Below are positions 1 through 64,000 of a DNA stretch of 64,000 nt, one piece after another (the first letter of the stretch is position 1; each line of letters starts with the position of its first letter). Source of the DNA: Kaistia adipata DSM 17808 (lineage in GTDB: Bacteria; Pseudomonadota; Alphaproteobacteria; Rhizobiales; Kaistiaceae). A program made the translations under genes and the position numbers. The notes below the pieces were generated by a model. It was not told where the DNA came from. It saw only the letters and a list, made by a program, of their open reading frames with translations, and did no database searches. The DNA lies in contig NZ_AUHO01000010.1 in assembly GCF_000423225.1 (NCBI RefSeq), positions 496,001 to 560,000 on the forward strand, given 5' to 3'.

Positions 1-741
1 GGCGCCGCCGGCATAGGTCGTGAAGCTCGGGATGGTCACCGTCGCCAGCACGAAGATCAGCGTCATGCCGGCGAGCAGCACGTTGAGCGCGATCTCGTTC
101 GGCGTCTTCTGGCGTTCGGCGCCCTCGACCAGCGCGATCATCCGGTCGATGAAGGTGGAGCCGGCCGCGGCGGTGATGCGCACGCGGATCCAGTCCGAGA
201 GCACCTGCGTGCCGCCGGTGACGGCGGAACGATCGCCACCGGATTCGCGGATCACCGGCGCCGATTCACCGGTGATCGCGGCCTCGTTGACCGAGGCGAC
301 GCCCTCGATCACCTCGCCGTCGGACGGGATGGTGTCGCCGGCCTCGACCAGCACGACGTCGCCGACGCGCAGGCTGTTGCCCGGCACGGTCGTGTAGTCG
401 GGGCCATCGTCCTTGAGCAGCTTGGCCTGGGTCTCGCTGCGGGTGCGGCGAAGCGAATCCGCCTGCGCCTTGCCGCGTCCTTCCGCTACTGCCTCGGCGA
501 AGTTCGCGAACAGCACGGTGAACCAGAGCCACAGCACGATCTGCAGCGAGAAGCCGATATTGGCGCCGCCGGTCGCGACGTCGCGCAGCAGCAGGATGGT
601 GGTCAGCGCCGAGACGACGGCGACGACGAACATCACGGGGTTTCGCGCGAGGCTCCGCGGATTGAGTTTGCGGAAGGCGTCGCCGAGGGCGGGGACGAGG
701 ATGCGAGCATCCAGAAGGCTCGCGGATTTGGACTGGCTCAT
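1..741 (-). CDS. kdpB: Potassium-transporting ATPase subunit B, KdpB (N-terminal part, cut by window edge)
   Basis: This is the catalytic P-type ATPase subunit of the KdpFABC high-affinity K+ uptake complex in the inner membrane. Only the first 247 residues are in the window; the frame stays open to base 1. The start at 741 gives [20 protein letters not shown], then two membrane segments ([17 protein letters not shown] and [21 protein letters not shown]) and the actuator domain with the TGES motif ([17 protein letters not shown]), which is diagnostic of P-type ATPases. The phosphorylation motif DKTGT lies beyond the edge. It follows kdpA by 72 bases on the same strand, the usual kdpFAB order. 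Identification is secure from the TGES context and the neighbours. Confidence 0.97.
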
Positions 742-813
742 GGAAAGCTCCAGCATGTGGGGTCGCGGCGCACCGGCGCGGATTGGGCCCGCGCCGGCGG
801 GGGCGATGTCCGG

Positions 814-2517
814 TCAGAAACTCTGGCCGGCGAGCATGGCGAGATGCTCGACGATCGGGCCGAGGGCGAGGGCCGGGAAGAAGGTCAGGCCGCCGACCAC
901 GAGGATGACGCCGACCAGCAGGCCGACGAAGAGCGGCCCGTGCGTCGGGAAGGTTCCCGCCGATTCCGGCACGATCTTCTTGCCGACCAGCGAGCCGGCG
1001 ATCGCCATGGCCGGAATGATGACCAGGAAGCGGCCCATCAGCATCGCGAGCCCGAGGGTGATGTTGTACCAGGGCGTGTTGCCTGAGAGCCCGCCGAAGG
1101 CCGAGCCGTTGTTGGCGGTGGCCGAGGTGTAGGCGTAGAGAACCTCGGAGAAGCCGTGCGGGCCGGCATTGGCGATCGAGGCGACGCCGGTCGGCAGGAC
1201 GATGGCGATCGCCGTGAAGCCGAGCATCGCCAAGGGCAGGCAGAGCACGGCCAGCATCGCCATCTTGACTTCCTTGGCCTCGATCTTCTTGCCGAGATAT
1301 TCCGGCGTGCGGCCGACCATCAGGCCGGCGACGAAGATCGCCACCACGACGAAGAGCAGGATGCCGTAGAAGCCGGCGCCGACGCCGCCGATGATGATCT
1401 CGCCGAGCATCATGTTGATCATCGGGACCATGCCGCCGAGCGCCATGAAGCTGTCATGCATGGCGTTGACCGCGCCGCAGGAGGCCGCCGTGGTGACGAC
1501 GGCGAACAGCGCAGACAGCGTCACGCCGAAGCGGGTTTCCTTGCCTTCCATGTTGCCGCCGTCGAGGCCGATCGCGTGCAGCAGCGGATTGCCCGAGGCC
1601 TCGGCCCAGTAGCAGAGCGTCACGCCCGCCAGGAATAGGATGCCCATCGCGGCGAAGATCGCCCAGCCCTGCTTCTGGTTGCCGACCATGCGGCCGAAGA
1701 CGTTGGTCAGCGCCGCGCCGATCGCGAAGATCGCCACCATGTGGATCAGGTTGGTGAGCGCCGTCGGGTTCTCGAAGGGATGGGCGGCGTTGACGTTGAA
1801 GAAGCCGCCGCCATTGGTGCCGAGATGCTTGATCATCATCTGCGAGGCGACGGGGCCCTGCGCGATCGTCTGCTGCACGCCTTCGAGCGTCGTCGCGATC
1901 GTGTAGGGGCCGAGATTCTGCGGCACGCCCTGCCAGACCAGCACCAGCGCGCCGGCCACGCAGATCGGCAGCAGCAGGTAGAGGATGCTGCGGGTCAGGT
2001 CGACCCAGAAATTGCCCAGCGTCCGCGCCGAGCGCCGTGCGAAGGCGCGGATCAGGGCCACGGCGATGGCGATGCCGGTCGCGGCCGAGACGAAGTTCTG
2101 CACGTTCAGGCCTGCCATCTGCGACAGGTAGGACATCGTCGTCTCGCCGCCGTAGTTCTGCCAGTTGGTGTTGGTGACGAAGCTGGCGGCGGTGTTGAAG
2201 GCGAGCTCGGGCGGCAGGCCGGCCATGCCGGCAGGGTTGAGCGGCAGCGCGCCCTGGAACCGCAGCAGCAGATAGAGCGCCAGCAGGCCGGCGAGGTTGA
2301 AGAACAGCATCGCCGCCGCATAGGTGGTCCAGTGCTGCTCCTCGGTCTCGCTGGTTCCGGCGAGGCGATAGAGGCCGCGCTCGACCGGGCGGAAGAGGGG
2401 CGTCAGCAAGGTGCGCTCGCCCGTGAAGACGCGCGTCATGTAGCCGCCGAGCGGCCTGACGAGCAGGATCACGATCCCGCAGAAGATCAGGATCTGGATC
2501 CATCCGTTGAAAGTCAT
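814..2517 (-). CDS. kdpA: Potassium-transporting ATPase subunit A, KdpA
   Basis: KdpA is the K+-selective channel-like subunit of the Kdp pump. The 567-residue product is the normal family length (E. coli about 557) and hydrophobic throughout, with about ten membrane segments. Recognisable selectivity-filter regions include [11 protein letters not shown] near residue 115, [21 protein letters not shown] near residue 235, and [16 protein letters not shown] and [13 protein letters not shown] further on; these glycine-rich repeats line the K+ path. The start at 2517 gives [14 protein letters not shown], a typical KdpA N-terminus. It lies 22 bases downstream of kdpF and 72 bases upstream of kdpB on the minus strand, so the three are one operon. 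kdpC and the sensor pair kdpDE would lie outside the window. Confidence 0.98.
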
Positions 2518-2539
2518 GATTGCCGCTTTCTGCGTCGGG

Positions 2540-2629
2540 TCAGAACCGCTCGGGGCGGAGGAGGGCGTAGGTCAGGTAGACGGAGATGAACACCGCCACG
2601 GCCCCGCCGAGGATGTAATCGATCATCAT
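2540..2629 (-). CDS. kdpF: Potassium-transporting ATPase subunit F, KdpF
   Basis: This 29-residue single-span peptide reads [20 protein letters not shown] followed by YALLRPERF. The ending LxRPE(R/K)F is the hallmark of KdpF, which stabilises the KdpABC complex in the membrane. It stops 22 bases before kdpA on the same strand, exactly where kdpF is expected. A CCGGAG ribosome-binding-like stretch precedes the double ATG. It is easily missed by gene finders because of its size. Confidence 0.93.
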
Positions 2630-2645
2630 CGGTCCGTTCTCCGGG

Positions 2646-2726
2646 TCATGTATTCTCGCAAATCCTGATGTAACCGAACATCAGGACAAAGAATCCGAGC
2701 GCAATCGCGAGGATTATGGCGTCCAT
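2646..2726 (-). CDS. 26-residue membrane peptide at head of kdp operon
   Basis: A 26-codon frame immediately upstream of kdpF (16 bases between its stop and the kdpF start) encodes MDAIILAIALGFFVLMFGYI followed by RICENT: one hydrophobic segment with a short polar, cysteine-bearing tail. From memory, similar tiny frames occur ahead of kdpF in other Rhizobiales kdp operons, which supports a real gene, but I cannot run the comparison. A role as an extra small subunit or a leader peptide of Kdp is inference. The ribosome-binding site is weak (AGAAAGCTGATCCC before ATG). A longer reading from 2834 is unlikely because its extra N-terminus is Arg/Ser-rich and lacks protein character. Confidence 0.6.
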   Translation of the reverse strand: MDAIILAIALGFFVLMFGYIRICENT

Positions 2727-2909
2727 GGGATCAGCTTTCTGCGCCGTTTCGCGCGCTTCTATGCAAGTCGACGGACTGGCGTCGCTGCGTCGTGAGGCTC
2801 CGATGCTGCCGCGTTGCCAGATGGCGATCGCCATCGGATCTCTGCGGCAGATATGGCGCGGGACCGCATAGTCTTTCGAGACGGGAAGCCCCGGCGGACC
2901 ATAAAAATC

Positions 2910-3430
2910 TCATAGGAATCGCAGCCCCGCATGGGGCGTGGCGCGCCGTCCGGCCGCAGGCGGCCTGGCCGGATTGAGCGGAGGCAGCGGCGCCGGCGAG
3001 GCGGGGCGCGACGGGGCCATGACCTCTCGCCGGAACTCCTGCAACAGGACGAGAAGCGCGCGGGCCTTTTCGCGCGACCACACCGTCGTCGTGCCGTCCG
3101 GCGCGAACAGCGCGGCGTCGAGTGATTCCGCTGCCGGCGGCGGCGGCCAGCTTTCCGGTAGTCGGGATCGCCAGTCGGCGAGTGCCCGATAGGTCGCGCC
3201 GGCGTCGTCGCCCCGGCAGGCCTTGGTGAGCGCCGCGAAGGCCGCTTCCTCCGATCTCGTCCACGCGGCCCGGTGGCGGGCTCGTCGCGCCCGCAGCCTC
3301 TGCCATGCCGTCGCGACGAGCAGGACCGCCAGGATGGCGGTCGCTGTAACCGTCACCCACACGGCCGGCCGGACCGGATGCGGCGCGGCGCCCGTTTCCG
3401 TGCCTGGCGTCGGCACGGACGCCGTCGGCG
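2910..3430 (-). pseudogene. batD C-terminal remnant
   Basis: The frame encodes a proline-rich linker, one transmembrane segment (VWVTVTATAILAVLLVATAW) followed by basic residues, then an alpha-helical cytoplasmic region (EEAAFAALTKACRGDDAGATYRALADW...) and a proline/arginine-rich end. This is the layout of the C-terminal tail of BatD-type proteins, which carry long periplasmic beta domains before the membrane span. Those domains, about 300 or more residues, are absent, as is a credible start. Upstream the frame runs directly into the 3' part of moxR. I read it as the surviving 3' end of batD after an internal deletion of a moxR-bat operon. The batD assignment rests on architecture and context. 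Confidence 0.6.
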
Positions 3431-4307
<877 letters not shown>

Positions 4308-4314
4308 CGGCGGC

Positions 4315-5349
4315 TCATTTCTCGAAGGGGTAGATCTTCGTCCAGTCGTTCTTCATGTCGACGACGAGCCAGCCGCGCTTCGGCGCTTCGTCGAGCGCCT
4401 TGTCGAGCCTGCCGATATGGGAATCGCGGTCATAGGCCCATTCGCGGACTGCATCGGTATGGTGCACGATCAGGCCGAAGCGCGGGCCGCTGTTCAGCGT
4501 CGTCCATTGCAGCATTTCGAGGTCGCCGTCGGAATTGCCGGCGGCGAAGACCGGTCGCTTGCCGATGAAGCGGTTGATGCCGACCGGCTTGCCGGGGCCG
4601 TCATCGACGAACTCGACCGCCGGCAGCTTGAAGATCCTGGGCGTGTCGCCGTCGAGCTTGAATTCCGTCTTGTCGGAGGAGCCGACGACCTGCTGCGGCG
4701 GGATGCCGTAGACGCCCTCTGCCCAGGCGCGCATGAACTCGACGCCGCCGCCCGAGACGATGAAGGTCTGGTAGCCGTTGGCGCGCAGATAGGCGAGGAG
4801 CTCCAGCATCGGCTGGAAGACCAGTTCCGTATAGGGCCTGTCGAAGCGCGGATGCCTGGCCGTCTTGGTCCATTCGGTCACGGCGGCGGAAAAGTCCTCG
4901 ACCGACATGCCGGTGGAACTGGCGGCGAGGAGCTCGCCAAGCCCCTTGTTGCCGGAGGCCATCACGGCATCCATGTCGCCTTCCAGCACGGCCTTGAACG
5001 GTTGCTTGTCCTTCCATTCGGGATGGTCCTTCGCCATCGCCTTGATGCGGTCGAGCACGAAGATGCCCTGGAAGTAGACCGGCCGCTCGGACCAGAGCGT
5101 GCCGTCATTGTCGAAGGTGGCGATGCGGTCGCCGACCGCGACGAAGTCGGGCCCGCCGGCCGTCGTGGTGCGCGTCACGAAGTCGAGGATGGCCGCCTTG
5201 GCCTTGCCGTCGTTCCAGGAGGGTAGCGGATCGGCGAAGGCGCCGAGGGGCAGCAGCGCGGCGGCGACGAAGAATGACGCCAGCGCCGTCATGAGGGCGC
5301 GGCGCGTCCAGGCGCCTGTCCATGCGTGGGACCAGTTTCGCATCAACAT
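4315..5349 (-). CDS. Exported HAD-superfamily phosphatase
   Basis: The 344-residue product starts with a signal sequence (ALMTALASFFVAAALLPLGAFA) and would act in the periplasm. HAD motifs are present: motif I FDNDGTLW with nucleophile Asp80 and acid/base Asp82, motif II FIVSGGG, and motif IV GNSDGD. The cap is of the phosphoserine-phosphatase-like type. Substrate is unknown. It is followed after only 2-7 bases by the broken moxR gene; from memory this family often sits beside moxR/bat genes in Rhizobiales, which fits. The start at 5349 (MLMRNW) is accepted; the third residue Met is an alternative. All catalytic residues are intact, so unlike its neighbours it can be functional. Confidence 0.85.
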   Translation of the reverse strand: MLMRNWSHAWTGAWTRRALMTALASFFVAAALLPLGAFADPLPSWNDGKAKAAILDFVTRTTTAGGPDFVAVGDRIATFDNDGTLWSERPVYFQGIFVLDRIKAMAKDHPEWKDKQPFKAVLEGDMDAVMASGNKGLGELLAASSTGMSVEDFSAAVTEWTKTARHPRFDRPYTELVFQPMLELLAYLRANGYQTFIVSGGGVEFMRAWAEGVYGIPPQQVVGSSDKTEFKLDGDTPRIFKLPAVEFVDDGPGKPVGINRFIGKRPVFAAGNSDGDLEMLQWTTLNSGPRFGLIVHHTDAVREWAYDRDSHIGRLDKALDEAPKRGWLVVDMKNDWTKIYPFEK

Positions 5350-5825
5350 CTCCTCTCGTCGGTCGCATCGCGCCGGGGCAAGACCCGGCGGCCCGGGCCT
5401 GTGGTCCCTTGGATCGAGGCTGGAGCGCCAGCGCGCCGGAGGTCAGCGCCACGCGCCTTCAGCGCGGGAAATCACGGCCGGGGCCAGAATGAAGGGGAAC
5501 GCCGTCAGAATAGCTTCTTGATCGATGCGGGTCATCGACGTCCTCTCACGAGAGTTCAAGCAGTCTGATCTGTCCGCCATCATGGCGGTTCTTCAAATCG
5601 ACTTCAAGCACCGTATGACGTGGCGGCATATGTACTGGTTTGCCGTGGAGGCGACCTGTGTCGGGACGGCAACAACCAGAAGTTCTCGGCATCTGCATGC
5701 CTGCCATGCGGATGGTTGTGTCGTGTTAACCATATCGCTGCCGCATTCCGTGCGGTAGGAGACGCCCAAGCCCTGCGCACCGCGCGTGCCAGCCCACCGT
5801 TTCTCCCTCCCAAGGTTCTCGTTCC
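5350..5825. other. Intergenic region between divergent HAD phosphatase and L,D-transpeptidase genes
   Basis: These 476 bases separate two divergently read genes and must carry both promoters. The stretch from about 5580 to 5750 is visibly less GC-rich than the flanks (for example CATATGTACTGG and GTTAACCATATC), as expected of regulatory DNA. Short open frames here have no protein-like composition. I see no convincing -35/-10 pair, RNA or repeat. Confidence 0.4.
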
Positions 5826-6542
5826 GTGTCTCTGCTTCTTTCGCGTCGGTCGCTCCTGGCCGGCATGTCCGTCCTCGCCGCGTCGGCGCTCGCCGGCTGC
5901 GTCCAGGTTCCGAAGGAACTCGGCGAAGGCAGTGGGGCCGGCGCCCTGGCCCCGACGCCGCCGCCTGTGGTGCCGGCGCCCGCCATCGAGGCGGCGCCCG
6001 TCGACGAAAACGCGGCGCGTTATGCCGCCGTGACGGACGGCGACTACCGCCTGCCGGCGATCCGCCACGCCGATGTCGATCCGAAATATCTGCGCCAGCT
6101 GGTCGACGATCCGACGGGCGAGGCGCCGGGCACGCTGGTCGTCAACACCAAGGAGAAGCATCTCTATCTGGTGCTGAAGGATGGCAAGGCGATGCGCTAC
6201 GGCGTCGGCCTCGGCCGCCAGGGCTATTCCTGGAAGGGCCGCGCCGTCGTGCAGTGGAAGCGCAAATGGCCGACCTGGACGCCGCCTTCCGCCATGATCC
6301 GACGCAAGCCCGAGCTGGAGAAATGGCGCAAGGGCATGCCGCCCGGCCTGCACAATCCGCTCGGCGCCCGCGCGCTCTACATCTACAAGGACGGCGTCGA
6401 CACGCTCTATCGCATCCACGGCTCGCCGGATTGGCGGAGCATCGGCAAGTCGGCCTCCGCCGGCTGCGTGCGGATGTTCAACCAGGACGTCATCGATCTC
6501 TACGACCGGGTGCCGTCGAAGACGACGCTGGTGGTGATCTGA
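5826..6542 (+). CDS. L,D-transpeptidase (YkuD/ErfK family) lipoprotein
   Basis: L,D-transpeptidases form 3-3 cross-links in peptidoglycan or attach proteins to it, in the periplasm. The 238-residue product begins with a twin-arginine-like signal and lipobox (LLSRRSLLAGMSVLAASALAGC), so it is probably a lipoprotein. After a proline/alanine linker comes the YkuD domain, roughly residues 95-238, with substrate-contact region NTKEKHLYLVLKDGKAMRYG, the conserved HGSPDW (His198) and the catalytic motif SAGCVRM (Cys214). The GTG at 5826 is chosen because it keeps the full signal peptide; no strong Shine-Dalgarno is visible. Such enzymes are numerous in Rhizobiales, which grow from the pole using L,D-cross-links. 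It stands alone. Confidence 0.92.
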   Translation: MSLLLSRRSLLAGMSVLAASALAGCVQVPKELGEGSGAGALAPTPPPVVPAPAIEAAPVDENAARYAAVTDGDYRLPAIRHADVDPKYLRQLVDDPTGEAPGTLVVNTKEKHLYLVLKDGKAMRYGVGLGRQGYSWKGRAVVQWKRKWPTWTPPSAMIRRKPELEKWRKGMPPGLHNPLGARALYIYKDGVDTLYRIHGSPDWRSIGKSASAGCVRMFNQDVIDLYDRVPSKTTLVVI

Positions 6543-6552
6543 AGCGGGCGCG

Positions 6553-6834
6553 TCAGCGCTTGCAGTCGGTCGCGAACAGGAAGTTCTTCACCGAGACGTC
6601 GCCCGTGAACACGAAGTCGACGGCGCGTGGGCCCCAGAACACGACATCCTTCAGGACGCGCGACGTGTAGGCGCTGTCGTGGCCGAGGCGGCCGAACTCG
6701 ATCGGCCCCTTCAGCGACGACACGCCGTCGTCAAGCACGAGCGGACGTTCGCAGGGCGTGGAGCTCAGCTGGATGAAGAGGATGCCGGCGCCGATCACGC
6801 AGTAGAAGAAGGCCAGCCGGATCAGGAAGAACAC
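6553..6834 (-). CDS. Small single-span membrane protein, unknown function
   Basis: From a GTG at 6834 the product is 93 residues: a hydrophobic N-terminal segment (FFLIRLAFFYCVIGAGILFIQL) and a soluble part with two cysteines (TPCERPL and ATDCKR). The GTG is preferred because AGAGG lies 7 bases upstream; an in-frame ATG at 6873 adds 13 residues and has no ribosome-binding site. It converges with the L,D-transpeptidase gene. I recognise no family. The paired cysteines might form a periplasmic disulfide. Coding potential is good (no rare codons, uninterrupted frame) but the function is open. Confidence 0.65.
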   Translation of the reverse strand: MFFLIRLAFFYCVIGAGILFIQLSSTPCERPLVLDDGVSSLKGPIEFGRLGHDSAYTSRVLKDVVFWGPRAVDFVFTGDVSVKNFLFATDCKR

Positions 6835-6933
6835 TGCGGAACCTCTAGGCTCGGGAATCGCTGCGGCGAGCATAGAGAAGATTGGCCGTCGCGCCAGAGA
6901 CCTGTCCCCGGCGCGACGGTGATGTTTAGGGGC

Positions 6934-8904
6934 CTAGCCGCCGCGCAGCCAGACCAGCATCTCGCCCGGCTCGCGATTGTCCCAGGCGTAATAGGGCACG
7001 GCCTTGATCGGCGCCGTCTCGGTCTGGGGCGGCGCCGTGCGATAGAGGTCGCCGTTCCAGTCGCCGGTGGCGTCCACCGCCGCCTCGGCCGCCAGCGTCA
7101 CGACGCCTTCGAGCAGGCCCGGCTCGAAATTGGCGGTGAAGCTCGACGCCGCCGGTACGCGGATTCGGTTGAGCGAGACCGGGTTGTCGATTCCCTCGAG
7201 GCAATAGACCAGCGGCCCGCGCTTCAACGTCACGCGGCCGACGTCCTGGCGAACTTCCGGATGCGCGTAGAGCTGCTCGACGGCGAGGTCGAGGTCGAGC
7301 CGCACGACGTCGCCGGCCTTCCACTCGCGCTCGATGCGGGCATAGCCGTCCGCAGTCGCCGCTTTCAGGTCGACGGGCGAACCGTTGACCTGAAGCGTCG
7401 CCTTGCGGCACCAGGACGGGATGCGCAGGTTGAGCGCGAAGCGGGTCGGCTTTGCCACGTCGACTGCGATGCCGACCGCGCCGTCCCAGGGATAGCGGGT
7501 ATCCTGGGTCAGCTTCACCTCGGCGCTGCCGATGTCGAGCGTCGCGGTCGAGTCGCAATAGAGGTGGACGGCGACTTCGCCCTCGGCCTGGCCGTACATG
7601 TAGGTGCCGATCGACGCCACCATGCGGCCGATGTTCGGCGGGCAGCACGGGCAGCGGTGCCACTTCCAGCGATTGTGGCCGCCGCGGCTCTCGAGCGGGT
7701 TCTCGTAGAAGAACAGCGAACCGTCGAGCGACAGGCCGGAGATCGAGCCGTTGTAAAGCGCGAGTTCCATCGTGTCGGCGTAGCGCGTGTTCGGGCCCAT
7801 GCCGAGCATGCGGTTGGCCCAGAATGCGAGGGCAACCGAGGCGCAGGTCTCGGCATAGGCGGTCTCGTTCGGCAGGTCATAATCGGCCGTGAAGCCCTCG
7901 TTCTTGTCCGACGGTCCGAGGCCGCCCGTCACGTAGAGGTTCTTGGAGTTGAGGTCGTCCCAGAGCCGGTCGAGCGCCACGCGCAGCGTGTTGTCGTGGT
8001 ACTCGGTGGCGACATCGGCCATGCCGGCATAGAGATACATCGCGCGGACGGCATGGCCGACCACCTTGTCCTGATCCCGCACCGGCTTGTGTGACTGGTT
8101 GTACTCGTAGGTCCCGAAGTGGTAGCTGGCCGGATCGGAGCCTCGGGCCACAGCCTCCTCGTCGTAGTAATGGGGCTGCTGGCCGCGCTGGTCGATGAAG
8201 TACTTGGCCAGCTTCATGTAGCGCTGGTTGCCGGTGACGCGGGCGAGCTTGACCAGCGCGAGCTCGATCTCCTCGTGGCCGCAATAGCCCTTCTTCTTGC
8301 CGGGCTCGGGGCCGAACACGGAATCGATGTGGTCGACGTAGCGGCACAGGATGTCGAGCAGCTTGCGCTTGCCCGTCGCCTGGTAATAGGCGACCGCGCC
8401 CTCGATCAGGTGGCCGGCGCAATAGAGCTCGTGGCAGTCGCGCAGATTGGTCCAGCGCTTGCCCGGCTCCATGCGCTGGTACCAGCTCGACAGGTAGCCG
8501 TCTTCCTGCTGCAGCTTGCCATACATGTCGATGACGGCGTCGATCTTGGCTTCCAGCTCCGGATTCGGCTTGCGGTAGAGGCTGTAGGCCGCCGTCTCGA
8601 TCGTCTTGCCGAGGTCGGAATCCCAGAACATCTGCATCGTCACCGTGCCGGTCGTGGTGGTCGGCTTGCCGACGGCGGCCGGTGACATCGACATGAACGG
8701 GATGCGCAGCGCCGGCACTGGGCGGTCGGGGTCGATCTGGTCGAGCATGCCGGCCTCGACGCAGCGCTGGTAGAGGATGTCGGCCGTCTTGTCGGCGACG
8801 GCGTCGACGCGGGCGCCCCAGAAGCCGCGGACTTCGACCTGGGGGACGGCGGGGGGACGGAAGCGGGCGCGCGGGGCCTCGCCGATGGATGGCATGGCAC
8901 TCAT
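6934..8904 (-). CDS. Glycoside hydrolase family 127 (beta-L-arabinofuranosidase-type)
   Basis: GH127 enzymes (formerly DUF1680, HypBA1 type) remove beta-L-arabinofuranose units using a zinc-bound cysteine nucleophile. The 656-residue protein has the expected (alpha/alpha)6 barrel signature: GGLGPSDKNEGFTADYDLPN, YAETCAS (the Glu and Cys matching the HypBA1 zinc ligands) and HRCPCCPPN with Cys420/Cys421 just before PPN, matching the paired cysteines of the active site. The C-terminal part looks like beta-sandwich modules. There is no signal peptide, so cleavage would be cytoplasmic after import. AGGAG sits 7 bases before the ATG at 8904. It is the last gene of a five-gene operon with a LacI regulator and an ABC importer, 42 bases after the permease gene. 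Specificity for arabinose over other furanosides is inferred from the family. Confidence 0.9.
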   Translation of the reverse strand: MSAMPSIGEAPRARFRPPAVPQVEVRGFWGARVDAVADKTADILYQRCVEAGMLDQIDPDRPVPALRIPFMSMSPAAVGKPTTTTGTVTMQMFWDSDLGKTIETAAYSLYRKPNPELEAKIDAVIDMYGKLQQEDGYLSSWYQRMEPGKRWTNLRDCHELYCAGHLIEGAVAYYQATGKRKLLDILCRYVDHIDSVFGPEPGKKKGYCGHEEIELALVKLARVTGNQRYMKLAKYFIDQRGQQPHYYDEEAVARGSDPASYHFGTYEYNQSHKPVRDQDKVVGHAVRAMYLYAGMADVATEYHDNTLRVALDRLWDDLNSKNLYVTGGLGPSDKNEGFTADYDLPNETAYAETCASVALAFWANRMLGMGPNTRYADTMELALYNGSISGLSLDGSLFFYENPLESRGGHNRWKWHRCPCCPPNIGRMVASIGTYMYGQAEGEVAVHLYCDSTATLDIGSAEVKLTQDTRYPWDGAVGIAVDVAKPTRFALNLRIPSWCRKATLQVNGSPVDLKAATADGYARIEREWKAGDVVRLDLDLAVEQLYAHPEVRQDVGRVTLKRGPLVYCLEGIDNPVSLNRIRVPAASSFTANFEPGLLEGVVTLAAEAAVDATGDWNGDLYRTAPPQTETAPIKAVPYYAWDNREPGEMLVWLRGG

Positions 8905-8946
8905 GGATAGACTCCTATTCGTCGGAAGCGGGTTGGGTGAGGGGCG

Positions 8947-9804
8947 CTACTTCACCGCGCCGGCCGTCAGGCCGCGGATGTAGAAGCGCTGCAGGAGCAG
9001 GAAAAGGATCAGGCAGGGGATCATCATCACGGTGACGCCGGCCTGCACGGCGCCCCAGTCGATGGCGCCGAAGCGCCCCGACTGCACGGCCGTCATCATG
9101 ATCGGCAGCGTGAACTTCGCCTGGTCGGTCATCAGCACGAGCGCCGCGAGGAACTCGTTCCAGGTGTTGAGGAAGGCGAAGAGCGCCACGGTGACGACGC
9201 CGGGCCAGACCAGCGGCAGCATGACCTTGGTCAGAAGCGCGAAGCTGCTGGCGCCGTCGATCCGCGCCGCTTCCTCGATCTCCTTCGGCACCGCGTCGAA
9301 GGCGTTGCGCATCATGAAGATCGAGAAGGGCAGCTGCAGCGTCACATAGACGAGGACGAGTCCGCTCAGCGTGTTCTGCAGTCCGAGCCAGGACAGGATC
9401 AGGAAGATCGGCGTCAGGATCGACTGGAACGGGATCATGATCGTCGACAGGATCAGCACGAAGAACAGGTTCTTGAACGGGAAGCGGAAGCGCGAGAAGC
9501 CGTAGCCGGCGAGCAGGCTGATCACGACGGTCAGCACCACGCTCGAGACCGCGACGAAGATGCTGTTCTGGGCGGAGTGCCAGAGGCCGGCGCCGAAGCT
9601 GTCGAGCGTGATGTAGTTCTGGATCGAGAAGCCGGTCGTCGGCCAGGGCGGGATCGGTGGCTGGCGCGCCTCGAGCGGCGGCTTGAAGGTCGAGAGGATC
9701 GTCCAGGCGATCGGCGCCAGGAAGAGGATCGACAGGAACAGGCCGGTGCCGTGCTCGCCGACGAGCCGGCCGATGCCGGCGCCGTTCCGGGATGCCTTGG
9801 CCAT
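8947..9804 (-). CDS. Carbohydrate ABC transporter permease, MalG type
   Basis: One of two inner-membrane subunits of a carbohydrate uptake (CUT1) ABC transporter. The 285-residue product from the ATG at 9804 (MAKASRNGAGIGRL) has about six membrane spans and the EAA loop that docks the ATPase (EIEEAARIDGASSFALLTKV...LPLVWPG). The start overlaps the stop of the upstream permease by one base (TGATG), showing translational coupling. Upstream readings of the same frame run through the other permease gene in the wrong frame and are not real. It ends in KGLTAGAVK-like residues typical of MalG homologues. No ATPase is encoded in the cluster, so a shared MsiK/UgpC-type ATPase must be supplied elsewhere. 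Confidence 0.93.
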   Translation of the reverse strand: MAKASRNGAGIGRLVGEHGTGLFLSILFLAPIAWTILSTFKPPLEARQPPIPPWPTTGFSIQNYITLDSFGAGLWHSAQNSIFVAVSSVVLTVVISLLAGYGFSRFRFPFKNLFFVLILSTIMIPFQSILTPIFLILSWLGLQNTLSGLVLVYVTLQLPFSIFMMRNAFDAVPKEIEEAARIDGASSFALLTKVMLPLVWPGVVTVALFAFLNTWNEFLAALVLMTDQAKFTLPIMMTAVQSGRFGAIDWGAVQAGVTVMMIPCLILFLLLQRFYIRGLTAGAVK

Positions 9805-10739
9805 CACGTGCCCTCCGGATTGCGCAGCAGGCGGAGCTGGATCAGGCTCAGCGTGACGAGGATGACCAGCAGCACCATGGAGAGCGCGGCGCCGTAGCCG
9901 AGCTTGAAGGACACGAAGGACTGGTTGAAGATCCAGTAGACCGCCGTGATCGTGGAGTTGCGCGGGCCGCCGCGCAGCAGGATGTAGAACTGGTCGAAGG
10001 CGAGGATCGAGCCGGCGACCGAGAGGATCAGCGCCAGCGCCAGCGTGCGGCGCATCAAGGGCAGCGTGATCTGGCGGAAGCGCTGCCAGGCATTGGCGCC
10101 GTCGATCTTGGCAGCCTCCTGCAACTCGGTCGGGATCGACTGTAGCCCGGTCATCAGGATGATCATGGTGAAGCCCGCCACCTTCCAGACCACCATGACG
10201 ATGATCGACCAGAAGGCGGGGTTGAAGGTCGCGAGCAGGTTGAACTTCTTCTCCGTCAGGCCGAGCTGCTGCGCCGCCGGGCTGAACAGGCCGCTGTCGA
10301 CATTGAGCAGCCAGGCCCAGAGCAGGCTCGCCGAGGCGAAGCCGACCACGACCGGCATGAAGAAGGCGGTGCGGTAGACGCCGGTCATCGGCCGCGGCTT
10401 CTCGACGAACAGCGCCAGCGGGAAGGCGACCGCGAAGATCGCGATGGTGACGATCACCGTGTAGTAGAGCGTGAACTTCAGGGCGTTCCAGAAACGGACG
10501 TCCTTGGTGATGGCGATGTAGTTGTCGAGGCCGATGAAGCGGTGCTGACCCATCAGCGGCCAGTTGTGCAGCGACATCCAGACCGTCATGCCGAGCGGGA
10601 TCACGAAGAACACCGTCACCAGGACGATGGCCGGGGCGATGTAGAGGAGGCCGACCCAATGGCCGCGGTCGATCTTCGACCGTCGTCTGGCGGGCGCGGC
10701 GGGCGTGACGACGCCCGCTTTGGCCGTGATCGATGACAT
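9804..10739 (-). CDS. Carbohydrate ABC transporter permease, MalF type
   Basis: The partner permease of the same CUT1 importer. From the ATG at 10739 the product is 311 residues (MSSITAKAGVVTPAAPARRR), with a cytoplasmic basic N-terminus, six spans and an EAA loop (ELQEAAKIDGANAWQRFRQITLP). This start is preferred over the ATG 15 bases upstream because GAGGG lies six bases before it. It follows the binding-protein gene by 66 bases and overlaps the next permease by one base. Role in uptake of the GH127 substrate is inferred from the operon. Confidence 0.93.
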   Translation of the reverse strand: MSSITAKAGVVTPAAPARRRSKIDRGHWVGLLYIAPAIVLVTVFFVIPLGMTVWMSLHNWPLMGQHRFIGLDNYIAITKDVRFWNALKFTLYYTVIVTIAIFAVAFPLALFVEKPRPMTGVYRTAFFMPVVVGFASASLLWAWLLNVDSGLFSPAAQQLGLTEKKFNLLATFNPAFWSIIVMVVWKVAGFTMIILMTGLQSIPTELQEAAKIDGANAWQRFRQITLPLMRRTLALALILSVAGSILAFDQFYILLRGGPRNSTITAVYWIFNQSFVSFKLGYGAALSMVLLVILVTLSLIQLRLLRNPEGT

Positions 10740-10805
10740 GGCGTTCCCTCGCATGCGATGCGGTATGAGGGCGGGGGCGCTGGGCCCCCGCCGACCGAAG
10801 CGGCC

Positions 10806-12053
10806 TTATTGGCCGGTGCCCGCGTCGATGATCGACTGCATCGTCTCCTGCGCGTTGGCGATCGCGCCGTCGACGTCGTCGCCGTAGAACGCCTCGGAGA
10901 CCAGCTGCGCCCAGGGGCCATTGGCCGAGTTGATGATGTCGTTGAACACCACCGAATAGGGCGTCCGGCCCTTGGCCATTGCCTCGGCCGCGATCTGGTA
11001 GCGCGGATCGAGATCCTTCAGCGCTTCCTTGGCGATGTCGCCGCGGACCGGCAGGCTACCGCGGCTGGCGAGCAGCGTCTGGCCCTCGAGCGAATAGGCG
11101 AAGTCGAGGAACTCCTTCAGCACGGCGAGCTTCGGCGTACCCTTGGTGACGACGAAATTGTCGCCGCCGGCGAAGGACGACCAGCCGCCATCCTTGCCCG
11201 GCAGGAAGGTGACGCCGTAGTCGATGTCCTTGTACTGGGTGTTAAGCGCGCCGATGGCGAAGGCGCCGGACGGGGCGATGCCGATCTTGCCGCCGGCGAA
11301 GGCGGCGAAGAAGTTGGCGCCGCTGTCGGTCTGCGCGCCCTCGGGCACGAGGCCCTTGGCGACCATGTCGCGATAGAAGTCGATCGCCTCGCGCAGCTTC
11401 GGATCGTTCAGCGTCGCCTTGGTGCCGTCCTCGGAGAGGACGTTGCCGCCCGACGCCCAGACCAGCGGCGTGAAGGTGAAGATGTTGCAGCCCGGGCAGG
11501 CGCCCGAGAAGTAGAAGCCCCTGATGTCGCCGCCGAGCGCGTTGACCTTCTCGGCCGCCGCCTCGATCTCGGCCCAGTTGGTCGGCCCCTTCTCGGGGTC
11601 GAGGCCGGCTTCCTTGAACAGCTTCTTGTTCCAGATCAGCACGGAGCTGTCGGCGGAGAAGGGCAGGCCGTAGATCCGGTCCTTGTAGGTGCCGGTGGTG
11701 ACATGCGCCGGTGACAGATCCTTGAAGTAGGGCAGCGACTTGGCCCAGTCGGTGATGTCCTCGAGCTGGCCGGCGGCCGCGAAGGCGGGCGTGTAGATCA
11801 GGTCGAGCGACAGGCCGTCCGGCGCCGAGCCGCCGGCGGCGGAGGTCGCGTATTTCTGCACCAGCTCGGCGTTGGGGATGATGTCGAGCTTGATCTGGTT
11901 CTCGTGGCTCTTGTTGAAGGCTTCCACGATCTGCGGCATGAAGTTCGAGCCGTCGGCCCGGACCCAGATATTGGCGGTTTCGGCCGCGGAGGCGAGCGTC
12001 GTCATCGACACGAGCGCCGCCGTCGCGGCCAGAAGGCTAGTCAGCTTCTTCAT
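10806..12053 (-). CDS. Extracellular sugar-binding protein of ABC transporter (family 1)
   Basis: The 415-residue protein carries a Sec signal peptide (MKKLTSLLAATAALVSMTTLASA) and the fold of CUT1 binding proteins: ANIWVRADGSNFMPQIVEAF at the start, then YGLPFSADSSVLIWNKKLFKEAG, the common hinge segment, and repeated aromatic residues for sugar stacking. It delivers the ligand to the two permeases downstream. GGAGG precedes the ATG at 12053. It lies 58 bases after the LacI gene. The ligand is probably an arabinofuranose-containing oligosaccharide, judged only from the GH127 partner. A short CPGC motif (SGACPGCNIF) is unusual for the family and may form a disulfide. Confidence 0.92.
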   Translation of the reverse strand: MKKLTSLLAATAALVSMTTLASAAETANIWVRADGSNFMPQIVEAFNKSHENQIKLDIIPNAELVQKYATSAAGGSAPDGLSLDLIYTPAFAAAGQLEDITDWAKSLPYFKDLSPAHVTTGTYKDRIYGLPFSADSSVLIWNKKLFKEAGLDPEKGPTNWAEIEAAAEKVNALGGDIRGFYFSGACPGCNIFTFTPLVWASGGNVLSEDGTKATLNDPKLREAIDFYRDMVAKGLVPEGAQTDSGANFFAAFAGGKIGIAPSGAFAIGALNTQYKDIDYGVTFLPGKDGGWSSFAGGDNFVVTKGTPKLAVLKEFLDFAYSLEGQTLLASRGSLPVRGDIAKEALKDLDPRYQIAAEAMAKGRTPYSVVFNDIINSANGPWAQLVSEAFYGDDVDGAIANAQETMQSIIDAGTGQ

Positions 12054-12111
12054 GGTCTTCCTCCCTGCTTGTCCCCGATCCAGGCTCCTCCCGGGACCGT
12101 GACAGGTGGTC

Positions 12112-13164
12112 CTAGTCGCCCGGCGGACGACCGCATGACTGACGCACCACCAGGCGGCACGGCAGTTTCCGTATGCCCGGCTCGACGGGCTTGCCGTCGA
12201 CGAGCGAAAGCAGCGTCAGCCCGGCCTCGCGGCCGAGCGCGGTCAGGTTCATGTCGACGGTGGTGAGGGGCGGGCGCGTGGCGGCGGCGACGATCTCCCA
12301 ATTGTCGAAGCCGATGACGCCGACATCCTCCGGCACCCGCAGGCCGCGCTCGCGCAGCCCGTCGACGACGCCGCGGGCGATCTGGTCGTTACCGCAGAAG
12401 ACGGCGTCCGGCGCTTCCTCCGCGTCGTCGTCGAACAATCGTGCCACGGCCTCGTGGCCCCAGGCCTCCGACCACGCGCCGGTCAGGACGCGCGCCCCGG
12501 CGAGGCCGTGTTCGGCCAGGACGGCGCGATAGGCGCCGGCGCGCTGGTGCACGACCGCGAAGGTCTCGGGCCCGGTGACGTGGACGATGCGGCGCCGGCC
12601 GAGCGCGATCAGGTGCTCGACGGCGAGGCGCGCGCCGCCCTCGTCGTCGGAAACGAAGGCGATCGAGTTCGGGTCGGGCTCGGTGAAGGCGTAGATGACG
12701 GGAATGCCGAGATCGGCGAGATCGACCGGCAGGTGGCGGTCGAGCCGCTTGCCGGAGGCGATGATGCCGTCGACGCGCTTCTCCAGCATGGCGTCGACAT
12801 GCAGCTGGCCGAGGCGCGGGTCGTCCTCGACATTGCACAGGAAGACGGAGACGCCGTTGTCGAGCAGGGCCTCGGAGACACCGGCCATCACCGGCAGCGA
12901 GAAGCGGCCATAGGTGTCGTTGGTGAGCAGGCCGACGGTGAAGCTGCGCTGGCGCAGCAGGCTCTGCGCCAGGCTGTTCGGCCGGAAGCCGAGCTCGCGG
13001 GCGATGGCGCGGACGCGGGTGCGGGTCTCCTGCGTCATGCGGCCCTGGTCGTTCAGCGCCTTGGAGGCGGTGGCGACGCTGACGCCGGCGGCCACGGCGA
13101 CGTCACGCAGCGTCACCGGCCGCTTGCGGGCGGTCTGGATCGGTCGGTCGCTGGCGTCGGTCAT
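12112..13164 (-). CDS. LacI-family transcriptional regulator
   Basis: The protein has an N-terminal LacI helix-turn-helix (TLRDVAVAAGVSVATASKAL, then the hinge region RAIARELGFRPNSLAQSL) and a periplasmic-binding-protein-like effector domain ending in RLVVRQSC. With the start at 13164 it is 350 residues, a normal length; GAGGAA lies seven bases before that ATG. A longer reading from 13224 would overlap an operator and is not favoured. It is the first gene of the operon for the binding protein, two permeases and the GH127 enzyme, and two 18-base palindromes sit 42 and 109 bases upstream, so autoregulated repression relieved by the imported sugar is the likely mode. Confidence 0.93.
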   Translation of the reverse strand: MTDASDRPIQTARKRPVTLRDVAVAAGVSVATASKALNDQGRMTQETRTRVRAIARELGFRPNSLAQSLLRQRSFTVGLLTNDTYGRFSLPVMAGVSEALLDNGVSVFLCNVEDDPRLGQLHVDAMLEKRVDGIIASGKRLDRHLPVDLADLGIPVIYAFTEPDPNSIAFVSDDEGGARLAVEHLIALGRRRIVHVTGPETFAVVHQRAGAYRAVLAEHGLAGARVLTGAWSEAWGHEAVARLFDDDAEEAPDAVFCGNDQIARGVVDGLRERGLRVPEDVGVIGFDNWEIVAAATRPPLTTVDMNLTALGREAGLTLLSLVDGKPVEPGIRKLPCRLVVRQSCGRPPGD

Positions 13165-13205
13165 GCGTGGCTTCCTCGCAGTGCCGGCCGTTTGGACGGC
13201 CGATC

Positions 13206-13223
13206 TGAGAAAAGGTTTTCTCA
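13206..13223. promoter_or_regulatory. Probable LacI-family operator, proximal
   Basis: TGAGAAAAGGTTTTCTCA is an inverted repeat with eight paired bases on each side of a GG centre. It lies 42 bases upstream of the regulator start. It has the even-length, centre-symmetric form usual for LacI-family sites and matches the second site at 13273 in 17 of 18 positions. Confidence 0.75.
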
Positions 13224-13272
13224 ATCCTCGAACAAAAAGGGCGGAAGGAACGGACCTACCGCCCGGCGGAGC

Positions 13273-13290
13273 TGAGAAAAGCTTTTCTCA
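13273..13290. promoter_or_regulatory. Probable LacI-family operator, distal
   Basis: TGAGAAAAGCTTTTCTCA is a perfect 18-base palindrome (20 bases if the flanking C and G are counted). Its centre is 67 bases from that of the proximal site, between six and seven helical turns, which would allow one tetramer to hold both sites in a loop. Confidence 0.75.
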
Positions 13291-13359
13291 GGGGAGGCTA
13301 GCACAGCTGGATCGAGGCGCAAGCGGCTTGTGCCGGGCGTGGCGAAAAAATCTGCGCCG

Positions 13360-14103
13360 TCAGATCTGGAGCTGGGTCCAGGCGTCGGACGTCCAGCGGT
13401 AGAGGAACATGGAGAGTTCTGCGCCGAAGAACACGATGGCCGAGTTCCAGGCGATCGCGACCGCCGACAGCAGCCATCCGATCAGCACGACGAGGCCGTC
13501 GCGCTCGATCAGGCCGAAGGCGAAGGCGATAACGGCGAGCGCCGGCAGCTGGTTGCCGAGCGGGATCGGCAGCAGGATCATCACCGCGTGCACGAAGATC
13601 GGAACGGCGAGGACGACATGCGCCAGCCGGCCGGAAAGAAGGCGCAGGCGCGGCCTCAGCATCCATTCGACGCGGCGGAACCACGGCGCCACCCACAGGC
13701 CGCCGGTGACGACGGGACCACGCGGCAGGCTGCGTTCCCGCAGCCAGCGCGGCAGCAGCAGCCGGTCCGCCCCGGTCAGGATCTGCAGGGCGAGGATGGC
13801 GAGCGCCGTGCCGAAGACGACACCGGTCGGCAGGCCCGGCACGGGAATGAAGGAGGGCAGCGCCAGCATCAGTACAGTCAGGCCGATGCCGGCTTCGCCC
13901 ATCGCGTCCACCGTGTCGCCGAGCTTCACCCGCTCGCCCGTCAGCAGCGCATCCAGATTGGCCAGGATGTCCGATGCCGAACGCGCGCGCGGAGAATGGG
14001 CCGTTTCGGCATCGGGTGGGGCGTCATGGGGCAAGCGTCGGTCCTCGCGCGGCATATTGCGTCCCATATGGGATGCGTTGCCCGGCCTGCCAGCCGCGAT
14101 CAT
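13360..14103 (-). CDS. ExoD-family exopolysaccharide synthesis protein
   Basis: The 247-residue product is an integral membrane protein with four or five spans after a 40-residue polar N-terminus. The signature GEAGIGLTVLMLALPSFIPV followed by PGLPTGVVFGTALAILALQ and the later IPLGNQLPALAVIAFAFGLIERDG matches ExoD, first found in Sinorhizobium as needed for exopolysaccharide and alkali tolerance; its biochemical role is unknown. The start is uncertain: ATG 14103 has AGGGCGG upstream, while ATGs at 14067 and 14055 give shorter forms. It is divergent from the MscS gene. Confidence 0.85.
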   Translation of the reverse strand: MIAAGRPGNASHMGRNMPREDRRLPHDAPPDAETAHSPRARSASDILANLDALLTGERVKLGDTVDAMGEAGIGLTVLMLALPSFIPVPGLPTGVVFGTALAILALQILTGADRLLLPRWLRERSLPRGPVVTGGLWVAPWFRRVEWMLRPRLRLLSGRLAHVVLAVPIFVHAVMILLPIPLGNQLPALAVIAFAFGLIERDGLVVLIGWLLSAVAIAWNSAIVFFGAELSMFLYRWTSDAWTQLQI

Positions 14104-14248
14104 TCGTCCGCCCTGTCATGGAGCGGCGGTCCGGCCTCGCTGCCGCGACGACAAAATTGGCCCGGAACTCCCTATTCTCGTCATCATTCATACTATAGCT
14201 GCAAGGTGCGATCCTCCCGGTAATGCGTCTGCCCAGCAGGAGATCTTC

Positions 14249-16615
14249 TTGTTTCACAAGTCCGCCCCCAACCGCCGTCGGGCTTCGCAGCCATGGCTGC
14301 GTCAAGGCCTTGGTGCGCTCCTGGTCGGTTTCATCTTCCTGGCTGTCATGGTGGGGGGGGCGGCTGCGCAGCTGGAGGATCCGCAGAAGCAGATCGACGT
14401 CTGGAATCTGGCGCTGGAAAAGATCGATGTCGCGATCGAGCAGGAAGGCACCACCGACGCGGACTTCAAGAACCTGAAGCAGCAGACGACCGAGATCATT
14501 GCCGCGGCGAATGTCATGGCCGAGGCGCTGACGCCGAAGGTGGCGGCGGCGACGACCCAGGTCGAACAGCTGAAGCCGACGGCGACCGATGCGCCGGAAT
14601 CCGAGGCTGCCAAGCAGACCCGGGAGCAGGCCCAGCAGGAACTCGCCGATCTCGCCGGTTTCCAGAAGCAGGCCCTGGCCGTCGCAAGCCATGGCTCCTA
14701 TGCGCTGTCGCAGATCAGCGAACGCCGGCGTACCCGCTTCACCGCGGCCCTGCTCGAGCGCAACACCAGCCTGATCGATCCCAGCCTCTGGGGCGACGCG
14801 GCGGGCGACGTGCCCGCGATCGCCAGCCGGACCGGCTCGGTCATCAGCGAATGGGCGAGCGTCGTCGGGAAGCAGGCCAATCGCTCCGTGGTGGCGATCT
14901 TCGTCGCCCTGCTCGCCGCCATCATCGTGGTGCTGGTGCCGGGGCGCCGCTTCCTGCTCTCCAAGCTGCGCCGGCCCGGCCTCGATCTCCAACCCAACAC
15001 GCGCTCGAAGATCGTCTCGGCGGCGGCGATCGTCGCGGTGAATGTCTTCCTGCCGCTGGTCGTGCTGACCGGCGGGCACTCCATCCTGAAGGCGCTCGAC
15101 CTGATGCCGTACCGGATCAGCCTGCTCTGGCTGGGTGCGACGGCGGCGGTCGTGTTCTTCTCGCTCGCCTTCGGCGTGGCGCGCGCGCTGCTCGCGCCGA
15201 CGCGCGCCGCCTGGCGACTGATCTCGCTCGAAGACGCCGTCGCCACCCGCGCCTTCCGGCTGGCCGTGGCGATCGCCGCGCTGCAGGCGCTGGTCGTCGT
15301 GCACCAGAGCGTCGCGAAGGTGACGCTGGCCTCGCTGCCCTTCGTGATCGCGCTCGACGGCGCGGCGTCGATCGTCATCGCCGGCCTCGTGATCGCCATG
15401 GTTCGTGTGCTGACGCGGCGCCCCGATCCGTCGGAGGAGGAGCCCGACGATACCGACGCCGAGGAGTACGGCCTCGGCCGCCTCGCGCTGATGGCGGCCG
15501 GACTGGCCGCCGGCATCGCCATCCTGGCCTGCCTGATGGGCTATGTCGCGCTCGGGCGCTTCATCACCACGCAGATCGTCTGGATCACGGCGGTCCTGGC
15601 GCTGCTCTATCTGCTGCTGAAGCTCACCGACGAGCTGACGGCCGCATCGTTCAATCGCGACGGCTTGGTCGGCAGCCGGCTGATTTCGTCCGTCGGCTTC
15701 GCGCCGCGTTCCGTGACCCAGGTCGGCGTGCTGACCAATGGCGCCATCCATCTGGTGCTGATCGGCCTCGCCTTCCTCGCCATCGTGGCGCAGTGGGGCG
15801 TCGATTCCTCCGGCTTGTTCGGGACGATCCAGCAGCTGTTCCTCGGCTTCAAGATCGGCTCGCTCACCATCTCGCTGTCGACGCTCTTGACCGGCGTCGC
15901 GGTGTTCCTGATCGGTCTCCTGATCACGCGCAGCCTGCAGAACTGGCTCGACACGCGCTTCCTGCCGACGACGCGACTCGATTCCGGACTGCGCAACTCG
16001 ATCCGCACTTCCTTCGGCTATGTCGGCATGATCATCGCGGCGACGCTGGCCTTCGGCTATGCCGGCCTCGACCTCTCCAACATCGCCATCGTCGCCGGCG
16101 CGCTCTCCGTCGGTATCGGTCTCGGCCTGCAGGCGATCGTGAACAATTTCGTCTCCGGCCTGATCCTTTTGGCCGAGCGGCCGATCCGGGCCGGCGACTG
16201 GATCACGGTAGGCGCCGAGGAGGGCACGGTGAAGCGCATCAATGTGCGCGCGACCGAGATCGAGACCTTCGACCGCGCCACGGTCATCGTGCCGAACTCG
16301 AGCCTGATCACCGGCATCGTCAAGAACATGGTGCTGCGCGACCGATCGGGCCGCATCACCGTGCCAGTGACGGTCAGCAAGCTCGCCGACGCCGAGCAGG
16401 TGAAGGCCATCCTGATCGAGTGCGCCAAGGCGCACACCCTCGTCCTGCGCTATCCGGAGCCGGTCGTGCTGTTCCTGAATTTCGGCGAGAAGGCGCTCGA
16501 TTTCGAGCTGCGCTGCTATCTCGCCGACATCTCCGGCGGCGGGACGGTCAAGTCCGACCTTCGTTTTGCCATCCTGAGCCGGCTGAAGGAGGCGGAAATC
16601 GCCTTGCCCGGCTGA
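14249..16615 (+). CDS. Large MscS-family mechanosensitive channel with DUF3772-type N-terminal domain
   Basis: The 788-residue product belongs to the large MscS homologues (MscK/YbdG-like with an extended periplasmic part). A signal sequence (LGALLVGFIFLAVMVGGAAAQ) is followed by a helical, coiled-coil-prone region of about 180 residues resembling DUF3772, then a series of membrane spans from about residue 210, and the MscS core near residues 600-780: pore helix ALSVGIGLGLQAIVNNFVSG, beta domain LLAERPIRAGDWITVGAEEG, and TVIVPNSSLITGIVKN. The start is a TTG at 14249, chosen because AGGAG lies six bases upstream and an N-terminal signal results; upstream ATGs in frame have no ribosome site. 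It should release osmolytes on hypo-osmotic shock. Confidence 0.9.
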   Translation: MFHKSAPNRRRASQPWLRQGLGALLVGFIFLAVMVGGAAAQLEDPQKQIDVWNLALEKIDVAIEQEGTTDADFKNLKQQTTEIIAAANVMAEALTPKVAAATTQVEQLKPTATDAPESEAAKQTREQAQQELADLAGFQKQALAVASHGSYALSQISERRRTRFTAALLERNTSLIDPSLWGDAAGDVPAIASRTGSVISEWASVVGKQANRSVVAIFVALLAAIIVVLVPGRRFLLSKLRRPGLDLQPNTRSKIVSAAAIVAVNVFLPLVVLTGGHSILKALDLMPYRISLLWLGATAAVVFFSLAFGVARALLAPTRAAWRLISLEDAVATRAFRLAVAIAALQALVVVHQSVAKVTLASLPFVIALDGAASIVIAGLVIAMVRVLTRRPDPSEEEPDDTDAEEYGLGRLALMAAGLAAGIAILACLMGYVALGRFITTQIVWITAVLALLYLLLKLTDELTAASFNRDGLVGSRLISSVGFAPRSVTQVGVLTNGAIHLVLIGLAFLAIVAQWGVDSSGLFGTIQQLFLGFKIGSLTISLSTLLTGVAVFLIGLLITRSLQNWLDTRFLPTTRLDSGLRNSIRTSFGYVGMIIAATLAFGYAGLDLSNIAIVAGALSVGIGLGLQAIVNNFVSGLILLAERPIRAGDWITVGAEEGTVKRINVRATEIETFDRATVIVPNSSLITGIVKNMVLRDRSGRITVPVTVSKLADAEQVKAILIECAKAHTLVLRYPEPVVLFLNFGEKALDFELRCYLADISGGGTVKSDLRFAILSRLKEAEIALPG

Positions 16616-16689
16616 CGCAGCGTTCGCAGTTCGTTTGCCATTTTCGTCTATGTCCTTCGTCGACGTTTCCTGACCCCCGAGGCCGTTCC

Positions 16690-17295
16690 ATGATCACCTT
16701 CTCCCGGCGCATGCCCATGCTCCTTTCGGTGCTCGCCGCCGCCGCCGTGCTGGCCGGCTGCTCCGAGACCGTCGACACGCCGAAATCGCCCGTCTTCTAC
16801 GACCGGATCGATGCCGCCGGCGCGACCGTCGATCCGCAGGCGGCGGCGAACCTGATTTCGGGTTATCGCGCCAATAAGGGCCTCGGCCCGGTCACCGTCG
16901 ACCCGCTGCTGAACAAGATGGCGGCGGAGCAGGCCCGCGCCATGGCCAGGGCCGACAAGGTCAATCACGACGTCGGCGGCAGCTTCAAGCGTCGCCTCGC
17001 CGCGTCCGGTTTCGATGCGGGCCTGGCGGCGGAGAATGTCGGCGCCGGCTACCGCACGCTGGCGGAAGCCTTCTCCGGCTGGCGCGATTCCAAGCATCAC
17101 AACGCCAACATGCTGAAGCCCGGCGTCACCCGGATCGGCATCGGCACGGCCTATGCGCCGAACAGCAAGTACAAGGTCTACTGGTCGCTGGTGCTGGCCA
17201 AGCCCTATGAGCGCCCACCGGTGGCCGGCGCCCAGCCGCTGCCGGCCGACGGCAGCACGGTCGTTTCGTTCGGTGGCGCCGTCGCCAACCGCTAG
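16690..17295 (+). CDS. CAP-domain (SCP/PR-1) lipoprotein
   Basis: The 201-residue product starts with a lipoprotein signal (MLLSVLAAAAVLAGC) and has a CAP domain: NLISGYRANKGLGPVTVDPLLNKMAAEQA, then NHDVGG (metal-type His), AAENVGAGY and FSGWRDSKHHNANML, with the conserved His and Glu residues of the CAP cavity. Bacterial CAP proteins are secreted or envelope-bound and of unclear activity. It follows the MscS gene by 74 bases on the same strand, but the gap holds no clear terminator or promoter, so cotranscription is possible. The start at 16690 is the only one preserving the signal peptide with few extra residues. Confidence 0.88.
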   Translation: MITFSRRMPMLLSVLAAAAVLAGCSETVDTPKSPVFYDRIDAAGATVDPQAAANLISGYRANKGLGPVTVDPLLNKMAAEQARAMARADKVNHDVGGSFKRRLAASGFDAGLAAENVGAGYRTLAEAFSGWRDSKHHNANMLKPGVTRIGIGTAYAPNSKYKVYWSLVLAKPYERPPVAGAQPLPADGSTVVSFGGAVANR

Positions 17296-17339
17296 CCAGC
17301 GAACGCAGCGGGTCGCGCGAGGATGCGCGACCCGGGCTG

Positions 17340-18233
17340 CTAGCCGGCCTCCCGGCCATCCGGCAGCAGCGGATCGAGCGCCCGCGCCGCGCGGGAGCGG
17401 TAGCGCTCCTTGTGCCAGATCATGCTGAAGGCGCGCGGCGTCATGGTGAAGGCGGCGCGCGCCAGCGTGCCGGCGGCGATGTGCGGCGCGGCGGCGCGCT
17501 CGGAGATGACGGTCGCATGGCCGCCCATCTCGACGGCGGCGCGCACGGATTCATTGCTCGGCAGTTCCAGGTCGACGGTCAGGATATCCGGCGCGATGCC
17601 GCGCGCGGCCAGCGCCGCCTCGAACACCGAGCGCGTGCCGGAACCGCGTTCCCGCAGGATCCAGCGCGTCGCGGCCAGTTCCTGGGCGCCGACGTCGCGC
17701 GATGCCGCCAGAGGGTGGCCCGGCGCGGTGACGATGATCAGCCGGTCCTCGCCGACCTGCCGGCTGGCCAGCATCGGGTCGTCGATCAGGCCCTCGATGA
17801 AACCGATCTCCGCCGCGCCGTCATGCACGGCCCGCCGCACCGTCTCCGTGTTGCCGGCTCCAAGGCGGACATGGACAAGCGGATGCTCGGCGCGGAAACG
17901 GATCAGCGCCGGCGGCAGCCAGTAGCTGGCGATGGTCTGGCTGGCCTCGATCGTCAGCGTGCCGCGCATCGTGCCGCCGAGCTCCGACAGCGCCAGTTCC
18001 GCCGCCTCGGCCCGGGCCAGCGTCGCCCGGGCCTCGTCGAGGAAGATCCGGCCCGCCTCGGTCAGTTCGATCCTTCGTCCGACGCGATCGAACAGGCGCG
18101 CGTCATAGCGGTTCTCGAGGACATGGATGGCCGAACTGACGGCGGATGGCGTCAAGTGCAGGGCTTCGGCGGCGCGGGTGAGGTGCTCGCGCTCGGCGAC
18201 GGCGACGAAAATCCGCAGTTGGTCGAGCGTCAT
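17340..18233 (-). CDS. LysR-family transcriptional regulator
   Basis: The 297-residue protein has the LysR helix-turn-helix (MTLDQLRIFVAVAEREHLTRAAEALHLTPSAVSSAI...LE) and a C-terminal effector-binding domain of normal length. It is divergent from a YeiH-family transporter gene with 56 bases between the starts; the same arrangement exists in E. coli (yeiE/yeiH), and YeiE has been linked to sulfite sensing. A short inverted repeat at 18245-18259 in the shared region is a likely binding site. An upstream extension to 18338 would run through the promoter region and is rejected. The inducer is not known from sequence. Confidence 0.9.
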   Translation of the reverse strand: MTLDQLRIFVAVAEREHLTRAAEALHLTPSAVSSAIHVLENRYDARLFDRVGRRIELTEAGRIFLDEARATLARAEAAELALSELGGTMRGTLTIEASQTIASYWLPPALIRFRAEHPLVHVRLGAGNTETVRRAVHDGAAEIGFIEGLIDDPMLASRQVGEDRLIIVTAPGHPLAASRDVGAQELAATRWILRERGSGTRSVFEAALAARGIAPDILTVDLELPSNESVRAAVEMGGHATVISERAAAPHIAAGTLARAAFTMTPRAFSMIWHKERYRSRAARALDPLLPDGREAG

Positions 18234-18244
18234 GGCGTCTATCG

Positions 18245-18259
18245 TTCGATTGGATCGAA
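18245..18259. promoter_or_regulatory. Probable LysR binding site between lysR and yeiH-like gene
   Basis: TTCGATTGGATCGAA is an inverted repeat with 6-base perfect arms and a 3-base centre, containing the T...A spacing typical of LysR sites. It lies 12 bases upstream of the LysR start and just ahead of a TAATAT sequence (18267-18272) that could be the -10 element of the divergent transporter gene. Confidence 0.5.
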
Positions 18260-18289
18260 TGAATGGTAATATATTTCGAGATGGATTGC

Positions 18290-19357
18290 ATGTCGGGGCA
18301 ATCGCATCTTGCCGATATGACCCAATTGGCACGTTCATTCTCCGCGCGCCTGCAATCGCTCGCTCCCGGCCTCGCCCTGACCGCTGCTGTCTCGGTGGCG
18401 GCGCTGGGGCTTCAGGCGCTCGAAGTCACCCTGTTCGGGCGCGCCTGGCTCGACGGCGTCGTGCTGGCGATCCTGATCGGCGTCGCGGTGCGCTCGCTCT
18501 GGGAACCGCACGCCGCCTTCCTGCCCGGCGTCAATTTCAGCGCCAAGACCCTGCTCGAGGTCGCGGTGATGCTGCTCGGCGCCTCGATCAGCGCGGCCGC
18601 GGTGGCGGCGCAGGGCATCAGCCTGCTGGTCGGCGTCGCCCTGGTGGTCGCCGCTGCCATCCTGGTCAGCTACGGCATCGGCAGGTTGCTGGGGCTGGAA
18701 CGGCAGATGGCGATCCTGATCGCCTGCGGCAACTCGATCTGCGGCAACTCGGCCATCGCCGCCGCCGCGCCGGTCATCCGCGCCGATGGCGAGGACGTCG
18801 TCTCGGCGATCGCCTTCACGGCCGTGCTCGGCGTCGTCGTCGTGCTCGTCCTGCCGCTGCTGGCGCCGGTGTTCGGCCTCTCCGCGACGCAGTATGGCGC
18901 CTTCGCCGGCCTCACCGTCTATGCCGTGCCGCAAGTGCTGGCGGCGACCGCGCCGGTCTCGGCCGTCAGCCTGCAGATGGGGACGCTGGTCAAGCTGCTG
19001 CGCGTGCTGATGCTGGGCCCCGTCGTGCTCGTCCTTTCCCTGCTGGAAAGTCGTGCGGGCAAGGGGGCGGCCGGGGCCGGGCGGCTGCCGCTGCGCCACA
19101 TGCTGCCCTGGTTCATTCTCGGCTTCGTCGCGCTCGGCATGCTCCGCTCGGCGGGCCTGTTGCCGGCCGAACTGGCCGCCCACGCCAGCACGGCGGCGAG
19201 CTTCCTGACCGTGCTCGCCATGGCGGCGCTCGGCCTCGGCGTCGATGTCCGCGCGGTGGCGCGGGCCGGTGTGCGGGTCACCGCGACCGTGATCCTGTCG
19301 CTGCTGACGCTCGGCGCGATCAGCCTGCTGGCGTTGCGGCTGCTGCAGATCGCCTGA
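18290..19357 (+). CDS. YeiH-family membrane transporter (putative sulfate exporter family)
   Basis: The product (355 residues from 18290) is an inner-membrane protein of ten or so spans. The family-specific motif CGNSICGNSAIAAAAPVI lies near residue 145, with a second conserved region VYAVPQVLAATAPVS. YeiH proteins are annotated as putative sulfate/sulfite exporters; direct evidence is thin. The start is uncertain: ATG 18290 and ATG 18317 are both downstream of a possible -10 at 18267, whereas ATG 18263 would precede the transcript start. The gene is divergent from a LysR regulator and its last 38 bases overlap the convergent GNAT-type gene. Confidence 0.87.
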   Translation: MSGQSHLADMTQLARSFSARLQSLAPGLALTAAVSVAALGLQALEVTLFGRAWLDGVVLAILIGVAVRSLWEPHAAFLPGVNFSAKTLLEVAVMLLGASISAAAVAAQGISLLVGVALVVAAAILVSYGIGRLLGLERQMAILIACGNSICGNSAIAAAAPVIRADGEDVVSAIAFTAVLGVVVVLVLPLLAPVFGLSATQYGAFAGLTVYAVPQVLAATAPVSAVSLQMGTLVKLLRVLMLGPVVLVLSLLESRAGKGAAGAGRLPLRHMLPWFILGFVALGMLRSAGLLPAELAAHASTAASFLTVLAMAALGLGVDVRAVARAGVRVTATVILSLLTLGAISLLALRLLQIA

Positions 19358-20420
19358 GCTTCTTGCGCAGGGCGTGGACGGCGCGCCGGGCGAGAGGGCG
19401 AAGGCGCAGCTCCAGCCGCGCCAGCGCGATGCCGAGCCGATAGGCCGCGCTTCCGCCCCTGGGGCCGATCACCAGCATGCCGATCGCGAGCCGGTCGGGC
19501 CAGAGATGGTCGACCATCGGATGGTCGGCGATCGCGAGAGAATCCACCACGGCGATGGCGGGGTCGGCCTGCAGCCATTCCGAGGCGGCGAGCATCACGT
19601 GCACGCCGGGCGAGTAGCGGCCGAGCGCCTCGTCATAGGCGATCTTCCAGGTGACGGCCGTATCGCCGGACCGGAAGCTGACCAGCATGGCGATCGCCTT
19701 GCCGTCGAGCCGGATCGCATGGATGGCGACGTCGCCCCGCGCTCCCGCCTCGGCGACCGCCGCTTCCGCGAAGGCCTTTTCCGCCGGACGGAGGGCGAGG
19801 GCGGTGCCGCGCCGGCCCTTCCAGCCGCTCGCCTCCAGCGCGAAGAAATCCGCCAGCGCGCCGGGAAGCGCGTCGGCCGCCGTGACGTGCTCGATCGTGA
19901 GCGCGCCCATTTCCCCGAGCCGCCGCCTCTGCCGCGCCAGTTCCTTGCGCTTCTTGGCGGTCATCCCGCCCGCGACGTCCGTCGAGGCGCGCCGCAGCAC
20001 GGCGCGGCGATGCGCGTCGAGGATCGTCACCGGCCGGCCCTGCCGCTCGGCCTCCTTGCGGAGGGCGGAAGCGACGGCGCCGTCGAGCGGCAGATAGGGG
20101 AATTCGAGGATACGGCGCCCGGGCCTGTCGCCGTCCATGGCGGCGATCAGCTCGGTCGCGGCGGCAGCGGGATCGCCGGCGTCGAAGCGCGGCGTGCCGA
20201 GCGGGCCCAGTCGATGCACCCAGGTCGCGATCGCCGGGACGAGGTGGCCGAGGCGCGTCGGGCGGATAGGCACCAATATGTTCGGCAGTCGAACCACGCG
20301 CACCCTGTCGTCGCCGAGGTGGTCGCGCGCGGCGTTCAGGATCGCATCCGAATAGAACGGGTTCTCCTCCGCCAGGCGCGGGGCGGCCGGCACGCCATTC
20401 GTAGGCGCCGCGCCGTCCAT
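19320..20420 (-). CDS. GNAT-fold acetyltransferase, BcsL/CelD-like (cell-surface polysaccharide related)
   Basis: The 366-residue protein matches the GNAT-type family called 'involved in cellulose biosynthesis' (CelD/BcsL): a variable N-terminal half (ENPFYSDAILNAARDHL...), then GGMTAKKRKELARQRRRLGEMG, FFALEASGWKGRRGTAL and a C-terminal acyl-CoA fold (AIHAIRLDGKAIAMLVSFRSGDTAVTWKIAYDEALGRYSPGVHVML). These proteins probably acylate or aminoacylate a glycan or lipid-linked precursor. The start overlaps the stop of the upstream flippase gene by one base (TGATG), so the two are translated together, which supports a role in modifying an exported polysaccharide. The 3' end overlaps the convergent yeiH-like gene. 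Confidence 0.8.
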   Translation of the reverse strand: MDGAAPTNGVPAAPRLAEENPFYSDAILNAARDHLGDDRVRVVRLPNILVPIRPTRLGHLVPAIATWVHRLGPLGTPRFDAGDPAAAATELIAAMDGDRPGRRILEFPYLPLDGAVASALRKEAERQGRPVTILDAHRRAVLRRASTDVAGGMTAKKRKELARQRRRLGEMGALTIEHVTAADALPGALADFFALEASGWKGRRGTALALRPAEKAFAEAAVAEAGARGDVAIHAIRLDGKAIAMLVSFRSGDTAVTWKIAYDEALGRYSPGVHVMLAASEWLQADPAIAVVDSLAIADHPMVDHLWPDRLAIGMLVIGPRGGSAAYRLGIALARLELRLRPLARRAVHALRKKLRRSAAAATPAG

Positions 20421-21859
20421 CAGGCCTGCTCGCCCTGTCGCGCGGCGAGCGTGATCGTGCCGCGCGAGCCAAGCACGTGGAAGATCGAACAGCGCAGCTT
20501 CAGCCGCCAGCGGACGGCGAGGTAGACGGCGAGCGTCTCCAGCCCCAGCGCGAGCGAGGTGGCGACGGCCGCGCCCATCAGGCCGAAATGCGGGATCAGC
20601 GAATAGTTCAGGATCAGGTTGACCAGGAAGGTGCCGGCATAGACGGCGGCGCAGACGCGCTGTTCGCCCGCCATGGTCAGGATGCTCTCCGCCGGGCCGA
20701 TCGAGGCGCGGACGAGCAGGCCGATCGAGAACACGAAGATGAGCGGGAAGCCGGAAACGAAGCTTTCGCCGAACAGGGACAGCAGGAAGCGGCCGCAGAC
20801 CAGCAGCACCAGCACGGCGGCGATCGACGGCCAGAAGGTCCAGTGCAGGGAATCGCGCACCGTCGCCTCGAAGCGGGCGCGGTCGCCGGAGGCGTAATAT
20901 TGCGAGAAGCGCTGCATCGTGCCGGCGCGGACGGCGAAATAGACGAAATGCACCAGGGCGAGCGTCTTCACCGCGGCGAAATAGACGGCGACCTCTTCCG
21001 GCGCGCGCAGCTGGCCGACGATCAGGATGTCGACATTGGTCAGCAGGTTGAAGAAGCCCTCGACCAGGAAGATCGGGAACGCCACCGCCAGCCAGGTCAG
21101 CGAGCTGTAGCGGCGGAGGCCGGGCGGCACGACCCTGCGCGTCCGATAGGCGAGGGCCGCCATCTGCAGCAGGCTGGTCAGGTAGGTCGCGACGATCGCC
21201 GCTCCCATCGCCGTCGTCGCGTCCGGCAGGGCGCCCATTTCGAACGCCAGGAAGGTGAAGGCGATGATCAGCAGCGGGCGGATGATGAAGGTCGGCCCGA
21301 GCGCGAGATCCGCCCAGTTGAAGCCGCGCGCGAGGCCGTCCTGGATCTCGCCGATCGCCAGCATCGGCACGCAGATGGCGGCGAGATAGAGCGGCATCAC
21401 GTAGTAGCTGGCGATCTGGTCGCGGAAGAGGGCGATGCCGGCGAGCCCGATCGCGGCGATCAGCGTCGCGGTGGCGAGCCCGTGCGCGCGACTGCCGATG
21501 ACGATGCCGCGCAGGAGCGCCATGTCGTTGCGGGCGGCATATTCGGGGACGAAGCGGACCACCGCCGTCTGGATGCCGAGGCAGGCCAGGCCGCCGATGA
21601 TCACGGCGCCGACCCAGACGACGACATAGACGCCATATTCGAAATCGCCCATCCAGCGCGCCAGCACGACCTGGCTCAGATAGGCGATGACGGCGCTGAC
21701 GATGCGGATGGCGAAGGCTATCAGCGCCATGCGCTGCGCCACGGCGCGGTCGTCCCGGCCGGTCAGGATGCTGTCCCCGATTGCCGCGAAACGGGCGAGG
21801 CGCGGGCGCAGCGATGCGGGCGCCCAGCGTTCGACCAGTCCGATGAAGGATAGACGCAC
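20420..21859 (-). CDS. Polysaccharide flippase (MOP/Wzx-like oligosaccharide exporter)
   Basis: The 479-residue product from GTG 21859 (VRLSFIGLVERWAP) has 12-14 predicted spans and the sequence style of the MOP superfamily: RIVSAVIAYLSQVVLARWMGDFEYGVYVVVWVGAVIIGGLACLGIQTAVVRF near the N-terminus, as in Wzx/RfbX proteins that flip lipid-linked saccharides. The GTG is chosen because AGGGG lies seven bases before it; an ATG 39 bases upstream lacks a site. It is followed, with a one-base overlap, by a GNAT/BcsL-like gene. No glycosyltransferases are next to it, so the glycan is unknown and its assembly genes must lie elsewhere. Confidence 0.85.
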   Translation of the reverse strand: MRLSFIGLVERWAPASLRPRLARFAAIGDSILTGRDDRAVAQRMALIAFAIRIVSAVIAYLSQVVLARWMGDFEYGVYVVVWVGAVIIGGLACLGIQTAVVRFVPEYAARNDMALLRGIVIGSRAHGLATATLIAAIGLAGIALFRDQIASYYVMPLYLAAICVPMLAIGEIQDGLARGFNWADLALGPTFIIRPLLIIAFTFLAFEMGALPDATTAMGAAIVATYLTSLLQMAALAYRTRRVVPPGLRRYSSLTWLAVAFPIFLVEGFFNLLTNVDILIVGQLRAPEEVAVYFAAVKTLALVHFVYFAVRAGTMQRFSQYYASGDRARFEATVRDSLHWTFWPSIAAVLVLLVCGRFLLSLFGESFVSGFPLIFVFSIGLLVRASIGPAESILTMAGEQRVCAAVYAGTFLVNLILNYSLIPHFGLMGAAVATSLALGLETLAVYLAVRWRLKLRCSIFHVLGSRGTITLAARQGEQA

Positions 21860-22002
21860 CGGTTGCCCCCTGAGCGGAATTGCGCCAAGCCGTCGCATCG
21901 GCCGGCCGGTCGGCGGAGCGTGTTATCTAGGGCGTCCTGCTTTAAGAAAGCGTTCGCCGCCACCTCTGGCGGGCCCACGCAATCTGGAGATCGCCTGAAC
22001 CG

Positions 22003-22296
22003 ATGACCGAGCCTGTCGAGATGGGGACCGAGACCGCCTGGCGCAGCGACCGAGTACTCGACGCGCGCGGGCTGGCCTGTCCGCTTCCGGTGCTGAAGGC
22101 GCGCAAGCTGATGGCGGGCATGGCCGAGGGCAAGCGGCTGCTGGTCGAGGCGACCGATCCGATGGCGGCGATTGACATCCCGCATCTCTGCCAGCAGGAC
22201 GGCCATCGTCTGGTGCGCCAGGACCGAAGCGGCGCGGGCGATGCCGCGCTGCTGCGCTTCCTGATCGAGCGCGGGCCGGCCGTGTCGGAGGCCTAG
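22003..22296 (+). CDS. TusA-family sulfurtransferase
   Basis: A 97-residue protein with the TusA/SirA fold: LDARGLACPLPVLKARKLM contains the CPxP motif with the sulfur-accepting Cys26, followed by LLVEATDPMAAIDIPHLCQQDGH, which matches the second conserved region. TusA proteins carry persulfide sulfur for tRNA thiolation, molybdenum cofactor or sulfur oxidation; which applies here cannot be read from the sequence. There is an extra 12-residue N-terminal tail relative to E. coli TusA. It is divergent from the flippase gene and its end overlaps the stop of the convergent FMN-reductase gene by four bases. Confidence 0.9.
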   Translation: MTEPVEMGTETAWRSDRVLDARGLACPLPVLKARKLMAGMAEGKRLLVEATDPMAAIDIPHLCQQDGHRLVRQDRSGAGDAALLRFLIERGPAVSEA

Positions 22297-22823
22297 GCTT
22301 CGCCGATCGCCGCGAGCAGGCGGTCGACACCGGCGACGATCTGGGGCCACAGGGCGCTGTCGGCCGCGATGGCCTCGGCGGTCAGACCCTTGGCCAGCAG
22401 CGCGACGGTAATGCCCGCCTCGTCGATCACCCGGCCCGACATCGTCGTCAGCACGAGGCGGAGTGCCGCCTGCGCGTCGGAGGCGCGTGGCGACGCGTTG
22501 AAGAGCGCGATCGGCTTGCCGGGAAACTCCGGGCCGCCGACCAGCCAGTCGAGCGCATTCTTGAAGGCGCCGGGAATGCCGCGCGCATATTCCGGGCAGG
22601 AGATCAGGATGGCGTCGGCGGCGCCGACGCGGCGGCGCAGATCGGCGACCTCTTCCGGCAGCCCGGCCTGCTCGACGTCCGGATTGAAGTGCGGCAGGCG
22701 GTCGATGGCCGTGAAGTGCTCGAAGCGCACGCCTTCCGGCGCCACCCGCTCCGCGGCGTCCAGCAGCGACCGGTTCGAGGATTGCGCGCGCAGGCTGCCG
22801 CAGAGTGTCAGGACGAGGGGCAT
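22293..22823 (-). CDS. NAD(P)H-dependent FMN reductase family protein
   Basis: The 176-residue flavodoxin-fold protein begins LVLTLCGSLRAQSSNRSLL, the FMN phosphate-binding loop (GSLR...SxNR) of the NADPH-dependent FMN reductase/chromate reductase family, followed by DAILISCPEYARGIPGAFKNALDW, the second signature (PEY...PxxxKNALDW). It would be a soluble cytoplasmic flavin or quinone reductase. The gene is monocistronic as far as the sequence shows, converging on the TusA gene. Substrate is unknown. Confidence 0.9.
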   Translation of the reverse strand: MPLVLTLCGSLRAQSSNRSLLDAAERVAPEGVRFEHFTAIDRLPHFNPDVEQAGLPEEVADLRRRVGAADAILISCPEYARGIPGAFKNALDWLVGGPEFPGKPIALFNASPRASDAQAALRLVLTTMSGRVIDEAGITVALLAKGLTAEAIAADSALWPQIVAGVDRLLAAIGEA

Positions 22824-22894
22824 GCCGGCTCCGAATCGGTTGGTTCCGAGGGGCCGGCATCATGGGCGCGAAGGGCGGGCGTGGCGAGGGCGCC

Positions 22895-23161
22895 TCACTG
22901 CAGATACTGGATCTTGCCGCTCTTGGTGACGATGCAGTTCAGTTCGCGGCCGTCGACGACGAGGCCGAATTCATAGCCGGCCTTGTGCGGCTTGGCGCGG
23001 CGGATCTGGATGTTGCCGCGCAGCGCGTTGTTGCTGGTGGCGGCCGCGTTGATGCAGATCGTCTGGGCCTGGCTCTTCGTGACCGCCAGCGCCTCGAGCG
23101 GCGCGAATGGCAAAACAAGGGCTGTCGCCGTGGCGGCGACCAAGAGCATCCTGATCGACAT
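22895..23161 (-). CDS. Small secreted protein, unknown function
   Basis: An 88-residue product with a good Sec signal (MLLVAATATALVLPFAPLEALA) and a mature part of about 60 residues with two cysteines (TICINAA and LNCIV), ending GKIQYLQ. GGAGACGGAG precedes the ATG at 23161. The residue pattern AGYEFGLVVDGRELNCIVTKSGKI reminds one of small periplasmic domains but I cannot name a family. It stands alone between the FMN reductase and the CobW genes on the same strand. Confidence 0.7.
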   Translation of the reverse strand: MSIRMLLVAATATALVLPFAPLEALAVTKSQAQTICINAAATSNNALRGNIQIRRAKPHKAGYEFGLVVDGRELNCIVTKSGKIQYLQ

Positions 23162-23310
23162 CTCCGTCTCCTTCCGGTTGCATCCTGGGCGTCAACGACC
23201 CCGGCCGGTTTCGGTTCCGTGCATTTTTCCGGCTCCGCGCGCGTCGATTGCCCTCGCCGGCGCGGCCATGCCGGGTCGATCCCGGGCGGTAGCGGCGGGG
23301 CGGCCGGGCC

Positions 23311-24510
23311 TCAGGGCTTGAAGGTGCCGGAGAAGCCGGAGATGGCGAGCGGATTGTCGGCGATCGTCGCGGCGTCGGCGGTGTCGCTCTGCGGCAGGTC
23401 GGAGAAGGCGCCGACGATGGCGCGCTCCGCCGCCTCGGAGAGGTCGCGCACGATCAGAACCAGACGAGACCGGTGATCCGGGCTGGGCCAGGCCGGCAGG
23501 CGGACGGGCGGATGGAAGACGGTCTGGGCCGCCTGGACGACGAGCGGCCAATCCGGCGCATCGGCGGTGGCGACCAGGCCCTTCAGCCGCAGCAGGCTGG
23601 CGCCATGCTCGCGCACCAGGCGGTCGAGAAAGTCCTCGAGCGCGGGGCGGGCGATCGGCGTCGTCCGCGTCGCGGTGAAGGAGCGGATGCGGTCGTCGTG
23701 CCGGTTGGCGTCGTGCGCGTGCTGGTGCCGGTGCGACGCATCGTGGTGATGGTGATCGGGATGGTCGTGACCATGGTGATGATGATGATGGTGGTGGTCA
23801 TCATCATCATGGGCCTCGGCGGCCAGCCATTCGGCCACGTCGGCGATCTTGCCTTCCGTCGAGAAGGGCTGAGTGTCGAACAGGAAACGCGGCTCCGCCT
23901 CGCCGCCAGCGGCGTCGAGGATGCGCGCGCCGGGGTTCAGCGCGTGGATCCGTGCCACGATGTCCGGGTCGGCGCCGGCGAGGTCGGTCTTGGTCAGCAC
24001 GATGCGGTCGGCGACGGCGATCTGCTTCACCGCTTCCTCGGACATGTCGAGGGTCTTCGCGCCGTTCACGGCGTCGACGACGGTGACGACGCCGTCGAGC
24101 CGGTAGCGCAGCGAGAGATAGGGGTGCAGCAGCACACTCTGCAGGACGGGCGCCGGATCGGCGAGACCCGTCGTCTCGATCACGACGCGGTCGAGCCGGT
24201 CGATGCGATGGTTGTCGCGGGCGCGGAGCAGGTTCTCGAGCGTCGTCACCAGCTCGCCGCGAATGGTGCAGCAGAGGCAGCCCGAGGAGAGCTCGATGAT
24301 GCCGTCCTCGGATTCGCCGACCAGCAGATGATCGAGCCCGATCTCGCCGAACTCGTTGACGATGACCGCCGTGCCGGCCAGCGCCGGATCCTTCAGCAGC
24401 CGGTTGAGCAGCGTCGTCTTGCCGGCGCCGAGGAAGCCGGTCAGCACGGTGAGAGGGATCGGCTTTGGGCGCTGGCGCGCCGGCTGGGGGAGGGCGGAAT
24501 CGCTCATCAT
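23311..24510 (-). CDS. CobW/COG0523-family GTPase, metal chaperone with His-rich loop
   Basis: The 399-residue protein has G3E GTPase motifs: P-loop [13 protein letters not shown], the CxCC metal motif in [23 protein letters not shown] and LTKTDLA, then a C-terminal CobW_C domain. Between them lies a loop with a run of eight His and many His/Asp residues (about residues 240-280), pointing to zinc (or cobalt/nickel) binding. COG0523 proteins deliver metals to client enzymes, often under zinc limitation. Start at 24510 (MMSDSALP); longer readings extend into the preceding gene. It lies 13 bases after the D-Ala-D-Ala carboxypeptidase gene, so the two may share a transcript. No Zur-type site is evident nearby. 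Confidence 0.92.
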
Positions 24511-24523
24511 GTTGCCGCCGGGG

Positions 24524-25831
24524 CTATTGGGTGATCGCGAGCGTCGATTCCGGCAGGGGCGCGACATCGGTCGAATCGAACGGCACGCCGACCTCGATCT
24601 TCGGCTTGGCCGCCGGCTTGGCGGGCACCTTCTCCGTCGCCTTCGCCTTGACCGGCTTCGTGCGCGGCGTCGGCTTGGCGGCGGATTTCTTGTCGCCATC
24701 CTTCTTGCTCGCCGCCTTGCCGCCCTTCTTCTTGGCGGCCTTGGCCGCGGCGGCGGCCTCGGCGGCCGCGATCTCCTCGGCCTCGGCCTCCTGCGGCGTC
24801 AGGAACGTGCCATCCGGCTTGCGGACGCCGAGGATCGAGACGACGATCGGCTCCATCAGCTGGACGCGCGGCTGCAGCGCGCTCGGCAGGGCGGCGTTCT
24901 GGCCGCCCTCGGCCTCGTGCTCGCCGCGATCCTTCCGGCCGCAGATGTCCTGGCGCATGTTGATTGCCTCGGGCACGGGCGAATTGCCCTTGTAGCTCGC
25001 CAGCGATGGCCGCGCGCCGGTCAGGGCGAGGCTGCCGAAGCTCTGGTTCATCAGGCGCGCCGCCAGCTCGGCGCGGTCCTTGCCGTTGGGCGCGCCGAGC
25101 ACGACGGCGGCGAGCGTCTTGTTGCCGCGCGAGGCGGTCGCCACGACGTTGAAGCCGGAGGCGCAGATGAAGCCGGTCTTCATGCCGCTGGAGCCGGGAT
25201 AGCGCTCGAGCAGCGTGTTGGCGGATTTGAGCACGCGGTTGCCGGAGCGGATCGCGGTGATGCCGTAGAGCTCGCGGCGCTCGGGAAACTCGGTCCAGAG
25301 CGCGCGGGCGAGCACGGCGAGATCGCGGGCGGTGGTGTACTGGCCTTCGCCGGGCAGGCCGTTCGGATTGACGAAGCGGGTCGAGGTCATGCCGAGCCGG
25401 GCCGCCTCGGCGTTCATCATCGCGACGAAGCCTTCCTCGCTGCCGCCGACGGTCTCGGCGATGGCCATGGCGATGTCGTTCGCCGAATGGACCATCATCA
25501 TCTTCAGCGCATTGTCGAGATCGATGATGGTGCCGACGCGGTAGCCCATCTTGCTCGGCGCCTCGTTCAGCGCGTGGCGCGAGACGACGACCTGGCTCGA
25601 CATCTTGAGGCGGCCGTCGCGCAGCGCCTTGAACACGACATAGGCGTTCATCAGCTTGGTGATCGAGGCCGGGTACCACATCTGGTGCGGGTTGCGCTCC
25701 GCCAGCACCTTGCCGTTGTCGAGGTCGACGACGATGTAGGGCGTTTCGACCGCCGTGGCGGCGCTCGTGCCGATGCCGATCATCAGGAACAGGGCGAATA
25801 GCCGGGCGATCGATCGGGTCACGAAATGCAT
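24524..25831 (-). CDS. D-alanyl-D-alanine carboxypeptidase (DacF/PBP5 type) with Lys/Ala-rich tail
   Basis: A penicillin-binding protein that trims the terminal D-Ala of peptidoglycan stem peptides in the periplasm. The 435-residue product has a signal sequence ([21 protein letters not shown]) and the three active-site motifs: SITK (Ser56, Lys59), SAN (116-118) and KTG (218-220). After residue about 330 the family's beta-rich C-terminal domain is replaced by a low-complexity tail full of Lys, Ala and Pro ([20 protein letters not shown]). ATG 25831 is chosen because it alone gives a clean signal peptide. It starts a possible operon with the CobW gene. The basic tail may bind anionic wall polymer or DNA; that is inference. 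Confidence 0.92.
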
Positions 25832-26209
25832 ATCAGGCTTGTCCGTATCGGGGGATCGCGAGGGCCGGCAGCACCGGCGCGTCGGTTTTGAATAACCGAT
25901 CTCGGCGGCGCTTGGCAAAGCGACGGATTGTCGGGTCGCGCGCGGCTTCGCGAAGCCCTTGGAATATGGGCCGAAATGGCGATATCGCGAGCGCACCGCC
26001 GTCCGGTGGCGCGGCGCCCGGCGGTCCGGTTTTTGGCCGAGACTCAGCGCGGCGCCGGGAGGCGCGGCCGATCGAACGTGGAATTCCGCTGCGGAATGTT
26101 CTAGAACACGGGCGGGTCTTGGGTTCGCGAACGTGCTTCGCTGCGCTTGCCGTGCCGGCGTGCCTGTCGCGCCTCCGGAAGGCGTGGCTCTTTTCGAAGA
26201 GGCGCCGAA
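25832..26209. other. Intergenic region between divergent dac and ureE genes
   Basis: 378 bases between divergent starts. It must hold promoters for both genes. Short frames on both strands are Arg-rich and not protein-like. I see no convincing promoter pair, RNA or repeat; ATATCGCGAGCGC near 25981 contains only a short self-complementary core (GATATC/TCGCGA) of doubtful meaning. Confidence 0.35.
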
Positions 26210-26887
26210 ATGATCCGCGCAACCGCCGTACTTCCAGCTGGCTCCTGGAGCGGGGCTCCTGCCGACAGCGTCTTGCTCGACTTCGAGGCGCGGCATCGCC
26301 GGCGCGTCGTCATGTCGGCGAAGGGTGGCGTCTCCTTCCTGCTCGACCTGCCCGTCGCCGTCGGCCTGAGGGAGGGCGACGGCTTGCTGCTGGAGGACGG
26401 TCGCATCATTGCCGTCGAGGCCGCCGCCGAGCCGCTCGCCGAAATCACCGCGCCCGACCCCGCGACGCTTGCCCAGATCGCCTGGTATCTCGGCAGCCAG
26501 CAGGTTCCGGTCCAGTTCATGGCCGCGCATCTGCGCATTCGGCGCGACGCCCTCATCGAGGCGGCGCTGGCCGAGCGCGGCATGCGGATCATGGCCGTGA
26601 TGGCGCCTTTCGATCCGGATGGGGGCGCGCCGGGCCCGAACTGGCGCCGGGGCGGCTTCGCGCAGTCGCAGGGTTTCGTCTACAGCCATGGCTTTCACCG
26701 GCAATCCGGCTCGCAGCAGCAGGGCGGGCACGGCTTCGCCGAGGCGTTCGGCGATGCCCATGCGACGAGCCGGTCGCCGACGCATTCCTATTCCGCCGCG
26801 GCCAGCCACACAGAGAGCCCCTCGGACGACCCCGAGCGGCGCAAGGCCGGCGACGGACCGGAAGGCGGCGATCGTCGGCCGGACTGA
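26210..26887 (+). CDS. ureE: Urease accessory protein UreE (isolated)
   Basis: UreE is the nickel metallochaperone for urease. The 225-residue product has an N-terminal UreE domain (VLLDFEARHRRRVVMSAKGGVSFLLDLPVAVGLREGDGL) and the C-terminal metallochaperone domain with ITAPDPATLAQIAWYLGSQQVPVQF and LRIRRDALIEAALAERGM, in which family members normally read HLGNRH; the canonical nickel-site His is replaced by Gln/Val here (YLGSQQVPVQ). A His/Ser/Gln-rich tail follows. GAGG lies seven bases before ATG 26210. No ureABCDFG genes are in the window; it sits between unrelated genes, which is odd because ureE is normally inside a urease operon. It may be a diverged paralogue. Confidence 0.75.
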   Translation: MIRATAVLPAGSWSGAPADSVLLDFEARHRRRVVMSAKGGVSFLLDLPVAVGLREGDGLLLEDGRIIAVEAAAEPLAEITAPDPATLAQIAWYLGSQQVPVQFMAAHLRIRRDALIEAALAERGMRIMAVMAPFDPDGGAPGPNWRRGGFAQSQGFVYSHGFHRQSGSQQQGGHGFAEAFGDAHATSRSPTHSYSAAASHTESPSDDPERRKAGDGPEGGDRRPD

Positions 26888-26974
26888 ACTGTTGGGCGAG
26901 CGCGATCCGGCTCGTGATTTTTTGCTGCAGCGCCGTTAAGCTGGGACTTCGCGTTGTAACCTGCGGAGTTCCGA

Positions 26975-28144
26975 ATGCCGATCATCAACCGTCTGGCCGA
27001 GTATCAGGACGAAGTCGCTGCCTGGCGCCATGATCTGCATCGTCATCCGGAGATCCTCTACGAGGTGCATCGCACGGCGGAGAAGGTCGCGGAGCGCCTG
27101 GCCGAGTTCGGCGTCGACGAGGTGGTGACGGGGCTCGGCCGAACCGGCGTCGTCGGCGTGATCCGCGGCAAGCGCGGCGCCGGCGGTCGCACCATCGGCC
27201 TGCGCGCCGACATGGACGCGCTGCCGCTGACCGAGGTGACCGGCAAGCCCTATGCCTCAACCGTGCCCGGCAAGATGCACGCCTGCGGCCATGACGGCCA
27301 TACGGCGATGCTGCTCGGGGCGGCGAAATATCTGGCCGAGACGCGCAATTTCGACGGCACGGCGGTCGTGATCTTCCAGCCGGCTGAGGAGGGCGGCGGT
27401 GGCGGCAAGGCCATGATCGACGACGGGCTGATGGAGCGCTTCGGCATCGACGAGGTCTATGGCATGCACAACATGCCCGGCCTCGACATCGGCCAGTTCG
27501 CGATCCGCCCGGGCCCGATCATGGCGGCGACCGACGAGTTCAACCTCGTCATCACCGGGCATGGCGCACATGCCGCCAAGCCGCATGCGAGCATCGATCC
27601 GATCGTCGTCGGCACGCAACTCGTGCAGGCCCTGCAGACGATCGTCTCGCGCTCCGTGGATCCGCTTGAATCCGTGGTCGTGTCGGTGACCAAGTTCCAT
27701 GCCGGCGAGGCGCACAACATCATTCCGGAGACCGCCTGCCTCGGCGGCACCGTGCGCACGCTGACTGGCGAGATGAGGGACCTGGCGGAAAAGCGCATCC
27801 GCGAGGTCGCGGCCGGCATCGGTGCCGTCTATGGCGCCGACATCGCGGTCGACTACGACCGCAACTATCCGGTGACGGTGAACCACGCCGACAACGCCCG
27901 CTTTGCCGCCGACGTCGCCGCCGGGATCGTCGGCGCCGAGCGCGTCGATCGCGACGTGGCGCCGATGATGGGCGGCGAGGACTTCTCCTACATGCTGGAG
28001 AAGCGTCCCGGCGCCTTCATCTTCATCGGCAATGGCGACTCGGCCGGGTTGCACAACCCGGCCTATGATTTCAACGACGAGGCGCTGCCGATCGGCGCAT
28101 CCTACTGGGTGCGGCTGGTCGAGACGTCGCTGTCGCCGGACTGA
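26975..28144 (+). CDS. M20-family amidohydrolase (hippurate/N-acyl-amino-acid hydrolase type)
   Basis: The 389-residue cytosolic enzyme has the M20D metal-binding sequence: GLRADMDALPL, HACGHDGHTAM, QPAEEGGGGG and the C-terminal MMGGEDFSYML, as in HipO-like aminoacylases and amidohydrolases that use two metal ions (or Mn/Ni) to cleave N-acyl amino acids. Length is standard. GGAG lies six bases before the ATG at 26975. The actual acyl substrate is unknown. Its last 43 bases overlap the 3' end of the convergent terC gene. Confidence 0.92.
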   Translation: MPIINRLAEYQDEVAAWRHDLHRHPEILYEVHRTAEKVAERLAEFGVDEVVTGLGRTGVVGVIRGKRGAGGRTIGLRADMDALPLTEVTGKPYASTVPGKMHACGHDGHTAMLLGAAKYLAETRNFDGTAVVIFQPAEEGGGGGKAMIDDGLMERFGIDEVYGMHNMPGLDIGQFAIRPGPIMAATDEFNLVITGHGAHAAKPHASIDPIVVGTQLVQALQTIVSRSVDPLESVVVSVTKFHAGEAHNIIPETACLGGTVRTLTGEMRDLAEKRIREVAAGIGAVYGADIAVDYDRNYPVTVNHADNARFAADVAAGIVGAERVDRDVAPMMGGEDFSYMLEKRPGAFIFIGNGDSAGLHNPAYDFNDEALPIGASYWVRLVETSLSPD

Positions 28145-29121
28145 TCGGCGATCTCGACCTCGTTGCGCGTCTTCCAGAGCGACAGGAGGACGCCGGCGGC
28201 GAGGATGCCGATGGTCGAGCCGAGCGACACGAAGGTGTTCACCGGACCGACCAGGTGCGTCCAGAAGATCTTGCCGCCGACGATCACCAGCACGAGCGCG
28301 AGCGCGTATTTCAGGTAGTCGAAGCGGTGCACCATCGCGGCGAGCGCGAAATAGAGCGCGCGCAGGCCGAGGATGGCGAAGATGTTCGAGGTGTAGACGA
28401 TGTAGGGGTCGGTCGTGATCGCGAACACGGCCGGCACGCTGTCGACCGCGAACACGATGTCGGCGATCTCGATCGAGACCAGCGCCAGGAACAGCGGCGT
28501 CGCCACCCGGTGCACCTTGCCGTCGGGCTTGGTGACGTGGGTGAAGAAGTTGTGGCCGTCCAGCTTCGGCGAAACCGGGATCACCCGCCGCACCAGCTTC
28601 AGGATGCGGTTGTCCTCGATGTTGATCGGCTCGTGGCCGGAGAACATCATCTTGATGCCGGTGATGATCAGGAAGGCGCCGAAGAAGTAGAGGATCCAGC
28701 CGAAGGAGGAGATCAGCGCGGCGCCGAGGCCGATCATGATGGCGCGCAGCACCAGCACGCCGAGAATGCCCCAGAACAGCACGCGATGCTGATAGGCGCG
28801 CGGAATCGCGAAGGCGCCGAAGATCAGCGAAATCACGAAGATGTTGTCGAGCGCCAGGCTCTTCTCGACCACGAAGCCGGTCAGGAACAGCATGCCGGAT
28901 TCGGCGCCGAGATCCCACCAGACCCAGGCGCCGAAAAGCAGGGCGACGCTGATGTAGAAGGTGGAAAGGATCAGGCTGCGGCGAATGCCGATCTCGTGGT
29001 CGCCGCGGTTGAGGACTCCGAGGTCCAGCACCAGCAGCACGACGACGACGCCCATGAAGAGCGTCCAGGCGGCAACGGAATGGCCGAGAAAATCGGCGGC
29101 GAAGAGCGAAGCTATATCCAT
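28102..29121 (-). CDS. TerC/Alx-family membrane protein
   Basis: A 339-residue membrane protein with about nine spans and the TerC signature: GFVVEKSLALDNIFVISLIF with its conserved acidic residues, and LVSIEIADIVFAVDSVPAVFAIT, the paired Asp/Glu motifs implicated in metal-ion export (Mn2+, Ca2+). It resembles E. coli Alx more than tellurite-operon TerC. Alx genes often carry a yybP-ykoY manganese riboswitch; I looked in the 262-base leader and did not see its conserved GGGGAGUA core. Convergent overlap of 43 bases with the M20 gene. Confidence 0.92.
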   Translation of the reverse strand: MDIASLFAADFLGHSVAAWTLFMGVVVVLLVLDLGVLNRGDHEIGIRRSLILSTFYISVALLFGAWVWWDLGAESGMLFLTGFVVEKSLALDNIFVISLIFGAFAIPRAYQHRVLFWGILGVLVLRAIMIGLGAALISSFGWILYFFGAFLIITGIKMMFSGHEPINIEDNRILKLVRRVIPVSPKLDGHNFFTHVTKPDGKVHRVATPLFLALVSIEIADIVFAVDSVPAVFAITTDPYIVYTSNIFAILGLRALYFALAAMVHRFDYLKYALALVLVIVGGKIFWTHLVGPVNTFVSLGSTIGILAAGVLLSLWKTRNEVEIADQSGDSDVSTSRTQ

Positions 29122-29383
29122 GAATCACGAGCAGATGCCGCCGGGGCCAACAGGCGTTAATGGGTCCGACATCACGGTGGGCGACGCACCGCCAGAGGGG
29201 CCCGGACCCCGCTCGTACGGTTGAAATGGCACCGGAGCGCCGGGTGCGCAAGCCCGGAAGCTCGAAATTATCTCGACATCCCGGTATCTTTGGTGCAACC
29301 AACCTAACGACTTCCACCCTCGGAGGCGCCATTCGCTCGGCGGCGCCCAAAGGAGGGAAACCGCTGCAGATCGAGGGTTCACA

Positions 29384-31240
29384 ATGCCTGCCTATCGTTC
29401 CCGTACCTCCACCCATGGCCGCAACATGGCCGGCGCGCGCGGCCTCTGGCGCGCCACCGGCATGAAGGATGGCGATTTCGGCAAGCCGATCATCGCGGTG
29501 GTGAACTCGTTCACGCAGTTCGTTCCCGGCCACGTCCACCTGAAGGACCTCGGCCAGCTGGTGGCGCGCGAGATCGAGAAGGCAGGCGGCATCGCCAAGG
29601 AATTCAACACCATCGCCATCGACGACGGCATCGCGATGGGCCATGATGGCATGCTCTACTCGCTGCCCAGCCGCGAGGTCATCGCGGACTCGGTCGAGTA
29701 CATGGTCAACGGCCACTGCGCCGACGCCATGGTCTGCATCTCCAACTGCGACAAGATCACCCCCGGCATGCTGATGGCGTCGCTGCGCCTCAACATCCCG
29801 ACGATCTTCGTCTCCGGCGGCCCGATGGAGGCCGGCAAGGTCGTGCTGTCCGACGGCAAGCTGCATGCGCTCGACCTGGTCGACGCCATGGTCGCCGCCG
29901 CCGACGAGACGGTCTCCGACGCCGACGTCAAGCTGATCGAGCAGAACGCCTGCCCGACCTGCGGCTCCTGCTCGGGCATGTTCACCGCCAACTCGATGAA
30001 CTGCCTGACCGAGGCGCTCGGCCTGTCGCTGCCCGGCAACGGCTCGACGCTGGCGACGCATGCCGACCGCAAGCGCCTGTTCGTCGAGGCTGGCCACCAG
30101 ATCGTCGACATCACCCGTCGCTACTACGAGCAGGACGACGAGAGCGTGCTGCCGCGCAACGTCGCCTCGTTCGGCGCGTTCGAGAACGCGATGACGCTCG
30201 ACATCGCCATGGGCGGCTCGACCAACACCGTGCTGCACATCCTCGCCGCCGCGCATGAGGGCGAGATCGATTTCGACCTCGACGACATCGACCGCCTGTC
30301 GCGCCATGTTCCCGTGCTCTGCAAGGTCGCGCCGGCCAAGCAGGATGTCCACATGGAGGACGTGCACCGCGCCGGCGGCATCATGGCGATCCTCGGCGAA
30401 CTGGCCCGCGGCGACCTGCTGAATCTCGACCTGCCGACCGTCCATTCCTCGACCATGGCCGAGGCGATCGCCCGCTGGGACATCCGCCAGACCAACAGCG
30501 AGAGCGTGCGCGAGTTCTACCGCGCCGCGCCGGGCGGCGTGCCGACGCAGGTCGCCTTCAGCCAGGACAAGCGCTGGAGCGAGCTCGATCTCGACCGCGA
30601 GAAGGGCGCCATCCGCGACGTGCCGAACGCCTTCTCGAAGGATGGCGGCCTCGCCGTCCTGAAGGGCAACATCGCGCTGAACGGCTCGGTGGTGAAGACC
30701 GCCGGCGTCGACGAGTCGATCCTGAAGTTCACCGGCCCTGCCGTCATCTTCGAGAGCCAGGACGACGCCGTGCTCGGCATCCTGAACAAGAAGGTCAAGG
30801 CCGGCGACGTCGTCATCATCCGCTACGAAGGCCCGCGCGGCGGCCCCGGCATGCAGGAGATGCTGTATCCGACCAGCTACCTGAAGTCGCGCGGCCTCGG
30901 CAAGGCGTGCGCGCTGGTTACCGACGGCCGCTTCTCCGGCGGCACCTCGGGCCTCTCGATCGGTCACGTCGCTCCAGAGGCTGCGGCCGGCGGCGCCATC
31001 GGCCTGGTCGAGGAAGGCGATACGATCGAGATCGACATCCCGAACCGCGTGCTGCGCATCGTCATCTCCGACGAGGAACTCGCGGCGCGCCGCGCCGCCA
31101 TGGACGCCCGCGGCAAGGATGGCTGGAAGCCGGTCAAGCCGCGCAAGCGCAACGTCACGACCGCGCTCAAGGCCTATGCCGCGATGGCGACCAGTGCCGA
31201 CAAGGGCGCGGTCCGCGACGTCAGCCGCTTCGACGTCTGA
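29384..31240 (+). CDS. ilvD: Dihydroxy-acid dehydratase
   Basis: IlvD catalyses dehydration of 2,3-dihydroxy-3-methylbutanoate (or -pentanoate), a step in valine, leucine and isoleucine synthesis, using an Fe-S cluster. The 618-residue protein is the E. coli length and shows the family motifs: start [50 protein letters not shown] (cluster cysteines), [25 protein letters not shown] lies six bases before ATG 29384. It is divergent from terC and followed within 20 bases by a strong terminator, so it is monocistronic. Confidence 0.98.
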
Positions 31241-31257
31241 GCGAAGCAACGACCATG

Positions 31258-31286
31258 AAAAAGGGCGCCTCGGGCGCCCTTTTTTG
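31258..31286 (+). terminator. Rho-independent terminator of ilvD
   Basis: A GGGCGCC / GGCGCCC stem with a TCG loop, preceded by five A and followed by six T, starts 18 bases after the ilvD stop. The A and T runs extend the stem and make it look usable from both strands. Confidence 0.9.
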
Positions 31287-31379
31287 TTGCAGCTGGTCGA
31301 GGCTGCGTTGAACCGGATCCCGCCGCCGTCCACGTGCCCGCTGGCCGATCGGCGCGCAGCTGCTAGAGTGCCGGGACCG

Positions 31380-31397
31380 GGTCTCGACGTCGAGACC
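31380..31397. promoter_or_regulatory. Perfect palindrome upstream of TPR-sulfotransferase gene
   Basis: GGTCTCGACGTCGAGACC is a perfect 18-base palindrome ending 14 bases before the ATG at 31412. The only other parts of this short intergenic region are the ilvD terminator and a GCTAGAGT sequence. It could be an operator or fold at the start of the mRNA and hide the ribosome site; no Shine-Dalgarno is visible beside the start. Confidence 0.4.
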
Positions 31398-31411
31398 GGT
31401 TTGGCCATGGC

Positions 31412-33238
31412 ATGAAGACCCCGACCCGCTTCCCGACGGTGACGTCGCCCATTCTCGCCGCCGCGCCGCAGAGCCGGCCCGGGTCGCTGCCGCACATGTT
31501 CCGGCAGGCGGCAAGCCTCGCCGCAAGGCGCCAGTTCACCGAGGCGGACGCCCTCTATCGCGGCATCGTCGCGCAGGCCCTTGCCGATCCGCGATTGCTC
31601 GCCGGCGCCGGTATGGAGATGATCCGGCATCGGCGCTTCGACGACGCGGTATCGCTGCTCGAACCGGCGCTGCGTCAGAACGGCGGCTCCGCCGAGTTGC
31701 ACAACGGGCTCGGCTTCGCGCTGACCGGCATGGGCCGCCTGGACGCGGCGATCCGGCACTACAAGCTGGCCGTCAGGCAGAAGCCCGTCCTCGCCGACGC
31801 GCACAACAATCTCGCCTATGTCCTGCAGCAAGTGCAGCGCTACCCGGAGGCGCTGGCCGCCTGCGACCAGGCGATCGCGCTGCGGCCGGCCTATCCGGAG
31901 GCGCACAACAATCGGGGCAACGCCCTGCGCGCGCTGGGACGGCGGGGCGAGGCGGTTCTGGCCTATGGCGAGGCGCTTTCGGCCGATCCCGCCTTCGCCG
32001 ACGCGCGTCGCAACCTGGCGACCGGACTGGTCGGGCTCGGCTATGCCGGCGAGGCCATGACGGAGCCCGCGCTGCCAGCCTCCCTGCTGGAGGATGTCGA
32101 AACGCTCGTCCTGATCGGGCAGCTCTATCTCGGCTCGGACAATGGTCACGCGGCTCTGCGCATCTATGAGCGCGCGCAGCTTTTGGATCCGGACAACGAG
32201 CGGGTGGTCTACGGTCTCGGGCGGGCTCATGCCCAGCTGCACCGGTTCGAGGCGGCCGCGCGCCTGTTCGAGGGGCTGCTGGCGCGCGGGATCCGGTCCG
32301 GCGAGATCCTGGCGCAGCTTGCCGACCTGCCTCCGGAGGTCGTGCGGATCGATCTGCTGGCGGCGTTCGCCGGGATGCGCGGCCAGAATGACGAAGCGCA
32401 GGGCCTCCTCGATTTCGGTCGCGCCGTCGTGCTCGACCGCGCGGGGCGCCATGCGGAGGCATGGGCGATCATCGAGAAGGCGAACGCCGTCTTGTGGCCG
32501 TCGAAGCGGACGGCGCGACAGCGGGAGGAGACGCGGGAAGCCGAAGCTCTGGCGCGGCTCCGGTCGTCGTCGGTCCGGGGCGGCCTGGACGCCGCGGGCC
32601 CATGCTCCACCCTCGTCATCCTCGGTGCGTCGCGCGCGGGCAAGACGACGGCCGAGACGCTGGCCGCCGAGCTGCCGGGGGTCGAGCGCGGCTACGAGAA
32701 TTCCCTCATCGGCGATTGCTGGCGGCTGACGCTGAACCGGCACGCCCTGCCGGATGACGGCGAGGCGGACGACCTGCCGGAGCCGCTCCGACAGACATTT
32801 CGCGACAGCTATCGCGCCGCGACGGAACGGGCGGGCAGGCCGGGGACGACGTTCACCACGACCAATCCCGGCCTGATCCATCGCGTCGCCTTCCTGGCCG
32901 AGACGCTGCCGGGCGCGCGCTTTGTCCTGGTCCGGCGCGATGTCGACGACACGGTCCTGCGCATGCTCATGAAGAGCTATCGGAGCGGCAACGCCTACGC
33001 CTATGCCGTCGAAGCGGCGCGCGCCCATGTTGCCTGGTATCTCCGGATGATCGAGGAAGTGGCGCGGATCTACCCGGATATCAGCCTGGTCCTGTCCTAT
33101 GAGGCGATGCTCGCCGCGCCGGACAAGGCGCTCGACGCGATCGCCGCCCTCTGCGGGTTGCCGAGGCACGACGGCGCGATCGCGCGGCTTCCCGACGATC
33201 GCGGCTGCGCCAGGCCCTATTCGGCCTGCATGGGATAG
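31412..33238 (+). CDS. TPR-repeat protein with C-terminal sulfotransferase-like domain
   Basis: The first 300 or so residues are tetratricopeptide repeats (AELHNGLGFALTGMGRLDAAIRHYKLAVRQKP, then ADAHNNLAYVLQQVQRYPEALAACDQAI and AHNNRGNALRALGRRGEAV). The C-terminal 210 residues resemble PAPS-dependent sulfotransferases: a nucleotide loop LVILGASRAGKTTAETLAAEL near residue 402, and ARFVLVRRDVDDTVLRMLMKSYRSG, matching the 3'-phosphate-binding Arg/Ser region. The usual loop is PRSGTT; here it is SRAGKTT, with a P-loop-like lysine. TPR-sulfotransferases of this type are common in proteobacteria and modify unknown surface or protein targets. No signal peptide. No ribosome site is visible before 31412, so the start is provisional. 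Confidence 0.75.
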   Translation: MKTPTRFPTVTSPILAAAPQSRPGSLPHMFRQAASLAARRQFTEADALYRGIVAQALADPRLLAGAGMEMIRHRRFDDAVSLLEPALRQNGGSAELHNGLGFALTGMGRLDAAIRHYKLAVRQKPVLADAHNNLAYVLQQVQRYPEALAACDQAIALRPAYPEAHNNRGNALRALGRRGEAVLAYGEALSADPAFADARRNLATGLVGLGYAGEAMTEPALPASLLEDVETLVLIGQLYLGSDNGHAALRIYERAQLLDPDNERVVYGLGRAHAQLHRFEAAARLFEGLLARGIRSGEILAQLADLPPEVVRIDLLAAFAGMRGQNDEAQGLLDFGRAVVLDRAGRHAEAWAIIEKANAVLWPSKRTARQREETREAEALARLRSSSVRGGLDAAGPCSTLVILGASRAGKTTAETLAAELPGVERGYENSLIGDCWRLTLNRHALPDDGEADDLPEPLRQTFRDSYRAATERAGRPGTTFTTTNPGLIHRVAFLAETLPGARFVLVRRDVDDTVLRMLMKSYRSGNAYAYAVEAARAHVAWYLRMIEEVARIYPDISLVLSYEAMLAAPDKALDAIAALCGLPRHDGAIARLPDDRGCARPYSACMG

Positions 33239-33271
33239 GTCCGATCCGGTGCGGGCGGGCCGCGCCGAAGC

Positions 33272-34774
33272 TCAGTCCGAGACGATCTTGACCTTCTCGC
33301 CCGGCTTCAGCGCCGCGCCCGGCTTGATGTCGTTCAGCGCGCGGAAGAGATCGGCCGGCCGGTCGACGCCCTGCATTCTGCGGGCGAGGCTGTCGACCGT
33401 GTCGCCGGGCCGGACGGAGACGACCTGGATCCGGAGCGGCTTCAGCGCGGCCGCTTCCTGCGGCGACAGCTTGCGGAAGCTCTGCACCGTTTCGGTGGCG
33501 GCCTGGCCGAGGCCCGGCGTGTCGCTCTCATTGGCGAAGATGAAGCGATAGGTGGCGTTGGCGCCGACGCGGATGACGGCGATGCGGAACACCCAGCCCT
33601 TCGCCTCGGCGCGGGCGGAGGCCGCCTCGAGGCCGTTGACGGTGAAGCTCTGGATCGAGTTGCGGTCGAGCCCGTTCACCCAGCCAGACGCGATATAGTC
33701 GGCGAGCGGCGTGCCGGCCGGCAGGTTGGCGCCGTCGAAGCGCAGCGCCGTGCCGTCGGGGGCGGTCGCCAGCACCGCATCGGCGGTGTTGTCGAGCACG
33801 AAGCCGCTCGGCACGGTGAAGGCGACGCCGAGGGTGGGATGGTAGAAATTCTTGCCGCGGACGAAGCCCTGCGAGCGATCGTCGCCATAGAGCATGCCGT
33901 CGATGCCCTGCAGGTAGCGGTCGCGGTCGACCTCGCCGATGCCGGGGGCGCCGAACTGGCGGGCGGCGCGGACGGCGAAATCGACGCGCTGCGGCGTCGC
34001 CGGATGCGAGGCGAGGAAGTCCGGCCGCTTGTCCTGCACGCTGCCGGCCGACTTGTAGCCGGCGAAGCGGCCCATCAGGTCGAGGAAGCGCGAGGCGGCG
34101 AAGGGGTCGTAGCCCGCCTTGCCGATGGTGCGGACGCCGATCGCATCGGCTTCCAGCTCCTGCTGCTGCGAGAAGGCGGCGAGGTTGCGCTGGCTCGAGG
34201 CGAGCGCCAGTTGGCCGGCATTGCCGTCCTGCAGCACGTCGGTGACGACCCGGCTGACGATCATCGCCGCGCGCGCCTTGTCCTGGCGCTGCATGGCGTG
34301 GTTGGAGGTGACGTGGCCCATCTCGTGCGCGATGACGGCGGCGACCTCGGAGGAATCATTGGCGAGCGCGAGCAGGCCGCGCGTCACGTAGAGATAGCCG
34401 CCAGGCAGTGCGAAGGCGTTGACCGAGGGCGTGTTCAGGATGGTGATGCGGTAGGACTGCGACGGGTCGTCCGAGGCCGCGACGATGCGGCCGACGATGC
34501 GGGCGAGCGTCTTCTCGAGCTTGTCGTCGTGATAGATGCCGCCGAAGCTCGCGACGATGCGGGGATGCTCCTGCGCGCCGATCCGCGCCTGCTCGGGATC
34601 GACAGGCGGCGGCACGGCGGCGCCTGCCGTGGTCTGGGGCGGGCCATAGGTCTGTTCGAGCACGGTCGTGCAGCCGGCGAGCAGGAGTGCCGCCGTGACG
34701 ATCGTCGCCTTGCCGAGAAGCGCGCCGCGGGAGCGCGGACGCTCCTTATCCAACTGGGCAGTGAATGCCGTCAT
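33272..34774 (-). CDS. M48-family metalloprotease lipoprotein with LysM-like C-terminus
   Basis: A periplasmic zinc protease related to BepA/LoiP. The 500-residue product has a lipobox (LLLAGC, Cys35), the M48 core with zinc motif HEMGH (150-154) and the downstream EADAIG third-ligand region (QQELEADAIGVRTIGKAGYDP), then a beta-rich middle part (TLGVAFTVPSGFVLDNTADAVLATAPDG) and a C-terminal segment of LysM type (VVSVRPGDTVDSLARRMQGVDRPADLFRALNDI...PGEKVKIV) that could bind peptidoglycan. Such proteins handle misfolded outer-membrane proteins. It starts 3 bases after the nuclease gene stops, implying cotranscription. Confidence 0.92.
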   Translation of the reverse strand: MTAFTAQLDKERPRSRGALLGKATIVTAALLLAGCTTVLEQTYGPPQTTAGAAVPPPVDPEQARIGAQEHPRIVASFGGIYHDDKLEKTLARIVGRIVAASDDPSQSYRITILNTPSVNAFALPGGYLYVTRGLLALANDSSEVAAVIAHEMGHVTSNHAMQRQDKARAAMIVSRVVTDVLQDGNAGQLALASSQRNLAAFSQQQELEADAIGVRTIGKAGYDPFAASRFLDLMGRFAGYKSAGSVQDKRPDFLASHPATPQRVDFAVRAARQFGAPGIGEVDRDRYLQGIDGMLYGDDRSQGFVRGKNFYHPTLGVAFTVPSGFVLDNTADAVLATAPDGTALRFDGANLPAGTPLADYIASGWVNGLDRNSIQSFTVNGLEAASARAEAKGWVFRIAVIRVGANATYRFIFANESDTPGLGQAATETVQSFRKLSPQEAAALKPLRIQVVSVRPGDTVDSLARRMQGVDRPADLFRALNDIKPGAALKPGEKVKIVSD

Positions 34775-34777
34775 TCG

Positions 34778-35716
34778 TCACCATTGGTCCAGCAGCTCGA
34801 GCTGTTCCGGGTGCGTCACCCGCATGCTCGGTCCGCCGTGCCTTTCGATCCAGCCCCTCAATCTGACTCGTTGCCCCGTCAGCGTTTCCACGCCGATGCC
34901 GCCCTCCGCGAAGGCGGTGATCGCCTCCGTGGTCAACACGGCCGTGAAATCCGTCGACCAGTCCCGCCCGAAATCGAGATAGGCGATCGGGCCGCGCTCG
35001 CCGACTGAAACCACGCGTCCTTCAACCAGATCATATACATCGTGCCGGCTTGCAAGGGCCGGATCGGTTGCAGGGCGGATGGCGTAATATGGATCGCTCC
35101 AGACGCCAAGCCCCGATTTGCGCGCCTCCCGTTCGACCTTCATCAACGCGCCGACGCACTGGCGATTGTCGGCGAAGGAATAGACGCGGGCCAGCCCCTG
35201 CGACAGCATGGCGCTCTGCGCCCAGACCGGGTCTCCCTGCTCGGGCAGGATCGTCACATGCGCCAGCGCCCGGTTGTATCGGTCGCGTCGCGTGCCGCCA
35301 TAGCGAAGCTGCGCCGCCTTGCCGAGCGCGATCGTCTCGAGCGCCGCCTTGGCTTCGGTCGCGAGCGGCCAGGCGATGAAGCCGGGCCGGCCGAGCGGCA
35401 GCTTCGGCGCCTGCATGCCGACGAGGCGCACCTCGAGCTGGTTGTCGAGCACCAGCGTGTCGCCATCAATGACATGGGTGACGACGCCCGCCTCGCCATC
35501 GACCAGGCTGCATTGCTCCAGCCCGGCCAGGCGTTCGCCATGCCGGCCGGTTGCCGCGGCCTGCGCCTCGGGCCTCCCCGTCGATGCCGTCATCATCGCT
35601 CCGATCATCGCCACAACCCCGAGCAGGCTGCGCGTCACGGCGCCCCGCCGGCGTGCCCGTCGCGGGACGGCCGGGGCGGGAGCGGGGTGGGCGGAACGGG
35701 GCTCGGCGGTCCACAT
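34778..35716 (-). CDS. Thermonuclease (SNase)-family protein
   Basis: The product has a hydrophobic N-terminal segment (SLLGVVAMIGAMMTAST) and an SNase-like OB-fold: VVTHVIDGDTLVLDNQLEVRLVGMQAPKL contains the IDGDT and RL.G..APK motifs of calcium-dependent nucleases, with DRYNRALAHV and GLARVYSFADNRQC following. A second beta domain fills the C-terminus (VSVGERGPIAYLDFGRDWSTDFTAVL, RVRLRGWIERHGGPSMRVTHPEQLELL). It is probably exported. The start is unsure: ATG 35716 gives 312 residues with an Arg/Pro-rich lead, while GTG 35638 gives a cleaner signal peptide. It heads a two-gene unit with the M48 protease. Confidence 0.85.
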   Translation of the reverse strand: MWTAEPRSAHPAPAPAVPRRARRRGAVTRSLLGVVAMIGAMMTASTGRPEAQAAATGRHGERLAGLEQCSLVDGEAGVVTHVIDGDTLVLDNQLEVRLVGMQAPKLPLGRPGFIAWPLATEAKAALETIALGKAAQLRYGGTRRDRYNRALAHVTILPEQGDPVWAQSAMLSQGLARVYSFADNRQCVGALMKVEREARKSGLGVWSDPYYAIRPATDPALASRHDVYDLVEGRVVSVGERGPIAYLDFGRDWSTDFTAVLTTEAITAFAEGGIGVETLTGQRVRLRGWIERHGGPSMRVTHPEQLELLDQW

Positions 35717-35913
35717 GCCGGCATGGTTGCATCACGGAAGCGTGTTGGAAACAGGGCGCCGTCGGCGCCATGCACAGGCCGTCCGCGGTTCCGCGGCCCG
35801 TCCGGGGGGTTCGCGAGATTCCTGACGAACACACTTGAAACCCGAGCGACAATCGGACCATAAGCGTGTCGCCCATGGCGCGCTCCGCGGGCGCATGGCA
35901 TGGTCTGGCGCAT

Positions 35914-35990
<77 letters not shown>

Positions 35991-36326
35991 TCCTTTTCTA
36001 AAATTCTGAATTGATTGAGCTATTCGCTCTGGTTCCCGTGCCGGAAATCGAGGCGGGGGCGAGCGGTTGCTGCGCGCGCGTGCAGATGCTCGACAGGCAA
36101 TCATCGTCGGATGGAGCGGACTTTCATCCGCCGCAGCAGAGCGCATCGGGGACGGGCTGGAACCTTCTGCTGGCGTGGGTCCGCGGTCGCCTGAGCAATA
36201 CTTCTGGATATCCGAAAACAAGCTTGTACGCGAACAGGCCGCTCCACATAGTCGGCGTCGGAACAGGAGCGGCTCCCAGCGACAGGGGGGCCTGAACGCA
36301 TGCGGCGCGGCGGTAGGAGTTTTGAC
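35991..36326. other. Intergenic region between tRNA-Arg and outer-membrane barrel gene
   Basis: About 335 bases with lower GC just after the tRNA (TCTAAAATTCTGAATTGATTG). Short frames on either strand look non-coding. It should carry the promoter of the downstream barrel gene; I see no certain element. AGGAG at 36315-36319 is the ribosome site of that gene. Confidence 0.4.
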
Positions 36327-37013
36327 TTGAGTCTTCGTGCGTTCAGGGCCGTCTCGACGGCATTCGGCGTTCTGGTCTCGACAGCCGCACTGGCCGATGA
36401 CGTCGCCCCTCAGTGGACCGGCTTCTATGTCGGAATCGGCGCGACCGGCAGCCATCTGCAGACGGAGCAGTATTCGCCGGCCCAACTGGGATATGCCGGG
36501 TATCCAGCAGCGAATTACGGCGGCTGGCATCTCTACGGTCTTCTGCAGGCCGGCGCCGATCTGCAGTGGGGCGATGCCGTGCTCGGCCTGAGGCTGCGGC
36601 ACGAGATGACCGGATCCGATGGCGACCACTTCCTGAAGGTCGATGAGGTCGTGTCGTCGAACGCCGTGGCCATCACCACGCTCACGGCCCGCATGGGCTA
36701 TCTGGTCCAGCCCCGGATGCTGGTCTACGCGAATGCCGGCCCGGCATTCGGCCAATTCAATTACGCAAGCGTCGATGAACGCTGGAACCTGGTTGACGCC
36801 AGCCTCGACGCCACGCGTGTCGGCGTCGCCGTCGGAGTGGGTACCGAGTATCGCTTCACCGAACACCTGTCGGTGTTCGCCGAATACAATCACACGAAAT
36901 TCTCCAAGGACCGCTCGACCTTCAGCTATGGCGATGTTTACCCGCCAAACTGGACCTACGAGTTCAAGCATCGGCTGGACTCGGTCCAGATGGGCATGAA
37001 CATCCGCTTCTGA
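36327..37013 (+). CDS. Outer-membrane beta-barrel protein (opacity/porin-like family)
   Basis: From a TTG at 36327 the product is 228 residues, with a neat signal peptide (LRAFRAVSTAFGVLVSTAALA) and a mature part beginning DDVAPQWTGFYVGIGATGS, the common opening of small Rhizobiales barrels (WTGFYVG). Alternating strands follow and the protein ends in NIRF, a C-terminal phenylalanine as expected for BAM insertion. The TTG has AGGAG seven bases upstream; the in-frame ATG at 36300 would add an Arg-rich stretch before the signal. Function is probably structural or adhesive; no close homologue can be named. Confidence 0.82.
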   Translation: MSLRAFRAVSTAFGVLVSTAALADDVAPQWTGFYVGIGATGSHLQTEQYSPAQLGYAGYPAANYGGWHLYGLLQAGADLQWGDAVLGLRLRHEMTGSDGDHFLKVDEVVSSNAVAITTLTARMGYLVQPRMLVYANAGPAFGQFNYASVDERWNLVDASLDATRVGVAVGVGTEYRFTEHLSVFAEYNHTKFSKDRSTFSYGDVYPPNWTYEFKHRLDSVQMGMNIRF

Positions 37014-37142
37014 GCCCCCGGCGTCGGCGTGCGTCCGCGCCGCGCGGCCTTCAGCCCAGCTCGAGGCGCGTTCGCCACGCCGGAAATGCCTGGCGCCGTT
37101 CGGCCGTGGCGGCGCGCTGCGCTTGCAGGGTTCCGCAGGTCC

Positions 37143-37943
37143 CTATTTCAGCGTCTCGAGGATCGCGTCGACGTCCCGGCAATCCTGTTCGGACGGCGTC
37201 GATCCAGCCCGCGCGTCGATCGCCATCGCCGCGTCATGCGCTGTCTTGACCCGGGCGATCCTCGTCGGGGACGGGTCCTTCATCAGCAGGTTGGAGCTCC
37301 GCTCGACAACCGCGCCGGTGCGGCGGTTGAGCGCCAGCTCGGTGCAAGCTCCGGCTTCCGAAGCGGTGTCCTGTTCCTCGGCGCCCGTGGCTGAAGCTGC
37401 GCCGGTCGCCAGCAGGCTCACGGTCGAAATGGCGAGATCGCAGGCGGGAGCGAATTGCTCCGCCTTGTCTTCCCGATAGATGCATTCGAAATTGTAGGCC
37501 TTGCCATCGTGCACGGTGAAGACATAGCGATTGATCGCGACGTTCCCGAACCGCTTGTTGGTGAACACCATGTCGACGGCTGGCTGGCCGAGCATGGTGG
37601 TCATGGCCGAGGATCGGAACTTGATCGAAGGCAGGACGGCTATGGCCTTCGTGAATTCGTCGACGATTGCTTGGCGATTCGCCTCGGTCGCGTCCGCGAT
37701 GTCGCCGGGATCGCGCGGCCCGAGGAAGGTGACGCGCACATCGCCATTGTCCATGCTGGAGGCGGTGACGCCGGTGGCGTCGCCGGTCCCGTCCGCGAAC
37801 ATCGAGTCCAGTGCGAAGCCCTGCGGATAGTGGAAACGGTAAGACCCATCGGCGGCTTCGAAGGTCTCGGGGGACTGCGCGAAGCTCCAGGTCGGCGTGA
37901 CGAGGACGAGCGCCAGCAGCGCGATGCGAACGACGAAAGACAT
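37143..37943 (-). CDS. Secreted protein of unknown function
   Basis: A 266-residue product with signal sequence MSFVVRIALLALVLVTPTWSFA and AAGGAAA before the ATG. The mature N-terminal part (ETFEAADGSYRFHYPQGFALDSM, then AMTTMLGQPAVDMVFTNKRFG and YVFTVHDGKAYNFECIYREDKAEQFAPACDLAISTV) resembles PsbP/DUF1795-like lipid or protein-binding folds in its strand pattern, followed by a Cys-containing helical end. I cannot assign a family with certainty. It faces the barrel gene convergently and has no operon partner. Confidence 0.75.
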   Translation of the reverse strand: MSFVVRIALLALVLVTPTWSFAQSPETFEAADGSYRFHYPQGFALDSMFADGTGDATGVTASSMDNGDVRVTFLGPRDPGDIADATEANRQAIVDEFTKAIAVLPSIKFRSSAMTTMLGQPAVDMVFTNKRFGNVAINRYVFTVHDGKAYNFECIYREDKAEQFAPACDLAISTVSLLATGAASATGAEEQDTASEAGACTELALNRRTGAVVERSSNLLMKDPSPTRIARVKTAHDAAMAIDARAGSTPSEQDCRDVDAILETLK

Positions 37944-38196
37944 GGGTTTCCTTGATGTGCGGCCTGCGTGGATGAACCCGCCTCCTTCCGGCCGGGTTCA
38001 TTGGCGGAGCGAGGGGCTGCTCCGAAGGTCGGGCGGTCAAATCCCGTTCTCGCTCGTCGCGGGCAGATCGCAACGCCGTCTCCGCTTGCCGAAACATCGG
38101 ATGGGCGCGGTTCGACCGGTCGCGACGGGATGTCGCCGGGAGTCTCGCAGGCGACGTCGCGGGGGAGCAATGCTGCATCGCGCACGGGGCGAGGGC

Positions 38197-38901
38197 TCAG
38201 TCTGCGGTCGGCTCCAGGATGTCGCCGATGAGGCTCAGCGTGTTGCGCAGCGAGGTGTCGAGATGCACGCGCATCGCCTCCATCGCCCGCTCTTCGTCAT
38301 GGGCGGCGAGCGCCGTCAGGATCGCCTGGTGCTGGGCGATCGTCGTCTCGCCGGAGCCGGGGCGGGGCAGTGCGAGGTAGCGGCCGCGATCCATCTGCGC
38401 CTTGGAGATGTCGACCGCCCGCCACAGCATCGAGAAATCGTTGATCTCGGCGATCGAGCGGTGGAAGTCGTCGTCGAGGCGGATGGCGTCGGCATAGCGC
38501 TTGCGAGCGATCGCGGTCTGATGCTGGCCGATGATGTCCTCGAGTGTCTCCACGTGCAGCCTGGTGATCTTGGCCGCGGCGCGGCGCACGCTTTCGACCT
38601 CGAGCGCGTTGCGGATGACATAGGCCTCTTCCAGCGCGGCGCGCGAGATCTTGGCGACGAACGTCCCCGTCTGGGCATAGACGTTGATCAGGCCTTCGTC
38701 GCTCAGCCGCTTGACCGCCTCCCGGACGGGGGTGCGGGAGACGCCGAGCTGCTCGGCGATCTCGACCTCGTTGACGGATTGTCCGGGGCGCAGTTGCCCG
38801 ATGATGATCAGCGTGCGGACGAGCTGATAGATCTGGTCGCGCAGCGGCGACTTGCGATCGAGATTGACCAGTTGCAGCTGCAGCAAAGCCGGTTCCACCA
38901 C
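38197..38901 (-). CDS. GntR-family regulator, FCD (FadR) subfamily
   Basis: The 234-residue protein has an N-terminal winged helix (LRDQIYQLVRTLIIIGQLRPGQSVNEVEIAEQLGVSRTPVREAVKRLSDEGLI) and an all-helical FCD domain whose metal/ligand residues are visible (DDDFHRSIAEIN, and later HQAILTALAAHDEERAMEAMRVHL). FCD regulators usually sense carboxylates or sugar acids. It is divergent from the sugar-catabolism genes starting at 39392. The GTG at 38901 is preferred since GGGAGG lies ten bases upstream; a TTG at 38919 overlaps that site. Two matched AT-rich elements in the 490-base intergenic region are its probable targets. Confidence 0.92.
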   Translation of the reverse strand: MVEPALLQLQLVNLDRKSPLRDQIYQLVRTLIIIGQLRPGQSVNEVEIAEQLGVSRTPVREAVKRLSDEGLINVYAQTGTFVAKISRAALEEAYVIRNALEVESVRRAAAKITRLHVETLEDIIGQHQTAIARKRYADAIRLDDDFHRSIAEINDFSMLWRAVDISKAQMDRGRYLALPRPGSGETTIAQHQAILTALAAHDEERAMEAMRVHLDTSLRNTLSLIGDILEPTAD

Positions 38902-38986
38902 CCGTTCAAATCCTCCCAAATCATGCGCGCTACGCCTTCGCGGAACCAGGGTTCCGGGCCGCGTTCCGGCCGGCGTCGCGCTTCAC

Positions 38987-39000
38987 TGTTATATTAGTAT
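38987..39000 (-). promoter_or_regulatory. AT-rich element, gntR-proximal copy
   Basis: TGTTATATTAGTAT on the plus strand, that is ATACTAATATAACA when read toward gntR. Its mirror copy at 39184 has the same sequence (one mismatch) oriented toward the divergent operon, so each gene has the element in the same position relative to its own transcription. This suggests a shared operator overlapping both promoters. Confidence 0.6.
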
Positions 39001-39086
39001 CGTCCCTGCCCGCAAGCCGGTCTCCACGAGCGATTGCTCGCCGCCTGCCGTCGGGGATTCCGGGCAGAATGCCCGAGACGCAGTCA

Positions 39087-39108
39087 TTATCAACGATATC
39101 GTCGATAA
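39087..39108. promoter_or_regulatory. 22-base imperfect palindrome between gntR and the sugar operon
   Basis: The sequence begins TTATCAACGATATC and ends GTCGATAA; ten of the eleven base pairs across its centre are complementary. It is close to the middle of the region between the two mirrored AT-rich elements, a good position for a second regulator site controlling both directions. The protein that binds is unknown. Confidence 0.55.
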
Positions 39109-39183
39109 AACCAGAGTGCGATAGTCAAGAATTGTGCATTTGACCGTGGTGCCAACTCTGCGTTGAATGCGACTTGACACGTT

Positions 39184-39197
39184 ACACTAATATAACA
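39184..39197 (+). promoter_or_regulatory. AT-rich element, operon-proximal copy
   Basis: ACACTAATATAACA matches the element at 38987 read on the other strand (13 of 14). A TTGACA sequence at 39174-39179 lies just ahead and may be the -35 box of the operon promoter, in which case the element overlaps the spacer and -10 region, as expected for a repressor site. Confidence 0.6.
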
Positions 39198-39391
39198 GAC
39201 AGTGACGCTGCGTTCCGGCCCATGGAGGTTGTGGTCGAAGCGCGGGGGAGGCATTCGCGCACGGCGATACGCTGAACGGAGCCCGCGAGGGCGACCGGCG
39301 GAGGCGTGTGCCCGTGCGGCGGCCCTAAGACCTTCTCCGGCCTGCAGGAGGGGCCCGCTTGGCGGCGCGGTCCGAGAGGGAGGAAGAGTAC

Positions 39392-40444
39392 GTGGCGGAT
39401 CAGAACAACTTTCCGAAGCTGCACAACGCGGCATGGCCCGGCGTCGTCGGCAAGGGCGGCGAAGGTGGCGAGCCCATCATTCCGCTGGACACCCTGTTGG
39501 AGCTGACCGCCAAGGCCGAAGTCGACGGCCAGAAATTCGACGGCATCGATCTCTGGCTGGCCGATCCGCATCTCTCGATCGACAGCGACAAGGACCAGGT
39601 CAAGCGCATGGTCGACCACATCGCGAGTTACGGCCTGAAGGTCGGCTCGTTCGTGGCGCCGATCTGGGCGGGCGCCGGCGGCGGCTCCGCCATGGGCTCG
39701 GCCGACGATCGCAAGCGCTTCGTCTCGCAGGTTCGCAAGGCGGCGGCAATCGGCCAGCAGATGCGCGAGCTCGGCATTCGCCCGACCGGCGGCATCCGCA
39801 TCGATTCCTCGACCGGCGTCGGCGACTGGGACAAGGACCCCGTCGGCAACACCAAGATCATCGCCGAGACGTTCCGCGAGGCCGGCAAGGCGGCGCAGGA
39901 CCATGGCGAGTTCGTCGTCGCCGAGGGCGAGATCTGCTGGGGCGGCATGCAGTCCTGGCGCGAGAATGTCCGCCTGCTCGAGGAAGTCGGCATGCCGGGC
40001 GTCGTCGGCTACCAGGCCGACATGGCGCATTCGATGCTGTTCACCCTCGGCTACAACGCCGAGAAGGATCGCCTGCTCCCCGAGGGCTATGACTGGAAGG
40101 ACCGCTCGGTCCTTGACGCGGCCTACAAGAAGGTCGCCGACGCGCTCCGTCCCTGGACCTATGATTTCCACGTCGCCCAGAACGACGCCACCGTGTTCGG
40201 CTCCGGCGATCACGAGAAGACCGGCCGCCACGTCCAGGTCACCGATCCGAACGGCAAGCTCGATGTCACCAAGCACGCCGGCTACTGGCTGCGCGACGGT
40301 GAGGGCAACCTGACCAGGAAGATGCGCCACATCGCCTGGGACGGCTGCATGTTCCCGAATTCCGTGATGACGGCGCAGCAGACCTGGAACGACGTTCTGG
40401 GCGCGATGATCAAGGTGCGCGACGCCCATGGCTGGCGCGAATAA
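39392..40444 (+). CDS. Sugar phosphate isomerase/epimerase-family TIM-barrel protein
   Basis: The 350-residue protein starts at a GTG with GAGG eight bases upstream (VADQNNFPKLHNAAWPGVVG). Motifs fit the xylose-isomerase-like AP-endonuclease-2 fold: FDGIDLWLADPHLSI, metal-ligand segments EFVVAEGEICWGG, GVVGYQADMAHSML and WTYDFHVAQNDATVFG with conserved acidic and His residues. It probably isomerises or epimerises a sugar or a keto-sugar made by the Gfo/Idh dehydrogenase encoded 21 bases downstream. It is longer than the usual 280 residues, with an additional C-terminal region (NLTRKMRHIAWDGCMFPNSVM). Reaction unknown. Confidence 0.85.
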   Translation: MADQNNFPKLHNAAWPGVVGKGGEGGEPIIPLDTLLELTAKAEVDGQKFDGIDLWLADPHLSIDSDKDQVKRMVDHIASYGLKVGSFVAPIWAGAGGGSAMGSADDRKRFVSQVRKAAAIGQQMRELGIRPTGGIRIDSSTGVGDWDKDPVGNTKIIAETFREAGKAAQDHGEFVVAEGEICWGGMQSWRENVRLLEEVGMPGVVGYQADMAHSMLFTLGYNAEKDRLLPEGYDWKDRSVLDAAYKKVADALRPWTYDFHVAQNDATVFGSGDHEKTGRHVQVTDPNGKLDVTKHAGYWLRDGEGNLTRKMRHIAWDGCMFPNSVMTAQQTWNDVLGAMIKVRDAHGWRE

Positions 40445-40465
40445 CGGTTCCGGGGAAATTTGGAA

Positions 40466-41608
40466 ATGACCAAGAAAAAGCTCAATATCGGCCTGGTCGG
40501 CGCCGGCTTCATGGGCCGCACCCATTCCAATGCCTTCCGCCAGGTCGGCCAGTTCTTCAGCAACGAATACGAGCCCGTCCTCAAGGCGATCGCCACGCGT
40601 AACGCCAAGGGCGCCGCCGATTTCGCCGCGAACTGGGGCTATGAGAGCTCCGAGAGCGACTGGCGCAAGCTGATCGAGCGCAAGGATATCGACCTGATCG
40701 ATATCGCCAGCCCGAACGACACCCATGCCGAGATCGCCATCGCGGCGGCTGAGGCCGGCAAGATGGTGATGTGCGAGAAGCCGCTCGGCCGCAACGCCGC
40801 CGAGGCGGAGAAGATGGTCGCCGCCGTCGAGGCGGCCGGCGTCGCCAACATGGTCTGGTACAATTATCGCCGCGTGCCGGCGGTGACGCTCGCCAAGCAG
40901 ATGATCGACGAGGGCCGGCTCGGTCGCATCTTCCACTATCGCGCCAAGTTCCTGCAGGACTGGACGATCTCCGCCGACGTGCCGCAGGGCGGCATGGGCA
41001 CCTGGCGCCTCGACGCCAGCGTCGCCGGCAGCGGTGTCACCGGCGACCTGCTGGCGCATTGCATCGACACCGCGCTCTGGCTGAACGGCGGCATCGACAG
41101 CGTCACGGCCGCGACCGAGACCTTCGTCAAGCAGCGCTCGCATGCGGTCAGCGGCAAGGTCGAAGAGGTCAAGATCGACGACGCCAGCGCCTTCCTCGCC
41201 CGCTTCGAGAACGGCTCGCTCGCAACCTTCGAGGCGACCCGCTACGCCCGCGGCCACAAGGCGCTCTATACGCTGGAGATCAATGGCGAGAAGGGCTCGA
41301 TCGCCTGGGACCTGCACGATTTGCACCGGCTGCAGTTCTTCGATCATGGCGACGACGGCCATCTGCGCGGCTGGCGCTCGATCCACATCACCGACGGTGA
41401 CCATCCCTATATGGGCCATTGGTGGGTGCCGGGGCTGCAGATCGGCTACGAGCACAGCTTCATCCACCAGGCGGCGGATTTCCTCGACGGTCTCGCCTCC
41501 GGCACGCCGGCCGCGCCGACCTTCCGCGACGCGCTCAAGACCGACTACGTCACCGACGCGGTGCTCGCCTCGGCCAAGTCCGGCCGCTGGGAAGCGGTCA
41601 AGAGCTGA
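40466..41608 (+). CDS. Gfo/Idh/MocA-family oxidoreductase
   Basis: The 380-residue NAD(P)-dependent dehydrogenase has the Rossmann motif [17 protein letters not shown], the conserved MCEKPLGRN (catalytic Lys in the EKP motif), and the C-terminal domain with [14 protein letters not shown], which supplies the active-site Asp/His. Family members oxidise a hydroxyl of sugars, inositols or glycosides. Start ATG 40466 is taken over a TTG two codons earlier. Cotranscription with the TIM-barrel gene upstream (21 bases) and the ABC ATPase downstream (14 bases) marks it as part of the catabolic operon. Confidence 0.93.
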
Positions 41609-41622
41609 GCGGCGGAACAGCG

Positions 41623-43143
41623 ATGCAGTCGGAAACCCCACTCGCGATCCAGGTCCAGGGCGTGACCAAGAGCTTTCTTGGCCAGCGCGCCCTCGACGAC
41701 ATCCATTTCGAGGTCGCGCGTGGCGAAGTGCACGGGCTGGTCGGCAAGAACGGCGCCGGCAAGTCCACCTTCATGAAGATCCTGTCGGGCGCGCAGCCGC
41801 CCGACAGCGGCGACATCATCGTCGGCGGGCAGGCGTTCAAGGCGCTCAATCCGGCCGAGGGCCGGGCCGCCGGCATCGCCATCGTCTACCAGAATCCGGA
41901 ACTGCATCTCGACCTCTCCGTCGCGGCCAACATCTTCCTCGGCGCCGAGCCCCGCATGGCGCTCGGCATCATCGACGAGAAGGCGATGGCCCGGCAGGCG
42001 AGCGAGCTGCTCGCCCGGCTCGGCCTTAACCTGCCGGTCGGCAGGCGTCTCGGCGATCTCGACATCGCCGACCGCCAGCAGGTCGCGATCGCCAAGGCGG
42101 TGCGCGAGAAGGCACATGTGCTGCTGCTCGACGAGCCGACCGCGGCGCTCAACAAGGCGCAGGCGGAATTCCTGTTCAACCTGATCCGCGACCTCGCCCG
42201 CCAGGGCATGGCGATCGTCTATGTCTCGCATCACCTCGACGAGGTGCTGGCGATCTCTGACCGCATCACTGTGCTGCGCAACGGCCGCAAGGTGGCGCTG
42301 GTCGACGGCAAGGGCGCCGACAAGGAAGGCCTGATCGCGATGATCGTCGGCCGCACGCTGGACGCGGTCGAGCCGCGCCGGCTGGACAAGCCGCGCGCCG
42401 AGGCGTTCCTCGTCATGGATGGCGTTTCCAGCGAAGGTGGTCTCGACCGTGTTTCGCTGGAAGTCGCCAAGGGCGAGATCGTCGGCCTGACTGGCCTGAT
42501 CGGCGGCGGCGCCAACGCGCTGGCCGCCGTGATCGGCGGTCTCGATCACCGCCATGTCTCGGGCGCCATGACGCTCGGTGGCCGGCCCTACGCGCCGCGC
42601 GCCGTCCGCGAGGCGATCGCCCGTGGCGTGCTCTTCATCCCCGAGGACATGCGCGGCCGCGGCCTGGTGATGAGCCTGTCGATCGCCAAGAACATCTCGC
42701 TCGCGGCGCTGCGATCGTTGTCGAAACTGGGCTGGCTGAAGCTCGCCAAGGAGACCGGCGTCGCGACGGCCATGTCCGAGCAACTCGATCTCAATCCGCG
42801 CGCGCCGAGCCGAGAGGTCCGCTTCCTGAGCGGCGGCAACCAGCGCAAGGCGCTGCTCGGGCGCGCCATCTTCGCCGATGGCCAATTGTTCGTGCTCGAG
42901 GAGCCGACCCAGGGCGTCGACGTCGAATCGCAACGCCAGATCCACGACCATCTGCGCCATCTCGCGGCCAAGGGCGCGACCATCGTCTTCGTCTCGACCG
43001 ACCTCGAGGAACTGATCGCGCTCGCCGACCGGATCCTCGTCCTGCGCGGCGGCCGGATCGAACAGTCGCTGTCGCCCGAAGGCCTCGATCCCCAGCAGCT
43101 GCTGGCCGCCATCCAGACTCAAAGCACCCGGAGCCTGAACTGA
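41623..43143 (+). CDS. Ribose-type sugar ABC transporter ATPase (RbsA/MglA family)
   Basis: The 506-residue double ATPase energises a CUT2 sugar importer. Domain 1 has Walker A GLVGKNGAGKSTFMK, and Walker B LLLDEPTAAL; its ABC signature is atypical, as usual in the family. Domain 2 carries a degenerate Walker A (GLTGLIGGGANALA) and a signature LSGGNQRKALLGRAI with LFVLEEPTQGVD, the pattern of RbsA/XylG/AraG. The start overlaps nothing upstream and its stop overlaps the permease start by one base (TGATG). The ligand is likely a monosaccharide or sugar acid, from context. Confidence 0.96.
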   Translation: MQSETPLAIQVQGVTKSFLGQRALDDIHFEVARGEVHGLVGKNGAGKSTFMKILSGAQPPDSGDIIVGGQAFKALNPAEGRAAGIAIVYQNPELHLDLSVAANIFLGAEPRMALGIIDEKAMARQASELLARLGLNLPVGRRLGDLDIADRQQVAIAKAVREKAHVLLLDEPTAALNKAQAEFLFNLIRDLARQGMAIVYVSHHLDEVLAISDRITVLRNGRKVALVDGKGADKEGLIAMIVGRTLDAVEPRRLDKPRAEAFLVMDGVSSEGGLDRVSLEVAKGEIVGLTGLIGGGANALAAVIGGLDHRHVSGAMTLGGRPYAPRAVREAIARGVLFIPEDMRGRGLVMSLSIAKNISLAALRSLSKLGWLKLAKETGVATAMSEQLDLNPRAPSREVRFLSGGNQRKALLGRAIFADGQLFVLEEPTQGVDVESQRQIHDHLRHLAAKGATIVFVSTDLEELIALADRILVLRGGRIEQSLSPEGLDPQQLLAAIQTQSTRSLN

Positions 43144-44111
43144 TGTCTTCTCCCGCCGCCACCGTCGCGCAGGCAATCCGCAAGCCCGGCGGTCTCCGGA
43201 CGCTCGACATCGGCCGCTACACCCTGCTGATCGTCCTGCTGCTGATCGTCGTGGTCACGGCCATCGGCAATCCGCGCTTCCTGTCCGTCAACAACCTGAT
43301 GAACATCCTGTTCCAGGTCTCGGCGCTCGGCATCGTGGCGTCAGGCCAGACGATCCTGCTGATCGCTGGCGGCCTCGATCTCTCGGTCGGCGCGGCGCTT
43401 TCGGTCGCCGGCCTCGCCACGGCGCTCACCATCATGTCGACCGGCTCGGTCACGCTCGGCATTCTGGCCGGCGTCGCGGCCGGCGTCGTGGTCGGCACGA
43501 TCAACGGCATGCTGGTCGCCACCAACCGCGCCACGCCGTTCATCATCACGCTCGGCACGATGACCTTCCTGCAGGGCGTCGCCATCCTGATGTCCGGCGG
43601 CAGCCCGATCAACGGAACGGGCAAGCTGTTCGACGTCTTCGGGCTCGGCGATTTCCTCGGTGTGCCCTGGCCCGTCTATGCGATGATCGTCTCGATCCTC
43701 GCCATGTTCCTGATCCTGCGCTTCACCACGCTCGGCCGCTATGCCTTCGCCATCGGCGGCAACGAGGAAGCGGCGCGGCTTTCCGGCATCCCGGTCCGGC
43801 GCATCAAGATCGCGCTCTATGCGCTGAGCGGCCTGTTCGTCGGCGCCGCGGGCGTGATCCTCACCGGCATCCTCGATTCCGGCCTGCCCAGCATGGGCAC
43901 CGGCTACGAACTCCGCGCTATCGCGGCCGTGGTCATCGGCGGCACGCCGCTGATCGGCGGGCGCGGCACGGTCATCGGCACGCTCGGCGGCGTCCTGCTG
44001 CTGGGCCTGGTGAGCAACAGCATGAACCTTCTCGGAGTCGGCGCGAACTTCCAGAGCGCCGTGCTGGGATTGATCATAACGGCGGCAGTCCTTCTGCAGA
44101 AAAAGACCTAA
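43143..44111 (+). CDS. Ribose-type sugar ABC transporter permease (RbsC family)
   Basis: A 322-residue membrane protein with about ten spans and RbsC-type signatures: LSVNNLMNILFQVSALGIVASGQTILLIAGGLDLSVGA and NEEAARLSGIPVRRIKIALYALSG, the cytoplasmic loop contacting the ATPase, then IAAVVIGGTPLIGGRGTVIGT. It forms the channel of the CUT2 importer with the ATPase gene upstream, to which it is translationally coupled. The binding-protein gene follows after 44 bases. Confidence 0.95.
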   Translation: MSSPAATVAQAIRKPGGLRTLDIGRYTLLIVLLLIVVVTAIGNPRFLSVNNLMNILFQVSALGIVASGQTILLIAGGLDLSVGAALSVAGLATALTIMSTGSVTLGILAGVAAGVVVGTINGMLVATNRATPFIITLGTMTFLQGVAILMSGGSPINGTGKLFDVFGLGDFLGVPWPVYAMIVSILAMFLILRFTTLGRYAFAIGGNEEAARLSGIPVRRIKIALYALSGLFVGAAGVILTGILDSGLPSMGTGYELRAIAAVVIGGTPLIGGRGTVIGTLGGVLLLGLVSNSMNLLGVGANFQSAVLGLIITAAVLLQKKT

Positions 44112-44155
44112 CCGGAACGCCGCTTCAGAGCCTTGGTCAACGGAGGAGACGAGCA

Positions 44156-45166
44156 ATGATGATTACGAGGAGAGCCCTTGCGCTGCTGGCGCTCGGAACC
44201 GCGCTGGTGGCGCCCGGCCTGGCGCAGGCGGCGGAGAAGACCATCGCCTTCATGCGCGGCGGTCCGGATCCGTACTACCAGTACGGCATGAACGCGGCCC
44301 AGGCCGCGGCCGACAAGCTCGGCGTCAAGCTGATCACCTATTCGGCCAACAACGACCCGACCCAGGAACTCGCCAACGTCCAGGACGCGATCACCAAGGG
44401 CGTCGACGGCATCTTGATCTACGCCGTGTCGCTGTCGTCGGAAAAGGCCGCCATCGCGCAGGCCAAGAAGGCCGGCGTGCCGATCTTCTTCCAGTACGGC
44501 TATGACGAGTCGATCCTGGCGGATTCGGCCGGCATCATGCAGATCGACCTCTTCCGGTTCGGCGAGCCCGTCGGCGAGGCGATCGGCAAGCTGCTGCCGG
44601 AGGGCGAATACGCCACCATCACCGGCAAGCTCGGCCGCGGCGACGCGGAAGCCTTCGCCCAGTCGTTCAAGAACGGCATGGCGAAGTCGGGCTCGAAGGC
44701 TGTCTCCGTGGCCGATGTCGCGGCCGATTGGGACCGCCAGAAGGCGATGGACGCCGCCTCGCAGATCCTGACGGCTCATCCGAACGTCAAGGCGATCTAC
44801 GCCGCCAATGACGACATGGCCGTCGGCGTCGCCATCGCCATCGACCGCGCCGGCAAGACCGGCGAGATCCTGATCGGCGGCAACAACGGCGCGCCCTATG
44901 GCGTCGAGCTGATCGAGAAGGGCCAGATGACCCTGACCGGCAGCAACCCGCCGTCGATCGCCTCGGTCCATGCGCTGCGCCTGCTGCTCGGCGTCATCGA
45001 CGGTACGGTCAAGCCGGGCCAGTTCTACTACGCTCCGACCCAGGTGATCACCAAGGACAATCTGGCCGATGCCGCTCCCTGGGATGCAAAGCCTGAAATG
45101 GTGACCAAGTGGCTGGAAGAGCCGCTGCCGCAGGGTGCAGCCCCTCCGGTTCCGCCCTCCGAGTGA
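44156..45166 (+). CDS. Periplasmic sugar-binding protein, RbsB/XylF-like
   Basis: The 336-residue protein has a signal peptide (RRALALLALGTALVAPGLAQA) and the peripla_BP_4 fold: KTIAFMRGGPDPYYQYGMNAA, DAITKGVDGILIYAVS, AIYAANDDMAVGVAIAI and VITKDNL near the end. Aromatic residues for sugar stacking (PYYQYG, FFQYGYDE) and NDD are present. GGAGGA precedes the start. A short proline-rich end follows. It captures the ligand for the ATPase and permease encoded just upstream. Which sugar is bound cannot be read from the sequence. Confidence 0.93.
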   Translation: MMITRRALALLALGTALVAPGLAQAAEKTIAFMRGGPDPYYQYGMNAAQAAADKLGVKLITYSANNDPTQELANVQDAITKGVDGILIYAVSLSSEKAAIAQAKKAGVPIFFQYGYDESILADSAGIMQIDLFRFGEPVGEAIGKLLPEGEYATITGKLGRGDAEAFAQSFKNGMAKSGSKAVSVADVAADWDRQKAMDAASQILTAHPNVKAIYAANDDMAVGVAIAIDRAGKTGEILIGGNNGAPYGVELIEKGQMTLTGSNPPSIASVHALRLLLGVIDGTVKPGQFYYAPTQVITKDNLADAAPWDAKPEMVTKWLEEPLPQGAAPPVPPSE

Positions 45167-45272
45167 TGTGCCGGGCCGGCGGACCATCGGGTTCGCCGGC
45201 TCGTTCCAGCGGAGCCGGACCGCGAGGCCCGGCCCGCGAGGCTTCCATCGCGATGCTGAGAAGAGACGTGCC

Positions 45273-46121
45273 ATGAAGATCGGTTTCAATCTCCTGCTCT
45301 GGACCGCCCATGTCGAACCCCGGCACTGGCCGATCCTCGAGGACCTGAAGCGCTGCGGCTATGACGGCGTCGAGATCCCGATCTTCGAGGGCACGCCGGA
45401 GCACTATGCGGAGCTCGGACGCGAGCTCGACCGGCTCGGCCTCGACCGCACCGTGATCGCGCTGTTCCCCGGCACCGAAATGAACCCGATCGGCGAAGAC
45501 GCCGCCCAGCAGGATGCGGCTCGCCGCCACATGCAGTGGATCCTCGATTGCTCCGCCGCCCTCGGCGCGAACGTCGTCGGTGGCCCCCTGCATTCGACGC
45601 TCGGCCATTTCTCCGGCGATGCGCCGACCGCCGTCGAACGCGAGCGCGGCATCACCTTCCACCGCGAGGCGGGCGACATGGCCAAGGCACGCGGCATCAC
45701 GCTGGTGCTGGAGGCGGTCAACCGCTTCGAATGCTATTTCGTCAACACGATGCACGATCTCGCCGGCTACCTGGCCGAGGTCGACCATCCCAATGTCGCC
45801 GGCATGTACGACACCTTCCACGCCAATATCGAGGAGAAGGATCCGCTGGCCGCCGTCACCGCCATCGCGCCGCATCTGGCGCATGTGCATGTTTCCGAGA
45901 ACGATCGCGGCACGCCCGGCAAGGGCCACATCGATTTCGCCAGCACGTTCAAGGCGCTGAAGGCGGTCGACTATGACGGCTGGATCACCATCGAGGCGTT
46001 CGGTCGCTCGATGCCGCTGCTCGCCGCGGCGACGCGCGTCTGGCGCGACCTCTTCCCCACCACGACCGAAGTCTACAGCGACGGCTACACGCTGATCCGT
46101 GACGGCTGGCGTGCCGCCTGA
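45273..46121 (+). CDS. Sugar isomerase/epimerase, D-tagatose/D-psicose 3-epimerase-like
   Basis: The 282-residue TIM-barrel protein (MKIGFNLLLWTAHVEPRHWP) resembles ketose 3-epimerases and hydroxypyruvate-isomerase-like enzymes: DGVEIPIFEGTPEHY, NVVGGPLHSTLGHFSG, LVLEAVNRFECYFVNT (metal-binding Glu), YDTFHANIEEK, HVHVSENDRGTPGKGHIDF and WITIEAFG with the second catalytic Glu. Mn2+ or Co2+ would be bound by the two Glu, the Asp and the His. It follows the binding-protein gene by 106 bases and is probably cotranscribed. Two isomerases in one operon suggest a route with two rearrangements. Confidence 0.88.
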   Translation: MKIGFNLLLWTAHVEPRHWPILEDLKRCGYDGVEIPIFEGTPEHYAELGRELDRLGLDRTVIALFPGTEMNPIGEDAAQQDAARRHMQWILDCSAALGANVVGGPLHSTLGHFSGDAPTAVERERGITFHREAGDMAKARGITLVLEAVNRFECYFVNTMHDLAGYLAEVDHPNVAGMYDTFHANIEEKDPLAAVTAIAPHLAHVHVSENDRGTPGKGHIDFASTFKALKAVDYDGWITIEAFGRSMPLLAAATRVWRDLFPTTTEVYSDGYTLIRDGWRAA

Positions 46122-46166
46122 ACTTGAACTTGAGAGCGGCCATCGACGCGCCGCGAGGGTATCTAC

Positions 46167-47720
46167 ATGAACGAGGCAGCCCCCATCTCTGCCCAGCCGC
46201 GGACGCTCGTCCTCAATGGCTCCGACAACATCGCCGTGGCGCTCGGCAATCTCGAGGCCGGCACGACGACGGCGCAGGGCGTCCAGATCACCCGCCGCGT
46301 GCCGCGCGGCCATAAATTCGCGCTCCGGCCGATCGCCGCCGGCGAGCCGGTCGTCAAGTTCGGCCAGATCATCGGCTTCGCGAAAACCGACATCGCGCCC
46401 GGTGACTGGGTGCACGAGCATAATTGCGGCATCGGCGAGGAGCACGGCGCCTTCGCGCGTGACTACGCCTTCGGCGAGGGCGTGGTGCCGACGCACTATG
46501 TGCCGGCGGCCGAGCAGGCGACCTTCCAGGGCTTCCGCCGCGCCAACGGCAAGGTGGGCACGCGCAACTATGTCGGCATCCTCACCTCGGTGAACTGCTC
46601 GACGACGGTCGCCGGCTTCATCGCCGCCGAGATCGAGCGCTCCGGCATCCTGAACGACTATCCGAACATCGACGGCATCGTCGCGCTGAAGCAGGCGAAT
46701 GGCTGCGTCATCGACTATCGCGGCGTCATCTTCGACACGCTGAAGCGCACCACCTGGGGCTATGCCACCAACCCGAACATGGGCGGCGTCGTCATGGTCG
46801 GCCTCGGCTGCGAGGGCTTCCAGATCCCGCGCTTCAAGGACGCCTACGGGATCGAGGAGAGCGAGACCTTCCGCACCATGACGATCCAGGAGGTCGGCGG
46901 CACGCGGAAGACGGTCGACGCCGGCGTCGAGGCGGTGAAGGCGATGCTGCCGATCGTCAACAGCGTCCAGCGCGAGACCGTGCCGGCGAGCGAGCTGATG
47001 CTCGCCCTGCAATGCGGCGGATCCGACGGCTATTCCGGCATCACCGCCAATCCGGCGCTCGGCGTCGCCGCCGATATCCTGGTCCGCAATGGCGGCACCG
47101 CGATCCTGTCCGAGACGCCCGAGATCTACGGCGCGGAGCATCTGCTCACTCGCCGCGCCGTCTCGCGCGAGATCGGCGAGAAGCTGGTCGACATCATCCA
47201 TTGGTGGGAGGACTACGCGCAGCGTAACCTCATGGAGATGAACAACAATCCGTCGCCCGGCAACAAGCAGGGCGGGTTGACGACCATTCTCGAGAAGTCG
47301 CTCGGGGCCGCTGCCAAGGGCGGCACCTCGCCGCTGACCGCCGTCTATGGCTATGCCGAGCCGGTGACCGAGAAGGGCTTCGTGTTCATGGACACGCCCG
47401 GCTACGACCCGGTCTCGGCGACGGGCCAGGTCGCCGGCGGCGCCAACATCCTCTGCTTCACCACGGGGCGCGGCTCCGCCTATGGCTGCAAGCCGACGCC
47501 ATCGATCAAGATCGCCACCAATTCCGAGATCTACGCCAAGATGATCGAGGACATGGATATCAATGGCGGCGACGTGCTCGACGGCAAGTCGCTCGAGGCG
47601 AAGGGGCAGGAGATCTTCGACGAGATCCTCGCGGTCGCCTCCGGCAAGCGCAGCAAGTCCGAGCTTCTCGGCTATGGCGACAACGAATTCGTGCCCTGGC
47701 AGATCGGCGCGACATTCTGA
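46167..47720 (+). CDS. UxaA/GarD-family altronate/galactarate-type dehydratase
   Basis: The 517-residue enzyme joins the small N-terminal SAF-like domain (about residues 1-100, with HEHNCGIGEEHGAF) to the large C-terminal dehydratase domain (GFRRANGKVGTRNYVGILTSVNCSTT, LALQCGGSDGYSGITANPALG, NNPSPGNKQGGLTTILEKSLG). Members dehydrate D-altronate, D-galactarate or related acids to 2-keto-3-deoxy acids using Fe2+. Hence the operon's sugar is likely oxidised or isomerised to an aldonate/aldarate before this step. It is 45 bases after the epimerase gene and the last gene of the operon in the window; no KDG kinase or aldolase follows. Confidence 0.92.
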   Translation: MNEAAPISAQPRTLVLNGSDNIAVALGNLEAGTTTAQGVQITRRVPRGHKFALRPIAAGEPVVKFGQIIGFAKTDIAPGDWVHEHNCGIGEEHGAFARDYAFGEGVVPTHYVPAAEQATFQGFRRANGKVGTRNYVGILTSVNCSTTVAGFIAAEIERSGILNDYPNIDGIVALKQANGCVIDYRGVIFDTLKRTTWGYATNPNMGGVVMVGLGCEGFQIPRFKDAYGIEESETFRTMTIQEVGGTRKTVDAGVEAVKAMLPIVNSVQRETVPASELMLALQCGGSDGYSGITANPALGVAADILVRNGGTAILSETPEIYGAEHLLTRRAVSREIGEKLVDIIHWWEDYAQRNLMEMNNNPSPGNKQGGLTTILEKSLGAAAKGGTSPLTAVYGYAEPVTEKGFVFMDTPGYDPVSATGQVAGGANILCFTTGRGSAYGCKPTPSIKIATNSEIYAKMIEDMDINGGDVLDGKSLEAKGQEIFDEILAVASGKRSKSELLGYGDNEFVPWQIGATF

Positions 47721-48018
47721 GGATCTTCGAACAGCGCGCGCGATGTAGACGCGGCGCGCCGGCGCGGAAGGCCTGCCGGGTTTGAGCCCGGTGTCGCACG
47801 CGCTCGGCCTCGCCGGCCGCGTCGGCCTCGCCGGCGCACTGCTGCCGCTCGTCCGGATCGTGGCGCTGGCCGGCTTGGAGCTGAAGAGGACCGGGATTCA
47901 GGCCTCAGTCCTCACCATGCTGACCTGGATGTATCCGAACGACGCGTGCATCCCGGTCCCCGAGCGCGGCGAGGGGATGCCTTGCCCGGCATGCCGGGCA
48001 TCGCTATCTAGGAGCGAT
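47721..48018. other. Intergenic region after uxaA-like gene, with an 18-base palindrome
   Basis: About 300 bases between the dehydratase gene and the riboswitch. A perfect palindrome TGCCCGGCATGCCGGGCA lies at 47983-48000 but is followed by no T run, so it is a weak terminator candidate at best. No coding frame here looks real; the apparent Leu/Ala-rich frame running through the region reads across the riboswitch and sugE in the wrong frame. Confidence 0.4.
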
Positions 48019-48067
48019 CGAGGAACGACCTCCCCATATCGGGAAAGCATGTCCGGGACGGCCCGGC
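48019..48067 (+). promoter_or_regulatory. Guanidine-II (mini-ykkC) riboswitch upstream of guanidinium exporter
   Basis: Two small hairpins fit the mini-ykkC class: GAGG-AACGA-CCTC (48020-48032) and CCGGG-ACGG-CCCGG (48053-48066), separated by 20 bases. Class members consist of two hairpins with ACGR loops that dimerise around guanidinium and expose the ribosome site. The second hairpin matches exactly; the first has a five-base loop with an additional A, or a bulge. The AGGAGG of sugE starts nine bases after the second stem, and the controlled gene is a SugE/Gdx, the expected target. The call is from pattern reading; a covariance search would settle it. Confidence 0.8.
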
Positions 48068-48085
48068 CCATCGAAGGAGGGCCGC

Positions 48086-48403
48086 ATGGCCTGGGTTTAT
48101 CTTGTTCTCGCCGGTATCTTCGAGGTCGTCTGGGCGTCGGCGATGAAGCAGTCGGACGGCTTCACCAAGCTCTGGCCGAGCGTCGTCACCATCGTCACGA
48201 TGATCATCAGCTTCGCGCTGCTGTCGATCTCGATGAAGTCGCTGCCGCTCGGCACGGCCTATGCGATCTGGACCGGCATCGGCGCCGTCGGCGCCTTCTG
48301 CGTCGGCATCTTCTGGCTCGGCGAGGCCGCCTCGCTGTTCCGGATCGTCAGCGTCGCGCTGATCCTGTCCGGCCTGATCGGCCTCAAGCTCTCGACCCAC
48401 TGA
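48086..48403 (+). CDS. sugE: Guanidinium exporter (SugE/Gdx, small multidrug resistance family)
   Basis: The 105-residue protein has four membrane spans and aligns by eye with E. coli SugE/Gdx: MAWVYLVLAGIFEVVWASAMK with the essential Glu13, MKSLPLGTAYAIWTGIGAVGA, and the ending LSGLIGLKLSTH, identical to SugE at the last residues. Gdx proteins are proton-coupled dual-topology exporters of guanidinium. AGGAGG lies five bases before the ATG, directly after the two-hairpin riboswitch. The gene stands alone. Confidence 0.95.
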   Translation: MAWVYLVLAGIFEVVWASAMKQSDGFTKLWPSVVTIVTMIISFALLSISMKSLPLGTAYAIWTGIGAVGAFCVGIFWLGEAASLFRIVSVALILSGLIGLKLSTH

Positions 48404-48486
48404 TCGCGCGGGGCGCGGGGCCCTCGCCCCGCGTCTCCATTCTCCGATAGGCGCGCGCCGACGATCCGGCGCCGCTGCCGGCTCCG

Positions 48487-48813
48487 TCAGCGGACGGAGG
48501 AATAGGCCGTCGGCTGCAGGAACGAAGCCGCGACATTGGCGACGATCAGGCCGTCCTTCTCGCTCTCGGCGCGGGCGGCCTGCCATTCGGGATCGGCCAT
48601 GAAGGCGCCCCACTTCTGTTCGCGCTCGGCCAGGCTTTCCCAGGCGATCAGATAGGTCAGGTCGTTGTTGGCCGGGCCGATCAGCGTCGTCCAGAAGCCG
48701 GCCTGGCGGATGCCGTGCTTGTCCCAGAGCCGCAGCGTGTCCTTCTGGAAGCGGTTCTGCAGCGCGGGCAGGCGGCCGGGCAGGCAGGAATAGACGCGCA
48801 ATTCGTAGATCAT
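48487..48813 (-). CDS. NIPSNAP-family protein
   Basis: The 108-residue product (MIYELRVYSCLPGRLPALQN) has the ferredoxin-like alpha/beta-barrel fold of NIPSNAP proteins: YELRVYxxxPGxLPALxNRF, then GFWTTLIGPANNDLTYLIAWESLAEREQKWGAFMADPEW, a highly characteristic pattern. GGAG lies six bases before ATG 48813, so the 26 codons upstream are not used. Function in bacteria is unclear. It is convergent with sugE. Confidence 0.9.
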   Translation of the reverse strand: MIYELRVYSCLPGRLPALQNRFQKDTLRLWDKHGIRQAGFWTTLIGPANNDLTYLIAWESLAEREQKWGAFMADPEWQAARAESEKDGLIVANVAASFLQPTAYSSVR

Positions 48814-49052
48814 TCGCTTCTCCGGCAGGTTCTGGCTCTGGAATTCTGTTTCGGCGGGACGACTTGCGGTCGAGACAAGCCCAATCGACACCCCGATGCA
48901 AGGTTCTTCGGGCGCCGCCTTGCCGTGTCGTGAACCTGATCATAATCGTTCTAAACTGACATGACGTTGCGGGATGTGTTAGCTTGCCGGCGGAGCGCTC
49001 CGTCCGGGGCAGTGAGCCCGGAGCGACGGATGCAAGCTCCTGGGAGGCGGCA

Positions 49053-49442
49053 ATGATCTTGCGGAGCTTGGGCGTGATGCTGGCCCTGGTCGCGATTCCG
49101 GCGGCGGCGGCCGCGGATGGCGACGCGGCGCTCGGCCAGAAGGTGTTTCTGAAGTGCAAGGCCTGTCACCAGATCGGCGAGAACGCCAAGAACGCCGTCG
49201 GGCCGGAGCTGAACGGCCTGTTCGGCCGTCATTCGGGCTCGGTGGCGGGCTACAAGTATTCGGACGCCAACAAGAATTCCGGCATCGTCTGGGACGAGAC
49301 GGTGTTCCGCGAATACATCCATAATCCGAAGGCGAAGGTTCCCGGCACCAAGATGGCCTTCCCGGGCATCAAGGACGACAAGGACATCGACAACCTCATC
49401 GCCTACATCAAGCAGTTCGGTCCGGACGGAAAGCAGATGTGA
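49053..49442 (+). CDS. Class I c-type cytochrome
   Basis: A 129-residue periplasmic electron carrier: signal sequence MILRSLGVMLALVAIPAAAA, heme motif CKACH (Cys35, Cys38, His39), GPELNGLFGR, and the distal methionine in GTKMAFPGIKDDKDIDNLIAYIK. The pattern is that of cytochrome c2/c-550. GGAGGCGG precedes the ATG at 49053. It lies 200 bases upstream of the oxidase genes and may donate electrons to them, though a separate promoter is likely. An AT-rich sequence at 48939-48957 upstream is discussed in the findings. Confidence 0.93.
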   Translation: MILRSLGVMLALVAIPAAAAADGDAALGQKVFLKCKACHQIGENAKNAVGPELNGLFGRHSGSVAGYKYSDANKNSGIVWDETVFREYIHNPKAKVPGTKMAFPGIKDDKDIDNLIAYIKQFGPDGKQM

Positions 49443-49646
49443 GGCGCTTCGCCCGGCGCGGCCGGGTGCGGCAGCCGGGCCCGGTCCGCTTGGATCGGGT
49501 CCGGATCGGGATTAAGGTAGAAGAAGCAGAAAAAGGATGGTCGCCGGCGCCAAACGGCGCATCGACGACAGGAAGCGTATCCACTTCATTCTGATCATGG
49601 CGGGGCCGACCTTCGACAGGGGCTCCTCGGCTGGGATGAAAAAGGA

Positions 49647-50489
49647 ATGCTGATCGCGATAATCCTTGCTCTGGTGGTCGCCGGCTCGATTCTGTTCCAT
49701 GTCCTGAGCCCGTGGTGGTTCACGCCGATCGCGTCGAACTGGGGCTATATCGACGACACCATCAACCTGACCTTCTGGATCACCGGCGCCGTCTTCGCCG
49801 CGGTCGTGCTGTTCATGGCCTATTGCGTCTGGCGCTTCCGCCACCGGCCGGGCCATCGCGCCGCCTATGAGCCGGAGAACAAGCGGCTCGAGACCTGGCT
49901 CGCCGTCGTCACCGGCGTCGGCGTCGCCGCCATGCTGGCGCCGGGCCTCGTCGTCTGGGGCCAGTACATCACGGTGCCGGCGGGCGCCGCCTCGGTCGAG
50001 GTCGTCGGCCAGCAATGGCAGTGGGCCTACCGGCTGCCGGGCAAGGACGGGCGCCTCGGCGTCGCCGACACCCGCGCCGTCAGCGCCGAGAACCCGATCG
50101 GCATCGATCCCAACGATCCGGCCGGCCAGGACGATATCGTCGTGCAGGGTGGCGAGATCCATCTGCCGGTCGGCAAGCCGGTAGCGTTGCTGCTGCGCTC
50201 GGTCGACGCGGTGCATAATTTCTTCGTGCCCGAGTTCCGCGCCAAGATGGACATGATCCCGGGCTCGGTCACCTATTACTGGGTGACGCCGACCCGCACC
50301 GGCACCTTCGAGGTGCTGTGCGCCGAGCTCTGCGGCGTCGGCCATCCCTACATGCGCGGCACGGTCGTGGTCGAGGCGGAGGCGGACTACCAGGCCTGGC
50401 TCGACCAGCAGCAGACCTTCAAGCAACTGACGACGCCGGCCACGACGAGCGCGCTTGAGACGCGCGCCGGCGCGCGCCCGCCGCTCTAG
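49647..50489 (+). CDS. coxM: Cytochrome c oxidase subunit II (CoxM-like)
   Basis: The CuA-bearing subunit of an alternative terminal oxidase. The 280-residue protein has an N-terminal span without a lipobox, a second span (TWLAVVTGVGVAAMLAPGLVVWG), and the periplasmic cupredoxin domain with the CuA ligands: HNFFVPEFRAKMDMIPG and CAELCGVGHPYM (two Cys, His, Met near residues 224-235). The Pro/Ala-rich C-terminus lacks a fused cytochrome c domain, unlike caa3 subunits. Order and sizes of the five genes correspond to coxMNOP of Bradyrhizobium japonicum, an alternative CuA oxidase. The ribosome site is weak. Confidence 0.92.
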   Translation: MLIAIILALVVAGSILFHVLSPWWFTPIASNWGYIDDTINLTFWITGAVFAAVVLFMAYCVWRFRHRPGHRAAYEPENKRLETWLAVVTGVGVAAMLAPGLVVWGQYITVPAGAASVEVVGQQWQWAYRLPGKDGRLGVADTRAVSAENPIGIDPNDPAGQDDIVVQGGEIHLPVGKPVALLLRSVDAVHNFFVPEFRAKMDMIPGSVTYYWVTPTRTGTFEVLCAELCGVGHPYMRGTVVVEAEADYQAWLDQQQTFKQLTTPATTSALETRAGARPPL

Positions 50490-50583
50490 CGCGGGCGAGG
50501 GGAATTCGCTGGCGCGGTCCGTTCGCGCCGGCGGCAAGAGGCGGGGGCAAGGCCGCCCTCGGAACCGAGCGAGGTGACGCCTG

Positions 50584-52368
50584 ATGGTGGATCTGACGCA
50601 TGGCGGTGACGGACATGCCGCGGGGCATGCCGGGGAACTGGAGCTCTACCACCCGACCAGCTGGGTGACGAAATACGTCTTCTCGCAGGACGCCAAGGTG
50701 ATCGCCATCCAGTACGGCACGACGGCGATGGCGATCGGCCTGGTGGCGCTGGTGCTCTCGTGGCTGATGCGCATCCAGCTCGCCTATCCGGGCGCGCTGC
50801 CCTTCATCGACGCCGACCGCTACTACCAGTTCATCACCATGCACGGCATGATCATGGTGGTGTATCTGCTCACCGCCGTCTTCCTCGGCGGCTTCGGCAA
50901 CTACCTGATCCCGCTGATGCTCGGCGCGCGGGACATGATGTTCCCGTATCTGAACATGCTCTCCTATTGGATCTACCTGCTCGCCGTTCTCGTGCTCGCG
51001 GCCGGATTCTTCGTGCCCGGCGGGCCGACCGGGGCGGGCTGGACGCTCTATCCGCCGCAGGCGATCCTCGCCAACACGCCCGGCCAGCAATGGGGCATCA
51101 TCATCATGCTGGTGTCGCTGATGCTGTTCATCATCGGCTTCACCATGGGCGGCCTCAACTATGTCGTCACGGTGCTGCAGGGCCGCACCAAGGGCATGAC
51201 GCTGATGCGCATGCCGCTCACCGTCTGGGGCATCTTCACCGCCACCGTGATGGCGCTGCTCGCCTTCCCGGCGCTGTTCGTCGGCGCCGTCATGATGCTG
51301 TTCGACCGGCTGTTCGGCACCAGCTTCTTCATGCCGTCGATCATCGCCATGGGCGAGCCGCTCGACACCGCCGGCGGCAGCCCGATCCTGTTCCAGCACC
51401 TGTTCTGGTTCTTCGGCCATCCCGAGGTCTACATCGTCGCGTTGCCCGCCTTCGGCATCGTCTCCGACCTGATCAGCACCCATGCCCGCAAGAACATCTT
51501 CGGCTACCGGATGATGGTATGGGCGATCGTCATCATCGGCGCGCTCTCCTTCGTCGTCTGGGCCCACCACATGTATGTGAGCGGCATGAATCCGGGCTTC
51601 GGCTTCTTCTTCGCCACGACGACGCTGATCATCGCCGTGCCGACGGCGCTCAAGGTCTACAACTGGGTGCTGACGCTGTGGCGCGGCGACATCCACTTCA
51701 CCGTGCCGATGCTGTTCGCGCTCGGCTTCATCGTCACCTTCGTCAATGGCGGCCTGACCGGGCTGTTCCTCGGCAATGTCGTCGTCGACGTGCCGCTCTC
51801 CGACACCATGTTCGTGGTGGCGCATTTCCACATGGTGATGGGCGTCGCGCCGATCCTCGTGATCTTCGGCGCGATCTATCACTGGTACCCGAAGATGACA
51901 GGCCGCATGCTGAACGACGCGATGGGCAAGATCCACTTCTGGGTGACGTTCCTCGGCGCCTATGCCGTGTTCTTCCCGATGCACTATCTCGGCCTGCTCG
52001 GCGTGCCGCGGCGCTATTTCGAATCCGGCGACATCAGCTTCGTGCCGCCCTCGGCGCACACGCTGAACGAGTTCATGACCATCGCGGCGCTGATCGTCGG
52101 CGCGGCGCAGATGCTGTTCCTGTTCAATCTCGTCTGGAGCCTGCGGCACGGCAAGCCGTCCGGCGGCAATCCGTGGGGCGCCACCACGCTCGAATGGCAG
52201 ACGCCCGAGACGCCGCCGCCGCACGGCAACTGGGGCGCCGAGCGGCCGGTCGTCTACCGCTGGGCCTATGACTACAGCGTGCCCGGCATGGCCAAGGATT
52301 TCCTGGCGCAGAACGATCCCGGTCCCGGCGCAGCCGCCGCGGCCCCGGTCGGGGAGGGCGCGCGGTGA
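50584..52368 (+). CDS. coxN: Cytochrome c oxidase subunit I (CoxN-like)
   Basis: The catalytic heme-copper subunit, 594 residues, twelve spans. Ligands and motifs are visible: His of the low-spin heme in MHGMIMVVYLL, WFFGHPEVYIVALP with the CuB His, the proton-channel Glu and the Tyr of the His-Tyr cross-link (A-type oxidase), WAHHMY (CuB His pair), and VVAHFHMVMG (heme His residues). Electrons arrive from CuA of subunit II. The C-terminal 60 residues form a Pro-rich cytoplasmic end. It follows coxM by 94 bases; its stop overlaps the next start by four bases (GTGA). Confidence 0.96.
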   Translation: MVDLTHGGDGHAAGHAGELELYHPTSWVTKYVFSQDAKVIAIQYGTTAMAIGLVALVLSWLMRIQLAYPGALPFIDADRYYQFITMHGMIMVVYLLTAVFLGGFGNYLIPLMLGARDMMFPYLNMLSYWIYLLAVLVLAAGFFVPGGPTGAGWTLYPPQAILANTPGQQWGIIIMLVSLMLFIIGFTMGGLNYVVTVLQGRTKGMTLMRMPLTVWGIFTATVMALLAFPALFVGAVMMLFDRLFGTSFFMPSIIAMGEPLDTAGGSPILFQHLFWFFGHPEVYIVALPAFGIVSDLISTHARKNIFGYRMMVWAIVIIGALSFVVWAHHMYVSGMNPGFGFFFATTTLIIAVPTALKVYNWVLTLWRGDIHFTVPMLFALGFIVTFVNGGLTGLFLGNVVVDVPLSDTMFVVAHFHMVMGVAPILVIFGAIYHWYPKMTGRMLNDAMGKIHFWVTFLGAYAVFFPMHYLGLLGVPRRYFESGDISFVPPSAHTLNEFMTIAALIVGAAQMLFLFNLVWSLRHGKPSGGNPWGATTLEWQTPETPPPHGNWGAERPVVYRWAYDYSVPGMAKDFLAQNDPGPGAAAAAPVGEGAR

Positions 52369-53069
52369 GCGTCATCCTCGTCTTCCTGCTGGCGGTCGTC
52401 ATCGTCGTCTTTGCCTGGCTGGTCCGCCAGGGCCTGTTCTCGAAACCCTGGCTCGAGGTCGGCGTCGCCGGCGGCGTGCCGATCGTCGAGCCGTCGGCGC
52501 CGAAAGCGGCGCGGGTCGGGCTGGCGGTGTTCCTGGTCGTCGTCGGGTCGCTCTTCGCGCTCACCGTCAGCGCCTATCTGATGCGCGCCGGCTTGGGCGA
52601 CTGGCGGCCCGTGCGCCTGCCCGGCATCCTCTATGTCAACACCTTCACGCTCCTCGTTAGCAGCCTGGCGCTGGAGACGGCGCGGACGGGCGCGCGGCGC
52701 GGCGACTTCGACAGCGTGCGCACCGGGCTCATCGCCGGCGGCTTCACGGCGCTCCTGTTCCTGGTCGGCCAGCTCGTCGCCTGGCGGCAGCTGAACGAGG
52801 AGGGCTATTACCTCGCCAGCAATCCGGCCAACGCCTTCTTCTATCTCGTCACCGCGCTGCACGGCGTGCATGTCGCGGGCGGGCTGGTGGCGCTCGGCCG
52901 GGTGACGGGGCGGATGCTCAGGGGGGCCGGTGTCGCCGCGCTGCGGACCGGCGTCGGGCTCTGCGCCACCTACTGGCACGCGCTTCTCCTGATCTGGCTG
53001 GTGCTGCTCGGGCTGCTGACGAGCTGGATCGGCGATTTCATCCTGATCTGCCGTCAGCTGCTTTCATAG
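52365..53069 (+). CDS. coxO: Heme-copper oxidase subunit III-like protein (CoxO-like)
   Basis: The first of two subunit III-type proteins, 234 residues and about seven spans. The C-terminal half has the subunit III feature set: AFFYLVTALHGVHVAGGLVALG and ATYWHALLLIWLVLLGLL, with the conserved His residues of the lipid-binding cleft. GTG 52365 overlaps the coxN stop, showing coupling. Its N-terminus is unlike ordinary CtaE, in line with CoxO of Bradyrhizobium. Its exact duty, stability or proton uptake, is inferred. Confidence 0.87.
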   Translation: MSVILVFLLAVVIVVFAWLVRQGLFSKPWLEVGVAGGVPIVEPSAPKAARVGLAVFLVVVGSLFALTVSAYLMRAGLGDWRPVRLPGILYVNTFTLLVSSLALETARTGARRGDFDSVRTGLIAGGFTALLFLVGQLVAWRQLNEEGYYLASNPANAFFYLVTALHGVHVAGGLVALGRVTGRMLRGAGVAALRTGVGLCATYWHALLLIWLVLLGLLTSWIGDFILICRQLLS

Positions 53070-53078
53070 GAGGCGGGC

Positions 53079-53816
53079 ATGGTGGAACATCTGGCGGACG
53101 ACCGCATCATGCAGGACGGCCCCGCCGCCGCCGGCGGCAAGCCGGGGTGGCGCGGCTTCGTCGCCGACTGGGCCTCGGACCAGAGCTCGTTCAAGGGCGT
53201 GTCCTGGGGCAAGGCGATGATGTGGGTGTTCCTGCTCTCCGACACCTTCGTCTTCGGCTGCTTCCTCGTCGCCTACATGACGGCGCGGATGTCGACGGTC
53301 GTGCCCTGGCCCAATCCGAGCGAGGTGTTCGCGCTCGAGATCGCCGGCACCTCCGTGCCGCTGATCCTGATCGCGATCATGACCTTCGTGCTGATCTCGA
53401 GCAGCGGCACCATGGCGCTCGCCGTGCACTACGGCTATCTGCGCGACCGCCGCAAGGCGGGGATGCTGATGCTCGCGACGGCCTTTCTCGGGGCCTGCTT
53501 CGTCGGCATGCAGGCGTTCGAATGGACGAAGCTGATCCATGAGGGCGTGCGGCCGTGGGGAAACCCGTGGGGCGCGGCGCAGTTCGGCTCCACCTTCTTC
53601 ATGATCACCGGCTTTCACGGCACGCATGTCACCTTCGGCGTGATCTTCCTGCTGATCCTGGCGCGCAAGGTGCTGCGCGGCGATTTCGAGACGGGCCGGC
53701 GCGGCTTCTTCACCAGCCGGCGCGGCCAGTACGAATCCGTCGAGATCATGGGTCTCTACTGGCACTTCGTCGATCTGGTCTGGGTCTTCATCTTCGCCTT
53801 TTTCTACCTCTGGTAG
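53079..53816 (+). CDS. coxP: Cytochrome c oxidase subunit III (CoxP-like)
   Basis: The second subunit III, 245 residues: WGKAMMWVFLLSDTFVFGCFLVAY, ITGFHGTHVTFGVIFLLILA and VEIMGLYWHFVDLVWVFIFAFFYLW, all standard subunit III signatures, including the Glu in span III (QAFEWTKL). GGAGG precedes the ATG, nine bases after coxO ends. Presence of two subunit III proteins is the recognisable feature of coxMNOP. Confidence 0.93.
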   Translation: MVEHLADDRIMQDGPAAAGGKPGWRGFVADWASDQSSFKGVSWGKAMMWVFLLSDTFVFGCFLVAYMTARMSTVVPWPNPSEVFALEIAGTSVPLILIAIMTFVLISSSGTMALAVHYGYLRDRRKAGMLMLATAFLGACFVGMQAFEWTKLIHEGVRPWGNPWGAAQFGSTFFMITGFHGTHVTFGVIFLLILARKVLRGDFETGRRGFFTSRRGQYESVEIMGLYWHFVDLVWVFIFAFFYLW

Positions 53817-53825
53817 GAGATTCGC

Positions 53826-54164
53826 ATGACCGACGCGACCGCGCATGCCGACACGCAGCAGCACCATCCGGTGAAGCTCTACCTGACGGTCTGGGTCTGG
53901 CTGTTCATCCTCAGCGCCTGCTCCTATTTCGTCGACTATGTCGGCGTGCAGGGCCTGCTGCGCTGGTCGCTGATCATCCTGTTCATGCTGCTGAAGGCCG
54001 GCCTGATCGTCGCCATCTTCATGCACATGGCCTGGGAGCGGCTGACGCTGATCTACGCGATCCTGCTGCCGCCGCTGCTGATCCTGGTCTTCGTCGCCAT
54101 CATGGTGGCCGAGTCCAACTACACGCTGCTGACGCGAGTGATGAACTTCGCCAGCGGCACGTAG
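53826..54164 (+). CDS. Prokaryotic cytochrome c oxidase subunit IV family protein
   Basis: A 112-residue membrane protein with three spans (LYLTVWVWLFILSACSYFVDYVG, LLKAGLIVAIFMHMAWERLTLIYAILLPPLLILVFVAIMVAESNY). The FMHMAWE motif is that of the COX4 pro family (CtaF/CyoD-like), small subunits that stabilise CuB insertion. It lies nine bases after coxP and completes the operon. It would be the fifth subunit in an otherwise coxMNOP-like cluster. Confidence 0.88.
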   Translation: MTDATAHADTQQHHPVKLYLTVWVWLFILSACSYFVDYVGVQGLLRWSLIILFMLLKAGLIVAIFMHMAWERLTLIYAILLPPLLILVFVAIMVAESNYTLLTRVMNFASGT

Positions 54165-54270
54165 GGATCCGCGCTGCTCCGGGCAGCCCCGCCGCCGTTT
54201 CACGTGAACCGCTCCAAGGCGGTTTGCGCGCGGCGGAGCCTGCGCGACAAGCGTGCGAGGCGGGAGGGGT

Positions 54271-54564
54271 CTAGCCGCCGGAGGGCGGCAGGCGGCGGCG
54301 GACGGCACTGCGGGCCCGGAGCCGCGCGCGCTTCTTCGCCTCGCGCGCATGGGTGCGGTTGACGATGATGTTGAGCGCCTCGTTGAGGCGCGACTGCCAG
54401 TCCTCGCCCGAGGCCTTGAAGTGTTCGATGACCCGCGTGCTCAACGTCAGCGACGTGGTGACGAGGTCGTCGCCGGCGGCTTTCCGTCCGCGACGCGTCG
54501 TCGGCGTGGCGTCGTCCGCGATGACGTCGATGGTGTCGTCGTCCGAAATCTCCGAAGCAGGCAT
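54271..54564 (-). CDS. BrnA-like antitoxin-type protein, without toxin partner
   Basis: The 97-residue product has the BrnA-like segment TLSTRVIEHFKASGEDWQSRLNEALNIIVN, matching the ribbon-helix-helix antitoxin core (LSxxVxxxFKxxGxxWQxRxNxAL), then a strongly basic end (REAKKRARLRARSAVRRRLPP). BrnA normally pairs with the BrnT ribonuclease encoded directly upstream; no such gene is present on either side. GGGAG precedes the ATG at 54564. An inverted repeat GTGACCGAGGTCAC at 54632-54645 could be its own binding site. A solitary DNA-binding regulator is the likeliest present role. Confidence 0.75.
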   Translation of the reverse strand: MPASEISDDDTIDVIADDATPTTRRGRKAAGDDLVTTSLTLSTRVIEHFKASGEDWQSRLNEALNIIVNRTHAREAKKRARLRARSAVRRRLPPSGG

Positions 54565-54660
54565 CCGCTCCCTTTCTCGTATGGCATTCCTATTATCATG
54601 CCGAGCCTGCCCTTACGGTAGGTTTTGTACAGTGACCGAGGTCACACCTCGCGCGTTGCC

Positions 54661-55830
54661 TCAGAGAAGCGCCTGTCCGATGTCGGCGATCAGGTCCTCC
54701 GCCGCCTCGATGCCCGCCGAGAGGCGCACCAGCCCCTCCGAGATGCCGATCGATTCGCGCTGGGCGGCTGGGATCGAGGCATGGGTCATGGTGGCGGGGT
54801 GCTCGATCAGGCTCTCGACGCCGCCGAGGCTCTCGGCCAGCGTGAAGAGGCGCACGCGTTCGAGGAAGCGCCTGGTGCCGGCGAGGTCGCGGTCGAACTC
54901 GACGCTGATCATGCCGCCATAGGCGTGCATCTGCCGCCGGGCGATCGCGTGCTGCGGATGGCTCTCGAGCCCCGGATAGATCACGCGCTTCACGTCGGGT
55001 CGCGCCTCCAGCCAGCGCGCGATGGCGAGGCCGTTCTCCGAATGGCGCTGCATGCGGAGCGCCAGCGTCTTCAGCCCGCGCAGCGCCAGGAAGCTGTCGA
55101 ACGGCCCGGAAATGGCGCCGACGGCGTTCTGCAGGAAGCGGATCTGCTTGGCGATCTCTGGGTTCGATCCGACGACGACCGTGCCGCCGATCATGTCGGA
55201 ATGGCCGTTCAGGTACTTGGTCGTCGAGTGCACGACGATGTCGATGCCGAATTCCAGCGGCCGCTGGATGTAGGGGCTGGCGAAGGTGTTGTCGGCGACG
55301 GTGATCAGGCCGCGCCGCTTCGCCAGCGCCGCGATCGCCTCGAGGTCGACGATCCGGAGCAGCGGATTGGTCGGCGTCTCGATCCAGAGCAGCTTGGTCT
55401 CTGGCCGGATCGCCGCCTCGACGGCGGCGAGATCGGTGAAGTCGGCGAAGGAGACCTCGAGCCCGGCGGTGCGCCTGCGCACCTTGTCGAGCAGGCGGAA
55501 CGTGCCGCCATAGAGATCGTCGGTGGCGACGATGTGGTCGCCGACGGAGAGCAGCTCCAGCGTCGTGGCGATTGCGGCGAGGCCGGAGGCGAAGGCGAAG
55601 CCGGCCGTGCCGCTTTCGAGATCGGCGATGGCACGCTCGAAGGCGAAGCGGGTCGGGTTCTGCGAGCGGCCATACTCGAAGCCCTTGTGAACGCCGGGGC
55701 TTTCCTGCGCATAGGTCGAGGTGGCGTAGATCGGCACCATGACCGCGCCGGTCAGCGGGTCATGGCTCTGGCCGCCATGGATGGTGCGGGTGTCGAAGGC
55801 CAGTCGGTTCGTCTTTTCCGGCTTGTTCAA
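54661..55830 (-). CDS. Trans-sulfuration PLP enzyme (cystathionine gamma-lyase/synthase)
   Basis: The 389-residue enzyme of the Cys/Met metabolism PLP family shows RSQNPTRFAFERAIADLESG, FASGLAAI, WIETPTNPLLRIVD, and the PLP-lysine in HSTTKYLNGHSDMIGG (Lys205). With the cystathionine beta-synthase gene directly upstream, the reaction is most likely cleavage of cystathionine to cysteine (reverse trans-sulfuration), though a gamma-synthase or homocysteine-producing activity cannot be excluded. The start is TTG 55830: it overlaps the upstream stop (TTGA) and AGAGG lies eight bases before it, while the first ATG downstream would remove conserved residues. Confidence 0.92.
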   Translation of the reverse strand: MNKPEKTNRLAFDTRTIHGGQSHDPLTGAVMVPIYATSTYAQESPGVHKGFEYGRSQNPTRFAFERAIADLESGTAGFAFASGLAAIATTLELLSVGDHIVATDDLYGGTFRLLDKVRRRTAGLEVSFADFTDLAAVEAAIRPETKLLWIETPTNPLLRIVDLEAIAALAKRRGLITVADNTFASPYIQRPLEFGIDIVVHSTTKYLNGHSDMIGGTVVVGSNPEIAKQIRFLQNAVGAISGPFDSFLALRGLKTLALRMQRHSENGLAIARWLEARPDVKRVIYPGLESHPQHAIARRQMHAYGGMISVEFDRDLAGTRRFLERVRLFTLAESLGGVESLIEHPATMTHASIPAAQRESIGISEGLVRLSAGIEAAEDLIADIGQALL

Positions 55831-57233
55831 GGCGCCAACCTCTCGTGATTGATCAGGTCCATGCGGGTGATCAGGCCGACGAACTCGTCGCCGTCCATGA
55901 CGATGGCGACCTCGTCGCGCTCGAATACCGGCAGCAATGCGTCGATCGGCTCGCCGGCCTGCAGAGTGTGCAGCGCCGTCACCATGGTGTCGCGTACCGA
56001 GGCGCCGAAATCGCGCCGGCCCGCATGGCCGACGCGGCGCAGGCCGTTCAGCACGTCGCTCTCGTCGAGCAGGCCGATCAGGCTGCCATGCTCGATGACG
56101 GGCAGCTGCGACACGTCGGCCGAACGCATGCGGGCATAGGCGGTCGACAGCGTGTCGTCGGGCGCGACGGTGACGGTGGTGCCGTCGGCATAGGTGCGGG
56201 CCACCAGGTCGCGCAGATTGTTGTGGCGGATCTTCTCGATCAGGCCCTGCTCGGCGACCCAGACGTCGTTGAACACCTTGGAGAGATATTTGTTGCCGCT
56301 GTCGCAGACGAGGGTGACGACGCGTTGCGGCGTCGTCTGTTCGCGGCAATAGCGCAAGGCGGCCGCCAGCAGCGTGCCGGAGGAGGAGCCGGCGAGGATG
56401 CCCTCCTGCGCCAGCAGGGCGCGCGCCGCGGCGATGCTCTCGCGGTCGGAGATGGTGTAGGCGGCGGAGACCAGCGACAGGTCGCAGTTCGACGGCACGA
56501 AATCCTCGCCGATGCCCTCGACCGCCCAACTGCCCGGCTCGATCGTCTCGCCGGTGTTGACCAGCGGCGCCAGGATCGAGCCCTTCGGGTCGGCCAGCAC
56601 CATTCTTGTCTTGGGCGAGGCGCGCTTCAGGTAGCGGCCGATGCCGGTCAGCGTGCCGCCCGAGCCGACGCCGACGACGACCGCGTCGACGTCGCCGTCC
56701 ATCTGTTCGAGGATCTCCGGCCCGGTCGTCGTCTCGTGCGCCAGCGGATTGGCGGGATTGGCGAACTGGTTGACGAAGAAGCCGCCGGTCTCCGCGGCGA
56801 TCCGCGCGCCCATGTCCTGGTAATAGTCCGGGTGGCCCTTGCCGACGTCGGAGCGGGTCGTGCGCACGTCGGCGCCGATGGCGCGCAGATGCTGCACCTT
56901 CTCGCGCGACATCTTGTCGGGCACGACGAGGATCAGGTGATAGCCCCTCGGCAGCGCCACCTGGGCGAGGCCGAGGCCGGTATTGCCGGCCGTCGCCTCG
57001 ACGAGCGTGCCGCCCGGCTTCAGCCTGCCGTCCGCCTCCGCCGCGCGGATCATCGACAGGGCGATGCGGTCCTTGATCGAGCCGCCGGGGTTCTGGCTCT
57101 CCAGCTTGACGAAGAGACGGCACGGGCCGGTGTCGAAAGTCGTCAGCTCGACCACCGGCGTGCGGCCGATCAGGTCGAGGCTGGAACGGACGGGGCGGGG
57201 AAGCGGAGATTCGGGGACGGCGCGGTCTGTCAT
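55827..57233 (-). CDS. Cystathionine beta-synthase with CBS domain pair
   Basis: The 468-residue protein has a PLP fold II domain (SQNPGGSIKDRIALSM with Lys54, TAGNTGLGLA, GVGSGGTLTGIGRYLK phosphate loop) of about 330 residues and two C-terminal CBS domains (TTVTVAPDDTLSTAYARMRSADVSQLPVIE and HTLQAGEPIDALLPVFERDEVAIVMDGDEFVGLITRMDL). CBS condenses serine or O-acetylserine with homocysteine to cystathionine; the CBS pair may sense SAM or nucleotides. ATG 57233 has GGAGG five bases upstream and is preferred over 57245. The next gene, the gamma-lyase, overlaps its stop. Together they move sulfur from homocysteine to cysteine. Confidence 0.94.
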   Translation of the reverse strand: MTDRAVPESPLPRPVRSSLDLIGRTPVVELTTFDTGPCRLFVKLESQNPGGSIKDRIALSMIRAAEADGRLKPGGTLVEATAGNTGLGLAQVALPRGYHLILVVPDKMSREKVQHLRAIGADVRTTRSDVGKGHPDYYQDMGARIAAETGGFFVNQFANPANPLAHETTTGPEILEQMDGDVDAVVVGVGSGGTLTGIGRYLKRASPKTRMVLADPKGSILAPLVNTGETIEPGSWAVEGIGEDFVPSNCDLSLVSAAYTISDRESIAAARALLAQEGILAGSSSGTLLAAALRYCREQTTPQRVVTLVCDSGNKYLSKVFNDVWVAEQGLIEKIRHNNLRDLVARTYADGTTVTVAPDDTLSTAYARMRSADVSQLPVIEHGSLIGLLDESDVLNGLRRVGHAGRRDFGASVRDTMVTALHTLQAGEPIDALLPVFERDEVAIVMDGDEFVGLITRMDLINHERLAP

Positions 57234-57475
57234 GATGCCCTCCACATGACGCGATTGACGGCGATCAGCTTCTCAGCATGTGGCGTCGACGCCTCGAACG
57301 GCAAGCCCGACGGTTCCGCCGCCGCCGCCCTCGGCGCAAATTCATGCCTTCCAAACAGTAGTGGAATCGGCCTGTCGAAGGCGCTGGCGCGGCGCGTCGT
57401 TGCGGATATGCTGGACGTACGGGAAGGCTGTGCACCGCCAGCTGCATTTGGCGGCTTGCCGATCTGCTGGAGTCA

Positions 57476-57497
57476 TTATAACGTCCTTACGTCATAA
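57476..57497. promoter_or_regulatory. Inverted repeat upstream of first ABC operon
   Basis: Arms TTATaACGT and ACGTcATAA surround CCTT; each arm is nine bases with one mismatch. It lies 55 bases before the binding-protein gene. The 8-mer TTATAACG recurs at 60888 before the next ABC operon. The remaining intergenic sequence (57234-57475) shows no coding frame. Confidence 0.55.
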
Positions 57498-57552
57498 CAG
57501 AATGATGGCCGGTTACACCGCCGGACCGTCGACATGCGAACGGAGGGGTACC

Positions 57553-58845
57553 GTGACGATCAGACCGCTGATGGGCTTGTTTCTGGGTTCCGCCATGGCC
57601 GCGTTTTCCAGCGTGGCCTGGGCCGAGGACGTAACCGTATCGTTCCTGACGCATTGGCCGCCGGAGACGGTCGCCAAGCTCGAGGCCGCCGCCGCCACCT
57701 ATGCCAAGGACCATCCGGGCGTGAAGGTGGAAGTGCGCGCCGTGCCGTTCGGCGACCTTCTGACGACGCTGCGCTCGCAGGCCGGCCAGGCCGGCGGTCC
57801 GACGATCGCGGGCATCTATGACCTCTGGCTGCCGGAGCTGGCGCGCGACAAGCTCGTCAACGCCGCGCCGGACGCGAACGCCACCGACGTCAAGACCAAC
57901 TGGCCGAACGGCGTGGCGACCGCCGCCAGCGTCGGCGGCACGGTCTATGGCTATCCGAACGAGATCGACGTCTACGCGCTGAACTACAACAAGAAGCTGT
58001 TCGAGGAAGCCGGCATCAAGGAAGCGCCGAAGACCTGGGACGAGTTCGTCGCCGCCGCGGAGAAGCTGACCAACAAGGACAAGGGCCAGCAGGGCTTCGG
58101 CATGATCAACTCGTGGGCGGCCGGCGTCGTCCATCCCTTCGCCTCGCTGCTCGCCTCGAATGGCGGCGCGCTGGTGGTCGACGGCAAGCCGCAGCTCGAC
58201 AGCGAAAACGCCAAGGAGACCTTCGCGCTCTACGAGAAGCTGATCCAGTCGGGCGCCTCGGTCGCCACCATGGGCACGGCCGACGCCAATACGACCGGCC
58301 CGTTCCTCGACAATTTCGTCTCCGGCAAGACCGGCATGATCATCATGGCGAACTGGTGGGAATCGGCGCTGAAGGCCGGTATGGGCGACCGCTTCGCCGA
58401 TGTCGCGACCGCGCCGATCCCGGTTGGCCCGAAGGGCGACGGCCCGCACTCGATCTCCTATTCCTGGATGACCGTCGTCTCGGACGGCGCCTCGGACGCC
58501 GAGAAGAAGGCGGCCTGGGACTTCCTCGCCTGGTTCAACGGCCCGACCTCGGGCGAGAACGGCGCCTCGGCCATGGGCGACCTGCTGCAGTCCATGGGCA
58601 TCCTGCCGTCGCGCACCTCCGACGTCGCCGCCTTCGCCGACCGGCTGAAGACGCCGTTCCTTTCCGGCTATGTCGACGTGCTGTCGGAAGCCCGTCCGTT
58701 CCCGACCGTGCTCGGCGGCCAGGAATTCACGGAATCGCTGCAGGCCCAGATCGAGGCGCTGCAGTTCGGCAAGACGACCGCCGCCGAGGCCGCCGCCGCG
58801 GCCCAGGCCGACGCCGTCTCGATCCTCGAGAAAGCCGCGCAGTAA
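57553..58845 (+). CDS. Extracellular sugar-binding protein of ABC transporter (family 1)
   Basis: The 430-residue protein begins at a GTG with GGAGG six bases upstream, has a signal peptide (LMGLFLGSAMAAFSSVAWA) and the CUT1 binding-protein fold: VTVSFLTHWPPETVAKLEAAAATYAKDHPGVKVEV, YGYPNEIDVYALNYNKKLFEEAGI and the C-terminal helical region [34 protein letters not shown]. It feeds the two permeases that follow after a palindromic repeat. Many Trp/Tyr in the cleft (MANWWESAL, SYSWMTV) suggest an oligosaccharide or glycoside ligand; nature unknown. Confidence 0.92.
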   Translation: MTIRPLMGLFLGSAMAAFSSVAWAEDVTVSFLTHWPPETVAKLEAAAATYAKDHPGVKVEVRAVPFGDLLTTLRSQAGQAGGPTIAGIYDLWLPELARDKLVNAAPDANATDVKTNWPNGVATAASVGGTVYGYPNEIDVYALNYNKKLFEEAGIKEAPKTWDEFVAAAEKLTNKDKGQQGFGMINSWAAGVVHPFASLLASNGGALVVDGKPQLDSENAKETFALYEKLIQSGASVATMGTADANTTGPFLDNFVSGKTGMIIMANWWESALKAGMGDRFADVATAPIPVGPKGDGPHSISYSWMTVVSDGASDAEKKAAWDFLAWFNGPTSGENGASAMGDLLQSMGILPSRTSDVAAFADRLKTPFLSGYVDVLSEARPFPTVLGGQEFTESLQAQIEALQFGKTTAAEAAAAAQADAVSILEKAAQ

Positions 58846-58856
58846 AGGCGTCTCCA

Positions 58857-58932
58857 TCGTCATCCCGGGCTCGGCCCGGAATCCCTTCGGCCGACCGCCC
58901 GGCCGAAGGGATTCCCCTCGCGGGAATGACGA
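58857..58932. repeat. Palindromic repeat element (REP-like) between binding-protein and permease genes
   Basis: The 76-base unit starts TCGTCATCCCGGGC and ends GGGAATGACGA, so its ends are inverted relative to each other, and holds a perfect 15-bp stem (58879-58893 with 58900-58914, loop ACCGCC). It is the Rhizobiales type of palindromic element (GTCATYCCCGGG...). Sitting between the binding-protein gene and the permeases it can stabilise the upstream mRNA and give more binding protein than permease. Confidence 0.75.
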
Positions 58933-59029
58933 CTGATTTGGACACCTTGACCCCTCGCCCGCGTCCGTGGGCGAGGGACCAGGAAGTGCGTGCCTGCCGG
59001 GCGCGCCTCAACAGAGCATTCCGTTCCGC

Positions 59030-59917
59030 ATGATTGGCCTTCGAAAATCAATCTTCGCCATGCTGGCGCCGGGGCTGGGGCTGATCGCCGTCTTCATCCT
59101 CGTGCCGATCGCGCTGACCGTCTGGCTCGCCTTCACCAAATGGTCGGTGCAGACGCCGTTCTCGAGCGCCACCTTCATCGGCCTCGACAATTTCCGCGAG
59201 ATCTTCGGCTCGACCTCCGTCGGGCGCGACTTCAAGGGCGCGATGATCAACACGGCGCTCTATTCGGTGCTGTCGATCGTGCTGATCCTGCCGCTTTCCG
59301 TCGTCTTCGGCATGCTGATCCACCAGGCCGAGCTCAAGGGCGCCAACCTGCTCCGCACCATCCTGTTCGCCACCTACATGGTGCCGATGATCGCGGTGGC
59401 GCTGGTGTTTTCAAAACTCTATTCGCCGACCGAGGGGCCGTTCAACCAGATCCTGTCCTGGGTCGGCATCGGCCCGCAGCCCTGGCTGTCCTCGCCCGAT
59501 ACGGCGCTGGTCTCGATCGTGCTTCTGAACGTCTGGCAGCAGGTCGGCTATTTCACCATCCTGATCATCGCCGGGCTGACCCAGATCCCGACCTCGATCT
59601 ACGAGGCGGCGCGGATGGACGGCGCGCGCGGGCCGGCGCTGTTCGGCTACATGACGCTGCCGCTCCTGAGGCGGACGCTGCTGTTCTCCGCCGTGATCGC
59701 GCTGATCAACGCCGTGCAGGTGTTCGAGCCGGTGGCACTGATCACCCAGGGTGGCCCGGTCGGCTCGACCAACGTCATGACCTACCACATCCGCCGCGTC
59801 GGCATCGAGCGCGCCCAGGGCGGGCTCGGCTCCGCCATGTCGGTGACGCTGCTGCTCGCGCTCGTCATCACGGTCACCGCCGTCTTCGCCTTCGCGCGCC
59901 GGGAGGATCGGCGATGA
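59030..59917 (+). CDS. Carbohydrate ABC transporter permease, MalF type
   Basis: A 295-residue CUT1 permease with six spans and the EAA loop SIYEAARMDGARGPALFGYMTLPLL. It starts at ATG 59030 (MIGLRKSIFAMLAPGLGLIAVF), 184 bases after the binding-protein gene; that gap contains a palindromic repeat. No clear ribosome site is seen before the ATG. The stop overlaps the next permease start (ATGA), so the pair is coupled. It assembles with that permease and a distant ATPase. Confidence 0.92.
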   Translation: MIGLRKSIFAMLAPGLGLIAVFILVPIALTVWLAFTKWSVQTPFSSATFIGLDNFREIFGSTSVGRDFKGAMINTALYSVLSIVLILPLSVVFGMLIHQAELKGANLLRTILFATYMVPMIAVALVFSKLYSPTEGPFNQILSWVGIGPQPWLSSPDTALVSIVLLNVWQQVGYFTILIIAGLTQIPTSIYEAARMDGARGPALFGYMTLPLLRRTLLFSAVIALINAVQVFEPVALITQGGPVGSTNVMTYHIRRVGIERAQGGLGSAMSVTLLLALVITVTAVFAFARREDRR

Positions 59918-60780
59918 ACGCGCAGGGACGTCTTCCCGCCACCGGCGCCGGCGCCACCGGCTGGCGCGCCTTCCTCTATCTCTTGATGATCGCGATCGCC
60001 GTCGCCTCGGCCTTCCCGCTCGTCTGGATGGTTCTCTCCAGCCTGAAGACGCCGGCCGAGGCGATGCAGACCCCGCCGGTCTGGATCCCGCAGACGCCGT
60101 CGCTCGACAGCTACCAGAAGGTGGCGGACCTGATCAGCGTCGGCCGGTCCTTCATGAATTCGGCCGTGATCGCCGGCATCACCACCGCCGGCATCCTTCT
60201 GACCTCGCTGATGGCGGGCTTCGCCTTCGCCAAATACCGCTTCCGCTATCGCGAGGCCTTGTTCGCGATCACCATCGCGACGATGTTCCTGCCGCCGATC
60301 GTGACGCTCATTCCGCTCTACCGGCTGGTCGGCTCGATCGGGCTCAACGCCAGCCTCGCCGGCGTCATCATCCCGAACCTCGCCAATGCCTTCGGCATCT
60401 TCCTGATGCGCCAGTTCATCGCCGGCGTGCCGGACGAACTGCTGGAGGCGGCGCGGCTCGACGGCGCCTCGGAGTTCCGCATCCTGTTCCGCATCGTGGC
60501 GCCCGCCGTCGCTCCGGCGCTGGCGGCGCTCGCGCTGTTCGCCTTCGTCTATCACTGGAACAGCTATCTCTGGCCGCTCACCGTGCTGCAGGGCAATGCC
60601 GACAACTACCCGATCGTCATCAGTCTCTCGCGGCTGCTCTCCTACAACCGCTCCGCCGTCAATACGGGCCTGGTGATGGCGGGGGCGACGCTCGCCGTGC
60701 TGCCGCCGCTGATCCTGTTCGTGTTCCTGCAGCGCTTCTTCGTCCGCACCATCACCGCTTCCGGCATGACCGGACAGTGA
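59914..60780 (+). CDS. Carbohydrate ABC transporter permease, MalG type
   Basis: A 288-residue CUT1 permease, six spans, with EAA loop ELLEAARLDGASEFRILFRIVAP and the MalG-like beginning (FPLVWMVLSSLKTPAEAMQTPP). The ATG at 59914 overlaps the previous stop by four bases and GGAGG lies eight bases before it. Its operon (57553-60780) has no ATPase gene; a general CUT1 ATPase encoded elsewhere would be used. Confidence 0.93.
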   Translation: MNAQGRLPATGAGATGWRAFLYLLMIAIAVASAFPLVWMVLSSLKTPAEAMQTPPVWIPQTPSLDSYQKVADLISVGRSFMNSAVIAGITTAGILLTSLMAGFAFAKYRFRYREALFAITIATMFLPPIVTLIPLYRLVGSIGLNASLAGVIIPNLANAFGIFLMRQFIAGVPDELLEAARLDGASEFRILFRIVAPAVAPALAALALFAFVYHWNSYLWPLTVLQGNADNYPIVISLSRLLSYNRSAVNTGLVMAGATLAVLPPLILFVFLQRFFVRTITASGMTGQ

Positions 60781-60885
60781 GGCCGACACCGACGACGACC
60801 TCCCGCTGCGCCGGCCTGAAAAATCCGGCGCAGCATCCCAGAATCCCACTTGTCACCCTGCGGCATCCGGCTAGAGTGATTACGA

Positions 60886-60895
60886 CGTTATAACG
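60886..60895. promoter_or_regulatory. Palindromic site upstream of second ABC operon
   Basis: CGTTATAACG, a perfect 10-base palindrome inside a longer, partly symmetrical AT-rich stretch (60880-60901), 34 bases before the binding-protein gene. Eight bases (TTATAACG) are shared with the site at 57476, so one regulator may act on both operons. Confidence 0.5.
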
Positions 60896-60928
60896 ACATA
60901 AGCACTGTCAAAGAGGGGAAGACCGGTT

Positions 60929-62179
60929 ATGTTGAACGTTCGCAGACATCTGAAATCCGCCGCCATCGGCGCGCTCGCGCTCGCCGCCACCGCGCTCTCG
61001 GCCACGGCCGGCGAGGTGACGCTCTGGAGCTGGCGCACCGAGGACCAGGCGGCGATGGAGAAGATCTTCGCCGCCTTCACCGCGAAGAACCCTGACGTCA
61101 CCGTCAAGCTGCAGTTCACGCCCGACGCCGACTACCAGAACCGGCTGTCGACGGCGCTGCGCGGCGGCAAGGGCCCTGATATCGCCCAGCTCAAGGCCTA
61201 TGGCGAGCTGCAGCCGCTGGTCGACGGCGGCTATCTCGACGTGCTCGACGAGAGCGTGCCGGCGCTGAAGGAGTTCACGCCGGCGGCGCTGAGCGGCTCG
61301 GTCGGAATCGCCGACGGCAAGATCTACGGCGTGCCCTATTCGACGCCGGTGATGGGCGTCTTCTACAACACCGAGATCTTCGAGAAGAACGGCATCGCCA
61401 TCCCGAAGACCTATGACGAGTTCGTCGCCGCCTGCGAGAAGCTGAAGGCGGCCGGCGTGCTGCCGATCGCGGCGGGCGGCGCCAACGGTTCCGGCTGGGC
61501 GCTCGAGATCAATGTCGGCGTCGTCGGCCCGTCCGTCTACGGCACCGGCTTCTACGACGAGATGATGAGCGGCAAGGCGAAGTTCACCGATCCGCGCTTC
61601 GTCAAGACGCTCGAGAAGGTCAAGGCGCTGCAGCCCTACTATTCGGACGGCTTCGCCGGCGTCGATTACACCACCGCCACGCAGCAGTTCATCTCCGGCA
61701 AGGCGGCGATGTTCTTCGGCGGCGCCTGGGAGAACGGCAGCTTCAAGGCCCAGAACCCGAACCTGAAGTTCTCGATCTTCCCGTTCCCGGCCGACAAGGC
61801 CGAGGGCCAGGTCGCCGTCTCGGCCTTCTCCGACGGTTCCTATGGGCTTGTCTCGGACAGCGAGAACAAGGAAGACGCGACCAAGGTGCTCGCCTTCATC
61901 GCCTCGCCCGAATTCGCCCAGCTCTTCGCCGACGAGCTCGGCTGGCCGCCGGCCCGCTCCGGCGCTACGGCGAACGATCCCGTCCTGAAGTCGATGCTGG
62001 AAATGCAGACCAACGCCACGCCCTACCTGACGCTGGTCGGCTTCCGCTGGCAGACGCCGACGGCTTCCTCCGTCGTGCAGGCCGAGATCATCGACATGAT
62101 CGAGGGCAAGATCGCGCCGGAGAAGCTCGCGGCAAACGTCGACGCGGCCGTGTCGACCTGGTTCAAGCCGAAGGAGTAG
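60929..62179 (+). CDS. Extracellular sugar-binding protein of ABC transporter (family 1)
   Basis: The 416-residue protein with signal peptide (LKSAAIGALALAATALSATA) has the same family features as the previous binding protein (VTLWSWRTEDQAAMEKIFAAF, GKIYGVPYSTPVMGVFYNTEIFEKNGI, FFGGAWENGSF) but is clearly a distinct sequence, closer to the sugar-binding proteins of the MsmE/NgcE type. GAGGGGAAG precedes the ATG. Its permeases follow after a palindromic element. The ligand is unknown. Confidence 0.92.
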   Translation: MLNVRRHLKSAAIGALALAATALSATAGEVTLWSWRTEDQAAMEKIFAAFTAKNPDVTVKLQFTPDADYQNRLSTALRGGKGPDIAQLKAYGELQPLVDGGYLDVLDESVPALKEFTPAALSGSVGIADGKIYGVPYSTPVMGVFYNTEIFEKNGIAIPKTYDEFVAACEKLKAAGVLPIAAGGANGSGWALEINVGVVGPSVYGTGFYDEMMSGKAKFTDPRFVKTLEKVKALQPYYSDGFAGVDYTTATQQFISGKAAMFFGGAWENGSFKAQNPNLKFSIFPFPADKAEGQVAVSAFSDGSYGLVSDSENKEDATKVLAFIASPEFAQLFADELGWPPARSGATANDPVLKSMLEMQTNATPYLTLVGFRWQTPTASSVVQAEIIDMIEGKIAPEKLAANVDAAVSTWFKPKE

Positions 62180-62198
62180 GCGTCCCGCACGACCTCGG

Positions 62199-62320
62199 CC
62201 CCTCCCCCTTGTGGGGAGGGGTTGGGGAGGGGGTGCCAACTCCCTCCCGCCGATTTCGATCCATCCGGAACAGCCGGCGCCGGTACCCCCACCCTGGCCC
62301 TCCCCGCAAGGGGGAGGGGA
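62199..62320. repeat. Inverted pair of G/C-run palindromic elements
   Basis: Two related units in inverted order flank 48 bases: CCCCTCCCCCTTGTGGGGAGG at about 62199-62219 followed by GGGTTGGGGAGGGGGTG, and ACCCCCACCCTGGCC followed by CTCCCCGCAAGGGGGAGGGG at 62285-62319. Each unit forms a hairpin (CTCCCC...GGGGAG) and the pair can also fold together. Such units are common between genes in Rhizobiales and may stabilise the mRNA upstream. Confidence 0.7.
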
Positions 62321-62366
62321 AAGGCGGGACTGCCGCCCCAAACCCATCAGCCCGAAAGGAGGGCGC

Positions 62367-63302
62367 ATGTCGACAAGTCGCCCTCGGGCCGCGCCCGTCG
62401 AATGGCAGAAGCATCGCTCCGCCGCGCTGTTCGTGCTGCCGGCGCTGGTGATCTACTGCCTGTTCGTCATCTATCCGCTGGCGAGCTCGCTCTGGGGCTC
62501 GCTGTTCGAATGGCGCGGGTTCCGCATGCGCGGCTTCGTCGGGTTGGACAATTTCGCCCGCCTGTTCGTCGAGCCGAGCTGGACCAAGCTCTCCGGCGCC
62601 TTCACGCACAATGTGTTCTGGTTCCTAGGCATCATGGTGCTGCAGAACGGGCTCGGGCTGATCTTCGCCTATCTGCTGTTCCTGCGCCGTCGCGGCACGG
62701 CCTTCCTGCAGTCGGTGTTCTTCTTCCCGGCCGTGCTCTCGCCGGTTATCGTCGGCGCGCTGTGGCGGCTGCTGCTGACGCCCGATGGCGCGGTCGAATC
62801 CCTGCTGCACAGCCTCGGCCTGCTCGAGGGGCGGCTGACCATCCTCGGCGATTCCACCTGGGCGCTCTGGGTTCTGATCGCGGTCGACGCGTGGAACTGG
62901 ATGGGCCTGCCCGTGCTGATCTTCACCGCCGGCCTGCGCCAGATCCAGCCCGAGGTGTTCGAGGCGGCGCGGCTCGACGGCGCCGGTAATGGCCGCATCC
63001 TGTGGTCGATCGCGCTGCCGCAGCTCGTGCCCTCGATCTCGTCGCTGACGACGCTGACCTTCATCAACACGTTCAACCAGTTCGACCTCGTCTATGTGAT
63101 GCAGGGCGTGCAGGGGAACCCGAACTTCGCCACCGACACGCTGGTGACCTACTTCTTCCGCCTCGCCTTCGGCGCGGAAGGGGCGGTCGGCATCACCGAC
63201 ATCGGCCTGGCGCTGGCGCTCGGCACGCTGCTCTTCCTGCTCCTGACCGTGGTGACGATCGGGCTGCTGCGCTTCTTCGAGCGCCGGACGGTGAGGTTCT
63301 GA
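62367..63302 (+). CDS. Carbohydrate ABC transporter permease, MalF type
   Basis: A 311-residue CUT1 permease: KHRSAALFVLPALVIYCLFVIYPLASSLWGS, six spans, and EAA loop EVFEAARLDGAGNGRILWSIALPQL. AGGAGGG lies before the ATG at 62367. Its stop overlaps the next permease start by one base (TGATG). It belongs to the operon that starts with the binding protein at 60929. Confidence 0.93.
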   Translation: MSTSRPRAAPVEWQKHRSAALFVLPALVIYCLFVIYPLASSLWGSLFEWRGFRMRGFVGLDNFARLFVEPSWTKLSGAFTHNVFWFLGIMVLQNGLGLIFAYLLFLRRRGTAFLQSVFFFPAVLSPVIVGALWRLLLTPDGAVESLLHSLGLLEGRLTILGDSTWALWVLIAVDAWNWMGLPVLIFTAGLRQIQPEVFEAARLDGAGNGRILWSIALPQLVPSISSLTTLTFINTFNQFDLVYVMQGVQGNPNFATDTLVTYFFRLAFGAEGAVGITDIGLALALGTLLFLLLTVVTIGLLRFFERRTVRF

Positions 63303-64000
63303 TGACCAATCTCGACGTCGCGCAGCGGATCCGGCAATTGCCGGGCTGGATCGTCCTGGCGCTCTGGGCGCTGGTCGTCGCGGTGCCGCTCTACATCCTG
63401 ATCGTCTCCTGCTTCAAGACGACGGCGGAAATCTATGGCGACAAGTTCGGCCTGCCGACGAACTGGACGCTCGACAATTTCGCCAATGCGTGGACGCAGG
63501 CGCAGTTCGCCCGCTACATGTGGAACTCCTTCGCCGTCACCGGCGGCGCCGTGATCCTGACCCTCGTCGTCTCCGCGATGGCGGCGTTCCCGCTCTCCCG
63601 CTACCAGCTCGGCTGGTCGTCGCCGGTGCTCGCCTTCTTCCTCGCCGGCGTCATGCTGCCGATCCGCCTGGCCTCGGTCGAGCTGTTCACGCTGATGAAG
63701 ACGCTCGACCTGCTCGACAGCCGGCTCGGCCTGATCTTCGTCTATTCGGCGATCCGCATTCCCTTCGCCGTCTTCATCCTGGCGAACTTCATGCGCGTGC
63801 TGCCGAAGGAGCTGGAGGAGGCGGCGCGACTCGACGGTGCCAAGGAATGGCGCATCCTGTTCCGCATCATCCTGCCGACGATCAAGCCGGCGGTGGCGAT
63901 CGTCGCCATCTTCACCGCGATCGCCGTCTGGAACGATTTCTTCTTCCCGTTGATCTTCATCTTCGACGACGACTACAAGACCGTGCCGCTCGCCATCACC
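63302..64000 (+). CDS. Carbohydrate ABC transporter permease, MalG type (cut by window edge)
   Basis: The first 233 residues of a CUT1 permease: FPLYILIVS-like start (LWALVVAVPLYILIVSCFKTTAEIYG), spans, and EAA loop ELEEAARLDGAKEWRILFRIILP, then VWNDFFFPLIFI. The frame is open to the window end; about 45 residues are missing. Coupled to the preceding permease by a one-base overlap. Further operon genes such as an ATPase or glycosidase could follow outside. Confidence 0.92.
   Translation, partial: MTNLDVAQRIRQLPGWIVLALWALVVAVPLYILIVSCFKTTAEIYGDKFGLPTNWTLDNFANAWTQAQFARYMWNSFAVTGGAVILTLVVSAMAAFPLSRYQLGWSSPVLAFFLAGVMLPIRLASVELFTLMKTLDLLDSRLGLIFVYSAIRIPFAVFILANFMRVLPKELEEAARLDGAKEWRILFRIILPTIKPAVAIVAIFTAIAVWNDFFFPLIFIFDDDYKTVPLAIT

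Follow-up and report, generated by a model that had tools for sequence, protein, structure and literature searches.

A guanidine-II-type leader with a five-base P1 loop before a gdx gene in Kaistia adipata, and its possible connection with a second ATP synthase subunit a

Guanidinium is a toxic ion. Guanidine-II riboswitches (mini-ykkC, RF01068) are described as two ACGR tetraloops that bind cooperatively (PMC5486947, PMC7266159, PMC12186494). Their linkers have at least 13 nt in the great majority, and they are located near the ribosome site of guanidine-related genes (PMC5486947); a consensus of 2025 was built on 1977 sequences (PMC12335538). In the hairpin crystals of G. violaceus the ligand stacks on the G preceding the loop. 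It contacts the phosphates of loop bases one and two, where the backbone turns very tightly, and the loop G through its O6/N7 edge; loop base four is extruded. The contacts are G6, the phosphates of A7 and C8, and G9 (PMC5486947). For E. coli the linker has been proposed to hold an anti-Shine-Dalgarno (anti-SD) sequence (PMC9094411). Na+-I riboswitches occasionally control sodium-driven ATP synthases (PMC9971707), and the guanidine stress response has been described as known only as efflux (PMC12186494). The statements cited here and below follow portions of these papers.

We analysed a 64,000-nt stretch of the Kaistia adipata DSM 17808 genome, hereafter the window, whose positions are used throughout. 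The leader of its gdx/sugE gene resembles guanidine-II in its two GC-rich hairpins, the ACG core in both loops, a 20-nt linker, its place directly before the SD of gdx/sugE and its probable action as a translational ON switch. It differs in the five-base P1 loop (six bases in a sister form), a hairpin within the linker and a score below the Rfam gathering cut-off. The features are as follows.

47793-47964, + strand: decayed 3' end of an atpB2-type gene (77% nucleotide identity, blastn)
47981-48009, + strand: promoter-like CTTGCC-N17-CTATCT (sequence match, putative function; the RNA would start just 5' of P1)
48020-48032, + strand: P1 hairpin, GAGG-AACGA-CCUC, 4 bp with a five-base loop (direct sequence reading)
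48033-48052, + strand: linker between P1 and P2, 20 nt
48033-48043, + strand: third hairpin, within the linker, CCC-AUAUC-GGG (linker folding against letter shuffles)
48053-48066, + strand: P2 hairpin, CCGGG-ACGG-CCCGG, 5 bp with a canonical ACGG tetraloop (reading, Rfam and the relatives' model)
48064-48084, + strand: SD-masking hairpin CGGCCC/GGGCCG (minimum free energy fold; covariation in 70 leaders)
48074-48080, + strand: Shine-Dalgarno AAGGAGG, starting 8 nt after P2 (direct sequence reading)
48086-48403, + strand: gdx/sugE, 105-aa SMR transporter of the guanidinium exporter family (NF008512, PF00893)

A preliminary description of this DNA had placed a guanidine-II riboswitch at 48019-48085, and these coordinates are right. 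The two hairpins that it reported, with ACGA- and ACGG-containing loops before the ribosome site of a Gdx-type gene, can be read directly from the letters; the second was correctly called canonical, with a GC-rich stem and an ACGR tetraloop, and the first indeed carries a five-base loop or bulge. The P1 loop AACGA (48024-48028) contains ACGA and is one base longer, and is thus not an ACGR tetraloop; the same letters can alternatively be read as a bulged A and an ACGA loop. The CG core present in both loops would permit two C-G kissing pairs. The linker length falls within the range described for guanidine-II, the SD lies near P2, and the ATG of gdx at 48086 follows P2 by 19 nt. The gene passes the SugE equivalog NF008512 with 133.8 bits against a cut-off of 126 and matches PF00893, bearing out the Gdx-type exporter of the preliminary description; compared with Gdx/SugE exporters, nothing notable differs. 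By regular expression, CTTGNY-N17-NTATNY occurs upstream of P1 in four of five Kaistia leaders and is absent in L042.

The Rfam search that had been suggested as a check gave a divided answer, and the refuting outcome named with it, no significant covariance hit, applies only narrowly, in that the cut-off of Rfam itself is missed. RF01068 matches 48016-48066 with 25.9 bits (E 0.0017, 251-base search), below the gathering cut-off of 32, and guanidine-II is absent from the list of the whole-window Rfam scan at gathering cut-offs. The site is nevertheless the top RF01068 match of the genome (E 0.0077; runner-up E 0.36), and a model built from relatives recognises it clearly. The contigs of 84,980 species were scanned with the pattern GGAACGACC, 14-40 bases, CGGGACGRCCCG; since CGGGACGRCCCG was required, the invariance of P2 in the pentaloop set follows from the pattern itself. 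The pattern was matched by 66 contigs, 23 of which have a Gdx-like tblastn match 20-34 nt downstream: Afipia (4), Hydrocarboniphaga (1), Kaistia terrae (1), Massilia (3), Mesorhizobium (3), Methylobacillus (1), Phenylobacterium (4), Rubritepida (1), Undibacterium (3), a Burkholderiales MAG (1) and a Hyphomicrobiales MAG (1). We take these genera to span Alpha-, Beta- and Gammaproteobacteria. In one further contig, from Xanthomonas pisi (L231), the Gdx-like match is 98 nt away and P1 has no further pairs; in the other 42 a Gdx-like match was not found within 600 nt. The covariance model R1 was made from 20 non-Kaistia pentaloop leaders out of the 23 sites, excluding two Kaistia-group sites and Methylobacillus L215. 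It scores the window at 62.9 bits (E 2.3e-13, E-values being rough), and the next best place in the 64 kb at 9.7 bits. In the 20-row alignment the outermost pair of the P1 stem varies on both sides (G-C, A-U, C-G). With the SugE score and the same leader in relatives, these matches support a guanidine-II riboswitch before a Gdx-type exporter as the best reading of the window leader, in agreement with the preliminary description. R1 also gives 72.5 bits to a pentaloop leader of a proteobacterial MAG (L189:989-1037), where the following 600 nt contain no Gdx-like match.

A second expanded form was seen among SugE-family leaders. Of 397 genomes of the order searched with NF008512, at least 160 have a match; from the matches listed we read 110 leaders, 30 in loci and 80 in separately retrieved stretches. 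By motif (GAGG/GAAGG, C[A/C]ACG[ACT], CCUC/CCUUC), 22 of the 110 have a hexaloop P1 and none has a pentaloop. All 22 spell their two additional bases as C[A/C], in a set that was itself selected for the C[A/C]ACG spelling; a further six-base loop, CUCCGA in L151, is the only different spelling encountered. When bases 3' of ACG were also allowed, the scan again returned 22 leaders with two extra 5' bases, at the P1 position; a clear 3' insertion in P1 loops was not seen in the 110 leaders, most of the other entries being tetraloops read again from one pair further down the stem. The ACG hairpin closest to the start codon is a tetraloop in 68 leaders and expanded in none, the other 42 of the 110 having no such hairpin of at least 5 bp. 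An expanded loop in P2 was thereby rejected (0/68); the single entry of this kind, L058 at 62 nt, proved to be the P1 of that leader. The occurrence of hexaloops beyond Alphaproteobacteria was likewise rejected: the exact pattern was present in 1 of the 270 genomes of the class draw and in 4 of the 279 of the phylum draw, each belonging to the window's class. A script finds the ACG core in 47 of the 48 expanded loops; the exception, L294, is a parsing artefact, being the same site as L128, which reads GGAGGCCACGCCCTCC. None of the expanded-loop leaders scanned reaches the Rfam gathering cut-off, neither the pentaloops (0/18 scanned of 23) nor the hexaloops (0/20 scanned of 22; best 26.8 bits); because all 38 were missed, the number of guanidine regulons in such bacteria is probably underestimated. 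In the open-licence literature, supplements aside, we found no description of a 'hexaloop' or 'pentaloop' guanidine-II, although earlier lists of longer P1 loops or of atpB are possible. Guanidine-II with an enlarged P1 thus appears as a recurring, overlooked variety.

The distribution of the forms was followed on a Gdx tree of 111 proteins and 106 columns (60 tetraloop, 26 hexaloop, 23 pentaloop and 2 AUGA/ACAA), from which the duplicates L209 and L328, the partial L053, five leaders without a recognised P1 and two without P2 were omitted. On this tree, for which many rows were picked by loop pattern and in which many forks are unresolved, 48 of the 49 expanded-loop leaders fall in a single clade of 70 (support 96/95). 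The sole one outside is Methylobacillus L215, on a very long branch, and all other rows outside the clade are tetraloops. Within the clade loop length changed often: the pentaloop needs 10 changes, at least 6 of them forced by starred branches, which rules out a single origin. The idea that the five-base loop may be of interest for the ligand pocket, as previously put forward, is reasonable; the loop is not peculiar to this site, however: two expanded P1 forms, of which it is one, are found repeatedly, for the most part within a single Gdx clade.

The same variability is found among close relatives. Five Kaistia gdx genes with 76-100% protein identity have AACGA in the window, L041 and L053 and an ACGA tetraloop in L040 and L042 (L041 and L209 are one site, as are L053 and L238), and another genome of the genus, G310, has the same leader as the window. 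In Kaistia G306 (L044) and G309 (L043), which are sister rows (100/97), the gdx leader loops are AUGA in P1 and ACAA in P2; their complementarity is kept as U-A plus G-C, and the ligand-reading G of L2 is replaced by A. Five of 397 order genomes match this pattern, two of them before gdx, and the other three matches (L088, L091, L092) gave no match to R1 at E up to 1. Because the variant represents one event and P1 of L043 contains a mismatch, it argues only weakly for a natural pairing of P1 with P2.

Two structural features accompany the expanded loops. Compared with letter shuffles, the linker folds with a mean z of -1.47 in 20 distinct pentaloop and -1.72 in 25 distinct hexaloop leaders, against -1.0 in 19 tetraloop leaders of the same clade and -0.03 in 36 outside it. 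The other feature is the pairing of the 3' arm of P2 with the SD region, which covaries: when partners were swapped among the 70 clade leaders, with relatedness not removed, the own partners gave -11.44 kcal/mol and permuted ones -9.48 kcal/mol (sd 0.26), and none of 5000 permutations was as good. By subset, 1 (tetraloop), 51 (pentaloop) and 0 (hexaloop) of 5000 were as good. The helix is weaker than -6 kcal/mol in 16 of the 70, including Afipia L178, L188 and L203, and L305, L307 and L017. The 3' arm of P1 (ACCUCC) is also complementary to GGAGG, but as an anti-SD it does not covary in the 70 leaders (1946/5000 permutations as good), and the P2/SD helix is therefore preferred. Both features are present in the window, with -3.5 kcal/mol for the linker hairpin (48033-48043) and -14.6 kcal/mol for the SD helix (48064-48084). 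Since 48064-48066 is common to both, the SD helix and P2 are mutually exclusive. The minimum free energy fold of the 80-nt leader differs from the two-hairpin form. Forced folds, which contain no ligand or loop-loop terms, give -26.2 kcal/mol for ON and -31.8 to -32.0 kcal/mol for OFF, and the unpaired probability of the SD is 0.44 when free and 0.61 with P1, the linker hairpin and P2 forced.

We infer that the window leader is very probably a variant of the guanidine-II type that switches translation ON. With ligand absent, the 3' arm of P2 (CGGCCC) would pair with the SD region (GGGCCG) and gdx would be off. When guanidinium rises, P1 and P2 would join through two loop-loop C-G pairs between the ACG core of L1 and the ACGG of L2, so that P2 would be locked, the SD freed and the exporter produced; the linker hairpin probably shortens and orients the P1-P2 connection. 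In the P. aeruginosa guanidine-II platform, similarly, the SD is masked without ligand and freed when P1 and P2 form; the pairing proposed for that platform joins the 5' and 3' flanks as P0 (PMC9561414), whereas here the 3' arm of P2 itself would pair with the SD region. The extra base or bases of the P1 loop follow the closing G and precede the A of ACG, at the turn that holds the ligand in the crystal structures. An insertion at this turn would point to an asymmetric switch with one standard site, an argument based on homodimer crystals of other species; most likely the standard guanidinium site is kept in P2, and that of P1 is altered or lost. Such a natural, recurrent form with one altered loop would offer a ready test of the need for two sites and of the tolerance of the kissing complex.

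The leader could also be an ordinary guanidine-II riboswitch. In that case the extra base would be flipped out, both sites would bind guanidinium and loop length would be neutral drift, and we regard this as a serious possibility, if somewhat short of an even one. Loop length does vary among sister Kaistia (five in the window and L041, four in L040 and L042), the pentaloop label needs the 10 tree changes given above, at least 6 of them forced, and the gene is the same in all cases. Against it stand the placement of the clear insertions, which in the 110 leaders lie solely 5' of ACG and solely in P1 (22 with two extra bases), the lack of any enlarged P2 loop in 68, and the C[A/C] spelling of the extra bases in 22/22, this last figure being motif-selected and L151 being one other spelling. 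It is improbable that P1 is instead decaying and the element acts by way of P2 only, or of P2 dimers formed by two transcripts. The P1 loop is looser than that of P2 in the clade, and at higher RNA concentration one stem loop on its own is able to dimerise and bind (PMC5486947); yet the outermost P1 pair changes on both sides with pairing kept, the ACG core is retained, and the regular spelling of 22 hexaloops is unexpected under decay.

The altered turn adjoins the pocket, and the AUGA/ACAA loops of Kaistia G306 and G309 keep complementarity while exchanging the G of L2 that reads the ligand for A, so that the expanded-loop subclass might sense another guanidino compound. We consider this quite improbable, because the controlled gene belongs to the SugE/Gdx family in the leaders counted and P2 is unchanged in both the pentaloop and the hexaloop forms. 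Chance hairpins without regulation would fit the sub-gathering Rfam score and a leader fold energy that does not improve on that of shuffles (z 0.07), but they are extremely improbable: the 62.9-bit match to a model from other genera refutes chance in sequence terms, and the same position before Gdx-like genes is occupied in many genera.

The neighbourhood of related leaders suggests that efflux may be one part of a wider arrangement. In Mesorhizobium Root552, Afipia massiliensis, Afipia OHSU_II-C1, G202 and Kaistia G306 and G309, an atpB-like gene, here termed atpB2, stands between a guanidine-II riboswitch and the gdx leader. Four AtpB2 proteins score 337.9 to 362.0 against the ATP synthase subunit A cut-off of 225, and the gene is a second copy beside the main atpB in 3 of 14 Kaistia and, at 70% or more, in 3 of 297 order genomes; G171 also gave a second match. 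On sequence grounds the riboswitch and atpB2 are linked. RF01068 scores over its cut-off within ~240 nt upstream in all ten atpB2 loci with upstream sequence (L216, L188, L190, L239, L240, L241, L255, L256, L257 and L330, the last on a Phyllobacterium plasmid with 34.0 bits), seven of which come from protein-similarity searches, five of the seven being already known from Rfam or gdx matches. Guanidine-II was found upstream of the main atpB in none of 20 loci (of 40). In four of the ten loci (L239, L255, L256, L330) gdx is not directly behind atpB2.

Several fixed columns differ between ten atpB2 proteins and 40 main copies. The residue four positions after a conserved Arg is Val in 10/10 paralogues and Asn in all 40 main copies (Val in 0/40), and with the likewise Val-bearing L330 the count is 11/11; three positions before the Arg, Leu is replaced by His in 10/10 against 1/40. 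From the motif and the E. coli numbering, we take the Arg and the Asn to be aR210 and aN214 of E. coli; aArg210 is essential. The residue aN214 is part of the proton input channel beside aR210 (PMC9447477) and among the most ion-accessible residues (PMC6377231). A special reading of the Val is weakened, since glycine or hydrophobic residues are natural at this position in some species (PMC9447477). Guanidine-II before atpB2 recalls the Na+-I riboswitches, which also stand before ATP synthase genes, but these have another ligand and serve sodium-driven ATP synthase complexes, whereas atpB2 encodes one spare subunit a (PMC9971707). A link of guanidine riboswitches to ATP synthase was not found in the portions of PMC12342949 and PMC9971707 consulted.

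The window itself retains a trace of this gene. The relic at 47793-47964 matches atpB2 of Kaistia terrae (L239) with 77% identity over 176 columns (E 3e-30), and gives no blastn match at 1e-3 to the main atpB locus of its own genome (L248); by tblastn it is closer to atpB2 (58%, L240) than to the main protein (47%). With a decayed atpB2 in front of the gdx leader, the riboswitch of the window probably served at one time as the second switch in a riboswitch-atpB2-riboswitch-gdx unit; of the first switch, Rfam at its cut-offs finds no trace in the window. We tentatively propose that the window could represent half of an unreported guanidine response, in which AtpB2 may tolerate guanidinium and replace the usual subunit during export of the ion by Gdx, and that atpB2 decayed in this lineage, leaving the asymmetric switch and gdx. 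If its role is as proposed, atpB2 would name a target of guanidinium toxicity and extend the response beyond efflux. A second atpB2 relic stands before gdx in G348 (L312).

Elsewhere in the window, the riboswitch is adjoined at 44156-47720 by a sugar-acid run comprising an ABC sugar-binding protein, a xylose-isomerase-like epimerase and a member of the galactarate/altronate dehydratase family. A terC RNA (RF03067) lies on the - strand at 29157-29213, with 57.6 bits against a cut-off of 39.9.
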